In this document: in pieces, positions 1 to 64,000 of the stretch
How positions within the stretch are numbered: the stretch's first letter is position 1
How the letters are laid out: each line of letters starts with the position of its first letter
NCBI GenBank assembly: GCA_020344215.1
Contig: CP070815.1
Coordinates: 2,925,248-2,989,247, forward strand
DNA: 64,000 nucleotides
Direction of reading: 5' to 3'
DNA from: Gemmatimonadota bacterium
Lineage (GTDB): Bacteria; Gemmatimonadota; Gemmatimonadetes; Palauibacterales; KS3-K002
Made by a program: the position numbers and the translations under genes
The notes under the pieces: model-generated
Told to the model about the DNA's origin: nothing
Seen by the model: the letters and a program-made list of their open reading frames with translations, nothing else
Databases searched by the model: none

Positions 1-735
1 CTCGAGGCGGTAAAGGATGCGGCCGCCGATGAGTTCGAGGTGTTCGGCGAGATAGGGAGGGGCGACGATGCGAGCACCGTCTACCTCGCGCGGGACCGCG
101 CCGACCAGCTGCTCGTCGTCCTCAGGCTAGAGGCCGAACCCGGCGCGGCCGGCGAGTATTCGCTCGATGTTGTCAAACAGCTCGACGCCTCGCTGCCGGG
201 ACCCGGCGGTCATTGTCCGAGTTGCGGCGAGCCGCCGCGCCGTTGGCGCCGCTTCTGCACCGCGTGCGGCCACGATCTGCTCGGCGCCCCCTGGATGGGC
301 GACGAGTACTCGCGCGAGGAGACCTTCGAGGCGGTTAGAGAAGCAGCGGAAGGGGCCTACGAGATCTTGGGAGAGATGCCGCTGAGCGAGGGGGCCGGCG
401 TCATCTATTTTGGCCGCGACATAGCGACCGGAGGGTTGACAGCGCTTCGGCTCCGCCTCGAGACGAGCGGCGACGACGTGATCGAGTGCTCGCTCGGGCC
501 GACCACGGTGTGGAAGCGCCCGGCCGGCTCAAGCGCCGCCGCCCGACCGAACGAGTCACACGTCCTGGAACCGCACGCGCTCGAGCCGGTCTCGCTGGGG
601 GCGTCACCGGCGCAGGAATACCCGGCACCGGCACCTGCCCGATCGCTCCTCAATAACCCGAAGGTCGTTATTGCGCTCGCTCTGATCGCGGTCGCGGTCG
701 TCGTCGCTGCGCTGCTCCTGGTTGTGCTCGCATAG
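1..735 (+). CDS. Tail-anchored zinc-ribbon protein with duplicated kinase N-lobes (5' partial)
   Basis: The reading frame is open from base 1, so the true start lies upstream; the first in-frame start-like codon, GTG at 40, falls inside a conserved motif and is not believed. Two kinase N-lobe-like segments are seen (FGEIGRGDDASTVYLARD near residue 14 and YEILGEMPLSEGAGVIYFG near 118). They flank a zinc ribbon with CPSCG and CTACG pairs (about residues 72-87). The ATP-binding lysine position reads VLRL or ALRL, that is Arg, and there is no HRD or DFG, so no kinase activity is expected. A hydrophobic helix ends the protein, making it tail-anchored with its head in the cytoplasm. It is a clear paralogue of the gene at 11331, which has the same order plus SPOR repeats. 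Its function is unknown; a scaffold or regulatory role near the T6SS genes is inference. Confidence 0.75.
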   Translation, partial: LEAVKDAAADEFEVFGEIGRGDDASTVYLARDRADQLLVVLRLEAEPGAAGEYSLDVVKQLDASLPGPGGHCPSCGEPPRRWRRFCTACGHDLLGAPWMGDEYSREETFEAVREAAEGAYEILGEMPLSEGAGVIYFGRDIATGGLTALRLRLETSGDDVIECSLGPTTVWKRPAGSSAAARPNESHVLEPHALEPVSLGASPAQEYPAPAPARSLLNNPKVVIALALIAVAVVVAALLLVVLA

Positions 736-766
736 GGGTGAGGCAGTCAGACCGGTACCAAGCGGC

Positions 767-1846
767 TCACGGGCGCGTGAGAAAGTAGACGACAGCTACC
801 CCCGCAGCGACGATTATCACCAACCAGAGAATTAGAAAGCGGAGTCGCGGGCGACGCGCCGAGCTCACCCGAACCATTCTCTCCTTGCGTTGCTGGAAGA
901 AAGCGGCCGGCGACGAGAGTGGGGCTGCCGGCGCCGGCTGTCGTCCGGACACGACCTGCGTGTACTCGCTCGGGCCTTCGGTGACGGGTGCTGGAGCTGC
1001 AGCCGGCGGCGCCTCCGCTTCTGCAGAGTCGACTACCTGCGGCTCAGCGCGGTCAATCGCGCCCGGACTATCCGCGGCCTGCGCACTCGCGTCGAGCGCT
1101 TTCAGATAATCGGACGTTGCGTGGTCCAGCAGTTTCGCACTTCCCGGCGGCGCGCCTGTGGCGGCGGGCGTGGCCGGGGTGGCTTCCTTCGCGCCGCTCG
1201 CCGTCCCGAAGATTTCAGTGAACTCGCCGGGTCCCGCCGGCTCTCTTGCCTTCTTATCGAGAGCGGCGTCCGACGGCCCCTTCGCCCGGCTCACGGCGGG
1301 CTTGGCTTCCGATCCCGCGGCCGCTGACTCTGGCTTGTGCAAACGTATCGAGAGCCGCCTTCGCCGCGGCGTTTCCGGCTCGGCGCTCGACCCACGTTCC
1401 CAGGCGAATAGCTTGGCGAATGTGCTGGTCACGAACGATTTCTTCTGCGGCTTCTCGGCGGTGACGGGTTCTTCCTCCGCCTGGCCTTTGAGCGGCGACC
1501 CGAAGAGGCGGGTGAACTCGCCCGGCGCGGCTGGCCCGGTGGCCGAGGGCTCGGGCGGAGCGGCGCGTTTCTCCAGCCACTCTTCCAGAGTGCTGAAGTC
1601 CTCGAGGACCTGCGTCACCACGACCTGAACCCCGTCAACCTCAACGGTCTCGACGATCCTAGCTTTGTCGGCTGGATCCAGCTGTTCGAGGAGCGCCAGG
1701 ACCAGCTGTGCCTCGTCTCCGTGACCGCCGAGGAAATGAACCATCACCGGCGTTCCCTCGGAATCGGCCGCTTCGGAGCTCAGTATTCCGCTCTCGGTTA
1801 GCTGTCTGCCCAGCTCGTACCGCTGGCGGAACTCATCACTTTGCAT
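767..1846 (-). CDS. Tail-anchored kinase N-lobe remnant with GEFTxxFG motifs
   Basis: This 359-residue protein starts with a kinase-like first strand (RYELGRQLTESG). A segment near residues 50-92 (LLEQLDPADKARIVETVEV, then VVTQVLEDFSTLEEWL) resembles N-lobe strands 4-5 and the hinge, and the kinase likeness then stops. A long Pro/Ala/Glu-rich linker follows, with PGEFTRLFG at 108-116, PGEFTEIFG at 206-214 and a weaker PSEYTQVVSG at 292-301. One hydrophobic helix at about 336-355 ends four residues before the C-terminus, so the head should be cytoplasmic. There is no catalytic motif and no zinc ribbon. It is convergent with the preceding N-lobe protein, 31 bases away. I recognise no named family. 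Regularly spaced Thr motifs with a hydrophobic residue at +3 suggest phospho-Thr docking sites, which is inference. Confidence 0.7.
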   Translation of the reverse strand: MQSDEFRQRYELGRQLTESGILSSEAADSEGTPVMVHFLGGHGDEAQLVLALLEQLDPADKARIVETVEVDGVQVVVTQVLEDFSTLEEWLEKRAAPPEPSATGPAAPGEFTRLFGSPLKGQAEEEPVTAEKPQKKSFVTSTFAKLFAWERGSSAEPETPRRRRLSIRLHKPESAAAGSEAKPAVSRAKGPSDAALDKKAREPAGPGEFTEIFGTASGAKEATPATPAATGAPPGSAKLLDHATSDYLKALDASAQAADSPGAIDRAEPQVVDSAEAEAPPAAAPAPVTEGPSEYTQVVSGRQPAPAAPLSSPAAFFQQRKERMVRVSSARRPRLRFLILWLVIIVAAGVAVVYFLTRP

Positions 1847-2334
1847 CGCGACATCGGGCAGGGCTCACCACGCCGGCAAGCGCCTCATCCCGCCTCCTCC
1901 GCCTTTGGCTCGCGTGGCTGATATCACTTTAGCCGTATTGTAGGGGTCACTCTGATCTGGGGCAAATTCGTCTGAATCTCCAAGGTTCTCCTCGCCGGTC
2001 AGTCTCTTGGTCACCGGGCCCGGGCTCGATATCGCCGCTCGTTGCCCCTCTCAGAGGGAGTACGTAATCGGTCACACGTGCGAATAGCCAAGAGAGTTGT
2101 GTGTGGAAGGCCCCTTCCTGAGCGGATCTTGGGCCTTGAAAGGACTCGTACGACCGCCTCCATGCTCGCTTCTGCCTGCCCCCCCCGGCATGCCACGTCG
2201 TTCTGTGCGCCTACCCAGCTAACAGCCAGTCGTACCGTGCCCGTTGGGGCAGGGCTCGCTGGGACCGCCCGTCAATACAGGACGGAGCCTGAGCGACGAG
2301 ATCTCCAAAGGAACCGCAGACTGAATCCCAGCCG
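1847..2334. other. Intergenic region between divergent genes
   Basis: About 490 bases lie between the minus-strand N-lobe remnant and the decayed kinase. No open frame here looks coding and I see no convincing tRNA, terminator or repeat. It should hold the two divergent promoters, but no good -35/-10 pair can be picked with confidence. Confidence 0.5.
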
Positions 2335-3249
2335 GTGGCGAAATGTCCGGAGTGCAAGGCCGACGTCTACCTGGGTGAACGCTTCTGTGCCGAGTGCGGC
2401 TCGCCGGTCCCGGAGGCGGAAGAAGCCGGGCTGCTCGCAGACCTGCGGGGGGTGACGCTGGGCGAGTACGACATCGTCGGCGGCCTGGGGCGAGGGGGTT
2501 GGGCGTGGTCTTTCTGGCGCACGAGACCGCGCTGGGCCGCAAGGTCGCAATCAAGGTCCTGCTGCCATCCCTTCTCCGGGGCACGGCGGTAGTCGAGCGC
2601 TTTCGCCGGGAGGCGCGGATCGCGGCGTCGCTCCGTCACCGCAACATCACATCGATCTTCGACCTGAAGGAGACGAGCAAGCTGATGTTCTTCGTGATGG
2701 AGTATGTGGAGGGCCGCGCTCTGGAGTCCATTCTGGCCGAGACGGGGGCGCTCGCGGTCCCTGTCGCTCTCGTCGTGCTGCACGACGTTGCTTCGGCGCT
2801 CAGCTATGCCCACCAGCGCAATATCACGCATCGGGATATCAAGCCGGCCAATATCATCATCGATACCGAGGGTATGGCCGTCGTCACCGATTTCGGCGTG
2901 GCCAAGATTGCCGACGCTGAAGGTTTGACGAGCACGGGGTCCGCCGTCGGCTCGCCGCGGTACATGACCCCGGAACAGTGGTCCGGCGAAGCGTCGCACC
3001 TCTCGGACCAGTACTCACTCGGTTGCGCCGCCTATAAGATGTTGAGTGGCGAGGTTCCTTGCGAGGCCGACTCGATCGAGTCGCTGATGAAGAAGCAACT
3101 GTTCGAGGTTCCAGAAGATCTAGCCACCGTACGACCGGACTCCCCGCCCGAGCTGGCCGCTGGTGGACAGGCCGCCCCGAAACGATCAGATTGGAGCATA
3201 CAACCGGGAAACAAGAGCCGCTTTGTCTTGCCGGGCTGCTGCCGTTTAA
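2335..3249 (+). pseudogene. Zinc-ribbon Ser/Thr protein kinase, frameshifted and truncated
   Basis: The first frame (GTG at 2335) gives a zinc ribbon (CPECK, then CAECG) and the start of a kinase domain, GEYDIVGGLGRGG. At the G run 2494-2498 the kinase continues in another frame as LGVVFLAHETALGRKVAIK, so one base appears lost. The second frame holds HRDIKPANIIID, DFGVAK and SPRYMTPEQ, all expected catalytic motifs. Near 3159-3161 homology shifts again: the frame reading LVDRPPRND fits a kinase C-lobe end and stops at 3249. No linker, membrane helix or output domain follows, unlike the kinase encoded at 13566-16445. Decay is the simplest reading, but the first lesion is in a homopolymer and could be an assembly error. 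It lies directly upstream of vgrG. Confidence 0.7.
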
Positions 3250-3480
3250 CGCTAGAGATCGAACGTCAATCGTACTATACGGGGCAGTGGTCGTGCGGGG
3301 CGGCGTTAGGATGGCCGAGGATCGTCAGCGACCTGGGCCGCCAGCGTCAGTGGCTCTTCCTGACGACAGCACTGGGCCGGGGGTTGGGAGACTCCGGGAG
3401 CGCTGCGGATCAAGCCCGCTGGAGACCCAACCCAATCCGGGCAGCGCAAGAAGCCGCACACCCTCAATCTCGAGGCTACG

Positions 3481-5475
3481 ATGGCGGACTACTCCCAGGC
3501 CGATCGCCCGTTTAGAGTGGAAACCGTGCTCGGCCCCGACGTCCTGCTTCTGCAGGGGTTCTCCGGGCAGGAAGGTGTCTCGACCCCGTTCTCGTTCACC
3601 CTCGACCTGGTTTCGGAAGAGGCCTCGGTGTCGGCCAACGATGTGCTACGCACCGCGGCCGTCGTCACCATGGATCTTGCCGGCGGCGAGCAGCGCGTCA
3701 TCCACGGCCTGATCAACCGGTTCGTCCAGCTGGGCCAGTCGGATGAGCTAACCTTCTACCGCGCTGAGATCGTTCCCTGGGTATGGTTCTTATCGCTGTC
3801 AAGCGACTGCAAGATCTTCCAGAACCTGAGCGTCCTCGAGATCGTCGAGCAGGTCTTTAAAGATCAGGGTTACTCCGACTTCGAGATCAAGTGCGTCAGG
3901 AACTACGCGTCGCGCGAGTACTGCGTGCAGTACCGCGAGACGCACCTGAATTTCGTCTCGCGCCTGCTCGAAGAAGAAGGAATCTTCTACTTCTTCCAGC
4001 ACTCGGAATCTAAGCACATCTTGACGCTAGCGGACGACGCCAGTGCCGTGAAGCCCTGTCCGGGTCAATCGAGGGTGCGCATCTCGCCGATGCCGGAGGC
4101 GGCCCCTGAGGAGGACTTTGTAACGGCTTTCGAGCGCGAGCACGCCGCGTACATCGGCACCGTGACCCTCAGGGACTACGACCATCTCCAGCCATCGCTT
4201 CGCCTGGAAAGTTCGGTGTCCGGAGACGGGAGGGAAGAGGTCTACGATTACCCGGGCAACTACACCCAGCTCGACGACGGTGAGCGGCTGGCGCGCCTGC
4301 AGCTAGAGGAGCAGGAGGCGTGGCACGAGATCGTGCGGGGAGAGAGCACGTGTCGCTCGCTGCAGAGCGGCTGCACCTTCGATCTGGAAGAGCACTACCT
4401 GAGAGAAGCCAATCAGACCTACCAACTGCTCCAAGTGCGCCACTCAGCGCGCGCCGGCGACTATCGCTCCTGGGACACGGCAGCTTTTGAATACCGCAAC
4501 GACTTCGTCGCCATCCCGCACAGCGTGCCTTTCCGCCCGCCTCGCACGACCCCGAAGCCGGTAGTTCAGGGCTCACAAAGTGCGCTGGTTGTGGGCAAGG
4601 CCGGCGAGGAGATCTGGGTGGACAAGCATGGGCGAGTGAAGGTCCAGTTCTACTGGGACCGGGACGGTAAGAAGGACGAGAACAGTTCCTGCTGGGTCCG
4701 CGTCTCCAGCGGCTGGGCCGGTAAGGGTTGGGGCGTTATCCAGATTCCGCGGATCGGGCAGGAGGTGATCGTCGATTTCCTTGAAGGTGATCCCGATCGG
4801 CCGATCATCACCGGCCGGGTCTACAATGCCGAGCAGACGCCCCCTTATGACTTGCCCGGCAACCAAACCCAGAGCGGCGTCAAGTCGCGTAGCTCCAAGG
4901 GCGGCGGCACCGACGACTTCAACGAGATCCGCATGGAGGACCTCAAGGGGAGCGAGTTGCTCTACATCCATGCGGAGAAGGATAAGCAGGTCGTCGTCGA
5001 GAATGACCGGATGGAATCGGTTGGACACAACGAGAGCATAAGCATATCCAATGATCGAAGTGAAACCGTTGGCGCCAACGAGTCGATCACCATCGAGAAG
5101 AACAGAACCGAGAGCGTCGGTTCCAACGAGAACATTACCATCGGCGGTAATCGCATCGAATCAGTAAAGAAGAACGAGACGATAGACGTCGGCGAAAACC
5201 GGACCGAAGAAGTCGGCAAGAACGAAAGAGTCGCGATTGGACAAAGTCGTACTCACGATGTCGGAAAGGACGACACTTTGAAGATCGGCAAAGATCTTTT
5301 CATTGACGCCGGAGACAAGATCGTTCTTAAGACAGGGAGTTCCAGCATCTCAATGAAGAAGAATGGTGATATTCAGATCAAGGGGAAGAACATCACTTTG
5401 GAGGGCTCGGGCAAGATAAGGATCAAGGCCTCTTCTGATGTCAATATCAAGGGTAGCAAGGTCACAAACAACTAA
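3481..5475 (+). CDS. vgrG: Type VI secretion tip protein VgrG
   Basis: The 664-residue protein is the T6SS spike, which sits on the Hcp tube and carries effectors. The N-terminal part (about 1-370) is the gp27-like base, recognised by FSFTLDLVS and the YRETHLNFVSRLLEEEGIFY region. The gp5 OB fold follows at about 371-452 (DKHGRVKVQFYWDRDGK, GWGVIQIPRIGQEVIVDF). A run of short beta repeats at 508-603 forms the needle. The protein ends just after the needle, so it has no fused effector domain and should use separate adaptors and cargo. It heads a same-strand cluster, with the DUF2169 gene beginning 7 bases downstream. No strong ribosome binding site is seen ahead of ATG 3481. The 3' part is visibly richer in A and T than its flanks, consistent with a mobile tip module. 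Confidence 0.96.
   Translation: MADYSQADRPFRVETVLGPDVLLLQGFSGQEGVSTPFSFTLDLVSEEASVSANDVLRTAAVVTMDLAGGEQRVIHGLINRFVQLGQSDELTFYRAEIVPWVWFLSLSSDCKIFQNLSVLEIVEQVFKDQGYSDFEIKCVRNYASREYCVQYRETHLNFVSRLLEEEGIFYFFQHSESKHILTLADDASAVKPCPGQSRVRISPMPEAAPEEDFVTAFEREHAAYIGTVTLRDYDHLQPSLRLESSVSGDGREEVYDYPGNYTQLDDGERLARLQLEEQEAWHEIVRGESTCRSLQSGCTFDLEEHYLREANQTYQLLQVRHSARAGDYRSWDTAAFEYRNDFVAIPHSVPFRPPRTTPKPVVQGSQSALVVGKAGEEIWVDKHGRVKVQFYWDRDGKKDENSSCWVRVSSGWAGKGWGVIQIPRIGQEVIVDFLEGDPDRPIITGRVYNAEQTPPYDLPGNQTQSGVKSRSSKGGGTDDFNEIRMEDLKGSELLYIHAEKDKQVVVENDRMESVGHNESISISNDRSETVGANESITIEKNRTESVGSNENITIGGNRIESVKKNETIDVGENRTEEVGKNERVAIGQSRTHDVGKDDTLKIGKDLFIDAGDKIVLKTGSSSISMKKNGDIQIKGKNITLEGSGKIRIKASSDVNIKGSKVTNN
5002..5289 (+). 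repeat. Six 16-residue needle repeats inside vgrG
   Basis: Six consecutive 48-base units encode residues 508-603 with consensus xNRxExVGxNExIxIG. The first reads NDRMESVGHNESISIS and the last QSRTHDVGKDDTLKIG. Such repeats build the triangular beta-prism of gp5-like spikes. The nucleotide copies have diverged, so the repeat is constrained at protein level. Confidence 0.85.
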
Positions 5476-5482
5476 CAGTTAA

Positions 5483-6490
5483 GTGTTACAGCTAACGAAC
5501 GAGACCGCGTTTGAGAGTACAATCTTTCTTAGCCCAAATACGGACGGAATCGACTCCCTGTTCACGGTTGTGAAGGGGACTTTCGCATTGGGCGAGGACC
5601 TGCTGCCCCATGACGAGCAGGTCGCGATTGTACTCGCTGACGAGCATCTGGCTGGCCCCGCTGATAGCAGTATCCGCGTGCCGGGCGATCTGAGTCTCAG
5701 CAAGCCTGCCTGCGATGTCTTGCTCCTCGGCCGCGCCTACGCTCCGCGTGGACGCCCTGCAACCGAGATGGACGTGTCGGTGACCGTCGGCCCGGTAAGC
5801 AAGACCGTTCGGGTCATTGGCGACAGACACTGGGAATCCACCGGCGTAGGCTACGCTCCGTCTTCACCGCTTCCGTTCGAGCGTATGCCGCTGCTATGGG
5901 AGAAGGCCTTCGGCGGCACAGACCGATGCGGCGACGAACTACGCGCCGAGGCGCGTAACATGGCCGGAACCGGCTACAGAGCACCGGACGGAGAGAAGGA
6001 GCTGGACGGCTTGCCGTTGCCAAACCTGGAGGATCCCGAGAACCTCATCAGTTCCTGGAAGCAGACGCCGCCGCCGTCCTGCTTTGCGCCGGTGTCTCCA
6101 CATTGGGAGCCAAGACGCTCCTATGCGGGAACCTACGATGAAGTCTGGCAGCGGGAGCGCGCGCCCTACTTGCCGTTGGACTTCGACTCCCGATTCTTCC
6201 AACTGGCGCCGCCGGGATTGGTGGCTCCTGGTTACCTGCGGGGAGACGAACCCGTGGCGATCCGTGGTGCGACACCCGATGGTCTGCTGCGCTTTGAACT
6301 ACCCGGCGTGAGGCTTTCGGTTACCCATTTCGTCGATAGCACGTCTGAAACCCAGCTCGCGAATCTCGACACTATCCTGATCGAGCCGGATCAGAATCGG
6401 GTCATCCTGGTTTGGCGAGCGGCCTATGAATGCGCTGGTGGAGCCTTGCGCGTGAAGGAAGTCAGAGTGTCCCAGGACGAGGTAGCCTGA
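5483..6490 (+). CDS. DUF2169 family T6SS adaptor
   Basis: The 335-residue product matches DUF2169 proteins in length and sequence: an N-terminal NETAFESTIF strand, a VVKGTFAL strand, LWEKAFGGTD and a late AAPPGL-type region (FQLAPPGLVAPGY). Members act as adaptors or chaperones that help load effectors onto VgrG or PAAR-like tips. The GTG start at 5483 lies 7 bases after the vgrG stop and gives the family's usual N-terminus. The next gene begins 3 bases after its stop, so translational coupling is likely. Its partner here should be the AHH toxin or the DUF4150 tip encoded further down. Confidence 0.88.
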   Translation: MLQLTNETAFESTIFLSPNTDGIDSLFTVVKGTFALGEDLLPHDEQVAIVLADEHLAGPADSSIRVPGDLSLSKPACDVLLLGRAYAPRGRPATEMDVSVTVGPVSKTVRVIGDRHWESTGVGYAPSSPLPFERMPLLWEKAFGGTDRCGDELRAEARNMAGTGYRAPDGEKELDGLPLPNLEDPENLISSWKQTPPPSCFAPVSPHWEPRRSYAGTYDEVWQRERAPYLPLDFDSRFFQLAPPGLVAPGYLRGDEPVAIRGATPDGLLRFELPGVRLSVTHFVDSTSETQLANLDTILIEPDQNRVILVWRAAYECAGGALRVKEVRVSQDEVA

Positions 6491-6493
6491 AGA

Positions 6494-7549
6494 TTGCCTG
6501 ATTCGATTGCGGTCGTTGGGATAGGCATGATTAGCGCAGTTGGCCTGACCGCTAAGGAAACTGCCACATCTGTCAGATCGACCACGATGCGGTTCACTGA
6601 GGCCAGCTTTCTTGACCATCGCTTCGAACCGTTCACCGTTGCGGAAATCCCAGCCGACGGACTACCCCAGCTGGACGATGCAGTTGAGAAGGACGGGCTG
6701 ACAAGCCGCGAAGCTCGCTTATTGCGAATAGGCACCGCGGCCCTGGTGGAGTGCGTCGAGTCCGTTCCCGTTGGCGCTACGCCTCTTGCGCTTATGCTCT
6801 CCCTGCCCGAATTGCAGACCACAGAGCCGCTTGAGCCGATGTCGTTCTTGCGCCGGTTTGAGCAACAGAGCAGAGTCGCAATCGACCTGTCAGCCAGCCA
6901 AGCGACTCATACTGGGAGAGCCGGCGGACTTATCGCTATCGGTAAGGCTATCCAAACGATCGCCAAGGCGCAGGCTGACTTCGTTGTCGCTGGCGGAATC
7001 GACTCCTACTTGGATCCCTACATTCTCGGCACCCTCGACCTAAATCAGCGAATAAACTCGACCGCAAACCTGGACGGTTTCATACCGGGCGAGGCTGCGG
7101 CGTTCCTTCTGCTGGCAAATGCTGCGAAGGCTGAGTCTGCCGGCCTGACTCCGGTCGCTTTCATCAGTGCGGTCGCCGAGGGTTTTGAGGTCGGCCACAT
7201 TGAAAGCGAAGAACCGTATCGAGGTGAGGGGCTGGCCGCCGTTTTTCAGAAACTGACCGAGGCCGGTGCGGCACCAGCAATCAGCGATGTCTACTCATCC
7301 ATGAATGGCGAGAGCCACTGGGCAAAGGAGTGGGGGGTGGCCTTTCTTCGCACGAGCAGCGCCTTCGCACCGGAACACGGGATGCATCATCCAGCGGACT
7401 GCCTGGGCGACCTTGGCGCGGCCTGCGGCCCCTTAATGGCTGGGCTGGCCGCGCTCGGCATCAGGGACGGTTATAGAGGAAGTCCAACTCTGGTCTACGG
7501 CTCGTCGGATAAGGGTGCGCGAGCGGCTCTCATCTTGCGAGCGGCTTGA
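6494..7549 (+). CDS. Ketosynthase-fold protein lacking the catalytic cysteine
   Basis: The 351-residue protein has a thiolase/beta-ketoacyl synthase fold: IAVVGIGMISAVGLTAKE at the start, FVVAGGIDSYLDPY in the middle, GFIPGEAAAFLLLANA, and DCLGDLGAACGPLMAG near the end. Where active synthases carry the nucleophilic Cys (TACSSGL-like), this one reads HTGRAGGLIAIG, so no acyl transfer by that Cys is possible. It uses a TTG start 3 bases after the DUF2169 stop, strongly suggesting coupling. Such proteins are found next to DUF2169 and PAAR-like genes in T6SS effector clusters; a structural or loading role is inferred. A fatty acid synthesis role is unlikely, since no acyl carrier or reductase gene is nearby. 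Confidence 0.82.
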   Translation: MPDSIAVVGIGMISAVGLTAKETATSVRSTTMRFTEASFLDHRFEPFTVAEIPADGLPQLDDAVEKDGLTSREARLLRIGTAALVECVESVPVGATPLALMLSLPELQTTEPLEPMSFLRRFEQQSRVAIDLSASQATHTGRAGGLIAIGKAIQTIAKAQADFVVAGGIDSYLDPYILGTLDLNQRINSTANLDGFIPGEAAAFLLLANAAKAESAGLTPVAFISAVAEGFEVGHIESEEPYRGEGLAAVFQKLTEAGAAPAISDVYSSMNGESHWAKEWGVAFLRTSSAFAPEHGMHHPADCLGDLGAACGPLMAGLAALGIRDGYRGSPTLVYGSSDKGARAALILRAA

Positions 7550-7595
7550 GAGTCGGCGTGGATCCACTGGACGGAAAACCGGAAAGGGGTAGGGC

Positions 7596-8345
7596 GTGAC
7601 CCAGATCGGTGAGAGCGTCGCAATCATCCCGCCTGGCGGCAAGCAAAAGTGCGTCTTCTGCGAGGAGGGCCACCAGCAGGAGAAGGCTGCCGGGCCGCAC
7701 ACCTTTAATCGGGATATGTCCAAACTGAAGAAGGAAGGACGGGCCTACACTGTATCCAGCGAATACATCGCCCGCTACCCCTCGGCGACCATGCCTCCCC
7801 TCGTTGAATGGCAGCGTGATATAACCGGCGGTTACAAGGCGGCTGCACACCACTGCGTAGCCCTCAAGACCGTGAGCCAACACGCCTTATCGGGTGAGCT
7901 GAACGAAGCCGGATACGACCCGAATGATGGCAGCAATTGCATCTGGCTGCCGTACAGTCGCGCTCAATTCATCCGGGCTCGGGCATGCGGAAAGGCGCTT
8001 CAGAAGCACAGAGGGGGGCATACCAACGAGTACTTCCAAACCGTAGCCAGACACCTCGATGACCTCCAGTCGAACGTAGAGGACAAGTTCTGTCCCGAGA
8101 AGCAGCCAGACAAAGAAACCGTGCTGCGATGGATAAAGATCGAGGAAAGCGACATATGGAATGGGATCGCCAATGTCGTACATGAAGGCTACCACCTCTA
8201 CAATCAGAGTTATCTGAATCCCAACGCGCCCTGGGGCTACTACGAAGAGGAAAGGAACGAGACGGCGCCAGAGGTATTGAATCAAACTATCGATCCTATC
8301 GACGACAAGGCGGCCGAAGAAGAGAGCGCGGAAGATCCTGAGTAA
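7596..8345 (+). CDS. AHH-type nuclease, probable T6SS effector
   Basis: This 249-residue protein carries the AHH (HNH-superfamily) signature: AAHHCVALKTVSQHAL at about residues 82-97, GYDPNDGSNCIWLP after it, and QKHRGGHTNEYF near 136-147, supplying the His residues expected to bind metal and cut nucleic acid. The N-terminus has C19xxC22 in KCVFCEEGH, a possible small metal-binding or docking element. There is no signal peptide, as expected for a T6SS cargo. The C-terminus is acidic. The GTG start at 7596 follows a purine-rich AAAGGGGTAGGG. It lies between the adaptor pair and an Imm11-type gene, the layout of a toxin with its immunity gene. Nuclease activity and DNA as target are inferred from the family. 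Confidence 0.8.
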   Translation: MTQIGESVAIIPPGGKQKCVFCEEGHQQEKAAGPHTFNRDMSKLKKEGRAYTVSSEYIARYPSATMPPLVEWQRDITGGYKAAAHHCVALKTVSQHALSGELNEAGYDPNDGSNCIWLPYSRAQFIRARACGKALQKHRGGHTNEYFQTVARHLDDLQSNVEDKFCPEKQPDKETVLRWIKIEESDIWNGIANVVHEGYHLYNQSYLNPNAPWGYYEEERNETAPEVLNQTIDPIDDKAAEEESAEDPE

Positions 8346-8386
8346 TTCTCCGGCGATGCCGTCAACGCGTGAGGAACGACTGAAAT

Positions 8387-8968
8387 ATGAGCGACGAGTA
8401 CTTCATCATGCTGGCCGAGCCTCGCTGGGCTGGGCCCACCGCATTCCGCGTGGCTGGATCGGAGACGCGCATGAATCGCGGGAAGAGAGTACGAGAGGAC
8501 CTCGGCCTGTTCGAATTCGAACTGCGTGTCGATGAACAGGCGAGCGACCCTCTTGCGTTCCCTCCGCTGGATTTGCACGACCCCGCGGGGGGACAGCCGC
8601 TGTTTTCGCGAAGATTGATTGAGGCACTCAGGGAGATCGGAGTTTCCAACATCGATTACTACCCGGCGCGCGTAATCTATGAGCCCACGGGTGCCGAACT
8701 CGACTATGAGGTGGCCAACGTAATCGGGATGGTGTCTGGCCTGGATCTCGACAAATCCAATGTTCAGGTCGACGATGCCGGATTCGTTGAGCGCGTTAGG
8801 AGAATGGTCTTTGACGAATCGCAGTTCGAAGGTCAGGATCTAGTTCGCCTTCGCGAAAAAAAGAACCTCATCGTGATCTCACGAAGAGTGAAAGAGCGTA
8901 TCGAGGAAAAGGCTCTTACCGGAATCATGATCATTCGTGACGAGGAGTGGCAGCCCGGGATGATCTAG
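8387..8968 (+). CDS. Imm11-family (DUF1629) immunity protein candidate
   Basis: The 193-residue protein resembles the Imm11 immunity family: a paired YYPARVIYEPTG and YEVANVIGMVSGLDLDKSN segment in the middle, then FDESQFEGQDLVRL, and a C-terminal RRVKERIEEKALTGIMI. Imm11 genes typically sit directly after AHH or related nuclease toxins, as here (41 bases apart). It would bind and neutralise the toxin encoded upstream in the cytoplasm and so protect kin cells. There is no signal peptide or membrane helix. The start at ATG 8387 is the first in the frame. Confidence 0.8.
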   Translation: MSDEYFIMLAEPRWAGPTAFRVAGSETRMNRGKRVREDLGLFEFELRVDEQASDPLAFPPLDLHDPAGGQPLFSRRLIEALREIGVSNIDYYPARVIYEPTGAELDYEVANVIGMVSGLDLDKSNVQVDDAGFVERVRRMVFDESQFEGQDLVRLREKKNLIVISRRVKERIEEKALTGIMIIRDEEWQPGMI

Positions 8969-9073
8969 TAGTCCCGAGCGGGGAGCATAGAAAACCCGCC
9001 GGGTTTCCGCGATTTGACGTTCCGGGAGCCAGGGCCGTGGGTTGAGTAGCGTTACAGACGCGAGATGTGAAGA

Positions 9074-9454
9074 ATGGGCCAGACAACGTTCGCTAACATG
9101 CGAGGAATCGTCCACAAGGGGAGTGGCGGCATGAGCGTCGTCTTCCCCGATGTCTGCAAGACACCGGCTTCGCCCAGTCCGATTCCGATACCGTACCCCA
9201 ACATCGGGAAATCGTCGGATACCTCGCAGGGGCCGAGCAAGGTGAAGACGGACGGCAAGATGCCGATGGTTAAGGGTGCGAAATACTCGCGCTCCTCCGG
9301 CGATGAAGCGGGCAGCGTGGGAGGTGTAGTGTCCGGTGTGAACATGAGCGAGTGCGAGTTCATGATGTATTCGTTCGACGTGAAGTTCGAGGGTAAGAAC
9401 GTCTGTCGGATGGGCGATCCCCTGTTACACAACAAGAAGAACATCATGGGGTAG
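9074..9454 (+). CDS. PAAR-like DUF4150 tip protein
   Basis: The 126-residue protein has the DUF4150 PAAR-like layout: SVVFPDVCKTPASPSP, IPYPNIG, KVKTDGKMPMVKGAKYSRSSGDEAG, and a C-terminal CRMGDPLLHNKKN. PAAR-like proteins cap the VgrG spike as a sharp, metal-stabilised cone and can carry effectors. It is a stand-alone domain with no toxin fused. It follows the immunity gene after a 105-base gap, the largest in the cluster, and precedes the DUF6484 gene by 8 bases. It is the likely client of the DUF2169 adaptor. Confidence 0.9.
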   Translation: MGQTTFANMRGIVHKGSGGMSVVFPDVCKTPASPSPIPIPYPNIGKSSDTSQGPSKVKTDGKMPMVKGAKYSRSSGDEAGSVGGVVSGVNMSECEFMMYSFDVKFEGKNVCRMGDPLLHNKKNIMG

Positions 9455-9462
9455 GTGGTCCT

Positions 9463-9912
9463 ATGAAGAATGAACCTCTGGTTCTTGGAATCGATGCTCA
9501 GGCCAATCTGGTACGCCGTGGCCGTGTGAGCGCGCTTCTGGATGGCGGCTCGGTCGCGGTCGTGTGCGATGACATCGATAAGGCGGATTGCTGCTGCGAT
9601 CTCCTGCAAACGTCGGAATCGTCTCAGTTGCAACTGACGGTTGGTGACGCTGTCGTCGTCCTGCTACCGAGACGCGAAGGGGAGCGTGGGGTGGTCCTCG
9701 GTCGCGTAGGTTCAGCCCGTGCAGGGGGAGATGCGATCGAAGAAGCTCCCGACGAGCTTGTGGTGGAAGCCCGGAAGAATCTGGTGCTGAAATGCGGTGA
9801 CGGCTCGATCACGATCCGAGCGGACGGCAAGATCCTGATCAAAGGCAAGGATCTCGTCTCACATGCAAGGCGCGTCAATCGGATTAAGGGCGGATCAGTC
9901 GCGATAAACTAG
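9463..9912 (+). CDS. DUF6484 T6SS-associated protein
   Basis: The 149-residue protein begins with a short OB-like segment (GRVSALLDGGSVAVVC to GERGVVLGRVG). It ends with a gp5-needle-like strand set (LVLKCGDGSITIRADGKIL, then KGKDLVSHARRVNRIKGG). This is the arrangement of DUF6484 proteins, which occur beside vgrG, PAAR-like and TIGR02270-type genes. The CCCD run at about residues 45-49 is unusual. It probably works as a small spike accessory, but its exact role is not established. It starts 8 bases after the PAAR-like stop. Confidence 0.75.
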   Translation: MKNEPLVLGIDAQANLVRRGRVSALLDGGSVAVVCDDIDKADCCCDLLQTSESSQLQLTVGDAVVVLLPRREGERGVVLGRVGSARAGGDAIEEAPDELVVEARKNLVLKCGDGSITIRADGKILIKGKDLVSHARRVNRIKGGSVAIN

Positions 9913-9931
9913 AGAGCGAGTGACTCCCCCT

Positions 9932-11164
9932 ATGACCGCCGATAGGGCGACGTTCATACCAGACATCCTCGAGGAACACCTCGAGGAACTCGCCTTTCTC
10001 TGGGGACAGCGCCAACGAGCGCTGCGAGACCCGGACTACACGCTCCGTTCGTTCTCCGACCTCGAAGAGCGAATACAGGCCCATCTCCAAGGTGTCCTCG
10101 TCGTCGGCGACCAATCGCTCCCCTTGCTCGAGGAGGGGCTCTCGAGCGACGACGAGCTCGTTGTCTTCGCGTCTGCTCTTTCCTTGCTGCATTCGCGTGT
10201 CCCGAGTTCGGCCGCACACGTCTTTGATGCCTTCCGTAACGCGCAGGGCAACAAACTGGTTGGACTGCGCCAGGCGCTGAGCCACGGTCCGATCGATCAC
10301 CTACAGGCGCAGATCGGTCCGCTGCCTCTGTCGTCGGCGCTGCCCGTCGCTGTCGCTGCTGCTGAGGCCCTGGCCTTCCATTCGGCGCTGCGGGCGACCG
10401 CACCGGAGATCGAACGCTTCGTGGCGAACGAGGAGCCAGAGGTCCGCATGAACGGCTGGCGGTTGGCCGGCTACCTGGGTTTGGCTCTCGATCCGAAGAC
10501 GTACGCGGCCGCCGTTCGCGACGAGGGGCGGAGCGTCAGACGCGCCGCCCTTGAGGCCGGCGCCTGGTGCGGCGAGCCCGGCATCCTGGCGGTGGGCCGC
10601 AAACTGGCCGAGAGTCCGGCCGTCGACGACCTCGATCCGCTCTGGCTGCTCGCCGTGCTCGGTGGGCCGGACGATCTCGGTCGCATGACGGCGATCGCCC
10701 GTGCCCGGGAACTCGGCCCCGCCCGCTTTCGGCTGGTCGGTGCTTACGGCCACCCTGCCCTCATGGATGACCTGCTCGAGGTCCTGACCGACCCCGATCC
10801 GGCCACCGCCTACGTGGCCGCCGTCGCCTTCTCCAAGATCACCGGCTACGACATCGAGTCCGACAGCCGGGCTACGCTGCTGCCCGAGGATGGGACCGAG
10901 CCCGACGAGTTCGACGCCGAGTTCCTGGACGAGGTGATGCTGCCCGACCCTGAGCGGGCACACGCTCACTGGGATTCGGTCAAGGGCGGGCTCGGAGGAG
11001 CGCAGCGCATCTGCCGCGGCTTCGATCTGCGAGGCGGGCTCGACCGCGATCAGTTCGCGTCACTCGACATGGAATCGCGTTGGGAGGTCTGTTTGCGCGC
11101 CCGATACTGCGGAGCCTGGAACGGCTCGCCGCTGAGCCTCGAAGTGTTCCCACAACGACGTTGA
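9932..11164 (+). CDS. TIGR02270-like HEAT-type T6SS-associated protein
   Basis: The 410-residue product resembles TIGR02270 proteins, which are found in T6SS clusters. It has an N-terminal LEEHLEELAFLWGQR helix, then repeated helical pairs of HEAT character (ALSLLHSRVPSSAAH, EPEVRMNGWRLAGYLG, VRRAALEAGAWCGEP, DPATAYVAAVAFSKITG) and a final AHAHWDSVKGG. HEAT arrays serve as protein scaffolds; the partner is unknown. I prefer ATG 9932 over GTG 9920 because the AGAGAGCGAG stretch is at workable distance only from the ATG. It closes the vgrG cluster, 19 bases behind the DUF6484 gene. Confidence 0.78.
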   Translation: MTADRATFIPDILEEHLEELAFLWGQRQRALRDPDYTLRSFSDLEERIQAHLQGVLVVGDQSLPLLEEGLSSDDELVVFASALSLLHSRVPSSAAHVFDAFRNAQGNKLVGLRQALSHGPIDHLQAQIGPLPLSSALPVAVAAAEALAFHSALRATAPEIERFVANEEPEVRMNGWRLAGYLGLALDPKTYAAAVRDEGRSVRRAALEAGAWCGEPGILAVGRKLAESPAVDDLDPLWLLAVLGGPDDLGRMTAIARARELGPARFRLVGAYGHPALMDDLLEVLTDPDPATAYVAAVAFSKITGYDIESDSRATLLPEDGTEPDEFDAEFLDEVMLPDPERAHAHWDSVKGGLGGAQRICRGFDLRGGLDRDQFASLDMESRWEVCLRARYCGAWNGSPLSLEVFPQRR

Positions 11165-11290
11165 GTCTTAGCGCTTTCCGGGCAGAGCGGACGGGTTTCT
11201 CGGGCGCGGCCGTTTCGCGGGCTCGACCTCGTCGACTCCACCACTTCCGCAGGTTCCCACAGGGCCGTAAACTTGAGGGCGGCAGCCTCG

Positions 11291-11299
11291 TGCTACGCT
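11291..11299 (+). promoter_or_regulatory. Possible extended -10 element
   Basis: TGCTACGCT is an extended -10-like sequence 31 bases ahead of the N-lobe/SPOR gene start. A weak TTGAGG at 11273 is only 15 bases upstream. The call rests mainly on recurrence of the same form ahead of other genes in this window. Confidence 0.3.
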
Positions 11300-11330
11300 G
11301 CCACACCTGAGCACGGAGGGCTCGCGTCTC

Positions 11331-12848
11331 ATGGGTGTCCTACGCGACTCCGGCAGCACGAACTTCAACCTTCCTGGTATCCGGGAGGCTGAGCGACCGC
11401 GCGACGCCTTTCTCGAGGCGGTGCAGGAGGTGGCTGCGGGCGAGTACGAGGTGTTCGGCGAGATAGGTCGTGGCAAAGAGGGGAGCATCGTATACCTCGC
11501 ACGCGACCTCGCCGACAAGAAGCTGATCGTGCTTCGCCTAACGCAGGGTGCCGGGGCAGGGGACGAGTACTCCCTCGAGGTCGTGAAGCAGCTGGACGCG
11601 TCGGTGCCGGCACCCGAGAGCGCTTGCCCGAGCTGCGGCGCGCCGGCGCGAGAGTGGGGGCGCTTCTGCTCGATGTGCGGCAGCGATCTCTGGGGCGATC
11701 CGTCGGTCAGTGGCGACTACTCCAAGGAAGAGCTTCTCGGGGCGGTCAAGGAAGCCGCGCGGGGCAAGTTTGAGATCCTGGGGGAGATCCCGAGGGCCGA
11801 GGGGGGCGGCTTTGTCTACTTCGGTCGGGACCTGTCGACCGGGAAGCTCTCGGCGCTGAGGCTCCTGAAGGAGGAGGGGGACGAGTACTCGCTGGGACGG
11901 ACGGGCGTGCTCAAGCGGCTGGCTCGGGACGTCGCGCCAAAGAAGCCGTCGGCGCCGCCGCCACCACCACCGCGCCCGCCGAAGCCGACGACGAGAACGC
12001 CGTCTCCGGAGCCGTTCCCACTGGGATCGCCCCCACCGGAGCCTACCCCGTTAGACTCGTTCGGCGCGCCGCCCTCTCCGATTAGTGAGCGGCGGGCGAG
12101 GCCGCAGGCGCATCCGGAGTGGCGGCCGACCAGGCCTCCAGGTCCCGGCTACTACGATCGCTGGGAGCAGGCACTCGAGTTTCTCAGGCAGCCACTGGTG
12201 CTGGCCATTATCGCTGTCGCGGTAGTGATTGTGCTCGTGGCTCTCTGCGTAGCGATCACTCCGAGTACCGATAGCGCGGCTCGCCTCGGGCCGCCCTCCG
12301 ATGCCGCGAGACCCGAGACACGGGAGCCGGTCAGCTTGGCCAGCGAGCTGCCCGAGGAGTCTGTCCTCGGCTACTCGGTAGCCATCGCATCGTTCAGGAC
12401 GCTGAACGAAGCGCTGGCGCGCCAGCGGGAGTTGACTGGCTTGGAGACGACGGTCTACGTGGCGCCGACGATCGTCCGCGGGAGCGTCTACTACCGGCTG
12501 CTATCCGGGTTGCTCCCTCGTCGAGATCAGGCGGAAGCTTTGATGTCACGGCTCGTGGAGAGCGGCGTGAAGGACGTCGGGCGGGATTGGGACGTGAGAC
12601 CGACCGGCCTGGCCTTCCGCTTCGGTACCTATCCCTCGATAGGCGCGGCCGACGATGCCGTTGGGAGGCTCGCTCGACAAGGTATTCCCGCCTACAGAGT
12701 GCCAGCCGCGTCGGCTGACGGTGTGGTAGCTTACTATGTCTACGCCGGCGGCTACGAGAGGCCCGATGAGGGGCGTCATCTCCGGGAGCAAATCATCCGG
12801 GCTGGGCTGGAAGCGGACCTGGTGGAGCGCTCAGGACTGGTCCGCTGA
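11331..12848 (+). CDS. Zinc-ribbon protein with duplicated kinase N-lobes, membrane helix and SPOR repeats
   Basis: The 505-residue protein has, in order: N-lobe-like repeat A (FGEIGRGKEGSIVYLARD, from about 40), a zinc ribbon (CPSCG at about 99, CSMCG at about 113), repeat B (FEILGEIPRAEGGGFVYFG, from about 146), a Pro-rich linker (about 205-265), one membrane helix (about 285-307) and two SPOR-like repeats (about 345-410 and 420-500). Both repeats have Arg where kinases have the ATP-binding Lys, and no HRD or DFG exists, so it is not a kinase. The topology should place the N-lobes in the cytoplasm and the SPOR domains in the periplasm, where SPOR domains bind denuded peptidoglycan. It has a good GGAGG ahead of ATG 11331. 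It is paralogous to the protein at the window start, and the two bracket the vgrG cluster. The role is unknown; linking the cell wall to T6SS or kinase signalling is inference. Confidence 0.8.
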   Translation: MGVLRDSGSTNFNLPGIREAERPRDAFLEAVQEVAAGEYEVFGEIGRGKEGSIVYLARDLADKKLIVLRLTQGAGAGDEYSLEVVKQLDASVPAPESACPSCGAPAREWGRFCSMCGSDLWGDPSVSGDYSKEELLGAVKEAARGKFEILGEIPRAEGGGFVYFGRDLSTGKLSALRLLKEEGDEYSLGRTGVLKRLARDVAPKKPSAPPPPPPRPPKPTTRTPSPEPFPLGSPPPEPTPLDSFGAPPSPISERRARPQAHPEWRPTRPPGPGYYDRWEQALEFLRQPLVLAIIAVAVVIVLVALCVAITPSTDSAARLGPPSDAARPETREPVSLASELPEESVLGYSVAIASFRTLNEALARQRELTGLETTVYVAPTIVRGSVYYRLLSGLLPRRDQAEALMSRLVESGVKDVGRDWDVRPTGLAFRFGTYPSIGAADDAVGRLARQGIPAYRVPAASADGVVAYYVYAGGYERPDEGRHLREQIIRAGLEADLVERSGLVR

Positions 12849-12887
12849 GAGGTCTCTGGCCGCCCAGTTTCTCGGTAGGAGCGGTCC

Positions 12888-12896
12888 TGCTATCTT
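12888..12896 (+). promoter_or_regulatory. Possible extended -10 element
   Basis: TGCTATCTT is an extended -10-like sequence about 50 bases ahead of the outer-membrane protein start at 12946. No good -35 lies 17 bases upstream, which is common for extended -10 promoters. Confidence 0.35.
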
Positions 12897-12945
12897 GTCC
12901 TGCGCTGCTCATCCGACAACTGTAACTGCATACACGGAGGGACAC

Positions 12946-13569
12946 ATGGCCCTGCACCGTGCGATGGTGTGTGCTCTGATCCTGCTTCTCGCGCCGTCAA
13001 CGCTGGCGGCCCAGCAGATCACTTACGGCGCCACGATCTTCGGCGGCCTCTTTCTCCCTACCGCCGATCTGGTCGATCAGACTACCGCGGGGGACGTCTA
13101 CCAATACGGGCACAAGACCGGCTGGACGGCCGGCGGGCGCTTCGCGCTTTACATCACGCCTCGATTCGCTGTGGACGGCGAGCTGGTGTATGCGCAGAGC
13201 GATCTTGACGTGAACAACGTGCTCGCTGGCACCCCCAGCGATACGACTGTGGATGCGGGCTTGATCGTTGGCAGCGTCAACGCGGTCTACACCGTGCTCG
13301 ACCCACCGCTCGATCCGCTCGCGGTGTTCGTCTCCGGTGGCCTGGGTCTCGTATACCGCGATTCGGATGACTTGGACAGCCCGACCGACATTGCTGGCGT
13401 CTTAGGGATCGGCTTCCGCTACGGTGTAAGCCCGACGGTGGACATCCGCGTGGACCTGAGGGACTACCTGTCCATGTTCGAGGGGAACATCCCCGAGGCC
13501 GACTCCAAGCTGCAAAACGATCTGTTCGTGACGGCAGGCGTCGAGTTCAGATTCGGCAGAGGGGGTTAG
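12946..13569 (+). CDS. Outer-membrane beta-barrel protein
   Basis: The 207-residue protein has a clear signal peptide (ALILLLAPSTLAAQQ, cut after AAQ or nearby) followed by alternating amphipathic strands (YGATIFGGLFLPT, GGRFALYITPRFAVDGELVY, FVSGGLGLVYRD, GIGFRYGVSPTVDIRVDLRD). It ends in FVTAGVEFRFGRGG, typical of small OmpA/OmpW-like barrels. The frame is open from 12736 but the ATG at 12946 is preceded by ACGGAGGG at good spacing and gives the signal peptide at once, so I use it. No enzyme motif is visible. Its last 4 bases overlap the convergent kinase gene. Confidence 0.82.
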   Translation: MALHRAMVCALILLLAPSTLAAQQITYGATIFGGLFLPTADLVDQTTAGDVYQYGHKTGWTAGGRFALYITPRFAVDGELVYAQSDLDVNNVLAGTPSDTTVDAGLIVGSVNAVYTVLDPPLDPLAVFVSGGLGLVYRDSDDLDSPTDIAGVLGIGFRYGVSPTVDIRVDLRDYLSMFEGNIPEADSKLQNDLFVTAGVEFRFGRGG

Positions 13570-16445
13570 CGGGACTCCAATTTTTGCAGGCGCCAGCCGG
13601 CCGAACCGCGGGCGAAGGTCAGCCGGAATTCGTACCTGACATCCGTGTATTGCTCTCCGGTCCTCCTGAGCCGGAAGTCAAGACTCATCCGTATGTCGGC
13701 AGTGGCCGATGAGTCTTCTACGCGGATGTTCGGTCGCGCGAGCTCGGCCTGCATCTGTTCCGCTCGGCCGAAGAACGTCTGGAGCAGCCGCTCATCATCT
13801 GAAGGTACGCGGCCGCGATAGAGCTCCTCAGCCATGGCCGCCAGGTTCGCCTCCTCGAACAGCTGACGGAAGCGTTCGATCATGTCGGCGAGGACCTCTT
13901 CGGGCAGCGGCTGCGGCTCCGGGTCCGGCTCGGCCGCGACGTCCGCTGCTAGCTGGCGATACGCTGCTTCCACAGCCTCGTAGAACCGCCAGGCGTCCAA
14001 GTACCTGCGGTAGCCGATTAGCGACTGGGCCCGATCACGATCTGCGTCAATGGCGGCCAGCTGATTCGGTCTCCGCTCCGCCGCACCCGCGTCTAGCGCG
14101 CTCTGCCGCTGCTGCGCCGCCCCTAGGCGCGCTGCCTCCGCCTCCGAGCGTGCGAGTTGCGCACACGTCTGGGCGAGCTGCCGGTACGCTGTCACGAGCT
14201 CCGAGAATCTGGTCTGCGCGTCCTGGTAACGCCCCGCGGAGTAAGCACTCTCAGCGCCGCGCATCAGGCTGTTCAGCCGGGCGAGCTCGGTGGGTCGCAA
14301 CTGTTCGGCGCCTGCTGAGTTCGCGGCGCTGCGCTGCTGGCTGGCGCTGGTCCGCTCTGCCGTCGCGGCAGAGCGCAGGTTCTCTCGCTCATTCCTCGCC
14401 ACCTCAGCCAGATCGTTGAAGGCCTGAGGCAGTGGCTCGAGTAACGTCAACGCGCGGAACGGATTCCCAGCCGCTAGCTCGGCCTCGGCTTCCTGGAGCT
14501 GGCGGCTGAGATTCTCGAACCCCGTCGGATCGGTGCCCGCCGCTCCGGCCGCGACCGCAGCGTCTCGGGCCTCGACCGCTTGGCGGCGAGCCGCTTCCGC
14601 CAGCGCTTCTTCGTTTTCCGGTCCAGGCGGCGGCCGGGTCGTGTCTTCACGGACCGGCGCAGGCGGAGGAAAGGGTGCAGGCTCGGGTATCAGCCCGCTG
14701 GGCCTTACCGCGAGCCACAGGGCGAGGAGTGCTACCGCGGCGGCCGGAGCCGTCCACCAGAACCTGCCGACCAGGTAGGGCACACCGGGCGCCGTGACCT
14801 TGACCGCCGCCGCTGCGCTCTCCTCCTCGCAGACCGCCGTAACCTGCACCGAGCCTTCAGCTACCGCGGTCACTAACCCTTCGGGCGAGACATCCGCGAT
14901 CTCCGAGTCGCCCGACGCCCAGCCCACGGGTCGGTCGTGCAATCGCGAGCCGTCGCTCCCGCGAACGATGGCTCTCATCTGCACGGAGTGCCCCACGGCC
15001 ATGACGCGGCGCGATGGCCTCACCCGCACCGCCTCGGCGCGGATTGGTGCTACCTCGATCGCCACCGTTTCGACTCGATCCTCGCACGTGGCGGTGATCG
15101 CTGCGCTGCCCGGCTCGCGCGCCTCGAGGAGCCCGGACTCTGAGACCGAGGCGACCTCGGGGTCGCTCGACTGCCAGGTCACCTCGCGCCCGGCCAGAGG
15201 CTGGCCGGCGGCATCCAGCGGGGTAGCCTGCAGCTGGAGGGTGTGGCCCTCCCAGATCGAGGGCGGCACAGGTGCCAAGAGGAGCGAGTCGACCGGCGCG
15301 GGCGCCTCTGGCACCAGATACTCCGGGATCCCGGCTGCTTCCGGCGGCGTCACCGGCCGTGCCTCCGCTGGAGTGATGGGGCGCGCTTCTGGCGGTGTGG
15401 CGGCGGGCGCGGACCGGTCGACCGCGGGCGCTCGCTGCGCTCCGGACGTGGCGAGCGCGGCGAGTTGCGCTCGAACCGGATCGTCGTGAGCCATAGTTGC
15501 CGGGCCGATCGACCTGATCACGTCCTTCAGGCTTGGCCAGCGGTCGCGCGGGTCCTTCTCCAGCATGCGTTCGACCGCCGCGACCAGCTCGGGTGGCGCG
15601 TGTGGTCGGAACAGAGTGATGGGTCGGGGTGGCTGCTCCACGTGCGCCTTCATGACCTCGAGTGAGGGGCCGGTAAACGGCGGCTCCCCGGTCAGCATCT
15701 CATAGGTCACGATGCCGAGCGAGTACTGGTCGGAGGCTGCGGTGACTTCCTTCGAGGCGCACTGCTCGGGACTCATGTATGCCGGCGTGCCGAGCGTCAT
15801 CCCCGTCTGTGTCAGGTTCGACCTTCTGGGCACCTTGGCGATCCCGAAATCGGTGACGATGGCGTTCCCCTCATCATCCAGCAGGATGTTTGCCGGCTTG
15901 ATGTCCCGGTGGATGACGCCGCGCTTGTGTGCGTAGGCCAGAGCGTCGCCGACTTGCGCCAGCCAAGCTCTGACCACCGACTTCGGCAGTGGACCGTCTC
16001 GCCGAATGACTATCTCCAGCGACGGGCCTGCTATGTGTTTCATGACGAAGAAATGGAGATCGTCCGTTTCTTCGACGGTATAGATAGTGACGATGTTGGG
16101 ATGGTTAAGGGCTGCGACGGTCACCGCCTCCTGGCGGAACCGCTCGATCATTCCCGACTGCAACATGAGGCCCGGCGACATCACCTTGATGGCGACCGTA
16201 CGATCGAGCCTGATCTCACGGCCCAGATAGACGGCGGCCATCCCACCGGCTCCGAGAACCCGCCCGATCTCATACTTGCCGGCCGTCGCGGCGCGCAGCT
16301 TCACGAGGACCGGGTCCCATAGCGATCCGGCCTTCTCCCCTTCCGGCACTGCCACGCCCGGCTCTTGGAGCGCCCCACAGTGGGCGCAGAACCGGTCGCT
16401 CGGGTAGATCTGCCCGCCGCAGTTCGTGCAGTTCGTCGTATTCAT
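13566..16445 (-). CDS. Zinc-ribbon Ser/Thr kinase with two Ig-like domains, membrane helix and NTF2-like tail
   Basis: The 959-residue protein begins with a zinc ribbon (C6xxC9, C20xxC23). A complete kinase domain follows (about 55-315: GAGGMAAVYLG, VAIKVM, HRDIKPANILLD, DFGIAK, TPAYMSPEQ). A linker contains three near-identical TPAEARPVTPPEA-type units. Two Big_2-like Ig domains occupy about 385-548 (EVTWQSSDPEVASVSESG; VGWASGDSEIADVSPEG). One membrane helix lies near 560-585, then a helical repeat region with A-rich coiled segments, and a SnoaL/NTF2-like domain at about 845-959 ending GWRLQKLES. The start is set at ATG 16445, which puts the zinc ribbon at the N-terminus; 17 further in-frame codons upstream look noncoding. 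It should phosphorylate cytoplasmic Ser/Thr and sense something through the periplasmic tail. Placement of Ig domains on the kinase side of the membrane is odd. Confidence 0.9.
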   Translation of the reverse strand: MNTTNCTNCGGQIYPSDRFCAHCGALQEPGVAVPEGEKAGSLWDPVLVKLRAATAGKYEIGRVLGAGGMAAVYLGREIRLDRTVAIKVMSPGLMLQSGMIERFRQEAVTVAALNHPNIVTIYTVEETDDLHFFVMKHIAGPSLEIVIRRDGPLPKSVVRAWLAQVGDALAYAHKRGVIHRDIKPANILLDDEGNAIVTDFGIAKVPRRSNLTQTGMTLGTPAYMSPEQCASKEVTAASDQYSLGIVTYEMLTGEPPFTGPSLEVMKAHVEQPPRPITLFRPHAPPELVAAVERMLEKDPRDRWPSLKDVIRSIGPATMAHDDPVRAQLAALATSGAQRAPAVDRSAPAATPPEARPITPAEARPVTPPEAAGIPEYLVPEAPAPVDSLLLAPVPPSIWEGHTLQLQATPLDAAGQPLAGREVTWQSSDPEVASVSESGLLEAREPGSAAITATCEDRVETVAIEVAPIRAEAVRVRPSRRVMAVGHSVQMRAIVRGSDGSRLHDRPVGWASGDSEIADVSPEGLVTAVAEGSVQVTAVCEEESAAAAVKVTAPGVPYLVGRFWWTAPAAAVALLALWLAVRPSGLIPEPAPFPPPAPVREDTTRPPPGPENEEALAEAARRQAVEARDAAVAAGAAGTDPTGFENLSRQLQEAEAELAAGNPFRALTLLEPLPQAFNDLAEVARNERENLRSAATAERTSASQQRSAANSAGAEQLRPTELARLNSLMRGAESAYSAGRYQDAQTRFSELVTAYRQLAQTCAQLARSEAEAARLGAAQQRQSALDAGAAERRPNQLAAIDADRDRAQSLIGYRRYLDAWRFYEAVEAAYRQLAADVAAEPDPEPQPLPEEVLADMIERFRQLFEEANLAAMAEELYRGRVPSDDERLLQTFFGRAEQMQAELARPNIRVEDSSATADIRMSLDFRLRRTGEQYTDVRYEFRLTFARGSAGWRLQKLESR

Positions 16446-16842
16446 CGATTGCGTGATGAGGCTCGACCAGCCTCGCGAGTCCAGCCGTCGAGGCACGGAG
16501 CAGCGCGGGGAAGCCCTCTGCCGGAAAGTTGGACGCGCGGCAGGAGGTGCGCAACTCCCGCCCTGTCCGCTGGCCGCGGCCGGCGAGCGGCGAGCGGTGT
16601 AAGTGGCACAACGAGAATGGCTTACGGTACGTGAGGCCTCCCGCGCGCTGCCGCGGCCGCCCCGGGCGGGGCTGTGTGCTCCAAGACTGAGGAGACCCGG
16701 CCGCCGCCATCGGTCTCGTCATCGGCAAGAACGCGTAACCGTGTATTGCCGCGAGCGCTGCGGTTCGCCAAGTTGTCCTCGCTCCCTCGCGAGAACAGCT
16801 CGATCGACCAAACCGAATCTGCCCGGACCAACAGGGGGCCGG
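16446..16842. other. Intergenic region between divergent genes
   Basis: About 400 bases separate the minus-strand kinase from the RCC1 lipoprotein gene. Open frames here are GC-rich shadows without recognisable domains. It should contain divergent promoters, but I cannot pick convincing elements. No RNA gene or repeat is evident. Confidence 0.5.
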
Positions 16843-18122
16843 ATGTCGTCTCGCTTTGTTCGTCTCACAGTCTCTCTTTGCTCGACTCTGATCCTCGCCG
16901 TCTCCGCCTGCAACGACGCTAACGGACCGGACGGTGGAACCGTCAGCGTCGTCACTGTTACACCGTCGAAAGCGCTACTTGAGGTTGGCGCAACCGGCAG
17001 CTCGAGGCCGTGGCAAGGAGCGTAGTCGGTGATACGCTCGACGGCTCGGCCATCGAGTGGTTCACCGATAACCCGTTCGTCGCGACGGTCACCCAGGAAG
17101 GGCTCATAGAGGGGAAGGGCGATGGGTGGGTGTTCATACGGGCGGTCGCCGGCGGAAAAAGCGACACCGCCACCGTCAGGGTACGGTCGGCGGGGCCTCT
17201 TCAGTTTGCGACGATCAACCTGGGAGGGCTCAGCGCTGCTGGCCACACATGCGGCGTCGCGTCGAACGGCGAGATCTACTGCTGGGGGTTGAACGAGTCC
17301 GGCCAGCTGGGCCTCGGTGATGCGATCTCCGGTGGCACCCCGTTTCCGGTTAGGTCGGAACTCGAGTTCACCTCGTTGGGCTCGGGCGGCGAGCACACCT
17401 GCGCGCTGGCACTAGGCGGTGACGTATACTGCTGGGGTCGCAACAGCTACGGTCAGCTGGGTGACCGAAGCGGCACTTCCAGCACCGTGCCCGTTCGCGT
17501 CGCTGGCGAGGGTGACTTTGCGACGGTGCGTGCCGGCGGCGACCACACGTGCGGGTTGAAGGCGGACGGTACTGCGTTCTGCTGGGGGAGAAACGATCTC
17601 GGCCAGCTCGGTAACGGCTCGAAAGACAATCGTACCACGCCAACAGCTGTGTACGGTGATCACGTCTTTCAAACACTCGACGCGGGTGGTCTGCACACTT
17701 GCGGGGTCACTACCGATTTTGTCGGCTATTGTTGGGGCGACAACAGCAGTGGCCAGCTCGGCGACGGCACGAACCTTCAAAGCGACACCGCCGTCGCGGT
17801 TGTAGCCGTCGACGCAGTTCAATTCGGGAGAGTCACGGCCGGCGGCGAGCACAGCTGTGCTATCGCGCCCGACAACGTGGCCTACTGCCGGGGTGCGAAC
17901 TCATTCGGGCAGCTCGCCGACTACTCCACGGATCCGAGCAACGTGCCGGTTCGTGTAGGCGGCGGCTTCCTGTACGATGAGATTGATAGCGGACCCACCC
18001 ACACCTGTGCTGACGTCGCGTTCTCTGAGGTGCTCATGTGCTGGGGGCACAACCAGGTCGGTGAGCTTGGCAACGGAACGATGACGAACAGCAATTATCC
18101 GGTTCGCGTCGACGGCACGTAG
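16843..18122 (+). pseudogene. RCC1-repeat lipoprotein with Big_2 domain, one-base frameshift
   Basis: ATG 16843 starts a lipoprotein signal (LILAVSAC, lipid Cys within AVSACN) and the first strand of a Big_2 domain (VTPSKALLEVGAT). That frame stops at 17025. The homology continues in another frame as RQLEAVARSVVGD, then WFTDNPFVATVTQEGLIEG, completing the Big_2 domain. A single base is missing near 16993-16997 (GCAACCGGCAG; an extra C would restore VGATRQLEAV). Six RCC1-like repeats follow (GGxHTCGV, YCWGxNxxGQLGxG), a seven-bladed-propeller type fold used for protein binding. The rest is intact and well conserved, so it is either a very recent mutation or a sequencing error. If restored, the product is about 425 residues and outer-membrane or surface anchored. 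Confidence 0.78.
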
Positions 18123-18159
18123 AGCTAGTGGGGCGGTTGCCCATGCTGGCGCTTGAACC

Positions 18160-18188
18160 TTGCGCTAACGGCTCGATACCGTGATAAT
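18160..18188 (+). promoter_or_regulatory. Probable sigma70-like promoter of the DUF2188 gene
   Basis: TTGCGC at 18160-18165 and GATAAT at 18183-18188 are separated by exactly 17 bases and lie about 47 bases ahead of ATG 18235. The pair is not perfect but position and spacing are right. Confidence 0.45.
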
Positions 18189-18234
18189 TGTTACGACTCC
18201 ATCTCCGGCTGCCAACTACGAGGGAGGGGTGAAG

Positions 18235-18438
18235 ATGGCGAAGACGACTTTCGTGGTACGGAGCCACAAGGACGGCTGGCATGTGCAGAAGGAAGGGAAG
18301 AGATCGCCGGAGAGCTTCCACAAGAAGAAAGTTCTAGCCGTCAAGAAGGGCAGGACGCTCGCGAAGAAGTCTAAGGGCTTCCTGAAGATCAAGGCCAAGA
18401 GCGGCAAGATCCAGGCTAAGCGCTACTACGGGGACTGA
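18235..18438 (+). CDS. Small basic DUF2188 protein
   Basis: The 67-residue Lys-rich protein begins AKTTFVVRSHKDGWHVQKEG and ends with GKIQAKRYYGD; the HVxxxxDGWxV-like core is that of DUF2188 proteins. Members are small and basic and have no settled function; nucleic acid binding is possible from charge alone. ATG 18235 is chosen over the GTG 54 bases upstream because GAGGGAGGGG precedes it at good spacing and the conserved part begins there. With its own likely promoter and a strong terminator it appears to be a single-gene transcript. Confidence 0.75.
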   Translation: MAKTTFVVRSHKDGWHVQKEGKRSPESFHKKKVLAVKKGRTLAKKSKGFLKIKAKSGKIQAKRYYGD

Positions 18439-18512
18439 TCCCGTAGCGTGCCGGATGGCCGCCGTCGGTCATCCTGTACACTTCGCAAGCGACAATCCAA
18501 ACGAAACGACCG

Positions 18513-18549
18513 GGTGAGCGCCGGTGCGTTCGGTGCTCACCTTTTCTTT
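18513..18549 (+). terminator. Rho-independent terminator
   Basis: GGTGAGCGCCG (18513-18523) pairs with CGGTGCTCACC (18531-18541) with one mismatch and a 7-base loop. TTTTCTTT follows at once. It lies 75 bases after the DUF2188 stop and insulates it from the patatin operon. Confidence 0.85.
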
Positions 18550-18699
18550 GCGCCCACTCTCTAACCTGTCTTGCGCTCGGCGTCGCGGTCCCGGACTGTC
18601 TTGTCTCCGGGCACCGAAGCTGGACATACGCGGGAATGACCTCATCTTGGTGGACGTAGCCGGGATCTCCATCCGTCGCAGCACTTACCTCGTAGGCCT

Positions 18700-21066
18700 A
18701 TGGTCGCAGCGAACGACAGGCGTAACAAGCTGGGCCTCGCGTTTTCGGGCGGCGGGTTCCGAGCCTCCCTCTTCCATCTCGGCGTCCTGCGGCGCCTGGC
18801 GGAACTGGACGTCCTCAGACACGTCGAGATCCTTTCCACCGTATCCGGTGGCTCCATACTCGCTGCCCTCTACATCCTCGTTCTGAAGAAGTACATCGAC
18901 CGCAAGGCCGACCTCGAGCGGAGCGACTACCTCGCGATCGTCGAGGAGGTCCAGAGTGACTTCCTCAAAGGTGTCCGTAAGAACCTGCGAACGCGGTTGC
19001 TGCTGAACCCGTTCGCAACGCTGTGGATCATCGTATCGAACCGAACGCTGGCTCAGCGGATGGGCCGCCTCTACCAGCGGCACCTCTACAAGCGGGTCGT
19101 CGAGGAACTTCGTCACAAGGGTCAGTTGGAGCGCGGCGGGAGAGCCGGCGAGGTCCCGCTCAGAGATGTGCGTTTCTATCCGGGTGGCGAGGAAGTTGTC
19201 GGCGGCATCGAAGAGTACAACCGCACGCATTCCACGAAGATACCGCAGCTCGTGCTCAACGCCACGACGCTCAACTCCGGTCGGGACTGGCGCTTCACCA
19301 GCGTTGAGGTCGGTGACTCGGTGCTGGGCTTCGTGCGCTACGATGAGATCGAGCTGCTCGAGACCTACCGGCGCGAACTCGCTGGGAGAGAGCTCGAGCA
19401 ACTTTACCGCAGTATCGAACAGCCCCCGCAGGACTTAGGGCATGAGGCGGTGCTGACGGCCATCCTCTGGCGGCTCTGGCAAAGCGCGACCGTCGAAGAG
19501 AGGTTCGAGTTCGCCAGACACCTTGGGGAGACGCTGGATGACGCCGGCCTCGATCTCGCGCCCTGGCCGGTGCTGGAAGCCCTCTGCCGGCCCGGGTTGC
19601 CGACGCGTCGCTTCATGATGTGCGAGCTGGGAGAGCTGCGGGCCGCGAAGCTGGAGGCCTGGTACGTGTGCGAGGGGCCGCCGCGGGGCGTGGCCGGAGG
19701 CATGGCGCGAGAGCAGCGGGTGCGTCGCTTCTGGCTCGCGCTACGCGAGATCGGCGCGGATGTGTGGGGAGCGTGCTTGCGGCTAGTCGGCGAGTCGCCG
19801 GAGTTGCTCGAGGCGCTGATGCGGTTCGTGATCGATCTCTACTATCTGCGCACGGGCTCGCTGATCGGGTCGAAGGCGAAGCGTGACTTCGAGAGGATTA
19901 CGCTGGCCGATGCTGTCGCGGCATCGGCGTGCTTCCCGCCGGTTTTCCCGCCCTACACGATCTTGGGCCTGTACGACGATACGCACGTCGCTACGCTGCG
20001 CCTGACCGACGGTGGAGTCTTCGACAATCAGGGGATATCCGCCCTCTTCGAGGAAGAGTGCACACACATCATAGCCAGCGATGCCGGCGGCCTGATGGAG
20101 CTGGAGCGGCGAGTAACGGCTGGGCGCTTTGGCATGATGGGGCGGATATTCTCGATTATGATGGACAACGTTCGCAACCTGCAGCTTCGCAGATTGAGAG
20201 AAGAGCGTCGTGTCAGCGCCGGTCTACACGGCGGGAACGGTGAGGGCGCCGCCTGGGAGGACCTGAAGGAGCGCTACGGGCTGGAAGGGGTAGCCTTCTT
20301 CCACATGACGACGCCGCCCGACGATGGCGGCAGGGAAGGTCTGGAGCCACACTGCGACGCCGAGGCGATCGCCCGCATTCGCACGGACCTGGATGCCTTC
20401 GGTGACGCTGAGATCGCTGCACTCGTCTATCAAGGATACGCGCTCGCCGATCGCTTCGTGCGAAAGTACCTGGCAGGTTCGCCGTTCGCGTCCGCCGATT
20501 GGCGGCCGGCGTTGAGAGCGCCGTTGCCAAGGATGAGGCCTGAGGATTGCCGGAGACCGAAGTTCAGCGGGAAAACCGAGCGCAGGGTCATAGAGGCGGG
20601 GGCCTTCCGTTTCTTCAGGTCGCTCAAGTTGCGGGCCTGGGAGGCCTGGTTGTTCACGCTCGTTGCGTTCGCGGGGGCGGTGGTTCTCGGTTGGGAGGTC
20701 CGCCTGTCGCTCGGCGATATCGTCGGGGCGGCCGGTAGTGTGGCGTCGCGGCTTTGGCCGTTTCCGGTGGACCGCAGTGTGCCTGTGGTATTCTGGCTGC
20801 TCGGTTTGGCGGTCCTGGTCGCCTGGTGGGTCCTCTGGGCGCAGTTGATGAAGAAGCTTGGAAGAGTACGGCCGTTCGTCACTCTCGTTAAGTGGGCCCG
20901 CGCCGTCTCGGGAAACGTGCTCTGGTTCTTCGGGTTGATCCCTGTGTGGCTCTCGATCCTTGGCGCGCTGATTGCCGCAGTAAGTCACCTCGTGTACAAC
21001 GGAGCGTTTCTCCGCGTGACGGGCTACTTCGACCGTTGCCTGAATGCCTGGCTGGGAGATGATTGA
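18700..21066 (+). CDS. Patatin-like phospholipase with C-terminal membrane helices
   Basis: The 788-residue protein starts with the patatin oxyanion loop (FSGGGFRASLFHLG). The nucleophile motif is TVSGG with Ser49, where Thr replaces the usual first Gly of GxSxG. The catalytic Asp is in TDGGVFDNQG (Asp437), giving the Ser-Asp dyad that cleaves acyl ester bonds in lipids. Two large helical inserts lie between them. About 150 C-terminal residues contain three hydrophobic segments (LFTLVAFAGAVVLGWEV, VVFWLLGLAVLVAWWV, LIPVWLSILGALIAAV), so it is an inner-membrane protein, longer than typical bacterial patatins of 300-400 residues. A lipoprotein gene and a small-protein gene follow closely in the same direction. 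Confidence 0.9.
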   Translation: MVAANDRRNKLGLAFSGGGFRASLFHLGVLRRLAELDVLRHVEILSTVSGGSILAALYILVLKKYIDRKADLERSDYLAIVEEVQSDFLKGVRKNLRTRLLLNPFATLWIIVSNRTLAQRMGRLYQRHLYKRVVEELRHKGQLERGGRAGEVPLRDVRFYPGGEEVVGGIEEYNRTHSTKIPQLVLNATTLNSGRDWRFTSVEVGDSVLGFVRYDEIELLETYRRELAGRELEQLYRSIEQPPQDLGHEAVLTAILWRLWQSATVEERFEFARHLGETLDDAGLDLAPWPVLEALCRPGLPTRRFMMCELGELRAAKLEAWYVCEGPPRGVAGGMAREQRVRRFWLALREIGADVWGACLRLVGESPELLEALMRFVIDLYYLRTGSLIGSKAKRDFERITLADAVAASACFPPVFPPYTILGLYDDTHVATLRLTDGGVFDNQGISALFEEECTHIIASDAGGLMELERRVTAGRFGMMGRIFSIMMDNVRNLQLRRLREERRVSAGLHGGNGEGAAWEDLKERYGLEGVAFFHMTTPPDDGGREGLEPHCDAEAIARIRTDLDAFGDAEIAALVYQGYALADRFVRKYLAGSPFASADWRPALRAPLPRMRPEDCRRPKFSGKTERRVIEAGAFRFFRSLKLRAWEAWLFTLVAFAGAVVLGWEVRLSLGDIVGAAGSVASRLWPFPVDRSVPVVFWLLGLAVLVAWWVLWAQLMKKLGRVRPFVTLVKWARAVSGNVLWFFGLIPVWLSILGALIAAVSHLVYNGAFLRVTGYFDRCLNAWLGDD

Positions 21067-21067
21067 G

Positions 21068-21529
21068 ATGAGAGCGAGCGGGGGGTTTGCTGCCAAGATG
21101 GGGTCTGCGCTGAGACTCACCGTAGTTGCGACGGCGCTGATAGGGCTCGGTTGCCAGGTCAAGTTGGTGGCCGACTACGATGAGATCACCGACCGGTCGG
21201 TTACAGCTCTACAAAGGGAGTTCGAGCGCTTCTTCGTCGAGGTCGAGCGCAAGATCGGCACGCCCGAGGCGGATCACGCCAACTACGTCGACTTCTACGA
21301 CGGCGTCCGTGCCGAGCTGGGCGTCATACGCGTGCGTGCCGCCGCGCGGCCGAAGAACGAGATCACTATCCGGCAACTCGATCTGCTGGCCGAGAACGTC
21401 GACAACCTGGAGGCGCTGCACGAGTTGGGGTTCGATGACCCGGAAGAGCTGGAACCGTTGCGCAGCGCTTTCCAGCAGAGCTTTCAGGCGATCCTGACTT
21501 TAGAGCTGGCCAAGAAACGGGGCCAGTAA
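21068..21529 (+). CDS. Small lipoprotein of unknown function
   Basis: The product of about 153 residues has a lipoprotein signal (LTVVATALIGLGC) with the lipid Cys in LGLGC-like context and a short helical, charged mature part (FERFFVEVERKIG, ITIRQLDLLAENVDNLEAL). No enzymatic motif is seen and I recognise no family. ATG 21068 is 2 bases after the patatin stop and has GGGAGA ahead; earlier in-frame ATGs at 21044 and 21059 overlap the patatin end and are less likely, while 21098 is a possible shorter start. Tight spacing suggests it works with the phospholipase, perhaps at the envelope. Confidence 0.7.
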   Translation: MRASGGFAAKMGSALRLTVVATALIGLGCQVKLVADYDEITDRSVTALQREFERFFVEVERKIGTPEADHANYVDFYDGVRAELGVIRVRAAARPKNEITIRQLDLLAENVDNLEALHELGFDDPEELEPLRSAFQQSFQAILTLELAKKRGQ

Positions 21530-21541
21530 GGGGGGGAGAGC

Positions 21542-21871
21542 ATGGCTATCAAGGTGTCGAGCCTGGCCAAGGAGATGTTCGAGGCATCTCGCACGGTCCT
21601 GGAGGACAGCTGGCCCGAGATCAAGGACTACGCAAAGGCTGAATTCAAGAAGATCGCAGAGAGCATGGCCATGATCGCCCGGTTACGCGCCGCCGGCAAG
21701 CTCACACAGAAGAAGGCGCGCCTGCACCTCGAGATACAGAAGAATGCGTCACGCATGGTGCTCCTGACGGTGGAGGGGCTAGGTATCATCGCGGTGGAGC
21801 GTGCCATCAACGCCGCGCTCGGCGCGGTGCGGGACACTGTCAATACCGCAGTGGGCTTCAGGTTGGTCTGA
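21542..21871 (+). CDS. Small helical protein of unknown function
   Basis: The 109-residue product is predicted to be all helical: an amphipathic, Lys/Glu-rich first half (FEASRTVLEDSWPEIKDYAKAE) and a more hydrophobic second half (MVLLTVEGLGIIAVERAINAALG) that could lie in or on a membrane. There is no signal peptide or known motif. It begins 12 bases after the lipoprotein stop, with a strong GGGGGGAGAG ahead of the start, so it is the last gene of the patatin operon. The name and function are unknown. Confidence 0.65.
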   Translation: MAIKVSSLAKEMFEASRTVLEDSWPEIKDYAKAEFKKIAESMAMIARLRAAGKLTQKKARLHLEIQKNASRMVLLTVEGLGIIAVERAINAALGAVRDTVNTAVGFRLV

Positions 21872-22117
21872 CGTAACTGCCGCTGCATGCGAGGTCACGA
21901 GCGTACGGCTGGAATAAGGCGCCTGTAGCAGCTCTTGCGGCTTGGACCGGCCTTTCGCGATGGCTCCTGCACCACTGATTTGGGTGTAAACACACGGCGC
22001 TTCCCGGTGGTATGACATCCTTCTAACTTTCAAACAACAGCGCAACAGCGTGAGCATCGGATGGTGCTGAGGATGGGTGAGGGAGCGGTATGACCTGTAA
22101 CCGAACGTACTGTCCTG

Positions 22118-22936
22118 ATGGTTCGTTATCCAACCGACACGCAGCATGCACAGCTTGACCGGCATTTCTCCGCAGTAGCGGGGCGCTACCGCCGACTACG
22201 CGATCTCGACCTCAGGACAGCCAGGCACGTTGCGCACCTGTTAACTCGGCTACGCCGAGCCGGGCCGCTTCGCGTGTTGGACATTGGGTCGGGGACCGGC
22301 CGCTACTTAGAGGCTGTAGTCCAGCTCGCACTTGCCGAACACGGTGTGCTGTGTGACGCTCTGGCCTGCGACGCGAGCCCGGCGATGTTGAGGATTGGGG
22401 CCGTCGGGGCTCCCGCGCGACCGGTAGGGCTTCAACGAGTCGCCGGGCTCGCAGAGCTACTTCCGTTCCGCAAGGCTGCGTTCGATGCCGTTGTCTGCTT
22501 CAATGCCATCCACCACTTCGATCTCGACGGCTTCCTGCGGCATGCGTCACGTGTCCTGCGGGGGGCCGGGATGCTGATCGTCTACACGCGGACCCGCGAG
22601 CAAAACCAGCGTACCGTTTGGGGTGAGCTGTTCCCGCATTTCGGCGAACGGGAGACGCGGCTGTACAGTGCGGAGGAGCTGCAGGCTGCGGTCATGCGGG
22701 TTCCACAGTTCCGCTCTGTCAGCCTGCGCGTAGCTCGCTGGAGGATGGAGACGACGCCTGCCCGGCTGTTGCGCCAGGCGATGGGGCGCTGCTACTCGAC
22801 TTTCGACTTCTACGAGCCGGCGGAATTCAACGCGGCGCTGCATACATTTCGTTGGCGTCTGCTGATGGCCTCGCGTACGGACTCACAATTGACAGTACAG
22901 AACGACCACCTGGTCGTCGTGGCACGGCGCTACTAG
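22118..22936 (+). CDS. Class I SAM-dependent methyltransferase
   Basis: The 272-residue enzyme has the standard SAM fold: motif I LDIGSGTGRYLEA near residue 55, an acidic strand LACDASPAMLRIG, motif IV AFDAVVCFNAIHHFDLDGF, and a post-IV strand HASRVLRGAGMLIVYTRT. This is the methyltransferase-11 (ubiE-like) pattern. The substrate cannot be told; the C-terminal part (FDFYEPAEFNAALHTF) is not diagnostic. It stands alone, about 250 bases behind the patatin operon and convergent with proS. Confidence 0.85.
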   Translation: MVRYPTDTQHAQLDRHFSAVAGRYRRLRDLDLRTARHVAHLLTRLRRAGPLRVLDIGSGTGRYLEAVVQLALAEHGVLCDALACDASPAMLRIGAVGAPARPVGLQRVAGLAELLPFRKAAFDAVVCFNAIHHFDLDGFLRHASRVLRGAGMLIVYTRTREQNQRTVWGELFPHFGERETRLYSAEELQAAVMRVPQFRSVSLRVARWRMETTPARLLRQAMGRCYSTFDFYEPAEFNAALHTFRWRLLMASRTDSQLTVQNDHLVVVARRY

Positions 22937-22999
22937 CGGCGGCTAGCCCTCGCTGGGGTGTCTAGTGCGAACGTTGGATTCCGCCCCGTAGCATTTTCG

Positions 23000-24739
23000 T
23001 CACGAGCGCTGCCGATCGGACGTTGTTTGTAGCACCGCCTCGACCGTTTCGGACAGACGGACGGTGCGCCGCTCGTCCCCGTCACGCCGCTTGAACTCGA
23101 CCCCACCTTCCCGCAGCGATCGCCGACCCAGCGTCAACCTGAGCGGAATGCCTATCAGGTCCGCGTCGTTGAACTTGACTCCGCCACTGGCGTCACGGTC
23201 GTCGTACAGCACGTCGATTCCGGACTCGCGCAGCGAGCTGTAGAGGGCATCGGCCTCCCTCACGATGCTCTCGTCGCCGCCGGGCAGAGCGACCAGGTGG
23301 ACTTGGCACGGCGCCACAGAGGCGGGCAGCCGCAGCCCGCGCTCGTCGTTGTTCGCCTCCGCGATGCAGGCGAGGGCCCGGCCGATACCGATGCCGTAGG
23401 AGCCCATCGCCGGCGGCCTCTTGCTGCCGTCGCGATCCTGGAAGGTGACGCCGAGCGCCTCGCTGTAACCGGAGCCGAACCGATGCAGACTTCCGAGCTC
23501 CACGCACCCAGCCAATCGTAGCGGCGCGCCGCACGCGGGGCAGGGAGCGCCCGCATAAGCGGCGGCGATGTCCGTCACCATGCCCGCTGAGTAGTCGCGG
23601 TCGATGTTGACGTTCCGGAAGTGGTAACCGTGCTCGTTGGCGCCGGACACCAGGTTGGCGGAGCGGGCAACCAGATCGTCAGCCACGACGATGAGATCGT
23701 CGTGATCGAGGCCGATGGGCGAAGCGTAGCCCGGTTCCGCGCCGGCGGCCCGGATGGCCCCGGCTTCCGCCGGCCGTATCCAGCGGGCTGTGATCGCCTC
23801 GGCGAGCTTGCCCTCGCTCACCTCCATGTCGCCGCGCACCAGCGCCATGACCACGACCTCGCGCTCCTCTTCCGCTTGCTGTGGGGTAGTCGGCACTCCG
23901 GCGGAGAAGAAGACGACCTTCGCCGTGCGCTCGGCGGTGATTCCCAGGTACTCCGCCAACGATTGGATGGTGTCGGTGCCCGGAGTGGCGACTTTCTCGA
24001 GCGGTCGAGCCGGTTCGCTGACCGGCTGCGGCTTCTTGAAGCGCGCGGTGCGCAGGTTAGCGGCGTGGCCGCACGCGTCACAGATGACCGCGCCCTCGTC
24101 GCCGACCTCGCTCAGGAAGAGGAACTCGTCGGTCCGCTCCTCACCGTGCTCCCGACTGGCGACGACCAGGTTGGTGAGGCCGATTCGCTCGAAGATGCGC
24201 TCGAACACCGCGCTCAGCTTCGCGTACTGCTCCTCCAGGCCTTCCCGATCCCGATCGAAGCTGTAGCAGTCCAATAGGTCGAACTCGCGCGCCCGGATAA
24301 GCCCAGCGTGTGTGCGGGCCTCGTCGCGGAACGTGGGCCGGATCTGGTAGAGCAGGGCGGGAAGCTGCCTGTAAGATGTGATGTCACTGCGCGCCAGCTC
24401 GGCGGCGACTTCCTCGTGTGAGGTGCCGATCACCAGCTCGCGTCCGACACGGTCCCGGAATCGTACCAGCTCGTCTCCGTGCAAGCGCCTGGCCCGCCGC
24501 CAGAGCTTCGCCGGCTGGATGAGCGGCATCGCCACCTCCAGGCCGCCGATCGCATCCAGCTCCTGCCTGATGGCCGCCTCGACCTTCCGCAGCGCCCGGA
24601 CGCCCAGAGGTAGGTAGCTGAAGAGGCCCGGCGCCACTCCCCGGATATACCCGGCCCGCAGAAGAAGCCCGTGGCCGGGTGTGTCGGCTTCGGCGGGCGA
24701 CTTTCGGAGCGTCTCCCCGAAGTGTCGCGACATCCGCAT
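23000..24739 (-). CDS. proS: Proline--tRNA ligase
   Basis: The 579-residue protein is a bacterial-type ProRS: MSRHFGETLRKSPAEADTPGH at the N-terminus, class II motif 2 region (QIRPTFRDEARTHAGLIRAREF), a central YbaK-like editing insert (about 240-390, TIQSLAEYLGITAERTAKVVFF), then motif 3 (GSYGIGIGRALACIAE) and the anticodon domain (DVLYDDRDASGGVKFNDADLIGIPLRL). It charges tRNA-Pro and probably clears misacylated Ala. The frame is open for 70 codons upstream, but the family starts at MxMSxxF, so I use ATG 24739 (24733 is an alternative). It is divergent from the transketolase gene. Confidence 0.96.
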   Translation of the reverse strand: MRMSRHFGETLRKSPAEADTPGHGLLLRAGYIRGVAPGLFSYLPLGVRALRKVEAAIRQELDAIGGLEVAMPLIQPAKLWRRARRLHGDELVRFRDRVGRELVIGTSHEEVAAELARSDITSYRQLPALLYQIRPTFRDEARTHAGLIRAREFDLLDCYSFDRDREGLEEQYAKLSAVFERIFERIGLTNLVVASREHGEERTDEFLFLSEVGDEGAVICDACGHAANLRTARFKKPQPVSEPARPLEKVATPGTDTIQSLAEYLGITAERTAKVVFFSAGVPTTPQQAEEEREVVVMALVRGDMEVSEGKLAEAITARWIRPAEAGAIRAAGAEPGYASPIGLDHDDLIVVADDLVARSANLVSGANEHGYHFRNVNIDRDYSAGMVTDIAAAYAGAPCPACGAPLRLAGCVELGSLHRFGSGYSEALGVTFQDRDGSKRPPAMGSYGIGIGRALACIAEANNDERGLRLPASVAPCQVHLVALPGGDESIVREADALYSSLRESGIDVLYDDRDASGGVKFNDADLIGIPLRLTLGRRSLREGGVEFKRRDGDERRTVRLSETVEAVLQTTSDRQRS

Positions 24740-24788
24740 GGCTTGAAGGTGCCTGGCAGCATTCGCACCGCAAGTCCTGCCCGGGCGG

Positions 24789-24816
24789 TTGCAGATCCGG
24801 TGGGGACTGCTACACT
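24789..24816 (+). promoter_or_regulatory. Probable promoter of the sugar-phosphate operon
   Basis: TTGCAG at 24789-24794 and TACACT at 24811-24816 are 16 bases apart. The -10 is preceded by TGC, giving the extended form TGCTACACT. It lies 125 bases ahead of the transketolase start, in the gap behind proS. Confidence 0.45.
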
Positions 24817-24941
24817 TGAGAACCGTTTCCGTGGCAGTTTCCGACCGGCGGCTCGGGCCTCCTGTGGCCTGGCCGAATCCGCCAACTCTTCCAGTCGGCG
24901 CCAAGGTGTCCGTGGGCGCCACTCCACTTGGGAGGCTCGGG

Positions 24942-27008
24942 ATGAGCACTCAGACGGACCTGGATATCCTTTCCATCAATACGATCCGTACGCTGTCCAT
25001 GGACGCCGTACAGAAGGCCAACTCCGGCCACCCGGGCGCGCCCATGGGGTTGGCGCCGGTCGCCTACTGCCTCTGGCAGCGCTTCCTGCGCTATGACCCG
25101 GAGGACCCGATCTGGCCGAACCGGGACCGCTTCGTGCTCTCCGCCGGGCACGCGTCGATGCTCCTTTACTCGCTGCTGCACCTGGCTGCTGTAAAGCAGG
25201 TAGACGAGAAGTACCAGGTCAGGGACGAACTGGCCGTTTCGATCGACCAGATCAAGAACTTCCGCCAGCTCGAGAGCCGGACGCCCGGCCACCCCGAATA
25301 TCGCTGGACGTCGGGCGTGGAGACGACGACCGGGCCGCTGGGTCAGGGCGCTGCGGTGAGCGTGGGAATGGCGATCGCCGGGCGCTGGCTGGCCGAGCAC
25401 TTCAACCGGCCCGGCTTCGATCTCTTCGACTATAACGTGTACGCTCTGGCCGGCGACGGTTGCATGATGGAGGGCATCTCGTCCGAGGCAGCCTCGCTCG
25501 CCGGACACCTGAAGCTCTCCAACCTTTGCTGGGTCTACGACAACAACAGGATCAGCATCGACGGCCCCACGACGCTCGCCTTCACGGAGAACGTTGCCGC
25601 TCGCTTCAAGGCGTACCGCTGGAATGTCCTGCAGGTGAAGGACGCCAACGATCTGGAGGCGCTGGCTGAGGCGCTCGACGCGTTCAAGGCGGCGAACGAC
25701 CGCCCCACCTTCATCGTCGTCGACAGCCACATCGCCTATGGCGCGCCCAGTAAACAGGACAGCGCCGATGCCCACGGCGCGCCACTGGGCGAAGATGAGA
25801 TCCGCGGTGCCAAGCGGAACTACGGCTGGCCCGAGGACGAGCACTTCTTGGTACCGGGCGGTGTGCGCGAGCACTTCGCCGCCGGCATCGGCGCGCGCGG
25901 GGGTGTGTTGCGCGACAAGTGGATGGAGAGATTCGCGGCCTACAAGGAGCAGTACCCGGAGCTTGCCGAGCAGCTGGAGCTGATGCAGCGCCGCAGGCTA
26001 CCCGTGGGTTGGGACAGTGAGATCCCCGACTTCGAGCCCGATCCGAAGGGTATCGCCACCCGCGCTTCGTCGGGCAAGGTGCTCAACGCGATCGCCAAGA
26101 ACGTGCCCTGGCTCATGGGCGGCGCCGCTGACCTGACGCCGTCTACCAAGACTCTCTTGACCTTCGAGGAGGCGGCCGGCGACTTCCAAGCAGATGACTA
26201 TCGGCCTCGCAATCTGCGGTTCGGGGTGCGCGAGCACGCTATGGGCGCGATCGTCAACGGCCTGTCACACTGCAAGATCAGGCCGTACGGCTCGACTTTC
26301 CTGGTGTTCAGCGACTACATGCGCCCCTCGATTCGGCTGGCCGCGCTGATGGAGATCCCCATCATCTACATCTTCACCCACGATTCCATCGGTGTCGGCG
26401 AGGACGGGCCGACGCACCAGCCGGTCGAGCAGCTCGCCGCTCTGCGAGCCATACCTGGCCTCGTGGTCATCAGACCGGCCGACGCGAACGAGGTCGCCGA
26501 GGCGTGGCGCGTGATAATGCAGTTCCACCACCAGCCCGCCGCCCTCGCCCTCAGCCGGCAGAACCTGCCCACACTCGATCGCTCGAAGTACGCCTCGGCC
26601 GACGGCGTGCAGCGGGGCGGCTACGTCTTGGCCGACGCCGGCGTTGGTGAGCCTGACGTCATTCTCATCGCCAGCGGCAGCGAGGTCGCGCTCTGTGTCG
26701 AGGCGCACCAGCAGCTCACGGCCGAGGGCATCCGCACCCGGCTCGTGAGCATGCCGTCGTGGGAGCTGTTCGACGGCCAGGACGAGGGATATCGCGACAG
26801 CGTCCTGCCGCCCTCCGTTCGGGCGCGAGTCGCGGTGGAGCAGGGAGTGAAGACCGGCTGGGACAAGTACGTCGGGCCCACGGGTGCTACTCTCGGCATG
26901 GAAACCTTCGGGGCCTCTGCGCCGCTTACGGATGTACAGGAACACTTCGGCTTCACGGTCGACAGAGTAGTGGGCGCTGCGAAGGCGCAGCTCGCGGCGG
27001 CCGGCTAG
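24942..27008 (+). CDS. tkt: Transketolase
   Basis: The 688-residue enzyme moves two-carbon units between sugar phosphates using thiamine diphosphate. It shows the N-terminal NTIRTLSMDAVQKANSGHPG, the ThDP/Mg motif GDGCMMEGISSEAASLAGH to N, the pyrimidine domain (FGVREHAMGAIVNGL) and THDSIGVGEDGPTHQPVEQ with the expected catalytic His/Glu region. Length and order match standard bacterial transketolase. The frame is open from 24789, but ATG 24942 has GGGAGG before it and gives the family N-terminus. It is the first gene of an eight-gene operon and is followed after 31 bases by the tal-pgi fusion. Confidence 0.97.
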   Translation: MSTQTDLDILSINTIRTLSMDAVQKANSGHPGAPMGLAPVAYCLWQRFLRYDPEDPIWPNRDRFVLSAGHASMLLYSLLHLAAVKQVDEKYQVRDELAVSIDQIKNFRQLESRTPGHPEYRWTSGVETTTGPLGQGAAVSVGMAIAGRWLAEHFNRPGFDLFDYNVYALAGDGCMMEGISSEAASLAGHLKLSNLCWVYDNNRISIDGPTTLAFTENVAARFKAYRWNVLQVKDANDLEALAEALDAFKAANDRPTFIVVDSHIAYGAPSKQDSADAHGAPLGEDEIRGAKRNYGWPEDEHFLVPGGVREHFAAGIGARGGVLRDKWMERFAAYKEQYPELAEQLELMQRRRLPVGWDSEIPDFEPDPKGIATRASSGKVLNAIAKNVPWLMGGAADLTPSTKTLLTFEEAAGDFQADDYRPRNLRFGVREHAMGAIVNGLSHCKIRPYGSTFLVFSDYMRPSIRLAALMEIPIIYIFTHDSIGVGEDGPTHQPVEQLAALRAIPGLVVIRPADANEVAEAWRVIMQFHHQPAALALSRQNLPTLDRSKYASADGVQRGGYVLADAGVGEPDVILIASGSEVALCVEAHQQLTAEGIRTRLVSMPSWELFDGQDEGYRDSVLPPSVRARVAVEQGVKTGWDKYVGPTGATLGMETFGASAPLTDVQEHFGFTVDRVVGAAKAQLAAAG

Positions 27009-27039
27009 CTAGCTCCACTCTGATTTCGGAGGGTTACGC

Positions 27040-29895
27040 ATGAATCAGCTGGTCAAGCTCGGCGATTACGGCCAGTCGGTGTGGCTCGACTACATCCGCC
27101 GGAGCCTGATCACCGGCGGTGAGCTCGAGCGCATGATCGATGAGGACGGGCTCAAGGGAGTGACGTCGAACCCGGCCATCTTCGGCAAGGCGATAACCGG
27201 AAGCAACGACTACGCCGGCGCCTTGGCGGCATTGACCACCGAGAAGGGCCTCGACGCCAAAGCCATGTATGAGCGGCTGGCCGTCGAGGATATCCAGATG
27301 GCGGCCGACGTGATGGCGTCGGTCTACGAAGCCACGGGAAGACGGGACGGCTACGTGAGCTTGGAGGTCGCACCGGACCTGGCTCACGACACCGCGGGCA
27401 CCATCGAGGAAGCGCGACGACTCTGGAAGGCGGTAGGCCGCGATAACGCGATGATCAAGGTGCCGGCGACGCAGTCGGGCATACCCGCAATCGAGCAGCT
27501 CATAGCCGACGGTATCAACGTCAACGTCACGCTTCTCTTTGCCAAGGACATCTACGAGCAGGTGGTGGAGGCGTACCTGCGTGGCCTGGAGCGCCGTGTC
27601 GAGGGCGGCGGCGATCCGTCCAGGATCGCCAGTGTGGCGAGCTTCTTCATCAGCCGCATCGACTCGGCCGTCGATTCGATGATCGCCGAGCGGCTGGAGG
27701 ACTCCAAGGAGGCCGGCGAAAGGACACGCCTCCGGGGACTGCTGGGTAAAATCGCCATCGCGAACGCCAAGCTGACCTACCAGCGCTATCAGGAACTGTT
27801 CAGCGGACGGCGCTGGGAAGCGCTGGCCGGGGAGGGAGTGCAGACGCAGCGCCTGCTCTGGGCGAGCACGAGCACCAAGAACCCGGAGTACCGCGACGTC
27901 CTATATGTGGAGGAGCTTATAGGTGCGGACACCGTCAACACGATCCCGCCGGCCACCTACGACGCCTTCCGCGAGCACGGCCGGCCGCGGGGATCGCTGG
28001 CGGAAGAGGTCGACACTGCCGCCGCCACCCTAGCGATGCTGGATTCGCTGGACATCTCCCTGAGCGACGTGACGGACAAGCTGCTAGCCGACGGCGTGCG
28101 CCTGTTCTCGGAGGCGTTCGCCGATCTACTGGCTGCGGTGGAAGTGAGTTGCGCCGCGCCGGCACAGGCGATGGCCGGGCGGCAGGCCTACACGCTGCCG
28201 GACGAGCTCGCGGCGCAGGTGAAGGCGACCCTCGCTGACTGGCAGGTGACCGGCAAGACGCGGCGTCTGTGGGCAAGGGACGCCTCGCTCTGGACGGCCA
28301 GCGACGAGTCCAGCTGGCTGGGCTGGCTCGGGATCACCGAGGACCAGCTCAAGACCCACCTTGGTCGCTTTCAGCGGATCTCGAAGGTGGTGAAGGAGGA
28401 AGACATCTCTTACGCGCTGCTCCTCGGGATGGGTGGGTCGAGCCTCTGCCCGGAGGTCCTCAAGATGACCTTCGGTACCACCGAGGGCTACCCCGAGCTG
28501 CACGTGCTCGACTCCACCGACCCCGCTCAGGTGAAGACCTTCGAGGAGAAGGTGGATCTGGACCGCACGCTGTTCATCGTCTCCAGCAAGTCGGGGACGA
28601 CGTTGGAGCCGAACATCTTCAAGGACTACTTCTTCGACTTGGTGAAGCAGCGGGTCGGGGACCAGGCGGGCCGCAAGTTCATTGCGATCACCGATCCGGC
28701 GTCGCGATTGCAGACCGTCGCCGACGCCGACGGCTTCCGCCGCGTCTTCTTCGGCGTGTCGAGCATCGGCGGCCGTTACTCGGCGCTCTCCGATTTCGGT
28801 ATGGTGCCGGCCGCGATCATGGGACTCGACGTGCACCATCTGTTGGACCGGGCCGAAGAGATGGTCCACGCGTGCGCTGGGTGTGTGCCTGCCGAGGAGA
28901 ATCCTGGCCTCGTTCTCGGTGTGATCCTTGGAGTTCTGGGTCGTAAGGGCCGCAACAAGGTGACGCTCATCACCTCGCCGGGCATCTGGGACCTTGGCGC
29001 CTGGTTGGAGCAATTGCTGGCCGAATCCACCGGCAAGGATGGCATCGCCTTGATTCCGGTTGATCGGGAGGCCTTGGGTGCGCCGGACGTCTACGGTGAC
29101 GACAGGGTATTCGTCTATCTGCGACTCGCGGACGAGGTGGACACCGGCCAGGACGCCGACGTCGCGCGGCTGGAGGAGGCGGGCCAGCCCGTCGTGCGGA
29201 TCGAGATACACGATCGCTACGATATCGGCCAGGAGTTCTTCCGCTGGGAGTTTGCCACCGCGGTCGCCGGCTCGATTCTGGGCATCAACCCCTTCAACCA
29301 GCCGGACGTCGAGGCCAGCAAGGTTGCCACGCGTGCGCTCACCGATGAATACGAGAGAGATGGTGCGTTGCCGCGCGAGACGCCGATCGTGGAGGGGGAT
29401 GGCATGAAGTTGTTCGCCGATGAGGATAATGCCGCAGATCTGTCCGACGCGGTTGGGCTCGACGTATCGGTCGCCGCGTACCTGGAGGCGCATCTCAACC
29501 GTATCGGGGCGGGCGACTACTGCGCCCTTCTGGCCTACGTCGAGGTGAACGACGAGCACCTCGAAGAGCTGCAGGCGATCCGTCATCTGGTAAGAGACAA
29601 GCAGCGCGTGGCCACTTGCTTGGGCTTCGGGCCACGCTTCCTGCATTCCACCGGCCAGGCCTACAAAGGCGGCCCGGACACCGGTGTCTTCCTGCAGATT
29701 ACCTGCGACGATCGTGCGGACCTGCCGGTGCCGGGGCGGAAGTACAGCTTCGGTGTGGTGAAGGCGGCGCAGGCGCGTGGTGACTTCGAGGTACTGGCGG
29801 AACGCGGGCGCCGGGCGTTGCGTGTGCACCTGGGTCCGGACGTTTCAGGCGGACTGCACAAACTGCGCGAGCTAGTGAGCCGGGCTTTGGCCTGA
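27040..29895 (+). CDS. Bifunctional transaldolase / glucose-6-phosphate isomerase
   Basis: The 951-residue protein joins two enzymes. Residues about 1-370 are transaldolase (VTSNPAIFGKAI; Schiff-base Lys140 in MIKVPAT; NVNVTLLFA). Residues about 390-951 are phosphoglucose isomerase (LLGMGGSSLCPEV, SSKSGTTLEPN, YKGGPDTGVFLQIT near the end). The fusion links the non-oxidative pentose phosphate branch to the F6P/G6P step, so F6P made by transaldolase can be turned to G6P by the same protein. Natural fusions of this kind are known in several bacterial lineages. GGAGGG precedes ATG 27040. A 567-codon antisense open frame here is a GC-driven shadow. Confidence 0.95.
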   Translation: MNQLVKLGDYGQSVWLDYIRRSLITGGELERMIDEDGLKGVTSNPAIFGKAITGSNDYAGALAALTTEKGLDAKAMYERLAVEDIQMAADVMASVYEATGRRDGYVSLEVAPDLAHDTAGTIEEARRLWKAVGRDNAMIKVPATQSGIPAIEQLIADGINVNVTLLFAKDIYEQVVEAYLRGLERRVEGGGDPSRIASVASFFISRIDSAVDSMIAERLEDSKEAGERTRLRGLLGKIAIANAKLTYQRYQELFSGRRWEALAGEGVQTQRLLWASTSTKNPEYRDVLYVEELIGADTVNTIPPATYDAFREHGRPRGSLAEEVDTAAATLAMLDSLDISLSDVTDKLLADGVRLFSEAFADLLAAVEVSCAAPAQAMAGRQAYTLPDELAAQVKATLADWQVTGKTRRLWARDASLWTASDESSWLGWLGITEDQLKTHLGRFQRISKVVKEEDISYALLLGMGGSSLCPEVLKMTFGTTEGYPELHVLDSTDPAQVKTFEEKVDLDRTLFIVSSKSGTTLEPNIFKDYFFDLVKQRVGDQAGRKFIAITDPASRLQTVADADGFRRVFFGVSSIGGRYSALSDFGMVPAAIMGLDVHHLLDRAEEMVHACAGCVPAEENPGLVLGVILGVLGRKGRNKVTLITSPGIWDLGAWLEQLLAESTGKDGIALIPVDREALGAPDVYGDDRVFVYLRLADEVDTGQDADVARLEEAGQPVVRIEIHDRYDIGQEFFRWEFATAVAGSILGINPFNQPDVEASKVATRALTDEYERDGALPRETPIVEGDGMKLFADEDNAADLSDAVGLDVSVAAYLEAHLNRIGAGDYCALLAYVEVNDEHLEELQAIRHLVRDKQRVATCLGFGPRFLHSTGQAYKGGPDTGVFLQITCDDRADLPVPGRKYSFGVVKAAQARGDFEVLAERGRRALRVHLGPDVSGGLHKLRELVSRALA

Positions 29896-29922
29896 GCGGC
29901 TCGATCCAGATAGGAGAACGTC

Positions 29923-30876
<954 letters not shown>

Positions 30877-30888
<12 letters not shown>

Positions 30889-30999
30889 TCAGTGAGCAGT
30901 AATCAGTAATCGGTGGTGTCGATATCGGAACTCTGACGCGCGAACCGGATGAATACTGATCCCTGATCACCGATTACTGATCACTACTCACCGATCACC
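30877..30999. repeat. Intergenic inverted-repeat element
   Basis: The left arm 30877-30915 (rich in AATCGGT and CAGTAATC) and the right arm 30968-30999 are imperfect reverse complements. The core ATCAGTAATCGGTG (30902-30915) and CACCGATTACTGAT (30968-30981) is a perfect 14-base inverted repeat. Within the left arm CAGTAATC and TAATCGGT recur in tandem. The left end supplies the stop codon of gnd. It looks like a REP- or MITE-like unit or a stem-loop; no transposase or target duplication is seen. Confidence 0.75.
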
Positions 31000-31019
31000 A
31001 GAACTCGGAAGTGAAGACG

Positions 31020-32534
31020 ATGAAGGATAGGCAAGAGAATTCCGCCGCGCCGGCCGGTCGCTGCGCGATAGTGATATTCGGCGCCGCCGGCGACCTCACG
31101 CGCCGCAAACTCATCCCCGCGCTGTACAACCTGGCCGAGGGCGGGCTGCTGCCCGATGAGTTCGCCATCGTCGGCTTCGCTCGCCGGCTCGATGATGAAG
31201 AGTTTCGTCGGCAGTTGCGGGATGAGGCACGCCGCCACTTGACGGGCGAGTTTCGGCAGGAGATCTGGGATTGGCTGGACTCGCGCGTCTACCGCGTCAT
31301 CGGTGACCTCAGCGACCCGGAAGCCTACGTGCAACTCAAGGAAACGCTGGCGAAGGTCGACGAGGAGCGGGGCACCGGCGGCAACTACTTGTATTACATG
31401 TCGACGCCGCCCAGCTTCTTTTCCGAGATCCCGCGGCAGTTGAACCAGGTTGGCCTCGCTCGCGAGGCGGAGGGCCGTTGGCGGCGCGTCGTCATCGAGA
31501 AGCCGTTCGGCCGCGATCTTGACTCGGCGCGTTCACTCAACCGCGAGCTCCTCGAGGTCCTGGACGAGTCGCAGATCTACCGAATCGACCACTATCTGGG
31601 TAAGGAGACGGTCCAGAACATCTTGGTGTTTCGTTTCGCCAACGCCATCTTCGAGCCGATCTGGAACCGCCGCTACGTCGACCACGTGCAGATCAGCGTG
31701 GCCGAGCGAGTAGACGTCGGCACACGGGGCGGCTACTACGATCATGCCGGGGCGCTCCGTGACATGGTGCCCAACCACCTCTTCCAGCTTCTGGCGCTCA
31801 TCGCCATGGAGCCGCCGGTCTCCTTCGAGGCCGACGCAGTCCGCAACGAGAAGGGCAAGATCTTCCGCGCGATCAATCCGATCGAACCCGATGAAGTGCT
31901 GGACGAGGCGGTGCGTGGCCAGTACGGCGACGGCACGATGCCGGACGGCGAGCGAGTGATGGCGTATCGCTCGGCGGAGAGAGTCGCTCCCGACTCGGCA
32001 ACCGAGACCTACGTGGCGTTGAAGCTCATGGTCGACAACTGGCGCTGGGCCGGCGTGCCGTTCTACCTGCGCACCGGTAAGAGCTTGCCGAAACGTGTGA
32101 CCGAGATTGCCATCCAGTTCAAGAGCGTGCCGCTAATGCTCTTCGAGAAAACGCCCATCGACGAGCTGGAACCGAACGTACTGGTCCTGAGGATCCAACC
32201 GGACGAGGGGATTTCGCTCTCGTTCGGGGCGAAGGTCCCGGGTCCGGTTATGCGCATCGGCGGCGTGGACATGGACTTCTGCAACGCGAACTACTTCGAC
32301 GCGACACCGGCCACCGGGTACGAGACGCTGCTATACGACTGTATGAAGGGTGACGCCAATCTCTTCCAGCGCGGCGACAACGCGGAGGCCGCCTGGAGCG
32401 TGGTGAACCCGATCCTCGATGTCTGGAGCGCCCTGACGCCCCGCGACTTCCCCAACTACACTGCCGGCAGTTGGGGGCCGGAGGCGGCAGACGAGCTGAT
32501 GCGTTGCGATGGCCGCGCCTGGAGGAAGCTCTGA
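31020..32534 (+). CDS. zwf: Glucose-6-phosphate 1-dehydrogenase
   Basis: The 504-residue enzyme oxidises glucose 6-phosphate to 6-phosphogluconolactone and reduces NADP or NAD. The cofactor loop is [18 protein letters not shown], the active site is [13 protein letters not shown] with the conserved His/Asp/Lys, and [12 protein letters not shown] precedes it. The C-terminus ([16 protein letters not shown]) is as expected. A GTG at 31011 is in frame, but GGAAG at 31007-31011 is properly spaced only from ATG 31020. Its TGA overlaps the glk ATG by one base. Confidence 0.97.
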
Positions 32535-33526
32535 TGAAAGTCCTCGCCGGCGATATCGGTGGCACCAACGCCAGGCTCGCGGTCTACGACGTAGAGTTGA
32601 CTCGCTACAAGATGCTCGTCGCCGATACGTTCCCGAGCCGCGAATACCCGTCGCTCGATGAGATCGTCGCAGGCTTCATGAAGGGGCACGGCATCGACTG
32701 CCAGCGCGCCTGCTTCGGCGTCCCGGGCCCAGTGAAGGACGGGGCGGCGCAGACCACGAACCTGCCGTGGCTGGTCGAGACATCGAAGTTGGCAGGCGCC
32801 GCTCAGGTCGAGGTGATCGCGGTGATCAACGACCTGAAAGCACAGGCCTATGGCATCGCCGCGCTCGCCCCTGAGGATTTCGAGGTGCTCAACCCGGGCA
32901 GCGAGACGGCCAGCGGCAACGCCGCCCTCATTGCCGCGGGAACCGGACTTGGCCAGGCCGGTCTCTACTGGGACGGTCAGGCCTACCATCCGTTCGCTAC
33001 CGAGGGCGGACATACCAACTTCGGTCCCAGCGGCGAGTTGCAGATTGCGCTCCTCGACTTCCTGGCCCGGCGGTTCGGCCGCGTGAGCTGGGAGCGAATC
33101 GTCTCCGGTCCCGGGCTCGCCAATCTATTCGAGTTCCTTCTCGAGTACCGGAGCGCTGCGAAACCCTCGTGGTTCGATGAAGAGGTGGGTGAGCGTGGCG
33201 ACCCGGCCCCTGTCATCACGAAGGCCGCGCTCGACGGTCGCTGCGAGATCTGCGTCGAGGCCCTCGATATCTTCGTTGGTGCGTACGGCGCCGAAGCCGG
33301 CAATCTGGCCCTCAAGATGCTGGCCACCGGCGGCGTCTTCGTGGGTGGCGGTATCGCTCCCAAGATCGTCGACAGGTTGCGGGAACCCATGTTCATCGAG
33401 GCCTTCCTCGACAAGGGCCGCATGAGGCCGCTGCTGGAGGCGACCCCGGTGCGCCTTATCATGAGCCAGAGCACGGCGCTGCTCGGCGCCGCTCGCTTTG
33501 CGGTGAGCCTCGCTGCAGCGGCGTAG
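32534..33526 (+). CDS. glk: Glucokinase
   Basis: The 330-residue enzyme phosphorylates glucose with ATP. It shows the phosphate-1 motif GDIGGTNARLAVYD, the sugar-binding INDLKAQAYGIAAL, AAGTGLGQAGLYWDG and EGGHTNFGPSGELQ, typical of the Glk (group A) family rather than ROK proteins. ATG 32534 overlaps the zwf stop (TGATG) and follows GGAGGAAG inside zwf, so the pair is translationally coupled. The product, glucose 6-phosphate, is the substrate of the preceding enzyme. Confidence 0.96.
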   Translation: MKVLAGDIGGTNARLAVYDVELTRYKMLVADTFPSREYPSLDEIVAGFMKGHGIDCQRACFGVPGPVKDGAAQTTNLPWLVETSKLAGAAQVEVIAVINDLKAQAYGIAALAPEDFEVLNPGSETASGNAALIAAGTGLGQAGLYWDGQAYHPFATEGGHTNFGPSGELQIALLDFLARRFGRVSWERIVSGPGLANLFEFLLEYRSAAKPSWFDEEVGERGDPAPVITKAALDGRCEICVEALDIFVGAYGAEAGNLALKMLATGGVFVGGGIAPKIVDRLREPMFIEAFLDKGRMRPLLEATPVRLIMSQSTALLGAARFAVSLAAAA

Positions 33527-33534
33527 GAGGGCTC

Positions 33535-34539
33535 GTGTCCGCAAAGGCGACTAGCTTGAGCCGTCACCTGGTCGAGGAGGGCAAGTGGGTCGACGCCCAG
33601 CTGAGTGAGCTTCCTGTGCTCCTCCGAGATATGGGCTACACCGCAAAGATCCTGGCACGCGAGATTCGCCGGGCGGCCCTTGTGGGAAAGCTGGGGCTCG
33701 TCGGCGAGAAGAACCCGAGCGGCGATGCGCAGAAGAAGCTGGATGTCTATTCCAACGAGGTCGTGGTCGACGCTTTCACCGACAGCGGACTGGTTGCCGC
33801 TATAGTCTCCGAAGAGATGGAGGAACTGCGCACGATCAGCTGCAACGATGCGGCTGAGTACCTGCTGTGCGTCGATCCGCTCGATGGCTCATCGAATACC
33901 GATGTCAACGGAGCGGTGGGAACGATCTTCAGCTTCTATCGCCGCGGCGTGGCCGGCGCCTGCACCGACTGCGAAGCCGAGCTGCGTGAAGGCGCTCGGT
34001 TGGTGGCGGCGGGCTACGTCCTCTACGGGCCAAGCACCGTGCTTGTCTGCAGCATGGGCCGTGGCGTAAACGGGTACACTCTGGATCACGATGTCGGCGA
34101 GTTCATGCTGTCGCAGGAGAACATACGCTGCCCGGTTAGCGGTGCGTATTACAGCGCCAACCTCGGGCGTTACCACGATTGGGACCCGAACGTGCGCGCC
34201 TATGCCGACTACGTGATCGAGCGCGATGCTGCAAGCGGACGACCGTACTCGCTGCGCTACAGCGGTGCCCTAGTGGCTGATGTGCATCGCAGCTTGCTGG
34301 AGGGCGGGATCTACCTTTACCCCGCCGATGAGGGACGCACCGGAGGCAAGCTTCGCCTGCTGTATGAGTGCCTGCCGCTCGCCTTTGTCGTCGAGGCGGC
34401 CGCCGGCCGGGCGAGTAGCGGCCGGGAACGAATACTCGACCTTCGGCCGGCGTCGCTGCACCAGACCTCGCCGCTCGCCATCGGCGGCGTCGACGACGTG
34501 CAGCTGTTCGAGCGCTTTGTCGCCACCGGAAGCCCGTGA
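33535..34539 (+). CDS. fbp: Fructose-1,6-bisphosphatase class I
   Basis: The 334-residue enzyme hydrolyses fructose 1,6-bisphosphate to fructose 6-phosphate. The metal site is seen in VSEEMEE and VDPLDGSSNTDVNGAVG; the phosphate-binding C-terminal region includes RYSGALVADVHRSLLEGG and YPADE. The GTG start at 33535 has TAGGAGG before it and is 8 bases after the glk stop. In this operon it should let triose phosphates return to hexose and keep the pentose cycle turning. Confidence 0.96.
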   Translation: MSAKATSLSRHLVEEGKWVDAQLSELPVLLRDMGYTAKILAREIRRAALVGKLGLVGEKNPSGDAQKKLDVYSNEVVVDAFTDSGLVAAIVSEEMEELRTISCNDAAEYLLCVDPLDGSSNTDVNGAVGTIFSFYRRGVAGACTDCEAELREGARLVAAGYVLYGPSTVLVCSMGRGVNGYTLDHDVGEFMLSQENIRCPVSGAYYSANLGRYHDWDPNVRAYADYVIERDAASGRPYSLRYSGALVADVHRSLLEGGIYLYPADEGRTGGKLRLLYECLPLAFVVEAAAGRASSGRERILDLRPASLHQTSPLAIGGVDDVQLFERFVATGSP

Positions 34540-34543
34540 TGCC

Positions 34544-35296
34544 ATGCCGATCCGCATCTTCGATGGCCCCGATAAGCTAGCGCAGGCGGCGGCCGAACTC
34601 TTCGTGGGGCGCGCAGCGCTGGCGATGAAGGCCGGCGGGCGTCTTGACGTCGTTCTCTCCGGCGGCTCGACTCCCAGGCGACTCTTCGAGCTGCTGGCCG
34701 AGGAGCCCTACTGCAGCCGGGTCGATTGGGAAGCCGTTCACTTCTTCTGGGGCGACGAGCGAACGGTCCCCCCGGATCACCCCGACAGCAACTTCGGGGC
34801 GGTGAACGAGGCGCTCTTCTCGAAGCTCGACCTCGCCGAGGAACAGATCCACCGTATTCGGGCCGAGCTAGCGGACCCCGATCGGGCGGCCGCTGCCTAC
34901 GAGGCGGAGCTCCGCCGCCACTTCGGGCTCAGCGAGGGCGAGGTCCCGCGCTTCGATCTGGTGTTCTTGGGGATGGGGGCCGATGGGCATACGGCCTCGC
35001 TCTTCCCGGGGACTGCGGCGCTGGAGGAGAGCGAGCGGTCGGCTGTCGCCGTCTGGGTCGAGAAGCTGGGCACGCATCGCGTGACCCTGACTTGCCCTGT
35101 ATTCGATAACGCTGCATGTATAGTGTTCCTGGTGACGGGTCAGGAGAAGGCGGAAACGCTGCGCGATGTGCTCGAGGGCGCGGCCGAAATGCCTGGTTAT
35201 CCCGTCCAGTTGATCCGACCTCGGAATGGGGAAGTGCTCTGGTATATCGACAAGACGGCGGGTCGCCTGCTGAGCCGGAGGCGCTGGGACCAGTAG
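34544..35296 (+). CDS. pgl: 6-phosphogluconolactonase
   Basis: The 250-residue enzyme hydrolyses 6-phosphogluconolactone, linking the zwf and gnd products. It has VVLSGGSTPRRLFELL, FFWGDERTVPPDHPDSN and LGMGADGHTASLFPG, all diagnostic of the PGL/NagB-like family. The frame is open far upstream within fbp; ATG 34544, 4 bases after the fbp stop, gives the right length. No strong ribosome binding site is seen, so reinitiation after fbp is likely. Confidence 0.96.
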   Translation: MPIRIFDGPDKLAQAAAELFVGRAALAMKAGGRLDVVLSGGSTPRRLFELLAEEPYCSRVDWEAVHFFWGDERTVPPDHPDSNFGAVNEALFSKLDLAEEQIHRIRAELADPDRAAAAYEAELRRHFGLSEGEVPRFDLVFLGMGADGHTASLFPGTAALEESERSAVAVWVEKLGTHRVTLTCPVFDNAACIVFLVTGQEKAETLRDVLEGAAEMPGYPVQLIRPRNGEVLWYIDKTAGRLLSRRRWDQ

Positions 35297-35332
35297 GTGA
35301 GCCCGAGTGAACTTGAAGGGAGAGGGAATCTC

Positions 35333-36409
35333 ATGGCCACTAAGACCGCAGAACCGCTGGCACTGATCGAAGACTTGCTGGGCGACGAGGCGGGGTCGCT
35401 ACTCGGCTTCACCTGCAAGGGCATCGCCCAGGATCAACTGCACCTGCCCGGTCCCGATTTCGTGGACCGCGTGCACGCCGGCTCAGACCGTAACCCGCAG
35501 GTGCTCGTCAGCCTCCAGCGCATCTTCGACGCCGGCCGCTTGGGCGGCACCGGCTACCTCTCGATCTTGCCGGTGGACCAGGGGATCGAGCATTCGGCGG
35601 CGGCCTCGTTCGCTCCCAACCCGATCTACTTCGATCCGGAGAATATCGTCAAGCTGGCGATCGAAGGTGACTGCAACGCCGTGGCCTCCACGCTGGGCGT
35701 GCTGGGCGTGGTGTCTCGCAAGTATGCGCACAAGATCCCCTTCATCGTCAAGATCAATCACAACGAGCTGCTGAGCTACCCGAATCAGTTCGACCAGGTA
35801 CCCTTTGCCCAGGTGGAGCAGGCCTGGGAGCTCGGAGCGGCTGCGGTCGGCGCGACGATCTACTGGGGCTCGGAGGAGTCGCACCGGCAGCTCCAGGAGG
35901 TCTCCGAAGCGTTCGCGCGCGCCCACGAGCTCGGGATGGCCGCGTTCCTCTGGTGCTACTTGCGCAACCCGGCGTTCGAGAAGGATGGCGTCGACCATCA
36001 CGCGGCGGCAGATCTTACAGGCCAGGCGAACCACCTCGGCGTGACCATCGAGGCGGATATCGTCAAGCAGAAGCTGCCAAGCCATAACGGCGGGTACACG
36101 GCACTCAACTTCGGCAAGACGTCAAAGCTGGTCTACGAAGAGCTCGTCGCCGACAATCCTGTGGATTGGGTGAGGTGGCAGGTCGCCAACTGCTACATGG
36201 GCCGCGTCGGCATGATCAACTCGGGCGGAGCGTCGACCGGGAAGGGCGACCTGGGCGAAGCCGTGCGCACCGCCGTGATCAACAAGCGCGGCGGCGGCAT
36301 GGGGCTGATCTCCGGTCGCAAGACCTTCCAACGCCCCATGAAGGAGGGCGTTGAGCTCTTCCATGCGATTCAGGACGTCTACCGATGTAAGGAAGTAACG
36401 ATCGCCTGA
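35333..36409 (+). CDS. Fructose-bisphosphate aldolase class I
   Basis: The 358-residue enzyme is a DhnA/FbaB-like class I aldolase: [32 protein letters not shown] and [15 protein letters not shown], where Lys245 is the likely Schiff-base residue. It joins or splits fructose 1,6-bisphosphate and the two trioses. A GTG at 35297 is in frame directly after pgl, but ATG 35333 follows GAGAGGGAATC and starts the conserved part. With fbp it converts triose phosphates made by transketolase and transaldolase into fructose 6-phosphate. It is the last gene of the operon and is closed by a strong stem-loop. Confidence 0.93.
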
Positions 36410-36421
36410 GGGAGCAGGTCG

Positions 36422-36459
36422 TCTGGGAGTTCCCGAATGTCGATTCGGGAACTCCCAGA
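36422..36459. terminator. Perfect 17-bp stem-loop between convergent genes
   Basis: TCTGGGAGTTCCCGAAT pairs perfectly with ATTCGGGAACTCCCAGA around a GTCG loop. It lies between the aldolase stop (13 bases away) and the convergent mutM stop (26 bases away). No T run follows on either side, so it may act as a bidirectional terminator, mRNA end stabiliser or both. Confidence 0.7.
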
Positions 36460-36485
36460 GAGCTTCGCGACTGACCCTTCCGAAC

Positions 36486-37376
36486 TCACAATTCTTCCAG
36501 CTCCTCAAGCGTCCGCGGCCAGTCCTCTCTTAGGATTCTCGATAGCGCCCTGTCACGCAGCAGCTTGCCTCCGGTCTGGCAGGTAACGCAGTAGTTCGTC
36601 TCGTTCTGGGCGTAGACGATCCGTTGGATCGGCGAACCGCACTGTGGGCACGGTTCGCCGTACCTCCCATGTGCCCTCATCGCGGGGTGCAGCGCGCTGA
36701 CCTTCTCCGGGAACCCGCCGCCGACCTCAGACCGCAAGCGATCGATCCACCCTCGAAGCGACTCACGTGCGGCCTCATAGAGCTTGCCGACCTCTTCGTC
36801 GCTCAACTGTCGTGTCCGCTTGACCGGTGAGAGTCGTGCCCAAAGCAGTATCTCGTCTGAGTGGGCGTTGCCGATCCCGCTGAGGATGCGCTGGTCGGTG
36901 AGCGCGCGCTTGAGCGTCCGGTTCTCACGCCGCAGCGCCGCCTGAAACTCTTCCAGCGACGCGTCCAGTGGGTCCACGCCTCCGCGGTCGAACGCTGCCA
37001 GCGCCGACGCGCCTCGTACCAGGTGCAGCGAGGCGCGCTTCGCCGTCCCAGCCTCCGTCAGAAGCAGGGTGCCACTGGCGAAATCGAACGCCGCGTGCCC
37101 CGCCTTCTTCGGTATCGCTTCGTCCCTGTCTCTCCAGCGCAGGCGGCCCGTGAGCATCAGATGGATGACCAGGAAGAGCTCGCCGTCCAACTGCCAGACG
37201 ATCCGCTTGCCGATCCTTTGCAGGCCGAGAATGCACCGGCCCTCGGCCTCGGAGACCGGGGGATCGACCGTCTTGAGGAGATAGGGCGAGCGGAGGCGGA
37301 TCCGCTCCAGCTCCTGGCCGACGATCCGGCGCTCGAGCGCCTCGATGTAGACCGCGACTTCAGGCAATTCCGGCAA
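36486..37376 (-). CDS. mutM: Formamidopyrimidine-DNA glycosylase
   Basis: The 296-residue protein starts PELPEVAVYIEALERR, with the catalytic Pro2 and Glu3 of Fpg exposed after Met removal. It has the DNA-binding GIGNAHSDEILLWARLSP helix-turn-helix region and a C-terminal zinc finger (CPQCG, then CVTC 16 residues later). It removes oxidised purines such as 8-oxoguanine. The start is TTG at 37376, preceded on its strand by GAGGGACG. Three dozen residues beyond the zinc finger (LLRDRALSRILREDWP) extend the usual C-terminus a little. Nei-like specificity is possible, since both subfamilies share these motifs. Confidence 0.9.
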   Translation of the reverse strand: MPELPEVAVYIEALERRIVGQELERIRLRSPYLLKTVDPPVSEAEGRCILGLQRIGKRIVWQLDGELFLVIHLMLTGRLRWRDRDEAIPKKAGHAAFDFASGTLLLTEAGTAKRASLHLVRGASALAAFDRGGVDPLDASLEEFQAALRRENRTLKRALTDQRILSGIGNAHSDEILLWARLSPVKRTRQLSDEEVGKLYEAARESLRGWIDRLRSEVGGGFPEKVSALHPAMRAHGRYGEPCPQCGSPIQRIVYAQNETNYCVTCQTGGKLLRDRALSRILREDWPRTLEELEEL

Positions 37377-37436
37377 GCTACGTCCCTCTGCAACTAGGAG
37401 ATCGCCGAGTAACGCTCGCGTTGCCCGAGCAACCTG

Positions 37437-39269
37437 TCAGTCGTGCGCCCCCAGCGCTCGATCCAGGTTGAAGGCCGCGCTGATCAGGCTGATGTGCGTG
37501 AAGGCCTGTGGGAAGTTGCCCAGTGCCTCGCCTTGCGGGCCCGTCTCCTCGGCATAGAGGCCCAGATGGTTCGCGTAACCCAGCATCTCCTCGAACATCA
37601 AGCGCGCCATTTGCAGCCGCGCGGGGTCGCGCCTGCCGGCGCGCGCCAGCGCCTCGACGAGCCAGAAGGTGCACATGTTGAACGACCCTTCCTCGCCTTC
37701 CAGTCCGTCTTCGGTCTCGTAGACGTTGTAGCGATAGACGAGGTTGTTCTCGACCAATCCGCCCTCGTGCCGCGGCTGCGAGATGGCATCGACGGTGCTC
37801 AACATACGCGGGTCGTTGGGTGAGACGAAGAAGACGAGCGGCATGATCAGAGTGGACGCGTCGAGCGATTCGCTGCCGTAGTGTTGCACAAAGGCCTGAC
37901 GTGTTTCGCTCCAGCCATTCCTGAATATCCCCTCGTAAATCTTGTCCCTGATCGTGATCCAGCGCAGGTGGTCGGCAGGGAGCGATCGCTTGTTCGCCAA
38001 ACGGACGGCACGATCGAGCGCGACCCAGCACATGAGCTTCGAGTAGACGAAATGCTGCCTCGGCCCGCGGACCTCCCAGATCCCTTCGTCCTCGCGGTCC
38101 CAGTTGTCGCAGACCCACTCGATCATCCGGCGGATCCACATCCAGCCGTCGTGGGCGATCTGGGCGCCGTACTTGTCGTAGAGGTACACCGAGTCCATGA
38201 GCTCGCCGTAGATGTCGAGCTGGAGCTGGTTGTGGGCACCGTTGCCGATCCGTACCGGGCGTGAACCCTTGTAGCCCTCGAGATGGTCGAGCGTCTCCTC
38301 GGTGAGCTCGTGGCGACCGTCGAGGCCGTACATGATCTGCAACGACCCGTCCGCCTCCGGCTCCATTATTCGGTTCCTCAGGTACTGGCCGAAGGCGGCG
38401 GCCTCCTCGGTGAATCCCACCCGGATGAAGGCGTATAGCGTGAAGGCTGCGTCGCGCACCCAGGTGTAGCGGTAGTCCCAATTGCGCGCGCCGCCGATGG
38501 TCTCCGGCAAGCTGCAGGTCGGGGAAGCTACAATAGCGCCAGTCGGCTCGAAGGTCATGAGCTTCAGCGCCAAGACCGACCGATGCACGGCCTCACGCCA
38601 GCGGCCGGCATACGTGCATCTGTTCACCCAGTGCCGCCACCACTCCACCGTGCCGGTGAACAGCTCGAACTCCTCCTCAGAGGGAAGCACCATGCCGCAG
38701 CCGCCTTCGAGCTCGCGCAGCACGAAGACCGCCGTCTGCCCGTGCTCCAGCGAGAACTCCGCCGTCACACCGGTGCCGTCCTGCCTGAGCGGGACATCCG
38801 TCACGAGCCCGAGGCTCAGCCCCGGGGCGTGGAAGCAGGCGCCCTGCGGAGAAATGTCGGTGTCGTGCCTGTCGCGCGCGTAGTTGAAGGCCGGATTGCA
38901 CTCTATACAGAAAGACATGGAGCCGCGCACGATCTGCACGCGCCGCACGAGCCAGTGGCTGCCAGGCTCGCCGTGCCGGATCCCGACCGGCATGTAGTCC
39001 ACCACCTGGCCCACGCCCTCCGGCGACAGGAAGCGGGTAACCAGGACGTTCGTGTCGGGCCAGTAGTACTGCTTGGTCGTCACGCTACCGATGTCGCGCG
39101 GGGAGATCTTGAAGTGGCCACCCTTATTCTCGTCGAGGATCGCGGCGAAGACGCTCGGCGAATCGAAGTGAGGGAAGCAGAACCAGTCGATCGACCCGTC
39201 CGTTCCTACCAGGGCCGCGGTATGCATGTCGCCGATAACGCCGTAGTCCTCGATGGGCTTGTAGGCCAT
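37437..39269 (-). CDS. Glycoside hydrolase family 15 protein (glucoamylase/trehalase-like)
   Basis: The 610-residue protein has the N-terminal trehalase-like domain ([38 protein letters not shown]) and a GH15 (alpha/alpha)6 barrel with [22 protein letters not shown] and [19 protein letters not shown], where Glu residues for inverting hydrolysis are expected. It should release glucose from trehalose or short alpha-glucans. No signal peptide is seen, so it acts in the cytoplasm. Freed glucose could enter the pathway through glk encoded 4 kb away. It is transcribed toward mutM but 60 bases separate them. Confidence 0.92.
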
Positions 39270-39569
39270 GGCCGTGTCCTTGAGCTGTCTCGCGGGTGCA
39301 GCGCGGCACCCAGCTTGAGTGGGAGGCTTGCCGATCGGTAGAAGGACAATTTAATACTTGTCGGCCGGGCACGCGCATTCGGAACCAGGTCCCAAGGAGC
39401 CAGGCCGTGGTTGGAGGGAAGTGAATGCCGGGACGTCAATCTGCTCGATCGAGATGAGCGGCGCCACCGACGATCGAAGGCGAGTGCGTTCGGAATCCCA
39501 CCTCTCAAACGCTGGTCGTTCCGCACGCCGGCGGCGGTGGCGTACGCACCGTGCGGATAGTGCCCGCCG
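39270..39569. other. Intergenic region upstream of the GH15 gene
   Basis: Three hundred bases lie between two minus-strand genes. The only AT-rich patch (about 39349-39360, AATTTAATACTTG) may be part of the GH15 promoter on the minus strand, but I cannot place a clear -35. No RNA gene, terminator or repeat is evident. Confidence 0.45.
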
Positions 39570-41156
39570 CTACTTGACCCTCTTGAGGATCTCTCGGGCC
39601 GCGTTGTAGCCCGGCGCGCCCGTGACCCCACCTCCCGGGTGCGTGCCCGCACCGCACAGGTACAGGTCCTTGATCGGCGCGTTGTAGCGTGCCCAGCCGG
39701 GCACCGGACGCATGAAGATGAGCTGATCGAGAGTCATCTCACCGTGATAGATGTTTCCCTCTGTCAGCCCGAAGACCAGCTCCAGATCGAGAGGCGTCAA
39801 CACTTGCCGATGGAGTATGGCCGACTCGATGTTCGGCGCGTACTTCGCGAGCGTCTCTACGACACGGTCGCCCAGAGCATCACACCGCGATTCATCCCAG
39901 ACGCCGTCCTTCAGGTGGTAGGGCGCGTACTGGACCAGAATCGACATGACGTGCTTGCCTTGGGGCGCCAGGCTCGGGTCGGTTAGTGATGGGATAACCG
40001 CTTCTAGGAATGGCTCACGCGACAACTCGCCGTACTTGGCGTCGTCGAAGGCACGCTCCAGGTACCTGAGGCTCGGGCTGATTGAGATCAGGCCGCGGAG
40101 GTGCGGTCCGTCGCCGGGGAGGCTGCTGAAGTCCGGTAGCTCACCCAGCGCCAGGTTCACACGGGCACACACACCGTTGAACTTGATGTTGCGGACGCGG
40201 CGCAGGAACTCGGTGCCGAGGTTGACCGGGTCCACCAGGTCAAGAAACGTCCGCTTCGGGTCGGCGTTGGAGATCACCTGCCGAGCCACGATCTCCTCGC
40301 CGCCTACCAGCGCCACGCCTGCCGCCCTGCCGTCTTCGACGATGATCCGTTCCACCCAGGCGCCTGTCCGGATCGTAACGCCGAGGCTGCGGGCTGCGCC
40401 CGCCAGCGCCTGTGCTAAACGGCCGGTGCCTCCCCGAACGCGGAGCGCCGGCCGCAGAATACCCTGCTTCGTGCCCACGTGCTGGTGCAGGAAAAGGTAG
40501 GCGGTGCCCGCCGCCATGGGCCCCTGGAAGATACCGGTTATTCCTGCCGCACCGAGCGTTCCCTTCAGCACGTCGGTCTCGAACCACTCGTCGAGCAGTT
40601 CGACGGCCGTCATCGGGAGGATGCGCAAGACTTCGACCATGTCGCGCTTCCCCAAGCGCCTCAGGCGGCCGGCCATCCGGAGCATCGCCCATCTGTCCTT
40701 CCGTTTCTTGGAAAGGGCCTCAGGCGGCGAGGATTCGTACAGTGTCTCGAGCAGACCGGTTGCCTTGGCGACCAGTGCGGCGAAGCCGTTCCAGCTCGCA
40801 GCGTCCTTGTCGGAGAGCTGGCGGATCGCATCGATCGTGTTCTCCGGATTGCGCCACAGTGAGAGGTGGCCGCCGTCGAGTGTCGGCGCGAAGACGGTCG
40901 GATCAAGCGGCAGAAGCTCCAGGCCGTGGTCAGCTAGCTTCAGATCGGTGACCAGCGGAGGGTACAGCCGGCTGATGCGATGCGCGCCCGTGTCGAACTT
41001 GAAGCCCGGGAAAACTTCCTCGGTGACGGCCGTGCCGCCGACCAGCTCACGTCGTTCGAGGACGAGCACTCGGAGTCCGGCTTTCGCCACGTAGGCTGCC
41101 GTGATCAGGCCGTTGTGCCCGGCGCCGATAACGATGGCATCGTAGGTGTCGTTCAT
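39570..41156 (-). CDS. PYROXD2-like FAD-dependent oxidoreductase (second copy)
   Basis: The 528-residue protein has an FAD-binding fold at the N-terminus (AIVIGAGHNGLITAAYVAKAG) and the C-terminal FAD region CGAGTHPGGGVTGAPGYNAA, with NIYHGEMTLDQLIFMRP between. This is the phytoene-desaturase-like PYROXD2 group, whose substrates are mostly unknown; carotenoid desaturation is not supported, because no other carotenoid gene is near. ATG 41156 is chosen over an upstream in-frame ORF that overlaps the preceding gene; it leaves a 2-base gap to that gene's stop. It is paralogous along its whole length to the neighbouring oxidoreductase, so the pair arose by tandem duplication. Confidence 0.88.
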   Translation of the reverse strand: MNDTYDAIVIGAGHNGLITAAYVAKAGLRVLVLERRELVGGTAVTEEVFPGFKFDTGAHRISRLYPPLVTDLKLADHGLELLPLDPTVFAPTLDGGHLSLWRNPENTIDAIRQLSDKDAASWNGFAALVAKATGLLETLYESSPPEALSKKRKDRWAMLRMAGRLRRLGKRDMVEVLRILPMTAVELLDEWFETDVLKGTLGAAGITGIFQGPMAAGTAYLFLHQHVGTKQGILRPALRVRGGTGRLAQALAGAARSLGVTIRTGAWVERIIVEDGRAAGVALVGGEEIVARQVISNADPKRTFLDLVDPVNLGTEFLRRVRNIKFNGVCARVNLALGELPDFSSLPGDGPHLRGLISISPSLRYLERAFDDAKYGELSREPFLEAVIPSLTDPSLAPQGKHVMSILVQYAPYHLKDGVWDESRCDALGDRVVETLAKYAPNIESAILHRQVLTPLDLELVFGLTEGNIYHGEMTLDQLIFMRPVPGWARYNAPIKDLYLCGAGTHPGGGVTGAPGYNAAREILKRVK

Positions 41157-41158
41157 CG

Positions 41159-42742
41159 TTACCAGTCCTTCAAGATGTTCAACGCCGCCAGCCGACCGGA
41201 GGCGCCCGTGATCCCACCACCGGGGTGGGTCCCTGATCCGCACTGGTACAAATGCTTCAGCGGCGTGCGGTAGTCCGCCCACCGGTGTACCGGCCGCATG
41301 AAGAACAGCTGGTGCAGGGAGAGCTCGCCGTGGAAGATGTTCCCTTGGGTGAGCCCGTACTCCTCCTGCATGTCCCACGGGGTGACGACGTGGCGGTGGA
41401 TGATGGCGTTCTTCAGGTTCGGCGCGAATTCAGCTAGCGTGTCGACCACGGCATTACCGAACGCCTCGCGCTGCTCATCGTTCCAACCGCCGTTCAACTC
41501 GAACGGTGCCCACTGGACGAAGATCGACATCACATGTTTGCCCGGCGGCGCCATACCCGGGTCGATCATCGACGGGATGATGATGTCCATGTATGGGCGT
41601 CGCGAGAAGTTGCCGTACTTGGCGTCGTCGTAGGCGCGCTCCATGTATTCCAGGCTGGGGCTGATCGAGATCGCGCCGCGCAGGTGCGGGCCGACGCCGG
41701 GCAGGCAGGTGAAGTTCGGTAGCTCGCCGAGCGCCAGGTTCACCTTGCCCGATGAGCCGCGGATCTTGAAGCGCCGGATCGCATGCAGGAAGTCGGTCGG
41801 CAAGTGCTGGGGATCGACCATCTTCAGGAACGTCAGCTTCGGGTCGACGCCAGAGACCACGACTCGTGCGTGGATCTCCTCGCCGTCGTCGAGCGCCACG
41901 CCCACCGCTCGGTTGTTCTTCGCGAGCACCTGCGCGACGGTTGCCTCCGTACGGACCTCGACCCCGAATTCCCGTGCCGCCGCCGCGATAGACTCGCTCA
42001 CTGCGCCGGTGCCACCTCTGGCGAACCCCCAAGCTCTGAACACTCCGTCGATCTCGCCCATGTAGTGATGCAGCAGAACGTATGCCGTACCTGGCGAGCG
42101 CACTCCCAGGAACGTGCCTATGACTCCGCTCGCCGACATCGTCGCCTTCAATGGCTCGGTCTCGAACCACTCGTCCAGAAAGTCGGCTGCGCTCATCGTC
42201 ATCAGCTTGCAGAGCGCGTAGAACTGCTCCGCCGGCAGCCCCAGGTAGTGCTTGCCCAGTTTGAGCAGGCTCAAGAGGTCCTTCGGGTTGAGAGACGTCG
42301 GGTTGGGAGGCACGATGCCCAGGATGCTCTTCATCGCGAAGGCTAGGTGAAACATCAGCTTGCCGAAGTCGTCGTAGGCCTCTGCATCCCTCGGCGAGTG
42401 ACGGTATAGCTCGCGTCGCGTCAGGTCGTGGTCCGCCCAGCGCACCAGGTAATCGCCATTCGGCATCGGGGTCATCGTGCTCTCGAGCGGCAAGAGCTCG
42501 AGCCCGTGCCGGGGCAGCTCCAGATCGCGGATGATCTCGGGGCGCAGCAGACTTACCACGTATGACAGTGCGGAGAACTTGAACCCGGGGACGATCTCCT
42601 CGGTTACGGCCGAGCCGCCGACCAGGTGCCGCCGTTCAAGTACGAGAACGCGCTTGCCGGCCCGGGCCAGGTAGGCGGCGGTAACGAGTCCGTTGTGGCC
42701 GCCGCCTATGATTACAGCATCGTATCGCTTCTCTGCGGCCAT
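41159..42742 (-). CDS. PYROXD2-like FAD-dependent oxidoreductase (first copy)
   Basis: The 527-residue protein starts YDAVIIGGGHNGLVTAAYLARAG (FAD-binding fold) and ends CGSGTHPGGGITGASG with GNIFHGELSLHQLFFMRP before it. It is close in length and motif order to the following oxidoreductase (for example LALGELPNF, LRGAISISPSLEYMERA, GKHVMSI in both). The two may form a heterodimer or use related substrates. It lies 2 bases behind the GcvT-like stop in the same direction. The substrate is not known from sequence. Confidence 0.88.
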   Translation of the reverse strand: MAAEKRYDAVIIGGGHNGLVTAAYLARAGKRVLVLERRHLVGGSAVTEEIVPGFKFSALSYVVSLLRPEIIRDLELPRHGLELLPLESTMTPMPNGDYLVRWADHDLTRRELYRHSPRDAEAYDDFGKLMFHLAFAMKSILGIVPPNPTSLNPKDLLSLLKLGKHYLGLPAEQFYALCKLMTMSAADFLDEWFETEPLKATMSASGVIGTFLGVRSPGTAYVLLHHYMGEIDGVFRAWGFARGGTGAVSESIAAAAREFGVEVRTEATVAQVLAKNNRAVGVALDDGEEIHARVVVSGVDPKLTFLKMVDPQHLPTDFLHAIRRFKIRGSSGKVNLALGELPNFTCLPGVGPHLRGAISISPSLEYMERAYDDAKYGNFSRRPYMDIIIPSMIDPGMAPPGKHVMSIFVQWAPFELNGGWNDEQREAFGNAVVDTLAEFAPNLKNAIIHRHVVTPWDMQEEYGLTQGNIFHGELSLHQLFFMRPVHRWADYRTPLKHLYQCGSGTHPGGGITGASGRLAALNILKDW

Positions 42743-42744
42743 CT

Positions 42745-43929
42745 TCAGCTCCGTTTCCTTTCCGGGTCGAAGAATGGTAGGTCCACGACGCGCGCCGCCG
42801 CCTTCTTGCGCCGGTGCTCCACCGTGACCTCCATCTCGACGCTAGTCCCGCGCTCCGCGTGGGCCGAGCGTAGGTGTGCGAGTGCGATGTATTTCTTGAG
42901 CGTCGGCGACCAGCATCCGCTCGTGGCGTAGCCTACCTGTGCAGCGCCGGCGTACACAGGCACGCTGGTACGCCACGCTATCATCGGTAGTTCGGGGGGG
43001 AGGCCGAACTCCGCATAAACCTTCTCGAGCGAGTTCCAATCCAGTTCCAGCCCCTTGAACTGCCAGGCCGGGCCACGTTGCCACTCTTCAAGCAGCGCTT
43101 CCTGTCCCACGAAGCCCTTCTCCAGCCTGACGGCCCATCCCAACCCCAGCTCGAATGGCGAGGACTTACGCGCCTCGATCAGTGCCCTGTTCGCCGGGAT
43201 GTAGTCCACCCCGATCAGCAGCAGCCCGGCCTCGACGCGCGCCACGTCCAGCGCGTATATGCCTGAGGGCGTGATCCCGTAGGACCGCCCGCCGTCCATC
43301 AGAATGTCCCACAGCCGGATCGCCTGCTGGGCATCGGCCCAAATCTCGTAACCCAGGTCGCCGGTATACCCGGTCCGCGTGATCGTCACCGGAATATTTC
43401 CTGCCCGGGCGAAAGCGAGCCGGAAGTACTTCAGGCTGTCCAGGTCGGCATCCGATACGTTGTTCAGGATCTCGCGTGAGGTCGGGCCCTGAAGAGCGAG
43501 GGCCGCGGTCGTATCGGAATCGTCCTCGATCGTCACCCGCAGACCGAACGCGTTGTCGCACAACCAGCGCAAGTTGGGCTCGGCGGAGGTGAGTCGGAAG
43601 CTCTCCTCGCCAAGACGCTGCAGCGTGCCGTCGTCGATCACCTTTCCTGCTTCGTTGCACCAGGGTCCGTACATCACCTGGTGCATGTCGCAGCCAGCGA
43701 CGTCGCGAGTGAGGACACGGTTGAGAAAGCGCACCGCGTCCGATCCGCGGATCACGTACTTGTAAAGCGGGGAGACGTCGATCAGCGCCGCCGCGCTACG
43801 AATCGCGTAGTATTCCCTATCGTGCGTGAGCTCGTACGAGCTGGCCGCCAGATAGCCGGCCCAGCGCCGCCAATTCTGCGCCTGGCAGAGCGGGGCGGTT
43901 CGCTCGTGGAATGGAGTGCCTCTGAGCAT
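42745..43929 (-). CDS. GcvT-like aminomethyltransferase family protein
   Basis: The 394-residue protein has the folate-binding GcvT/YgfZ fold: TPFHERTAPL, AALIDVSPLYKYVIRGSDAV, ALQGPTSREIL, RTGYTGDLGYEIWAD and EARKSSPFELGLGWAVRLEK, then a C-terminal barrel (IALAHLRSA). Members use tetrahydrofolate to take up one-carbon units from glycine, dimethylglycine, sarcosine or methylated aromatics. No gcvH or gcvP is nearby, so it is probably not the glycine-cleavage T protein. Being first in an operon with two FAD oxidoreductases suggests oxidative demethylation of an N- or O-methyl compound, which is inference. ATG 43929 starts the conserved part. Confidence 0.85.
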   Translation of the reverse strand: MLRGTPFHERTAPLCQAQNWRRWAGYLAASSYELTHDREYYAIRSAAALIDVSPLYKYVIRGSDAVRFLNRVLTRDVAGCDMHQVMYGPWCNEAGKVIDDGTLQRLGEESFRLTSAEPNLRWLCDNAFGLRVTIEDDSDTTAALALQGPTSREILNNVSDADLDSLKYFRLAFARAGNIPVTITRTGYTGDLGYEIWADAQQAIRLWDILMDGGRSYGITPSGIYALDVARVEAGLLLIGVDYIPANRALIEARKSSPFELGLGWAVRLEKGFVGQEALLEEWQRGPAWQFKGLELDWNSLEKVYAEFGLPPELPMIAWRTSVPVYAGAAQVGYATSGCWSPTLKKYIALAHLRSAHAERGTSVEMEVTVEHRRKKAAARVVDLPFFDPERKRS

Positions 43930-44239
43930 TGCTGTTCTCCGACTCGGGCCGCCGCAGGTCATCCTTCCCCTTAGGCGTGATTATCCTGCGCGGCAACAGT
44001 CACCGCCGGGCCGTCCTCGTGGCGAGCGAGGGCCGTGTCTCTGTCGTGAGGTTGGGATACTGAGGCTGGGGCCGCTGACAAACTAAGCAGCGAGCAAGTC
44101 CCGGGAAAGTCAGGCAGGGCGAGGCTGGCAGACTGCGTGACGGCCTCCTATCTTGGCCTCGAATCAGCACACGAGGTGTCCCGGCGGTCCCCGCAGCACT
44201 GGCTGCTAGCTCCTGAAGCGTCAGACAGGTCGATCGGCT
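43930..44239. other. Intergenic region between divergent genes
   Basis: About 310 bases lie between the GcvT-like operon and the potassium channel gene. TATCTT at 44149-44154 is a candidate -10 for the channel gene. On the minus strand GATAAT (43980-43985) could serve the GcvT-like gene, but no matching -35 is clear. No riboswitch-like structure was recognised. Confidence 0.4.
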
Positions 44240-44947
44240 ATGAGAGAGATACGCGCGCTGATCCGCGCTCCGCTTCGCTATCGATTCGGCTCGCTCTTCA
44301 TGTCACTGCTCCTCCTGCTAGCACTGCCCGGCGTTTTGCCGGAACGCTTGGAAGCGCTGGCAATACCCATCGTTTTCACTCTCGTGCTTTCGACAGGTGT
44401 CTCCGCAGTAGGGGAGCGGCGCAATTCGCTTGTGATCGCGGTGGCGATCGCGGCGCCGACGTTACTGCTCATATGGGCGGGGCCCGCACTCAACTCGAGG
44501 ATCTTTCCGGTAGTGGGAGGCGTTCTCTTGGCGATGTTCCTCGCCTACGCCGCGGCGGCGATTCTCAACCACGTCTTGCATGCCGACCGGGTGGATGCCG
44601 AGGCCATCTACGGCGCCGTGTGCGTCTACTTCTTGCTCGCCGCGTTGTGGGGGGTGACTTACGCGCTCGTGGAGGTTCTGGCGCCGGGGTCTTTCAACCT
44701 GCCTGACCCTACGGCCCTTACTGCGCGTGGGCGGCTCGAAACCGGGCCGCTCATGTACTACAGCTTCGTCACGATAACAACGCTGGGGTACGGGGACATA
44801 ACGCCCGTGACAGAGCTGGGACGCCTGCTCGCCCTTCTCGAAGCCGTGCTGGGCCAGCTCTTCCTGGTGATCCTTGTTGCCCGCTTCGTGGGGTTGTACA
44901 CGGCGCGTGAGTTCGCCATGCGAGAGGAGGGAGACAAGCCCGGGTGA
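44240..44947 (+). CDS. Two-pore-helix type potassium channel family protein
   Basis: The 235-residue membrane protein ends with a K+ channel pore: YYSFVTITTLGYGDITPV, including the TLGYGD selectivity filter, between two hydrophobic helices (VYFLLAALWGVTYALVEV and LLALLEAVLGQLFLVILVARFVG). Four further hydrophobic segments lie ahead (LFMSLLLLLALPG, IPIVFTLVLSTGV, LVIAVAIAAPTLLLI, GGVLLAMFLAYAAAAIL), giving about six helices. No charged S4-type voltage sensor or RCK domain is seen, so gating is unknown. It should let K+ cross the inner membrane as a tetramer. It stands alone. Confidence 0.88.
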   Translation: MREIRALIRAPLRYRFGSLFMSLLLLLALPGVLPERLEALAIPIVFTLVLSTGVSAVGERRNSLVIAVAIAAPTLLLIWAGPALNSRIFPVVGGVLLAMFLAYAAAAILNHVLHADRVDAEAIYGAVCVYFLLAALWGVTYALVEVLAPGSFNLPDPTALTARGRLETGPLMYYSFVTITTLGYGDITPVTELGRLLALLEAVLGQLFLVILVARFVGLYTAREFAMREEGDKPG

Positions 44948-45028
44948 TGTTCACCAGCCAAGCCGTTGGCCGCGGCTCCCGGTCTCGGCTTGGGATGGGG
45001 CCGCTACCTGCCGGTCTCCACGAGCGCT

Positions 45029-45034
45029 ATCTTA
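45029..45034 (+). promoter_or_regulatory. Possible -10 element
   Basis: TATCTT within CGCTATCTTACC lies 53 bases ahead of the BNR-protein start. It repeats the CTATCTT form seen near 12890 and 44148. No clear -35 lies upstream. Confidence 0.3.
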
Positions 45035-45086
45035 CCGGTGCCGGACAAACCCGCATTATTGTTTCCTGTCTGAGGAGCCGACCGCC

Positions 45087-48000
45087 ATGACAAACGTCTC
45101 TCGCTTTACGCCTGTCGTAGCCGCGCTCGCCGTCCTGCTTCTCCAGGCGCCAGTAGAACTCGCAGCTCAGGACGCGACCTTCACGCCCGAGTTGCTGGAG
45201 GAGCTGCGCTTTCGCTCGATAGGACCTGCCGTCACCGGCGGTCGCATCCACGACGTGCAGGCGCTGCCCGACGACCCTTCGACGATCTATCTCGCCACGG
45301 CGTCCGGCGGCATCTGGAAGACCACGAACAAGGGGACCACGTGGGCGCCGATCTTCGACGATCAGCCGGTGAGCACCTTTGGAGTCGTGGCAATTGCCCC
45401 GTCAAACCCCGACGTCATCTGGGCGGGCACCGGAGAGCAGAACAACCGGCAGAGCACGTCCTGGGGCAACGGCGTATACCGCTCCCTCGACGCTGGGAAG
45501 ACGTGGACACACCTGGGTCTAGAGGGGACTCGCCACATCGGGGGCATCGCGGTACACCCGGACGACCCCGACATCGCCTACGTGGCGGCGTTGGGGAGCC
45601 TTTGGGCTGCGAGTCGAGAGCGAGGCGTCTACAAGACCACCGACGGCGGCGCGAGCTGGAGCCAGGTGCTGTTCGTCGACACCCTCACGGGTGTCGTCGA
45701 TCTGCTGATGGATCCCTCCGAGCCGAACACCCTTTACGCCGCGGCCTATCAACGGCTGCGCCGCACCTGGGGATTCAATGGCGGCGGTCGCGGTAGCGGC
45801 ATCTACAAGACGACCGACGGCGGCGGCACTTGGCAGAAGATCGAGAGCGGCATCCCGTCGGGTGATAAAGGGAGGATCGGTCTGGCGATCGCCCAGACCA
45901 ACCCGCGGGTATTGAACGCCATCGTCGAGCACGCTAGTGAGTCGGGCGTCTATCGCACCGAGGACGGCGGAGCGACATGGGAGAAGGTGAACCGCCTCGA
46001 CCCGCGGCCGATGTACTACAGCCACATCTACATCGACCCGACGAACGAGAACCGCATATACGTGCTCGCTACCTCCTTCTACAAGAGCGAGGATGGGGGG
46101 CGCAACTTCCGCACGATGCCTACGCGACCCACGTACGACGTTGGAGTGCACAGCGATTTCCATGCCCTGTGGGTCGATCCGCAGAACTCCGAGCACTTCT
46201 ATCTCGTAGGTGACGCGGGCCTCCACGAGACTTGGGACCGCGGCGAAACATACATTCGCATCAACAACCTGCCGATCGGCCAGTTCTACGCCATCGGCGT
46301 CGACATGCGCGACCCGTACTACGTCTACGGCGGCATGCAGGACAACCATTCCTGGGTCGGTCCCAGCCGAACACGCCACTGGATCGGAATCATCAACGAC
46401 GATTGGCGGCAGATCGGCTTCGGGGACGGTATGTACCACCAGCCCGACCCCAGCGATTACCGCTTCGTCTACGGTGCCGCCGAGAACGGGACGCTGCTCC
46501 GGCTGGATCCCGAGACCGGCGACCGCCTCGACATCGAGCCCTACACACCGCAGGGCGAGGCAGCGTATCGGTTTGACTGGGTGACTCCGGTGCTCGTGTC
46601 TCGATACGATCCGCGGACGGTGTACCTGGGTGGCCATCGGCTCTTCATCTCACGCGACTGCGGTGTGAGTTGGGAGCGTACCGAGGACCTCACGAGGGGG
46701 ACCGACCGCGACACCTTGCAGCTGATGGGCGTGCTCGGCTCGGAGCCGATGTTGTCGAAGAACGATGGCACATCATCGTTCGGTGAAATCACCACCATCT
46801 CGGAGTCGCCTTTGGATCCGAACATCCTCTGGGTCGGCACGGACGACGGGAACGTGCAGGTATCACGAGACGGCGGGTACACTTGGACCGAGGTCTCGCG
46901 CAACGTGGCGGGCGTTGCGGACGGGACCTACGTGAGCCGTGTGATCGCTTCGGCGAGCGGGCCCGGCGTGGCCTTCGTGACCTTCGACGCACACCGCGAT
47001 GGCGACCTCGCTCCCTACGTCTTCAAGACTAATAACTTCGGGGGGAGTTGGACACCGCTGACCGACGGCCTGCCGTCCCAGAGCCCAGTGAACGTTATCG
47101 TCGAGCACCCGGCCAACCCCGACCTGCTGGTCCTGGGAACGGAGCACGCCCTGTTCGTCTCGGGTAACGCGGGCGCTGCCTGGACGCGCTTCATGCCGAA
47201 CCTGCCGACGACGCTTTACGACGATCTCGTGGTCCACCCGCGCGACGACGATCTGATCGTCGGGACACACGGCCGCAGCATCTGGATCCTGGACGACCTC
47301 TCACCATTGGTAAACTGGTCGGAGGAGGTCGCACAGTTGCGGGCCTACCTCTTCCCGATCCGTCCGGCCACCATCTTCCAGTACTGGAAGGACACGAGCT
47401 ATCGAGGCCAGGCCGCCTACGCCGGCGCGAACCCCGCCGAAGAGGCGATTCTCAGCTACCATCTCAGCCGCCCGGTCGACGGGGTTACGATCTCCGTCAC
47501 GAACGAGCGCGGTGACATCGTCCGGCAGCTCGAGGGTCCGGGGACGGCAGGCGTGATTCACCGGATCTATTGGGACTTGCGCCACGAGCCGCCGCCGTTC
47601 GAGCGGGGCGATAGAGGTGGCGAGGCGCTGCCGGTCTTGCCGCACCCGACGGTCCCGCGGGGTCCGTTTGTGGCGCCCGGCCCGTACACCGTAACGCTGC
47701 GGGCCGGCAGGGCCCAGTCCGTGCAGACCGTCGAGGTCGGAGGCGATCCGTTACTCTGGTTAACGTATGAGGACTGGCGCGACCGTGAGACTTTCTTGCT
47801 CGCGGTGCTCGATCTGCAGCGCCGGGCTTGGGACGCCGACCAGCGAGCCGAGGCGTTGAGGGAACGGGTCGTCGCTGAGCGCGACTCACTTGGCGCCGGC
47901 GTCGAAGTTCCTGAGGAGCTCGCGGCGCGAGTCGATTCGCTGACGGCTCTGGCGCGGCGAATCAGGCGTATCCGCTCTAGCGTCTACAGGCTTGCCGGCG

Positions 48001-48146
48001 CGTATAACGGCGATGGGGTGAGGCAAGGGAGTCTCTACCCGCCAACCCAGGACCATAGACGATCTTTGCGGGACCTGGAAGAGGAACTCGTGCGGGAGCT
48101 GGCGGTGCTGGAGGGGGGAGAGGCGGCAGCCGGCGCCACCGGCTAG
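45087..48146 (+). CDS. Secreted BNR/VPS10-like repeat protein
   Basis: The 1019-residue protein has a signal peptide (VVAALAVLLLQAPVELAAQD) and then many BNR/Asp-box-like repeats (GGIWKTTNKGTTW, GVYRSLDAGKTW, GVYKTTDGGASW, GIYKTTDGGGTW, GVYRTEDGGATW, NVQVSRDGGYTW). These fold as one or two beta propellers of the sortilin/Ycf48 type. The C-terminal 250 residues form a separate region with GPYTVTLRAG, then a coiled-coil-like RAWDADQRAEALRERV. No catalytic residues of sialidases are evident, so a binding or scaffold role outside the inner membrane is likelier than glycosidase activity. ATG 45087 follows TGAGGAG; the frame is open 71 codons further up without a signal peptide. Confidence 0.87.
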   Translation: MTNVSRFTPVVAALAVLLLQAPVELAAQDATFTPELLEELRFRSIGPAVTGGRIHDVQALPDDPSTIYLATASGGIWKTTNKGTTWAPIFDDQPVSTFGVVAIAPSNPDVIWAGTGEQNNRQSTSWGNGVYRSLDAGKTWTHLGLEGTRHIGGIAVHPDDPDIAYVAALGSLWAASRERGVYKTTDGGASWSQVLFVDTLTGVVDLLMDPSEPNTLYAAAYQRLRRTWGFNGGGRGSGIYKTTDGGGTWQKIESGIPSGDKGRIGLAIAQTNPRVLNAIVEHASESGVYRTEDGGATWEKVNRLDPRPMYYSHIYIDPTNENRIYVLATSFYKSEDGGRNFRTMPTRPTYDVGVHSDFHALWVDPQNSEHFYLVGDAGLHETWDRGETYIRINNLPIGQFYAIGVDMRDPYYVYGGMQDNHSWVGPSRTRHWIGIINDDWRQIGFGDGMYHQPDPSDYRFVYGAAENGTLLRLDPETGDRLDIEPYTPQGEAAYRFDWVTPVLVSRYDPRTVYLGGHRLFISRDCGVSWERTEDLTRGTDRDTLQLMGVLGSEPMLSKNDGTSSFGEITTISESPLDPNILWVGTDDGNVQVSRDGGYTWTEVSRNVAGVADGTYVSRVIASASGPGVAFVTFDAHRDGDLAPYVFKTNNFGGSWTPLTDGLPSQSPVNVIVEHPANPDLLVLGTEHALFVSGNAGAAWTRFMPNLPTTLYDDLVVHPRDDDLIVGTHGRSIWILDDLSPLVNWSEEVAQLRAYLFPIRPATIFQYWKDTSYRGQAAYAGANPAEEAILSYHLSRPVDGVTISVTNERGDIVRQLEGPGTAGVIHRIYWDLRHEPPPFERGDRGGEALPVLPHPTVPRGPFVAPGPYTVTLRAGRAQSVQTVEVGGDPLLWLTYEDWRDRETFLLAVLDLQRRAWDADQRAEALRERVVAERDSLGAGVEVPEELAARVDSLTALARRIRRIRSSVYRLAGAYNGDGVRQGSLYPPTQDHRRSLRDLEEELVRELAVLEGGEAAAGATG

Positions 48147-48179
48147 TGGGCTGCTCTCTGTACGAGTGGGGCGTGCAGG

Positions 48180-49262
48180 ATGCCCGGCTCGAAGGTTACT
48201 AGCTGCGCGCAATGCCAGCGTAGCGTTCCGTATGTGTCGCGCGCGCTCGGCGTCTGCGCGGCCTGCGTCCAATCATCTTACTCCATCGTGCGGCGACGTC
48301 TCGAGGCGGTTCATGCCGAGGAGCGAGCCGAGTTTGATCTGCCTCCGGCACCGCCGCGCAGCGCCGCTGGCGTCCGCTGTACGCTCTGCGGCAACGAGTG
48401 CGTGATCGGGGAGGCGGAGCGCGGATTCTGCGGCCTGCGCTCAGTTCGTGGTGGAAGACTCGTTCATCTGGCCGGTACGCCGGCTCGGGGCCTGCTGCAT
48501 TGGTACCGCGACCCCCTGCCGACGAACTGCGTGGCCGACTGGGTGTGTGAGGGACACCGGCACCCCGGATGCCATAACCTGGCGGTCTTCTACTGTAGCT
48601 GCACGGCCGACTGTCTTTTCTGTCAGAACTGGCACTTCAGAAAAGTGTCGATCTCGGACAGCGACACGATGAGTGCCACTGAGCTCGCCGCGGCCGCCAA
48701 TTCGCGAACCTACTGCGTCTGCTACTTCGGCGGCGATCCGGCCTCGCAGATGCCCCACGCGCTGGCGACGTCCAAGCTGCTTGCCGGGCGCGGGGTGCGC
48801 GTCTGCTGGGAGACCGCGGGCACGATGCACCCCAAGCTGCTCGACCGGGCGGTCGGCTACTCCCTCGACACCGGTGGCTGCATCAAGTTCGACCTTAAGG
48901 CCTTCGACGAGTCGCTGCACCGGACGCTGGCCGGCATCTCGAATCGGCGGACGCTCGAGAACTTCGCGCGCGCGGCGAAACGGTGCGCCGAACGGTGCGA
49001 CCCGCCGCTCGTCGTCGCCAGCACCCTCCTGGTGCCCGGGTACGTCGATGCGGATCAGGTGGGCAAGATCGCCTCGTTCATCGCCTCCGTCGATCCGCAA
49101 ATCCCTTACTCGCTCCTGGCCTTCGCCCCCAACTTCTATATGAGCGACCTGCCGTATACCTCGGCGGGGCAGGCGCGGGAAGCCGAGACAGCCGCCCGCG
49201 CCGCCGGACTGGCCAATGTGCGCATCGGGAACCGGCACCTACTCGGCCTTGGGCCCAAGTAG
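48180..49262 (+). CDS. Radical SAM protein, PflA / AmmeMemoRadiSam-like
   Basis: The 360-residue enzyme has the radical SAM motif CTADCLFCQNW (CxxxCxxC, near residue 142) that binds the 4Fe-4S cluster and cleaves SAM. FGGDPASQMPHAL and ETAGTMHPKLL follow, as in pyruvate formate-lyase activase-like proteins. Ahead of the motif are a zinc-ribbon-like CAQCQ/CAAC (about residues 9-32) and a second Cys set (CTLCGNEC, FCGLR). No formate-lyase or AmmeMemo partner genes are adjacent, so its target is unknown. It starts 33 bases behind the BNR protein and may share its transcript. Confidence 0.85.
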   Translation: MPGSKVTSCAQCQRSVPYVSRALGVCAACVQSSYSIVRRRLEAVHAEERAEFDLPPAPPRSAAGVRCTLCGNECVIGEAERGFCGLRSVRGGRLVHLAGTPARGLLHWYRDPLPTNCVADWVCEGHRHPGCHNLAVFYCSCTADCLFCQNWHFRKVSISDSDTMSATELAAAANSRTYCVCYFGGDPASQMPHALATSKLLAGRGVRVCWETAGTMHPKLLDRAVGYSLDTGGCIKFDLKAFDESLHRTLAGISNRRTLENFARAAKRCAERCDPPLVVASTLLVPGYVDADQVGKIASFIASVDPQIPYSLLAFAPNFYMSDLPYTSAGQAREAETAARAAGLANVRIGNRHLLGLGPK

Positions 49263-49446
49263 GTGCTCGCGGTCGCCACACCGTCCTCGATCCTGTAGCG
49301 CTATGGCTCCTGTGGGGTGATGCGCGCAGCGTTGTTGCGTTCACGTATGGGCGGTCGCATCTTGCAGACCTGTGGGGTAGCCTCCAAAGCCAAGAACGCG
49401 CGGATTGCTGGAACGAGGGCTGGGTCGCCCGCGGTGCGCTGTCTTC

Positions 49447-51507
49447 ATGTCCGATCTCTTTGATCAGTTTCAGACGGAACTAGCCGACCGCTACGCGGTG
49501 GAGGGCGAGATCGGCCGCGGCGGCATGGCGACGGTCTACCTGGCGCAGGATCTGAGGCATGACCGCCGGGTGGCCGTCAAGGTCTTGCTGCCGGAGCTCT
49601 CGACCTCCCTCGGCACCCAGCGGTTCCTGCGCGAGGTCAAGATCGCCGCGGGTCTCCAGCACCCGCACATCTTGCCGATCTACGACTCGGGTGAGGCGGC
49701 CGGTCTGCTTTACTACGTCATGCCATACGTCGAGGGGCAGACGCTCCGCGACCGACTGGAGCGCGAGACCCAGCTGCCGATCGGAGATGCCCTACAGATC
49801 ATACGCGACGTAGCCAATGCCCTGAGCTTCGCTCACAAGCGTGGGATAGTACACCGGGACATCAAGCCCGAGAACATACTCATCTCGGAGGGCTACGCGG
49901 TCGTCGCCGACTTCGGGATCGCGCGGGCGCTCACCGAGGCAGGCGGTGACAAGCTCACACAGACCGGTGTCGCTATCGGTACGCCGGCCTACATGAGCCC
50001 CGAACAGGTGAAGGAGGGCGCGCACGTGGACGGTCGCAGCGACCTCTATAGCTTGGGGTGCGTACTCTACGAGATGTTGGCCGGGCAACCGCCGTTCACC
50101 GGGGCCACCCCCCAAGTAATCATGGCGCGGCATGCCCTCGATCCCGTGCCGCCGCTACGTACGGTCCGCTCGACCGTGCCGGAGTCGGTGGAGTGGGCCG
50201 TCGCCCGGACGCTGGCCAAGGTGCCCGCAGATCGCTTCACCTCCAGCGAAGAGCTCATCCAGGCACTGACCGCGGCAATCGAAGCACCGGGGCTGACCAC
50301 GCCACCGACCGGTGAGTTAGTGCCGTCCTTCTTCTCCGAGCTCAGGCGCCGACGGGTCTATCAGGCCGCTATCCTCTACGTGGCCATTGGCTTCGGGGTC
50401 GTCGAGGCAGCCGACATCACCTTCGAGGTACTCGGGTTCCCAGACTGGATGATGACTCTCGTTGTCATCGGCGCACTCCTCGGCTTCCCTGCCGCCCTGG
50501 TCATGGCCTGGATGTACGACCTGACGAGGCACGGGCTGAGGCGTACTTCGCCCTGGGGACTGACGCCGCCCGACACGTTGCGGACGCGTGGTGTCTCCTT
50601 ACCGCGAGCGGGGCTCGTGTCCCCACCACCCGCGACCATCGACCAAGTGTTCACGGGAACCACGGTCCGCGTCACTCCGGACTTGGACCGGGTCGCCGAG
50701 AGGCCGACGACGCCACTCTACGGCGAGGCTGCTGTTGCTCCGGTGGCCATGAAGGAGCCGTCCCCGCTTCTCACCAGCAAGATCGGACTTACCTCGCTGC
50801 TGGCGTTAGCCTTCTTCGTCAACTGGCTGGAGACGACGCTCGAGACGCGGCTCGGTGCTGATTCGGCCCTCGTCTCTGATCTCAGGCATCATATGGCGTA
50901 CGCAGTCCACTGGTTCGAGGGCCACTTGAGCTTCGAGTATCACGATGTGACGAACAGTATCGCCACGATCGGTTACTCGAGTTCCTATTTCTTCCTCTTC
51001 CCCCTGCTTCTTATCGGAGTTGGCTTGGCGCTCGCCCGCCGGCCCGATATCCGGGCGTATCGTGTGTTCTCGCTCGCCGTGTTGATCGACTACGCGCTGA
51101 GCTTGCCCTTCTTCATCTTCTTCCCGATCCCGGAGCGCTGGGCATATTCGGAGTCGGGCGCCATGCTGCTGTCCGACAAGTGGTCCTCGCAGTTGATCGA
51201 AGCGGTTCGCCCGATCAGCGGGCTCGACAACTGCTTCCCGAGCTTCCACGTGTCGCTCACAGTGGTGGTCGTGCTTCTGGCTCTCTTGTACGGACTACGC
51301 CTGCGATGGAGCATCGTCGCGCTGGGGGCTACGGTTGTTCTCTCGACGTTCGTCCTCGGGATCCACTGGATCGCCGACGTCATCGCCGGCCTAGCGCTCG
51401 GCGTCTTGAGCGTGATGCTGGCGCTTCGTGTGGACAACAGAATCCCCGAGGACGTGTGGCAGTTTGTGGACATCCCGTTCGAGGGCACGGGGCCGGCACC
51501 CGAGTAA
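49447..51507 (+). CDS. Ser/Thr kinase fused to a PAP2/Aur1-like membrane domain
   Basis: The 686-residue protein starts with a complete kinase (about 17-280: GEIGRGGMATVYLAQD, VAVKVLL, HRDIKPENILI, DFGIAR, GTPAYMSPEQ). A two-helix module follows (SELRRRRVYQAAILYVAIG to DLTRHGLRRTS, about 297-375). The C-terminal half (about 440-670) is a multi-helix domain with CFPSFHVS at about 597-604 and GIHWIADVIAG at about 637, matching the PSxH and HxxxD motifs of PAP2/Aur1-type lipid phosphatases or phosphotransferases. Such a fusion would put phosphorylation control and lipid head-group chemistry in one protein. ATG 49447 is used; an upstream in-frame start adds only 14 residues. The PhnD-like gene begins 15 bases after it. 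Confidence 0.9.
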   Translation: MSDLFDQFQTELADRYAVEGEIGRGGMATVYLAQDLRHDRRVAVKVLLPELSTSLGTQRFLREVKIAAGLQHPHILPIYDSGEAAGLLYYVMPYVEGQTLRDRLERETQLPIGDALQIIRDVANALSFAHKRGIVHRDIKPENILISEGYAVVADFGIARALTEAGGDKLTQTGVAIGTPAYMSPEQVKEGAHVDGRSDLYSLGCVLYEMLAGQPPFTGATPQVIMARHALDPVPPLRTVRSTVPESVEWAVARTLAKVPADRFTSSEELIQALTAAIEAPGLTTPPTGELVPSFFSELRRRRVYQAAILYVAIGFGVVEAADITFEVLGFPDWMMTLVVIGALLGFPAALVMAWMYDLTRHGLRRTSPWGLTPPDTLRTRGVSLPRAGLVSPPPATIDQVFTGTTVRVTPDLDRVAERPTTPLYGEAAVAPVAMKEPSPLLTSKIGLTSLLALAFFVNWLETTLETRLGADSALVSDLRHHMAYAVHWFEGHLSFEYHDVTNSIATIGYSSSYFFLFPLLLIGVGLALARRPDIRAYRVFSLAVLIDYALSLPFFIFFPIPERWAYSESGAMLLSDKWSSQLIEAVRPISGLDNCFPSFHVSLTVVVVLLALLYGLRLRWSIVALGATVVLSTFVLGIHWIADVIAGLALGVLSVMLALRVDNRIPEDVWQFVDIPFEGTGPAPE

Positions 51508-51522
51508 CGCTTGCGAGATTCT

Positions 51523-53190
51523 ATGCGGCTTGAGACGAGGGACATAGGTTCGAGATTGGCCAGACTGGTTCTCGCGGGACTGGCGAGCGTCACCCCCATT
51601 TCGTCGGCGGTCGCTCAGGAGCAAGTCACCTTCATCGAAGTGGCTCTCGATGAGGAGACCCGGCGCGCCGATGAGAAGCTGCGTCGTTACCTGGGCAGTG
51701 AGGCCGGCCTGATGTTCGTCTCTGAGCGGCCTCAGGAATACGGCGCGGTCATTAACCGCCTGGCCAACTGGGACCCTGAGAGGGGCGACTTTCTGGCCCG
51801 CGTTACGCCGTACGCTTTCGTGGCGGCGGAGATGCTAGGGGCTGACCTCGAGATCTTCGCCTCCTACGTGAGCCGGGCGACGGGGGGCACGACCTATCAC
51901 TCGTATTTCGTGGTGAATAGGGAGCGGTTCACCGACCGGCCCGAGCTGGCCAACCTGGTCGAGTACCTGAGGAGTCTGGACGCGCCGGCGACGTTCATCT
52001 ATCATAACAAGTTCAGCACCTCGAGTTACTTCCTGCCGTCCCTCTTCTTCCGCGGCCACGGCATCTACAACATGCCGGGGTCTACCGAGTACCACACGGC
52101 GATTCACAGCACTAAGCTGGGGAACAGCAGCTCGAACCTGGTGCGGAGCGTCGCACTGGGCGAGTTCGACCTGGCGGCCGTCTGGGACGGGACAAAGACC
52201 AAGTTCGAGGTTACGGACAGCCTCTACGACAGATACGGGAGCAGGGTCCACTTCATACAGCTGCCCACCAACCTGCCGAACGATCTGCTGGTCGGGTCCG
52301 CCTCGATGGACTCGGCCAGTCGGGCCAGGATTCGGGAAGCGATTCGCGGGATGGGCCCGGAGGAGATCGACGAGGGCGATTTCTCGACTTGGCGCGACAT
52401 AAACAGCGCGGCGGACGCGCGTCAGGCGCTGGCCGACCTGCGGTGGCTGGCACGCGAGCGACCGGCCCCGGTGACCGTCGATGTGAGAACGCCGGCCGCG
52501 GGGAGCGTCCCGGAAGCGTATCTGGAGGCCGCGCGGCAGGCGGTGCGGCTCTCCGGAACCGAGTTCGTCAACTACGACGACGACTTTCACGCGCACCGCG
52601 ACTACGTGTGGACCCTCGAGCTGATACACGATGGTGCCATCGAACTCACCAGCCGAATCATCGGAAGCGAGATCGATGACCAGAGACTTCAAATCAGCTT
52701 CAAGGATACCGAGGATCTCACGAGGCGAATCGGTACACTCCTCCACTCGCGGATGCACAGGATCCGCTACGTTTGGCCGTATCGGGCCGAGCACCCCACC
52801 GTGATTCGTGACGTCGGCTTCAGCATCCCGCCCGACGCCAGCGTGAAGGTGAAGAGGATCAGCTGGCAGGACGCTCAGCGTAACCTCTTCCTCGAGGACG
52901 CCGAGTTCGACGCACAGGTCGGCCACTCCGACTTCTTCAGGTTCGAGCTCTACCCGAACTTCATTCCAGCCGACGACGGTGCCTTCGGCTTCGATCCGAT
53001 GAGCAACGTCTCCTATCGGGTCATCCTCGTCCGGCCCGAGGCGGAGCGACCTCTCTTCCGCGTACTTACGGTCGCCTTCGTCGTCCTGCTCGTCTTGGCT
53101 GCCGTCGCGGCCTTCGCCAGCGTATGGCGGCGGCGCGCGGCCGCTGCGGTTTCCGATCCGCGACTGACACCGCCCGGGGCGACCGGCTAG
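51523..53190 (+). CDS. PhnD-like periplasmic binding domain anchored by a C-terminal helix
   Basis: The 555-residue protein has a signal peptide (LVLAGLASVTPISSAVAQ) and a PhnD-like phosphonate/phosphate-binding domain (about 35-300: RRYLGSEAGLMF, ARVTPYAFVAAEMLG, TYHSYFVVNRE, SVALGEFDLAAVWDG). A beta-rich region of about 200 residues without known motif follows (DFHAHRDYVWTLELIHDG, VRISWQDA-like), then one membrane helix near 515-540 (VAFVVLLVLAAVAAFA) and a short basic tail. Ordinary PhnD proteins lack the second half and the anchor, and no phn ABC transporter genes are here. It may sense rather than import its ligand, together with the kinase fusion encoded 15 bases upstream. ATG 51523 is chosen over TTG 51511. 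Confidence 0.8.
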   Translation: MRLETRDIGSRLARLVLAGLASVTPISSAVAQEQVTFIEVALDEETRRADEKLRRYLGSEAGLMFVSERPQEYGAVINRLANWDPERGDFLARVTPYAFVAAEMLGADLEIFASYVSRATGGTTYHSYFVVNRERFTDRPELANLVEYLRSLDAPATFIYHNKFSTSSYFLPSLFFRGHGIYNMPGSTEYHTAIHSTKLGNSSSNLVRSVALGEFDLAAVWDGTKTKFEVTDSLYDRYGSRVHFIQLPTNLPNDLLVGSASMDSASRARIREAIRGMGPEEIDEGDFSTWRDINSAADARQALADLRWLARERPAPVTVDVRTPAAGSVPEAYLEAARQAVRLSGTEFVNYDDDFHAHRDYVWTLELIHDGAIELTSRIIGSEIDDQRLQISFKDTEDLTRRIGTLLHSRMHRIRYVWPYRAEHPTVIRDVGFSIPPDASVKVKRISWQDAQRNLFLEDAEFDAQVGHSDFFRFELYPNFIPADDGAFGFDPMSNVSYRVILVRPEAERPLFRVLTVAFVVLLVLAAVAAFASVWRRRAAAAVSDPRLTPPGATG

Positions 53191-53192
53191 CC

Positions 53193-53217
53193 CGAGGGCA
53201 TTCGCCCCTCGATTTTT
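53193..53217 (+). terminator. Rho-independent terminator
   Basis: CGAGGGC (53193-53199) pairs with GCCCCTCG (53204-53211) with one bulged C and a 4-base loop. ATTTTT follows. It begins 3 bases after the PhnD-like stop and separates it from glnA. Confidence 0.8.
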
Positions 53218-53311
53218 CCCGTGCGGCGCGTAGATTCGGCTCGTGCGCGCCAGTCGGCCGCCCGTTATCCCTGTATCCGGTAGCTCCCCCAACCGACGGA
53301 GGCGTAAGTCG

Positions 53312-54730
53312 ATGCAAATGAAAGAGTTCCTCACGCAGGTAGAGAAGTTTCGCGAGCAGATGGGCAAGTACGTCCACGAGATGGAGTGCCACGGCGGCCT
53401 CGACCTCTCGACCCCGGAGGATGCCATCAAGTATTGCTCCGAGCATGGCGTCACCTCGATCCGGCTTTGGTTCACCGACTTGCTGGGCTTCCTCAAGTCG
53501 TTCGCCGTGACGCTGCCGGAGATCGAGGGGGCCTTCGAGGAAGGGATGGGCTTCGACGGATCCTCGATCGAGGGCTACCAGCGGATCCAGGAGAGCGACA
53601 TGGTGGCGTTCCCGATCGCTTCAACCGCTCAGACGATCCCGTTCAAGGTGGGCGGCTCGCGGTCGATCCGCATGTTCGCCGAGGTCCGGAGTCCGGACGG
53701 AGCCCACTATGCCAGCGACCCGCGCGATGTGCTCAAGCGGAACCTAGCGCGACTCAAGGACCACGGCTTCTCGCACATGAACATCGGGCCTGAGGCCGAA
53801 TACTACTACTTCGCCGACGAGAACCGCCCAACGGCGATCGACCGGGCGGGCTACTTCGACATTAACCCGGTCGACTTGGGCGATGACCTCCGCGAGGTCA
53901 CCGTCTTCGCTCTCGAGTCGATGGGTATCCCGGTGGAGTACATGCACCATGAGGTCGCGCCCAGCCAGCACGAGATCGATCTAAAGTACCAGGAAGCGCT
54001 CCGCATGGCCGACGCCCTGCAGACCTATAAGTACCTCGTGAAGGAAATCGCGCGCCGCAACGGCGTGTACGCCACCTTCATGCCGAAGCCCCTGTTCGGC
54101 GAAAACGGCAGCGGCATGCACACGCATCTGTCGATCTTCAAGGACGAGAAGACGAACGCCTTCTATTCCAAGGAGCACAGCTACCATCTCTCGGACACCG
54201 GTAAGCAATTCCTGGCGGGCGTCCTCGACCACGCGCGCGCGATATCGCTCATCACCAACCAGTGGTACAACTCCTATAAGCGGCTGGTGGTGGGGTTCGA
54301 AGCCCCGGTTTACATCGCTTGGGCGGAGCGCAACCGCTCGGCGCTCGTCCGCTTGCCCATGTACAAGCCGGGCAAGGAGGTAGCCACTCGCATCGAGCTC
54401 CGGTTTCCCGACGCCGCGTGCAACCCGTATCTCGCCTTCGCCGTCATGCTGGCTGCCGGACTCGACGGGCTCGAGCGCGGACTTCCGCTGTCCGAGCCGA
54501 TGACCCAGGACCTCTACGAGCTCACTCCCGTGGAGCGGGAGAGGCTAGGCGTGCGGTCGCTGCCCCACGACCTTTACGAGGCGATCCAGGTGGCGGAAAG
54601 CAGCGAGCTCTTGGCGAAGACCTTAGGCGAGGACGTGCTCGACAAGATTCTGGAGACGAAGCTCGCCGAGGACGAGAAGTTTAGGCTCTATATTTCGCCG
54701 CTCGATCTTGAGCATCATATGGAGTTATGA
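53312..54730 (+). CDS. glnA: Glutamine synthetase, type I
   Basis: The 472-residue enzyme makes glutamine from glutamate, ammonia and ATP. It has the beta-Grasp N-terminal domain (IRLWFTDLLGFLKS), the metal and ATP motifs MGFDGSSIEGYQ, GPEAEYYYF, HHEVAPSQHEIDLKY and NGSGMHTHLS, and the C-terminal RIELRFPDAACNPYLAF. DLYELTPVE aligns with the region that carries the adenylylated Tyr in enteric enzymes; whether it is modified here is not known. ATG 53312 has CGGAGG ahead of it. It is a single gene after a terminator; a kinase gene starts 57 bases downstream. Confidence 0.97.
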   Translation: MQMKEFLTQVEKFREQMGKYVHEMECHGGLDLSTPEDAIKYCSEHGVTSIRLWFTDLLGFLKSFAVTLPEIEGAFEEGMGFDGSSIEGYQRIQESDMVAFPIASTAQTIPFKVGGSRSIRMFAEVRSPDGAHYASDPRDVLKRNLARLKDHGFSHMNIGPEAEYYYFADENRPTAIDRAGYFDINPVDLGDDLREVTVFALESMGIPVEYMHHEVAPSQHEIDLKYQEALRMADALQTYKYLVKEIARRNGVYATFMPKPLFGENGSGMHTHLSIFKDEKTNAFYSKEHSYHLSDTGKQFLAGVLDHARAISLITNQWYNSYKRLVVGFEAPVYIAWAERNRSALVRLPMYKPGKEVATRIELRFPDAACNPYLAFAVMLAAGLDGLERGLPLSEPMTQDLYELTPVERERLGVRSLPHDLYEAIQVAESSELLAKTLGEDVLDKILETKLAEDEKFRLYISPLDLEHHMEL

Positions 54731-54787
54731 GATCAACACGAAGCCGCACCCGGCCGCTTCCGGCTCAGTACCGCTTCGCTCTGTACT

Positions 54788-56341
54788 ATGAGCATACAGC
54801 TGTTGGCCGAGAAACCGGTCTTCTTCACGGCGAGGTCAGCAAGCACCTTCGAGGAAGAGCAGCATGGCCTGCTACTGACCCGGCTGAGGCTGGTGCTGAT
54901 CCTCGGGTTCGTCGTCGCGCTGGCCGCCCAAATATTCTACGGCATCACCGGGCTTGATCCCGAGGTGCAGACCGTCTTTGCACCGTGGATTATCGGCATC
55001 TACGCTCTGTATGTTGTGTCCATCGGTCTGGCGGCGGCGCTGTTGTTTCTCCGTGACTGGCATACTCGTGGCCTTCTGATCATCGACTATGCCGTAATCA
55101 CCTTCAACATCCTCCTATCGCAGTTCATTGCCGTGGCATTCGACCTGAACGAGATCCCCACATTCGCGATCTCGATCTTGCTTTTCGTGCACGCCGCCTT
55201 CATACCCGTCCCGGTCGCCTCGCAGGTGGGGCTGGCTGTGACCGCCGCCCTGGGGTTCCCGTTAATCGCAGGTCTCGGCTACGCACTGATCCCTGAGCTG
55301 CAGGCGTACTGGTCGGCGAACGGAGGGATCGAAGCGTTTCGCGCTCCGGTCATCGAGGGGACGTTTCAGCTCGCGATTATTGCCGCCATCTCCGTCGTCT
55401 TCACCAAGGCACTCTACCACATGCGTCTGACGCTTCACCGGGCGAGACAACTCGGCAGCTACGTGCTCGAGAGAGAACTCGGCAGTGGCGGTATGGGCGA
55501 TGTGTACGTCGCAGAACACGCTCTGATGTGCCGGCCCACTGCTATCAAAGTCCTCAAGGCGCCGGCCGGCGAAGGTGACACATCCCTGGCGCGCTTCGAG
55601 CGTGAAGTTCGCCTGTCGGCGACGCTCACTCACCCGCACACCATCACTATCTACGACTTCGGGCGTACCGGACACGATACGTTCTATTATGCCATGGAGT
55701 ATCTGGAGGGCTTGAGCCTCGAGGAACTGGTGGATCGGTTCGGGCCCGTGCCGCCCGAGCGCACTGCGTTCATCCTGACTCAGGTCTGCGGTTCGCTGGC
55801 CGAAGCTCATGCCAAGAACATCATCCACCGCGACATCAAGCCGTCAAACATCTTCCTTACCCAGCGTGGCCGTCTCTACGATTTCGTGAAGGTCCTCGAC
55901 TTCGGCCTCGCGAAACAGATCACCGCGGACGAGAGCATCACCGCCGTGGGCACCCTGCTCGGCACCCCGCGCTACATCGCCCCCGAGGCGGTCAGTGAGA
56001 TGGGGGCGCTTGACCAGCGGGCCGACCTCTACGGCCTCGGCGGCGTGGCGTACTGGATGCTCACAGGCCGGCCGCCCTTCGACGCGCCCACCGCCGTCGA
56101 GCTAGTAGTTCATCACGTGAAGACGCCCCCGCGAAGGCTGGGCGAGGTCTCCGAGCTCCCCATCCCTCCGAAATTGGAGGCCATCGTGATGAGGTGCCTC
56201 GAAAAGGACCCCCAGGCTCGGTTCGAGAGCGCCGAGGCATTGGAGACCGCCCTCGCCACAGTCCGCTTCGAGAAGCCCTGGACCCACGAGCGGGCCAGGG
56301 AATGGTGGACGCTCCACTTCCCGCCCCAGCCCCCAGGCTAG
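54788..56341 (+). CDS. Ser/Thr kinase with N-terminal multi-helix membrane domain
   Basis: The 517-residue protein begins with about six hydrophobic segments (about 28-212, for example LVLILGFVVALAAQIFYGI, IIGIYALYVVSIGLAAALLF, FQLAIIAAISVVFTKAL). A complete kinase follows (about 225-490: LERELGSGGMGDVYVAEH, AIKVLK, HRDIKPSNIFLT, DFGLAK, TPRYIAPEAV). Kinases with the membrane part first are less common than those with the kinase first, and the membrane part could be the sensor. No strong ribosome binding site precedes ATG 54788. It lies just behind glnA and may read through from it, since no terminator is seen between them. Confidence 0.9.
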   Translation: MSIQLLAEKPVFFTARSASTFEEEQHGLLLTRLRLVLILGFVVALAAQIFYGITGLDPEVQTVFAPWIIGIYALYVVSIGLAAALLFLRDWHTRGLLIIDYAVITFNILLSQFIAVAFDLNEIPTFAISILLFVHAAFIPVPVASQVGLAVTAALGFPLIAGLGYALIPELQAYWSANGGIEAFRAPVIEGTFQLAIIAAISVVFTKALYHMRLTLHRARQLGSYVLERELGSGGMGDVYVAEHALMCRPTAIKVLKAPAGEGDTSLARFEREVRLSATLTHPHTITIYDFGRTGHDTFYYAMEYLEGLSLEELVDRFGPVPPERTAFILTQVCGSLAEAHAKNIIHRDIKPSNIFLTQRGRLYDFVKVLDFGLAKQITADESITAVGTLLGTPRYIAPEAVSEMGALDQRADLYGLGGVAYWMLTGRPPFDAPTAVELVVHHVKTPPRRLGEVSELPIPPKLEAIVMRCLEKDPQARFESAEALETALATVRFEKPWTHERAREWWTLHFPPQPPG

Positions 56342-56383
56342 AAGACCCGACGCCAAAGGCGAGCGCAAGTTGCCCAGAACCGC

Positions 56384-56412
56384 TTGACGTGCAAGAAAGC
56401 GGGGGGTATCAT
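56384..56412 (+). promoter_or_regulatory. Sigma70-type promoter of the efflux operon
   Basis: TTGACG (56384-56389) and TATCAT (56407-56412) are exactly 17 bases apart, the best promoter match in the window. The -10 overlaps the first base pairs of the upstream palindromic operator, so a bound repressor would block RNA polymerase. Confidence 0.8.
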
Positions 56413-56442
56413 ACGAACGTATGAAGGAGGTCATACGTATGA
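56409..56442 (+). promoter_or_regulatory. Paired palindromic operators of the TetR regulator
   Basis: TCATACGAACGTATGA (56409-56424) and TCATACGTATGA (56431-56442) are both perfect palindromes with the same half-site TCATACG. Their centres are 20 bases apart, about two helical turns. The first covers the -10 edge and the second covers the TetR start codon at 56439; the ribosome binding site AAGGAGG lies between them. This is a strong case for autorepression of the whole operon. Confidence 0.82.
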
Positions 56443-57056
56443 ATGACTCCACTCCTACCGCTGCTGCGCTTGTCCGCGCCGCGTGCGAGCTCTTCGCCAG
56501 GCACGGCTACGACGGCGCATCGGTGAGAGCCATCACTGCCCGGGCTGGGGCCAATCTCGGGGCCATCACGTATCACTTCGGCACCAAGGAGGCTCTTTAC
56601 GAGGCGGTGATTGGTGCGGCCATAGGTCCCTCGTACGAGCGGTTGGCATCGGCGGCCGAGACGCCCGGACCGCCGCTCGATCGGGTCGAGCGGCTCGTCC
56701 GTGTGTTCTTCGACTTCCTGTACGAGAACCCGGACCTGCCGACGCTGATGCTCCAGCAGTTGACGAGCTCGCGCCCGATGCCAGAGGTGGCGCTTCGAAC
56801 CATGCAGGCGAATGTGCGGGTAATCGCTGCGCTGATCACCGAGGGGCAACAGGATGGATCGGTGCGGCCCGGTGACGCGCAGCTCATGGCGCTGAGCATC
56901 GGCTCGCAGCCGATCTGGCTCACGCTTGCCCGGCCTGCGCTGCAAGCGAGCGTGGCGATAGACCAGGACGATCCCGAAACGCGCGCCCAGCTTGTCGAGA
57001 GCGTCGTTCGCTTCGTGCGCGCGGGTTTGGCAACACATCCGGAGAACTTGAGATGA
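56439..57056 (+). CDS. TetR-family regulator, CecR-like
   Basis: The 205-residue repressor has a TetR helix-turn-helix (AALVRAACELFARHGYDGAS, then ITARAGANLGAITYHFGTKEALYEAV) and a CecR/DUF1956-like ligand domain. In Escherichia coli the related CecR controls a HlyD/ABC efflux operon of the same composition. ATG 56439 has AAGGAGG at ideal spacing; the earlier in-frame ATG 56421 would place the start inside the operator and the Shine-Dalgarno in the coding part, so it is rejected. The stop overlaps the TolC start (ATGA). It probably represses the operon and releases on binding a small molecule. Confidence 0.88.
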   Translation: MNDSTPTAAALVRAACELFARHGYDGASVRAITARAGANLGAITYHFGTKEALYEAVIGAAIGPSYERLASAAETPGPPLDRVERLVRVFFDFLYENPDLPTLMLQQLTSSRPMPEVALRTMQANVRVIAALITEGQQDGSVRPGDAQLMALSIGSQPIWLTLARPALQASVAIDQDDPETRAQLVESVVRFVRAGLATHPENLR

Positions 57057-58435
57057 GACGCTCAACTGCCAGATGGAGGATGCGCACCCTCGTGCCGGCC
57101 GGCCTCGTTTCGCTCGGCTGCGCCACGGCGAGTCTAGCTCAGGAGACGGCGAGCAGCGAAGTGCTGACCTTGAGCGAGGCGGTCGCACTGGCACACGAGA
57201 CACACCCCAGCGTCGGAGCTGCACGCGCCGGTGAGGATGCTGCTTCTTCCGTGCTGGGGCAGGCGAGGTCGGCGTGGTGGCCGCAGCTTGGCACTCGGGC
57301 CGGCGTAGTACGCTACCAGGAGCCCATGGTAGTGGCGCCAATCCACGGCTTCACACAGGAGGAGTTCGAGCGGATCGAGTTCGAGCGTACGCTGATCCAA
57401 GGCAACGCGTCGCTGACTTGGACGGTGTTCGACGGCGGCGCGCGCCTGAACAGCATTAGAGGCGCGCAGGCCGGTGCTGCCGGCGCTGCGGCCGCGCGAG
57501 CGATGACGGAGATGGCCCTCACGGCTCGCGTGACGCTCGCCTACTTGGAGGTGCTCACTGCGCGCGGCGTCTTGGATGCACAGCAGCGGCGGCTCGACGC
57601 TCTCCAAGCGGAGCGGCAACGCGTGGATCAGCTCCTTGCGGAGGGCCAGGCGGCGCGGGTGGAGTTGCTGCGTGTCGACGCTGCTCTTGCAGAGGCGGAG
57701 GCGCAGCGGGTTGCGACAGCGACGCGTCTTGATTTGGCGGAGCGCCAGCTGGCGCGGCTGATCGGTGTCGAGCCGAGCGAGGCGCGCGTCGATCGGCTCT
57801 GTCCGATCGAGCTCATGAGGTCTTCGATGCTCGAGCAGCGGGCTGATCTCGTGGAACGGGCGAAAGCCAACAACCCCGATCTGGAACGCGCACGACAGAG
57901 CGTTGCAGCGGCGGAGGCGAAGCGGAAGGTCGCCAGGGCCGCATGGATCCCCGTGCTCGAGCTCGCCGGAGGTTACCAGTTGTTCAGCAGCGACGCCGGG
58001 AACACCTCAACCGAATGGAACGTCGGTATCGCGGTTACTTATCCCCTGTTTACCGGCGGTGCGCGATCGAGTGCTGTGAGCCAGGCGAGCGCCGAGACGT
58101 ACGTCGCACACGAGGAGCTCAGGCTCGCCGAGTTGGAGATCGAAGACGGCGTGGATAGGGCATTGAACGCCGCGCTCGAGACCGAGGCGCTTGTGTCTGC
58201 GCTGCGGCGTGCCGTCCAGCACCAGACGGAGGTCGTACGGATCGAGCAGCTCTCGCTGGAAGCCGGCGCGGGCACACAGACGGACTATCTCCGTGCCGAG
58301 GCCGACCTGGCGCGGGCGCGGTCGCTGCTGGTCGAAGCGCAGCATGCTGAGATCGCCGCCAGGGCGGAGCTCGCCAGAGTCGTGGGCGAACTCACCCCGG
58401 AGTGGCTCGTCAACAACGTGGAGATCTCTCAATGA
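57053..58435 (+). CDS. TolC-family outer-membrane efflux protein
   Basis: The 460-residue protein has a signal peptide (LVPAGLVSLGCATASLAQE) and the duplicated helical and beta pattern of TolC (LSEAVALAHETHPSV, SLTWTVFDGGARLNSIRGAQ, WNVGIAVTYPLFTGGARSS, EVVRIEQLSLEAGAGTQTDYLRAEADL). It should form the trimeric outer-membrane duct of the pump. Its start overlaps the regulator stop, so it is the first structural gene. Escherichia coli cecR operons lack a tolC, so this operon brings its own exit channel. Confidence 0.93.
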   Translation: MRRSTARWRMRTLVPAGLVSLGCATASLAQETASSEVLTLSEAVALAHETHPSVGAARAGEDAASSVLGQARSAWWPQLGTRAGVVRYQEPMVVAPIHGFTQEEFERIEFERTLIQGNASLTWTVFDGGARLNSIRGAQAGAAGAAAARAMTEMALTARVTLAYLEVLTARGVLDAQQRRLDALQAERQRVDQLLAEGQAARVELLRVDAALAEAEAQRVATATRLDLAERQLARLIGVEPSEARVDRLCPIELMRSSMLEQRADLVERAKANNPDLERARQSVAAAEAKRKVARAAWIPVLELAGGYQLFSSDAGNTSTEWNVGIAVTYPLFTGGARSSAVSQASAETYVAHEELRLAELEIEDGVDRALNAALETEALVSALRRAVQHQTEVVRIEQLSLEAGAGTQTDYLRAEADLARARSLLVEAQHAEIAARAELARVVGELTPEWLVNNVEISQ

Positions 58436-59427
58436 GTAAGAGACGACGAGTCGTGATCGCGGTCGTCGTTCCAGTCGTGATCGCAGTGACGCTATGGTAC
58501 ACGGTTCTCAGAGACGACCACTCGGACGTGGTCCTCGCGTCGGGCACCGTGGAGGCGACAGAAGCGGATCTGGGCTTTCAGGCGCCGGGACGCATCGCGG
58601 GTATAACGGTTCGCGAGGGCGACAGGGTAGCCGCGGGCCAGGAGTTGGCCCGGCTCGACCGCAGCGAGCTTGTGGCGCGCCGCCGAGCGGCCGAGGCGCA
58701 GGCAGAGGCGGCTCGGGCGATGCTGACCGAGCTCGAGAGCGGTTTCCGCGCCGAGGAGGTCGCCCAGGGTCGCGCCGCGCTGCGCGGCGCCCAGCAGCGT
58801 GTGAACGACACGAGGCGGGATCTGGAACGGACGCAGAGGCTGTTCGAGGGTGGGGCGGTGAGCGAGCAGATGCTCGACAACGCCGAGACCGCTTATGAGT
58901 TGGCGATGGCGGACTACGAGAGCGTCCAGGAGGCGCTGCAGATACTCGAGACCGGGCCCAGGCAGGAACGGATCGCCGCGCAACGCGCAGCGCTCGCCCA
59001 GGCGGAGGCGACGGTGGCCCAGATCGATGCGGCACTCGATTTCGCGGTGATCCGCGCGCCGTTCGCCGGTCTGATCACGGTGCGCCATCGTGAGCCAGGC
59101 GAGACGGTGGCCGCCGGCGCTCCGGTGCTGACGCTGATGAACCCCGACGACCGCTGGGTCCGCATTTACGTGCGTGCCGACGAGGTCGGCCGGATCGACA
59201 TCGGGCACCCGGCAGCAATCACCGGCGACGCCTATCCCGACCGCACCTATGAGGGTCGTGTCGTCTTCATCGCCAACGAAGCAGAGTTCACGCCGCGCAA
59301 CGTTCAGACCACCGAAGAGCGTGTGAAGCTGGTCTATCGCGTCAAGGTCCAGATCATTGGCGACCCCGGGTTCGACCTCAAGCCCGGTCTCGCCGCCGAC
59401 GTGCGTCTCGATACGCGGGGGGATTGA
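58432..59427 (+). CDS. HlyD/YbhG-like membrane fusion protein
   Basis: The 331-residue protein has one N-terminal membrane helix (VVIAVVVPVVIAVTLWYTVL) and the adaptor domains: lipoyl half (GFQAPGRIAGITVREGDRV), a long coiled coil with Gln/Ala/Arg heptads (about 75-205), second lipoyl half (VIRAPFAGLITVRHREPGETV) and a beta barrel (RIYVRADEVGRIDIGHPAA). It bridges the inner-membrane transporter and TolC in the periplasm. ATG 58432 overlaps the tolC stop (ATGA); the frame is open further up but the helix begins here. Confidence 0.93.
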   Translation: MSKRRRVVIAVVVPVVIAVTLWYTVLRDDHSDVVLASGTVEATEADLGFQAPGRIAGITVREGDRVAAGQELARLDRSELVARRRAAEAQAEAARAMLTELESGFRAEEVAQGRAALRGAQQRVNDTRRDLERTQRLFEGGAVSEQMLDNAETAYELAMADYESVQEALQILETGPRQERIAAQRAALAQAEATVAQIDAALDFAVIRAPFAGLITVRHREPGETVAAGAPVLTLMNPDDRWVRIYVRADEVGRIDIGHPAAITGDAYPDRTYEGRVVFIANEAEFTPRNVQTTEERVKLVYRVKVQIIGDPGFDLKPGLAADVRLDTRGD

Positions 59428-59432
59428 CCAGG

Positions 59433-60368
59433 ATGGGGCCGGCCGTCTCCCTCGTTGGCCTGACGCGCGACTTCGCTGAGCTGCGCGCTGTTGATGAGCT
59501 GACGTTCGACGTCGTGCCGGGCGAGCTCTTCGGCATCGTGGGACCCGACGGCGCCGGCAAGACGACCACCCTCCGCATGCTGGCCGGAGTGTTGCGCCCC
59601 ACAGCGGGCGACGCACTGGTCGCCGGTGTCAGCATCGCCCGTAACCCCGAGGGTGTAAAGCACCACATCGCTTACATGTCACAACGTTTCGGGCTCTACA
59701 CCGACCTCACAGTCAGGGAGAACATCGAGTTCTACGCCGATCTCTATCAAATCCCGCGCCGTGAGCGGCCGCCGCGTCTGGAGCGCCTCTACGCTTTCTC
59801 GGGCCTCGGTCCGTTCGAGGATCGACTCGCCGGCCAGCTCTCCGGCGGCATGAAACAGAAGTTGGGGCTGTGCGCCGCCTTGATTCACGAGCCCGACATC
59901 CTGCTTCTCGACGAGCCGACGTTCGGTGTGGACCCCATCTCGCGGCGCGACCTTTGGCTGATCATCCACGAGATGGTAGCAAGTGGTGTGACCGTAATCG
60001 TGTCCACGGCCTACTTGGACGAGGCGGAGCGCTGCGACCGCGTGGCCCTCTTTCACAAGGGACGGTCGGAAGTCGTCGAGCGGCCGGACGTGTTGCAGCA
60101 GAGGCTGCACGATCAGGTGCTGGCTGTGCGAACCGATCAGCCGCGCCGTGCCCGCGACCTGCTGAGGAAACATCCCGCGGTGCGGCAGGCGATTCTCTTC
60201 GGCGATGTCGTCCATGTGACGCTTGCCGAAAGTGCCGCGGATTGGCCGCCGGCGCGTGACCACCTGACGGCACACGAGATCGCGCTGCTCGAGGAAAGGC
60301 CGATCGAACCATCGCTCGAAGACGTGTTCATAGACCTCGTGCAGGGGCAGGAGGCAGGGGATGCCTGA
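59433..60368 (+). CDS. ABC transporter ATP-binding protein, YbhF N-half-like
   Basis: The 311-residue ATPase has Walker A GPDGAGKTT, the Q loop in MSQRFGLY, signature LSGGMKQK and Walker B ILLLDEPTFGVD, so it is fully active by motif. The Asp in GPDGAGKTT is typical of the first half of YbhF. ATG 59433 is preferred over the TTG at 59424 because the GGGGGGAT stretch is spaced for the ATG. In Escherichia coli the two halves are one protein; here they are two genes that overlap by 8 bases. It powers export together with the second ATPase. Confidence 0.92.
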   Translation: MGPAVSLVGLTRDFAELRAVDELTFDVVPGELFGIVGPDGAGKTTTLRMLAGVLRPTAGDALVAGVSIARNPEGVKHHIAYMSQRFGLYTDLTVRENIEFYADLYQIPRRERPPRLERLYAFSGLGPFEDRLAGQLSGGMKQKLGLCAALIHEPDILLLDEPTFGVDPISRRDLWLIIHEMVASGVTVIVSTAYLDEAERCDRVALFHKGRSEVVERPDVLQQRLHDQVLAVRTDQPRRARDLLRKHPAVRQAILFGDVVHVTLAESAADWPPARDHLTAHEIALLEERPIEPSLEDVFIDLVQGQEAGDA

Positions 60369-61299
60369 GGCCGTTCGGGTCAACGAGCTCACCCGCAAGT
60401 TCGGCGACTTCACTGCCGTCGATCGCGTGAGCTTCGTCGTTGAGCGGGGCGAAATCTTCGGCTTCCTGGGTCCAAACGGTGCCGGCAAGACTACCACGAT
60501 CAAGATGCTCACCGGCCTGTTGCGGCCCACTTCCGGTTCGGCCCGCGTCGCCGGGTTCGACGTAGGGCGAGAGATCGACCAGGTCAAGCTGAACATTGGC
60601 TACATGTCGCAGCTCTTCTCACTCTACCACGATCTGACCGTGCTGGAGAACATCCAGCTCTTCGCCGGGCTCTACGGCGTCGGTAACGACCGCTTTGCGG
60701 ATCGCCGGGACTGGGTGCTGGAGATGGCGCAGCTCGCCGGCCACCAGGACCGCCTCACAGGGGAGCTGCCGCTGGGCGTCAAGCAGCGCCTGGCCCTGGG
60801 GTGCGCTGTCCTGCACGAGCCGCCGATCCTGTTCCTCGACGAGCCGACCTCGGGGGTCGATCCGATCTCGCGCCGCAATTTCTGGGATCTGATCTACGGG
60901 TTCGCCGCGTCGGGGACGACCGTCTTTGTCAGCACCCACTACATGGAGGAGGCGGAGTACTGTCACCGTGTCGCCGTGATGAACCGCGGCCGGATCATCG
61001 CCCTTGATCGGCCGCGCTCGCTCAAGGCTGCGATTCAGGAACCGGTTCTCGAGGTCACGACCGCCGCTGCGCCCAGGGCGTTGGAGGTGCTGCGCGACGC
61101 GCCCGGCGTCATCGAGGTCACCATGTTCGGTCGCGCCGTGCACGCGATGGTCGAAGACCAGGCCGCCGCCGAGCGCCAAATACCCGAGATACTTGCCGCC
61201 GCCGGCCACTCCGTCGAGTCGATTCGGCCGATCGAGCCGTCGCTCGAGGACGTGTTCGTGTCCTTCGTTCACCGTTCGGGTGGGACGCTGGCCGAATGA
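60361..61299 (+). CDS. ABC transporter ATP-binding protein, YbhF C-half-like
   Basis: The 312-residue ATPase has Walker A GPNGAGKTT, MSQLFSLYHDLTV with the Q loop, and Walker B ILFLDEPTSGVD. The signature is LPLGVKQ, where Pro and Leu replace the Ser-Gly of LSGGQ. This is typical of the second YbhF half and implies an asymmetric dimer with one canonical and one degenerate site. The last 80 residues (ALEVLRDAPGVIEVTMFG) form the regulatory tail common to this class. It overlaps the preceding ATPase gene by 8 bases and the next permease by 4. Confidence 0.92.
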   Translation: MPEAVRVNELTRKFGDFTAVDRVSFVVERGEIFGFLGPNGAGKTTTIKMLTGLLRPTSGSARVAGFDVGREIDQVKLNIGYMSQLFSLYHDLTVLENIQLFAGLYGVGNDRFADRRDWVLEMAQLAGHQDRLTGELPLGVKQRLALGCAVLHEPPILFLDEPTSGVDPISRRNFWDLIYGFAASGTTVFVSTHYMEEAEYCHRVAVMNRGRIIALDRPRSLKAAIQEPVLEVTTAAAPRALEVLRDAPGVIEVTMFGRAVHAMVEDQAAAERQIPEILAAAGHSVESIRPIEPSLEDVFVSFVHRSGGTLAE

Positions 61300-62411
61300 A
61301 TCCGACTCGTCTGTGGGCTATCGCCCGCAAGGAGGCGATCCAGCTCCGCCGCGATCCTCGGAGCCTGATCATGGCTTTCTTGCTGCCCGTGGCACTCCTC
61401 CTCTTCTTCGGCTACGCCATTAGCTACGACGTCAACAACATCGAGATGGCGGTAGTGGACGAGAGCGGCAGCGAGCGGAGCCGCGCGCTCGTCCATGCGT
61501 TCGAGAGCTCCGGCTACTTCGATATCGTCGAGTATCCGGCGCGGTATGCGGATGTCGATGACCTGCTACAGAGGGCGAAGGTCAGGGTCGTGATGGTGAT
61601 CCCGCCCCGCTTCGACCGCGAACTGGCCGCCGGTCGTGACGCAGCCGTTCAACTCCTTCTCGACGGCTCAGACGCCAACACCGCGACGATCGCCCAGAAC
61701 TACGCCGCCGCCATCGTGATCCGCTACTCGAGCGATGTCCTTCTGCACGCGCGCCGGTTTGTCTTGCCGGTGGAGGCGGAGACCCGCGTCTGGTACAACG
61801 AAACGCTCGAGAGCCGCAACATGATCGTGCCGGGACTCGTTGCGGTCATCATGTCGATTATCGCCGCGATGCTCACCGCACTGACTATCGCCCGTGAGTG
61901 GGAACGCGGCACGATGGAGCAGCTCGCCGCGACGCCGGTCCACCGGTTGGACGTTGTGATCGGCAAGCTGCTACCGTACGTGGGCATTGGCCTCTTCGAT
62001 GTCGCGCTGGCAATCGTCGCCGGGTTGCTCATCTTCGGTGTCCCGCTCCGCGGCAACATCCTGCTACTGGCAGGCCTGACGCTCCTGTTCTTGCTCGGTG
62101 CGCTGAGCTTCGGGATGTTCATCTCGGCCGCCGTCAAGAGCCAGGTGCTGGCGACGCAGGTCGCCATACAGACCACCTACCTGCCGGCGATCCTGCTCTC
62201 CGGTTTCATCTTCTCGATCTCGACGATGCCTATCGCTTTGCGGGCCGTCACCTACGCGGTGCCGGCTCGTTACTACGTGACCGTTACGAAGGGGATATTT
62301 CTGAAGGGTGTGGGCCCCGAGGTGCTTTGGGTGGAGGCGTTGGCCATGATCATCTTCGCGGCCGCCGGCCTCACGCTGGCGATCCGCTCCTTCAGGAAGG
62401 AGCTGGAATGA
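61296..62411 (+). CDS. ABC-2 type permease, YbhS-like
   Basis: The 371-residue membrane protein has one N-terminal helix (LIMAFLLPVALLLFFGYAI), a periplasmic domain (about 40-175, AVVDESGSERSRALVHAFES), then five helices of the ABC-2 permease fold (MIVPGLVAVIMSIIAAMLTAL, IGLFDVALAIVAGLLIFGV, ILLLAGLTLLFLLGALSFG, TYLPAILLSGFIFSIS, ALAMIIFAAAGLTLAI). It should pair with the following permease as a heterodimer. It is coupled to both neighbours by ATGA overlaps. Confidence 0.92.
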   Translation: MNPTRLWAIARKEAIQLRRDPRSLIMAFLLPVALLLFFGYAISYDVNNIEMAVVDESGSERSRALVHAFESSGYFDIVEYPARYADVDDLLQRAKVRVVMVIPPRFDRELAAGRDAAVQLLLDGSDANTATIAQNYAAAIVIRYSSDVLLHARRFVLPVEAETRVWYNETLESRNMIVPGLVAVIMSIIAAMLTALTIAREWERGTMEQLAATPVHRLDVVIGKLLPYVGIGLFDVALAIVAGLLIFGVPLRGNILLLAGLTLLFLLGALSFGMFISAAVKSQVLATQVAIQTTYLPAILLSGFIFSISTMPIALRAVTYAVPARYYVTVTKGIFLKGVGPEVLWVEALAMIIFAAAGLTLAIRSFRKELE

Positions 62412-63535
62412 GCGCCATCTCCCCGCTCCGTGTTCGCCGGCTGCTAAGAAAGGAGCTGCGCCAGATGTTCCGCGATCCGCGGATGAAGCGGATCGTGTTC
62501 ATCGCCCCCGTGATCCAGCTCGTGGCCTTCGGTTACGCGGTCAACACGGACATCCGGGACACCAAGACCTTTGTCATCGACCACGATAGGAGCGCCGCCT
62601 CCCGCGAGCTGCTAGAGGTCGTTGAAGCGACTGGCTACTTCAGAATCGCCGGGAGATCCGAGCGGCCCGCCGATCTGGTCCGTGCACTGGACTACGGAAA
62701 GGCGGAGGTCGGCATCGAGATACCCGCCGGCTTCAGCCGCGATCTGGCTTCCGGGCGCGGCGCCCGACTCCAGGTCATACTCGACGGGACGAACTCGAAC
62801 ACTGCCACGGTGGCACAGGGGTATCTGACTTATATCGTGCAGGGTTTCGCCCGGGGCCGCGCCGCCGCGGCGGGGGCACTACCCAGCGGGGGCGTCGATG
62901 CGCGCGTCCGCGCCTGGTACAACCCGGATCTCGAGAGCCGGGTCTACAACGTGCCCGGCGTGATCGGTATGCTGATCCTCCTCATGTCGCTGCTGCTGAC
63001 ATCCATGTCAGTGGTGCGTGAGCGTGAGATGGGGACGCTCGACCAGCTCACGGTCAGTCCGCTGTCAGCGGCAGAGCTGATGCTCGGCAAAACACTACCG
63101 GCCACGCTTGTCGCGTTCATCGACTTGTTCCTCGTGACCGCGCTGGCAATCCTCTGGTTCCACGTACCGATGCGAGGCTCGTTCCTCGACCTGCTGCCCG
63201 CCGCCTTACTTTATATCCTGTGCGGGCTAGCCTTCGGGCTCCTCATCTCGTCGGTCTCCAGAACTCAGCAGGAGGCCTTCATGACGATGTTCCTCGTCCT
63301 GCTGCCCGCGATCATCCTCTCCGGCTTCTTCTATCCGATCAGCAGCATGCCGGAGATCTTCCAGTGGATCACCGTGCTGAACCCGGTTAGGCATTTCTTG
63401 GAGATCGTGCGCGCGATCTTCTTGAAAGGGGCGGGGATCGCGGACCTCTGGGTGCAGTACGCGGCGCTCACCGTCATGGCGACCGGCGCCATGTCGCTGG
63501 CGATCGTCAGGTTCCGCCGCTCGATGGCGATGTGA
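62408..63535 (+). CDS. ABC-2 type permease, YbhR-like
   Basis: The 375-residue membrane protein has the same layout as the preceding permease: first helix RIVFIAPVIQLVAFGYAV, a periplasmic domain with VIDHDRSAASRELLEVVEA, then helices VIGMLILLMSLLLTSMSVV, LVAFIDLFLVTALAILWF, LLPAALLYILCGLAFGLLI, MFLVLLPAIILSGFFYPIS and LTVMATGAMSLAIVRF. ATG 62408 overlaps the upstream stop; the open frame beginning at 61898 is a shadow of the other permease. It ends the operon, and its last 29 bases overlap the convergent dpaL-like gene. Confidence 0.92.
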   Translation: MSAISPLRVRRLLRKELRQMFRDPRMKRIVFIAPVIQLVAFGYAVNTDIRDTKTFVIDHDRSAASRELLEVVEATGYFRIAGRSERPADLVRALDYGKAEVGIEIPAGFSRDLASGRGARLQVILDGTNSNTATVAQGYLTYIVQGFARGRAAAAGALPSGGVDARVRAWYNPDLESRVYNVPGVIGMLILLMSLLLTSMSVVREREMGTLDQLTVSPLSAAELMLGKTLPATLVAFIDLFLVTALAILWFHVPMRGSFLDLLPAALLYILCGLAFGLLISSVSRTQQEAFMTMFLVLLPAIILSGFFYPISSMPEIFQWITVLNPVRHFLEIVRAIFLKGAGIADLWVQYAALTVMATGAMSLAIVRFRRSMAM

Positions 63536-64000
63536 CCAGCTCGGGAGAGCGACCGACGATTCGAGAGTAGCTCTCCGGGTCGGTCGCCCCTTCGGTGCCG
63601 AAAGCGAGCAGCCTCGAGTCCGACCCCAGCTGCAGATCCTCGGCCGCCTTTGAGCTCTGCAGGACGGCCAGTGCCCCCGCCAGCCCGGCGGCACCCGACT
63701 CGCCGGCAACTATGGCTGGATCGCCTGCCACGCCATCGGCTAGGAGCCGCATAGCCAGCTCAGCCGCCGCGTCGGGGATGGCTACGAAGTAGTCGGCTCC
63801 GCACTCGAGGATCTTCCAAGCGAGTAGCGAGACCTCGCCGGCGGCGAGGCCGGCCATGATCGTGTCGTAGTCGCCGGGGACCGGCGTCGGCCGCCCTGCA
63901 TCCGCACTTCTGAACAGGCAGTCGGCGGAGTCAGGCTCGACGACGGCGATGACCGGGCGATCCGCGCCCCATGTCTCCCAGAGGTGGGCGCAGACGGCGG
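63507..64000 (-). CDS. Diaminopropionate ammonia-lyase, C-terminal part (partial)
   Basis: The frame is open to the window edge, so only the last 164 residues are present. They read HLWETWGADRPVIAVVEPDS, then TIMAGLAAGEVSLLAW, YFVAIPDAAAELAMRLLADG and VAGESGAAGLAGALAVL. This is the C-terminal half of a fold-type II PLP enzyme and fits diaminopropionate ammonia-lyase, which turns 2,3-diaminopropionate to pyruvate and ammonia. GESGA is the expected cofactor-phosphate or active-site loop. The Lys that binds PLP lies outside the window. Its 3' end overlaps the YbhR-like gene by 29 bases. Threonine dehydratase-like enzymes are the main alternative. Confidence 0.85.
   Translation of the reverse strand, partial: AVCAHLWETWGADRPVIAVVEPDSADCLFRSADAGRPTPVPGDYDTIMAGLAAGEVSLLAWKILECGADYFVAIPDAAAELAMRLLADGVAGDPAIVAGESGAAGLAGALAVLQSSKAAEDLQLGSDSRLLAFGTEGATDPESYSRIVGRSPELVTSPSSGGT

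Follow-up and report, generated by a model that had tools for sequence, protein, structure and literature searches.

The gene at positions 767 to 1846 of the window, a 64,000-nucleotide stretch of DNA from a Gemmatimonadota bacterium, raises the question of what a short threonine-centered motif does when it is repeated in a protein that begins like a protein kinase and ends in a membrane helix. A sequence-only reading had described the protein as a tail-anchored N-lobe remnant with spaced GEFTxxFG motifs, had suggested nearby kinases as possible writers and FHA domains as readers of the motif threonine, and had drawn a link to the type VI secretion system (T6SS), a toxin-injection machine, by inference. 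The gene has the following parts:

767–1846, minus strand: whole motif gene (359 aa), an open reading frame with an N-lobe-like head, a motif-bearing disordered linker and a C-terminal tail anchor; head and layout are homologous in ~60 proteins from two phyla
1562–1846, minus strand: head domain, residues 1–95 (AlphaFold2 pLDDT ~95, PDB fold searches, profile match)
1499–1525, minus strand: motif 1, PGEFTRLFG, residues 108–116 (sequence; family motif)
1205–1231, minus strand: motif 2, PGEFTEIFG, residues 206–214 (sequence; family motif)
1070–1138, minus strand: predicted helix, residues 237–259, with TSDYLKALDAS (AlphaFold2 helix; sequence comparison)
944–973, minus strand: motif 3, the juxtamembrane form PSEYTQVVSG, residues 292–301 (closes the array in many homologues)
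776–853, minus strand: C-terminal membrane helix (tail anchor), residues 332–357 (AlphaFold2 helix, pLDDT >90; hydrophobic C-terminal helix in complete homologues)

We employed AlphaFold2 to model the protein as a single chain with a head-only alignment. The linker is predicted mostly at pLDDT <50–55, the motif segments are at low confidence and without defined structure, and the motif starts (residues 108, 206 and 292) are 98 and 86 residues apart, in agreement with the proposed 85–98-residue spacing in a disordered linker. The proposed tail anchor is likewise borne out by the model and by the hydrophobic C-termini of complete homologues. PSEYTQVVSG had been labeled a weaker copy; it is instead a family-wide juxtamembrane form of the motif (consensus P-[SG]-E-[FY]-T-[RQ]-[VIML]-[IVM]), which in many homologues typically lies ~38–50 residues ahead of the membrane helix. 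A second element, TSDYLKALDAS, is common to the paralogue in the same genome as STGEYLRALDAS, and DYLxRL-like forms of this YLxALDAS element (1070–1138) occur in other Gemmatimonadota.

The modeled head has the topology β1-β2-β3-αC-β4-β5-αD, as in the protein-kinase N-lobe. In two PDB fold searches, all 50 matches listed in each were protein kinases aligned on their N-lobes; because the best Z was a middling 8.1, the profile match to MARK kinases (the top PDB sequence matches, including MARK2; residues 8–98, E 0.0026) is useful as independent support. Strand β3 reads VMVH where kinases have VAIK, replacing the lysine with His37; A26, H37 and W90 are invariant in homologue alignment A1, and this histidine is invariant or nearly so across homologues. 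We looked in the window gene for the β3 lysine, HRD, DFG and a C-lobe and found none of them, as past residue ~95 there are only the disordered linker and the membrane helix, and a Pfam search of the gene gave no Pkinase match. The head therefore resembles a protein kinase in topology and in weak profile similarity to kinase N-lobes, but with its histidine and its missing C-lobe it cannot be one, and catalysis is excluded. Decay of a former kinase gene is also ruled out, as the head is conserved across two phyla. The N-lobe-like fold of the sequence-only reading thus stands, while its word 'remnant' does not: the head is a conserved domain.

An N-lobe fold raises the alternative that the head itself is the partner of the FTxxF motifs, in the same chain (cis) or another (trans), and so builds a network at the membrane, by analogy with AGC-kinase N-lobes, which bind hydrophobic motifs. 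The head and the motif array do occur together in nearly all family members. The monomer model, in which the motif segments are at low confidence, speaks against such binding, though modeling one chain from an alignment of the head alone tests this only weakly. We consider self-association of this kind quite unlikely.

We quantified how specific the motif is. In the 4.74-Mb window genome, GEFTxxF has 7 matches, 6 of them in the window gene and a single paralogue, compared to 0 for the reversed control. Across 395 Gemmatimonadota genomes, PGEFTxxF matched in 55, often 2–5 times in one gene, while a control pattern gave 1 match. The linker is ~25% Pro and ~18% Ala, a composition from which repeats might arise as a low-complexity by-product. 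However, composition-matched linker shuffles predict 0.004 strict motifs where the 31 gemmatimonadote homologues have 78, and 0.013 where 27 acidobacterial proteins have 139 (the latter found via the motif and so selected to have one copy or more each), an excess of ~10,000-fold. Of the two outcomes that the sequence-only reading had named as refuting its proposal, a lack of enrichment over such shuffles is thus not what we see, nor is the other, an unconserved threonine, as described below. The motif copies of the window gene and paralogue also differ in codon use, which argues against a recent DNA repeat, and the motif is conserved across two phyla. The shuffles refute chance or low complexity as the origin of the repeats, and its remaining probability is negligible.

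We next determined which genes carry the motif. Of the PGEFTxxF loci, 40 were read, and 31 encode proteins with the same head, including both copies of the window genome. Except for the window copy, their genes adjoin tssK in the T6SS cluster, and most lie between tssK2 and tssK1. A broader scan of 84,980 named genomes, for which the motif was written as a 24-base GC-rich DNA pattern, returned 40 loci, 37 of which are the same type of gene (about two thirds in Acidobacteriota and one third in Gemmatimonadota, some with well above ten motifs). Nearly all 37 have tssK1 and/or tssK2 adjoining, a few flanks being too short to tell. The other 3 are unrelated Sphingomonas proteins (L094, L097 and L119) with one C-terminal motif copy, ending near PGEFTRIFID. 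Gemmatirosa kalamazoonensis is among the Gemmatimonadota with the family gene, and a Gemmatirosa megaplasmid has the sole copy found in a plasmid search.

The association also holds when TssK is the starting point. A strong tssK pair was found in 25 of 80 Gemmatimonadota genomes, which were hand-picked as motif-positive and motif-negative so that this fraction is no population estimate, and the motif gene is present in all 25. The strict motif occurs in 22 of them; in the other 3, from one Gemmatimonadaceae genus, the gene has PGAFTQMF or PGDFTRMF. Genomes lacking tssK have at most isolated, unrelated motif matches, and single matches of this kind, such as CheR/PAS proteins with HPGEFTALFN, were set aside. 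In G001, the one genome of the same genus that was searched, there is neither TssK nor motif, indicating that the T6SS of the window genome is patchy within its genus.

In the window genome, the paralogue (L011:16328–17692, plus strand), 23 kb upstream of the window gene, has five motifs (PGEFTRLF three times, GGEFTKLF and PSEFTRLV) and lies in a complete T6SS cluster, between its tssK genes. The order is tssM, tssL, tssK2 (minus), motif gene (plus), tssK1 (minus), and then tssB, tssC, hcp, tagJ, tssA, tssG and a Clp-type ATPase, identified with Pfam; tssE and tssF were assigned by sequence and position alone. The flanking tssK paralogues (L011:14819–16504 and L011:17747–19102) lie on the opposite strand, and such a pair per cluster is found in the T6SS of both phyla. 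A lipoprotein-like gene follows tssM in many clusters (L011:10027–10605, minus; L060:16403–17341, plus), with a lipobox, then an LYYDxxxGxxDS-like stretch, and no Pfam match, at a position where one might look for a TssJ-type lipoprotein. The window copy itself lies 23 kb from the T6SS core and adjoins vgrG:

3481–5475, plus strand: VgrG (T6SS spike), adjoining the motif gene (Phage_GPD, Phage_base_V and Gp5 domains)

The VgrG, DUF2169, ketoacyl-synthase-like and AHH-nuclease genes are consecutive at 3481–8345, likely a T6SS spike-effector island. Another protein, at 40–735, combines stretches resembling an N-lobe with a zinc ribbon and a membrane helix at its C-terminus, and has no GEFT motif.

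The T6SS link, at first an inference, is strongly supported by this conserved tssK synteny in both phyla, found by the motif search in related genomes that had been proposed as a check. Sequence comparison or modeling establishes the architecture, the motif enrichment, the conservation of the threonine and the dedication to two-tssK T6SS clusters. No NCBIfam or Pfam family covers the gene (Pfam gave only sub-threshold chance matches to TmcA_N and BRK), and in the open-access literature, searched for the motif and for the T6SS of these phyla, we found no paper on the motif or gene. The gene is a T6SS accessory protein of a new kind within a known machine, and its family of membrane-anchored T6SS-cluster proteins, spanning two phyla, is apparently undescribed.

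Based on these observations, we propose that Gemmatimonadota and Acidobacteriota have an accessory protein dedicated to the T6SS, of which the window gene encodes a paralogue. The protein would be anchored by its C-terminus in the inner membrane and otherwise be cytoplasmic, with 1 to ~18 eight-residue docking motifs along its long, disordered tether and the N-lobe-like head at the free end. The motifs would act as multivalent docking sites, holding T6SS components, or an adaptor for these, at the membrane. T6SS-linked Ser/Thr kinases would phosphorylate the invariant threonine, turning docking on or off, and an FHA protein would be the reader, at least for clusters with an FHA gene. The head may both bind and position a kinase or a second copy. 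A T6SS-dedicated multivalent tether is very probable, while phosphorylation of the motif threonine as the switch stands at about an even chance, as does the mechanism as a whole.

The residues of the motif bear directly on the proposed switch. Scoring each position with the other seven fixed to the consensus, P-[GS]-E-F-T-[RQK]-[LMIV]-F, we found Thr in 208 of 209 copies, with 1 Ser. It is the least substitutable position, above acidic E/D at −2 (0.88), R/Q/K at +1 (0.93) and a hydrophobic residue at +2 (0.91), which fits a phosphosite. The threonine with a hydrophobic residue at +3 had been noted for the window gene, and its conservation in homologues proposed as a check; the combination is family-wide, with Phe at +3 in 171 of 209 copies and another large hydrophobic residue in nearly all the remaining ones (0.995 hydrophobic overall). 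Thr rather than Ser, with a constrained +3 residue, is also a feature of FHA ligand motifs. Upstream, position −1 is F/Y in 208 of 208, −3 is G/S (0.995) and −4 is P (0.82). By sequence conservation, the threonine is strictly required in the motif, and the flanking hydrophobic residues likewise. The latter count against a purely phosphorylation-based reading: F−1 and F+3 are conserved like Thr and +2 is mostly hydrophobic, which exceeds what kinase or FHA recognition by itself would need, and in one Gemmatimonadaceae genus many copies have no acidic residue at −2.

We then asked whether writers and readers are encoded nearby. Kinase genes of the window include:

2335–3515, plus strand: zinc-ribbon and Ser/Thr kinase gene adjoining the motif gene, frameshifted near the glycine loop and missing the C-terminal end of the kinase fold (Pkinase E 2.1e-41 on 2394–3515; three-frame translation)
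13566–16496, minus strand: intact kinase gene
49405–51507, plus strand: intact kinase gene
54788–56341, plus strand: intact kinase gene

The proposal that nearby kinases are the writers fared unevenly. The nearest one, being frameshifted, is either a pseudogene or the result of an assembly indel, and would qualify as a candidate writer only in the latter case; beside the core T6SS cluster of the window genome, we saw no kinase. In many other clusters of both phyla, a Ser/Thr kinase gene does lie downstream of tssM, for example at L060:17341–19017. The FHA reader received similarly divided support. Among 24 Gemmatimonadota genomes with the motif, 9 have an FHA gene after the kinase, where the T6SS cluster ends, at a distance of ~9–11 kb from the motif gene, but the motif contig has an FHA match in only ~1 of 19 acidobacterial genomes checked, whose contigs are often short. 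FHA genes are absent near both motif-gene copies of the window genome and near the cluster in most Gemmatimonadaceae and most Acidobacteriota, and two incomplete motif-bearing MAGs had no FHA domain at all. In FHA-linked clusters, position +2 is non-hydrophobic in 11 of 30 motifs, compared to 0 of 46 in other Gemmatimonadota (p 1e-5, without correction for phylogeny), while Thr and F+3 are kept, a sequence pattern which suggests that the FHA protein may read these two residues. An FHA reader in all lineages is improbable.

Because the hydrophobic residues at −1, +2 and +3 are so strongly conserved, constitutive docking is a live rival to the phosphorylation switch. The FTx[LM]F motifs would bind a structural part of the T6SS, most likely a TssK paralogue, without phosphorylation, and the tether would concentrate baseplates at the membrane, in the way that linker proteins with repeats collect cargo. 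Such docking, on TssK or a different part, is favored by the constant tssK neighbors in both phyla, by the amphipathic, FxxLF-like signature of F−1, +2 and F+3, and by the patchy FHA, as the motif persists where FHA is unlinked. Copy numbers varying from 1 to ~18 on disordered spacers (median motif spacing 45 aa in Acidobacteriota) are also consistent with docking. However, Ser, Val and Ala hardly ever stand in for the threonine, a strictness that plain hydrophobic docking does not need, and linkage of kinase genes to tssM recurs. A shared gene neighborhood, in addition, does not prove contact. We regard phosphorylation-independent docking as a reasonable possibility that falls short of probable. 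Phosphothreonine control is favored by the strict threonine, the likeness to the GarA phosphosite peptide, the linked kinases and a known T6SS pathway.

To our knowledge, the T6SS of Acidobacteriota and Gemmatimonadota, which are abundant in soil, has been little studied. The retention of this gene with the tssK pair in two phyla, together with the specificity of its motif (37 of 40 loci), suggests a regulatory or assembly step that is missing from model T6SSs. It is conceivable, and somewhat under an even chance, that the T6SS of both phyla has an extra core component, a tail-anchored, N-lobe-headed tether whose threonine array, phosphorylated at multiple sites, works as a dial, recruiting the baseplate to the membrane and setting firing. 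The family, with its cognate kinases and FHA proteins, is a ready substrate set for asking whether phosphorylation at multiple sites controls a contractile injection machine.

Several known systems resemble parts of the proposed mechanism. The repeat-motif linker scaffolds CsoS2 of carboxysomes and EPYC1 of pyrenoids are, like this family, disordered proteins with many copies of one short motif, whose docking role here is putative; they have no sequence relation to it, and the family is membrane-anchored and tied to the T6SS. Phosphothreonine control of the T6SS is established in other bacteria (PMC3953482). The PpkA-Fha-TssL pathway of Agrobacterium and the PpkA-Fha1 pathway of Pseudomonas share with our clusters a T6SS-linked Ser/Thr kinase, FHA in some clusters, and a conserved threonine in an inner-membrane T6SS-linked protein. 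Here, however, most clusters lack FHA, and the candidate substrate is a tail-anchored protein distinct from TssL and Fha, in which near-identical putative phosphosites form an array. A likeness at the motif itself is the GarA/OdhI phosphosite peptide VETTSVFRADFL of Actinobacteria, a PknG substrate (PMC8546545). GarA/OdhI has one or two sites on the FHA protein itself, whereas the array here is repeated and on an unrelated protein without FHA, yet its ETTSVFR site shares with the motif the acidic −2 residue, Thr at 0 with T over S, a hydrophobic +2 residue and Phe at +3.

Follow-up and report, generated by a model that had tools for sequence, protein, structure and literature searches.

The question raised by this locus is what a protein of the phosphonate-binding type does when it is anchored in the membrane and encoded right behind a Ser/Thr kinase fused to a PAP2 membrane domain. 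The two genes lie in a window of 64,000 nucleotides, that is, the whole stretch of DNA that was analysed (Gemmatimonadota bacterium, contig CP070815.1, positions 2,925,248 to 2,989,247 of the forward strand). The original prediction, made from the letters of the window, described the second gene as a PhnD fold devoid of its ABC transporter, followed by about 200 further residues and a C-terminal helix, and proposed a periplasmic sensor for a phospholipid head group that reports to, or supplies, its neighbour. The features of the locus are collected in Table 1.

Table 1. Coordinates in the window of the putative receptor, of its kinase-PAP2 partner and of their parts.
Feature	Position	Strand	Remarks
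Ser/Thr kinase fused to PAP2 membrane domain	49447..51507	+	ATG at 49447, frame opens with TTG at 49405; Pkinase 175 bits, PAP2_3 46 bits
Protein kinase domain, cytoplasmic	49492..50250	+	HRDIKPEN and DFG read in the translation; aa 30-282, numbered from the TTG at 49405
PAP2 core	50767..51453	+	RP, NCFPSFH and GIHWIAD motifs intact; PAP2_3 and PAP2 Pfam matches
PhnD-like membrane-anchored receptor	51523..53190	+	555 aa; frame opens with TTG at 51511, ATG at 51523 taken as start
Probable signal peptide	51523..51618	+	Ends ...AVAQE; hydrophobic stretch aa 12-30; judged from sequence
Bilobed binding domain, PhnD/PtxB/AioX type	51619..52464	+	STS loop S165-T166-S167
Alpha/beta domain, LptE / TolB-N / PelC type envelope-lipoprotein fold	52459..52764	+	aa 313-414; Z at most 9.1, middling
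All-beta region	52777..53034	+	aa 419-504, seen in the models; no fold assignment
C-terminal transmembrane helix and short Arg-rich tail	53062..53118	+	aa 514-532, strongly hydrophobic

The Pfam search of the receptor gave one match over cut-off, PF12974 (Phosphonate-bd), which covers aa 44-282 and scores 59.1 bits (cut-off 27). No Pfam match over cut-off was obtained for the residues from about 313 to 505, and the NCBIfam model of phosphonate substrate-binding proteins, TIGR01098, scored 25.8 bits on the receptor, far below its cut-off of 112 (112.05). The PhnD fold, the additional residues (about 190) and the terminal helix agree with the layout first described, as does the spacing, given that the kinase-PAP2 gene ends 15 bases before the receptor starts. 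The mature receptor contains no Cys, and its gene is single-copy in the window genome. A second PF12974 match in this genome was considered as a copy of the receptor and rejected: this weak match belongs to a protein of 823 aa (L084:1041-3512, C1 near 4.59 Mb) that is anchored in the membrane and has two halves resembling binding proteins, and which by eye looks to be of the tandem TAXI/NMT1 type.

The AlphaFold model of the receptor had a mean pLDDT of 70, with values mostly between 72 and 94 per ten-residue block in the binding lobe, where one block was at about 66. The lobe (residues 31-318) matched the structures of ArrX, HtxB, PtxB, PhnD and AioX with Z of about 20-22.6, and also that of the sterol-binding protein BstB (7t1m) with Z of 17.6; the profile of the whole receptor sequence found no match in the PDB even at E 10. 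Because the fold search with the whole model reached only the binding lobe, the C-terminal part was modelled alone (pLDDT 75.7, pTM 0.74). Using VIA-align, its alpha/beta domain matched proteins of the LptE/TolB-N/PelC/CsgG kind, with Z of 9.1 for LptE (84 residues, rmsd 2.5) and of 6-9 for many related lipoproteins. A Foldseek search with the same region returned nothing at E 0.001, and the final 90 or so residues, an all-beta region in the model, received no fold assignment. The modelled LptE/TolB-N-type fold is common in envelope proteins and would by itself be no pointer to function. L012 was excluded from the structure alignments, since it contains N.

When the receptor was aligned with E. 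coli PhnD, the phosphonate loop Ser127-Thr128-Ser129 fell on S165-T166-S167, Asp205 on D254, and Tyr47, which we take to be a pocket residue, on Y97. Y97, S165, T166 and D254 are invariant in 18 of 18 genomes, and S167 is present in 17, being replaced by A in G087. H195, which lies two positions away from where PhnD His157 aligns, is found in 14 of the 18 and is replaced by S, Q, Q and N in G348, G081, G082 and G421, respectively. On the residue roles that PMC5908839 gives for the PhnD and AioX pockets, the putative oxyanion-binding half of the receptor pocket is conserved. Against a firm assignment of the ligand class stand the replacement of H195 in these four sequences and the fold relatives of the receptor, which bind anions, sugar phosphate or sterol.

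The receptor was found in 19 genomes, namely six Gemmatimonadota (G000, G001, G003, G007, G237 and G348), 12 Nitrospinota and one member of the Methylococcaceae (G081). These derive from searches that gave 4 hits among 80 relatives (window genome included) and 5 among 395 Gemmatimonadota, two sets that overlap, 12 among 77 Nitrospinota, and 1 among 369 genomes of the class of the Methylococcaceae member, this one being the seed; a contig scan of close relatives only gave 13 receptor loci. A specific PAP2 subfamily adjoins the receptor in 18 of the 19 genomes, so that the neighbourhood first noticed in the window is conserved across phyla. The PAP2-core profile matched 12 of 77 Nitrospinota genomes, precisely those that have the receptor and next to it in every case, and 3 of 298 Gemmatimonadota, again all with an adjacent receptor; the pairs of G007, G348 and G081 were added separately. 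In the remaining genome, G237, no PAP2 match was obtained; its record consists of short pieces joined by 100-N gaps, and this neighbourhood (bin75; G237/G088, L008/L038) was set aside. In the chromosome record of bin75 (L038, CP070666) these pieces measure about 1.3 kb, and the gene neighbourhoods there are untrustworthy. The pair counts exclude two sequences: in G424 a second copy (C160) that stops where its contig stops, and in G007 a further receptor fragment (C253) whose front is missing. In L049:1-1590, also from G007, a second C-terminal fragment of the receptor continues in frame into a metallopeptidase-like HEMGH motif, possibly as an artefact of assembly or frame.

The gap between kinase-PAP2 and receptor measures 15 bases in G000 and 24 in G001; in the nine receptor/PAP2-TIR loci that were measured, the genes overlap by up to 4 bases or lie up to 10 bases apart. 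In G003 (L007), a single frame of 1205 aa, whose C-terminal end enters N, encodes kinase, PAP2 and binding domain. In G007, the C-terminus of PAP2 and the binding protein share one frame, and the front of the kinase-PAP2 gene sits at another contig end; in G348, the kinase-PAP2 gene stops at a contig end and the PAP2 tail opens the contig of the receptor, in a separate frame. The trees of the receptor and of PAP2, each built from 18 genomes, share their main groups and differ in the placement of G348 and in the interior of one clade. The distances in the two families correlate with r = 0.98 over the 18 genomes, a value that includes the common species signal, and the agreement of the trees is largely what would be expected from shared inheritance alone.

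The cytoplasmic output differs between the groups while the pair is kept. In all five Gemmatimonadota with PAP2, a kinase precedes the PAP2 domain; in the 12 Nitrospinota and in G081 (13 of 13), a TIR domain follows it. The gene order is inverted as well, with kinase-PAP2 before the receptor in the former group and the receptor before PAP2-TIR in the latter. With the usual PAP2 topology, both the kinase and the TIR output domains would lie on the cytoplasmic side. The TIR domain of the PAP2-TIR protein (gene at L012:7694-8866) matched that of human SARM1 (6o0v) with 118.8 bits and an E value of 2.2e-33, 58 of 134 residues being identical (43%), and this has to be read as likeness and not as orthology, because the PDB holds few bacterial TIRs. 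The next other family followed at E 4e-4. SARM1 is the nerve-death enzyme of animals, and the alignment to 6o0v shows that the DW..KEI context of its NADase glutamate is kept. SARM1 carries ARM and SAM domains, whereas the partner in the Nitrospinota and Methylococcaceae has PAP2 instead, only PAP2 and TIR being recognised by Pfam. The survey in PMC7075850 is reported to have found no bacterial SARM1 homologs.

These observations point to the receptor being the periplasmic subunit, anchored by a single helix, of a two-part membrane signalling complex, with the PAP2 protein as transducer and interchangeable outputs. We assign to this reading a probability of roughly 0.57. The PhnD-type domain would close on a small ligand, probably with a phosphate-like oxyanion, and the TolB/LptE-like and beta domains would couple this closure to the polytopic PAP2-type partner. 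The PAP2 part would then relay the signal to the cytoplasmic output, that is, the Ser/Thr kinase in Gemmatimonadota and the SARM1-like TIR in Nitrospinota and Methylococcaceae. The conserved pair supports well the coupling of a sensor that reports to its neighbour, as proposed at the outset; we infer that the two proteins touch, that the signal runs inwards, and that PAP2 may act as transducer with catalysis being optional. A precedent is offered by AioX, a PhnD-fold protein which, according to PMC5908839, is the sensor of the membrane kinase AioS. The arsenic-oxyanion sensors AioX, ArxX and ArrX resemble the receptor in using the PhnD fold for sensing beside a membrane kinase (Z 20-22.6); there, however, the partners are a histidine kinase and a response regulator (PMC5908839), whereas the window has a Ser/Thr kinase-PAP2 protein. 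The C-terminal anchor, the extra domains and the PAP2 partner also set the receptor apart, and AioX uses a pocket Cys for arsenite, a residue that the mature receptor does not have.

A different reading, which we regard as unlikely, is that the PAP2 domain is catalytically active, as a lipid phosphatase or a transferase of head groups, and that the PhnD-like protein captures or delivers phosphate or the head group, the kinase or TIR having a regulatory role only. The PAP2 catalytic His/His/Asp motifs are present in the window partner, which is recognised by the Pfam models PAP2_3 and PAP2, and the STS loop and Asp254 of the receptor pocket align with PhnD residues. The active-site residues were seen intact in 10 of the 18 pairs, window included; in G007 and G348 the contig end truncates the C3 motif of the piece that was aligned. 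Therefore an enzymatic role is conceivable, and this counts against a pure transducer reading. The partner shares motifs with lipid phosphatases of the PgpB/YodM type, and its profile matches 5jki weakly (E 0.0096), but it differs from these enzymes in being fused to a kinase or TIR and in having lost the catalytic His in one clade. In fact, in eight of the 18 pairs, which form this clade (G083-G087 and G423-G425), the RP motif is changed to RS or RA and the His following FPS has disappeared, and still the pair is kept; moreover, the output domain is swapped while the pair persists. The retention of the pair without catalytic residues argues for a transducing role of PAP2, at least in that clade, and it weakens the idea that the receptor supplies its neighbour as a substrate feeder.

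In the same eight genomes, the binding domain no longer has its WDG (aa 221-223). In G348, the WDG is replaced by FSA and both RP and His are intact, so that the two losses are concordant in 17 of 18 genomes; they probably derive from one event. By our reading of the comparison with PhnD and AioX, the WDG may lie close to that side of the pocket which determines specificity.

It would also be conceivable, though we hold it to be quite improbable, that the locus is a self-killing module of the abortive-infection type, in which envelope damage is sensed outside and the TIR NADase, or the kinase, fires inside. The SARM1-like TIR with its NADase-glutamate context fits this picture, and so does a gene for a protein with a TPR-S domain, a middle part lacking a domain assignment and a class III (guanylate) cyclase domain (L012:4179-5966 and homologues), whose catalytic residues look complete by eye. 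This gene directly precedes the receptor in 11 of the 12 Nitrospinota, the contig of the twelfth ending there, and is absent in the six Gemmatimonadota and in G081. Pycsar consists of a cyclase plus a TIR effector, and the Nitrospinota loci are similar in that a gene for a class III cyclase adjoins one for a membrane or TIR output; they differ, however, in that the PAP2-TIR protein has no cyclic-nucleotide-binding domain among its Pfam matches, and the cyclase is missing in Gemmatimonadota and Methylococcaceae. The PADLOC search gave general kinase and TIR matches only: the kinase matched PADLOC kinase models through its kinase domain alone, but no PADLOC model matched the receptor or the cyclase. 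Nor was any relative found among plasmids or among viral contigs, where 11 pattern matches contained none. The chromosomal neighbours (fmt/def-like genes) are conserved in L013, L014, L015 and L018, and together with the concordant trees they look like vertical inheritance, which argues against a self-killing module.

A variant of the signalling reading, in which the ligand is hydrophobic or a lipid and not an oxyanion, appears very improbable. It draws on BstB, described in PMC10942540 as a PF12974-fold sterol binder of Methylococcaceae, the structure of which is among the matches of the receptor model. Binders of phosph(on)ate and arsenic oxyanions scored higher, however, and the pocket residues Y97 and S165-T166 occur in every one of the 18 sequences.

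As for an ordinary role in phosph(on)ate import, PF12974 is over cut-off in the receptor, and six of the 12 Nitrospinota have a PhnE over cut-off elsewhere in the genome. None of the six Gemmatimonadota has one: in the window genome, the best PhnE (TIGR01097) score is 35.3 bits against a cut-off of 216.7 and belongs to a generic permease, in line with the initial view that no ABC transporter goes with the receptor. Ten of the 12 Nitrospinota own another, much stronger PhnD (at least 216.9 bits), which adjoins a PhnC-like ATPase in the one locus inspected (L085, by eye). Around the PhnE loci L071-L074, neither a PhnD nor a PhnC-like gene was found in the short flanks, two of which were also checked by ORF list. 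The receptor resembles PhnD, PtxB and HtxB in the bilobed fold, the STS oxyanion loop and the aligned Tyr and Asp; it differs from them in having a membrane anchor and an extra domain, in the TIGR01098 score and in being in frame with PAP2 in two genomes. The PhnE distribution, the separate PhnD/PhnC-like loci and the PhnE flanks thus speak against the receptor being the obvious partner of an importer, and the PhnE and PhnD searches of these genomes showed no phn gene set having it as such. The reading as an importer component that stands here by chance, already largely refuted, was rejected as hardly credible.

Returning to the two-part signalling complex, binding-protein-gated transmembrane signalling is of a known kind; what we rate as new is the membrane core, along with its exchangeable outputs. 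No description of a PhnD-PAP2 pair, or of PAP2-TIR or PAP2-kinase proteins, was found in the open-licence literature, and a text search of PMC7159879 gave no mention of TPR-S, PAP2 or phosphonate. More tentatively, and at less than even odds, we consider that these proteins may form a class of receptors, with a periplasmic protein of the PhnD type gating a PAP2 fold that has turned from enzyme into transmembrane transducer and that fires a kinase in some phyla and, in others, a SARM1-like, NAD+-cleaving TIR. Bacteria would then have an equivalent of the death signalling of SARM1, controlled by a sensor of small molecules outside the cell. If true, one and the same membrane core would let a surface receptor for a phosphate-like signal drive either a kinase of eukaryotic type or a TIR resembling that of SARM1. 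Both the switching of a TIR enzyme across a membrane and the use of a lipid-phosphatase fold as signal transducer would then be open to testing. The reading also corrects an easy misannotation, namely that of the receptor as a phosphonate uptake protein.

A few observations concern other permeases and the surroundings of the locus. Two of the PhnE-like permeases (L073:1489-2679 and L074:973-2130) have a long N-terminal extension, with neither PhnC nor PhnD in the short flanks, and G421 contains a phnC-phnD-like pair about 720 kb from a PhnE-like permease. The radical SAM gene upstream of the pair in the window is common to G001 (L009) and missing before the L007 locus, as judged by eye, and was not counted as part of the system. 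In G001, the gene that follows the receptor and faces it (L009:7697-9301) resembles by eye an enzyme of the alkaline-phosphatase superfamily, and the glutamine synthetase-like gene that lies downstream of the window receptor is not at the same place (by eye). Downstream of this glutamine synthetase-like gene, the window contains at 54788-56341 a second membrane-bound Ser/Thr kinase, in which a hydrophobic N-terminal region precedes the kinase domain (aa 225-487).
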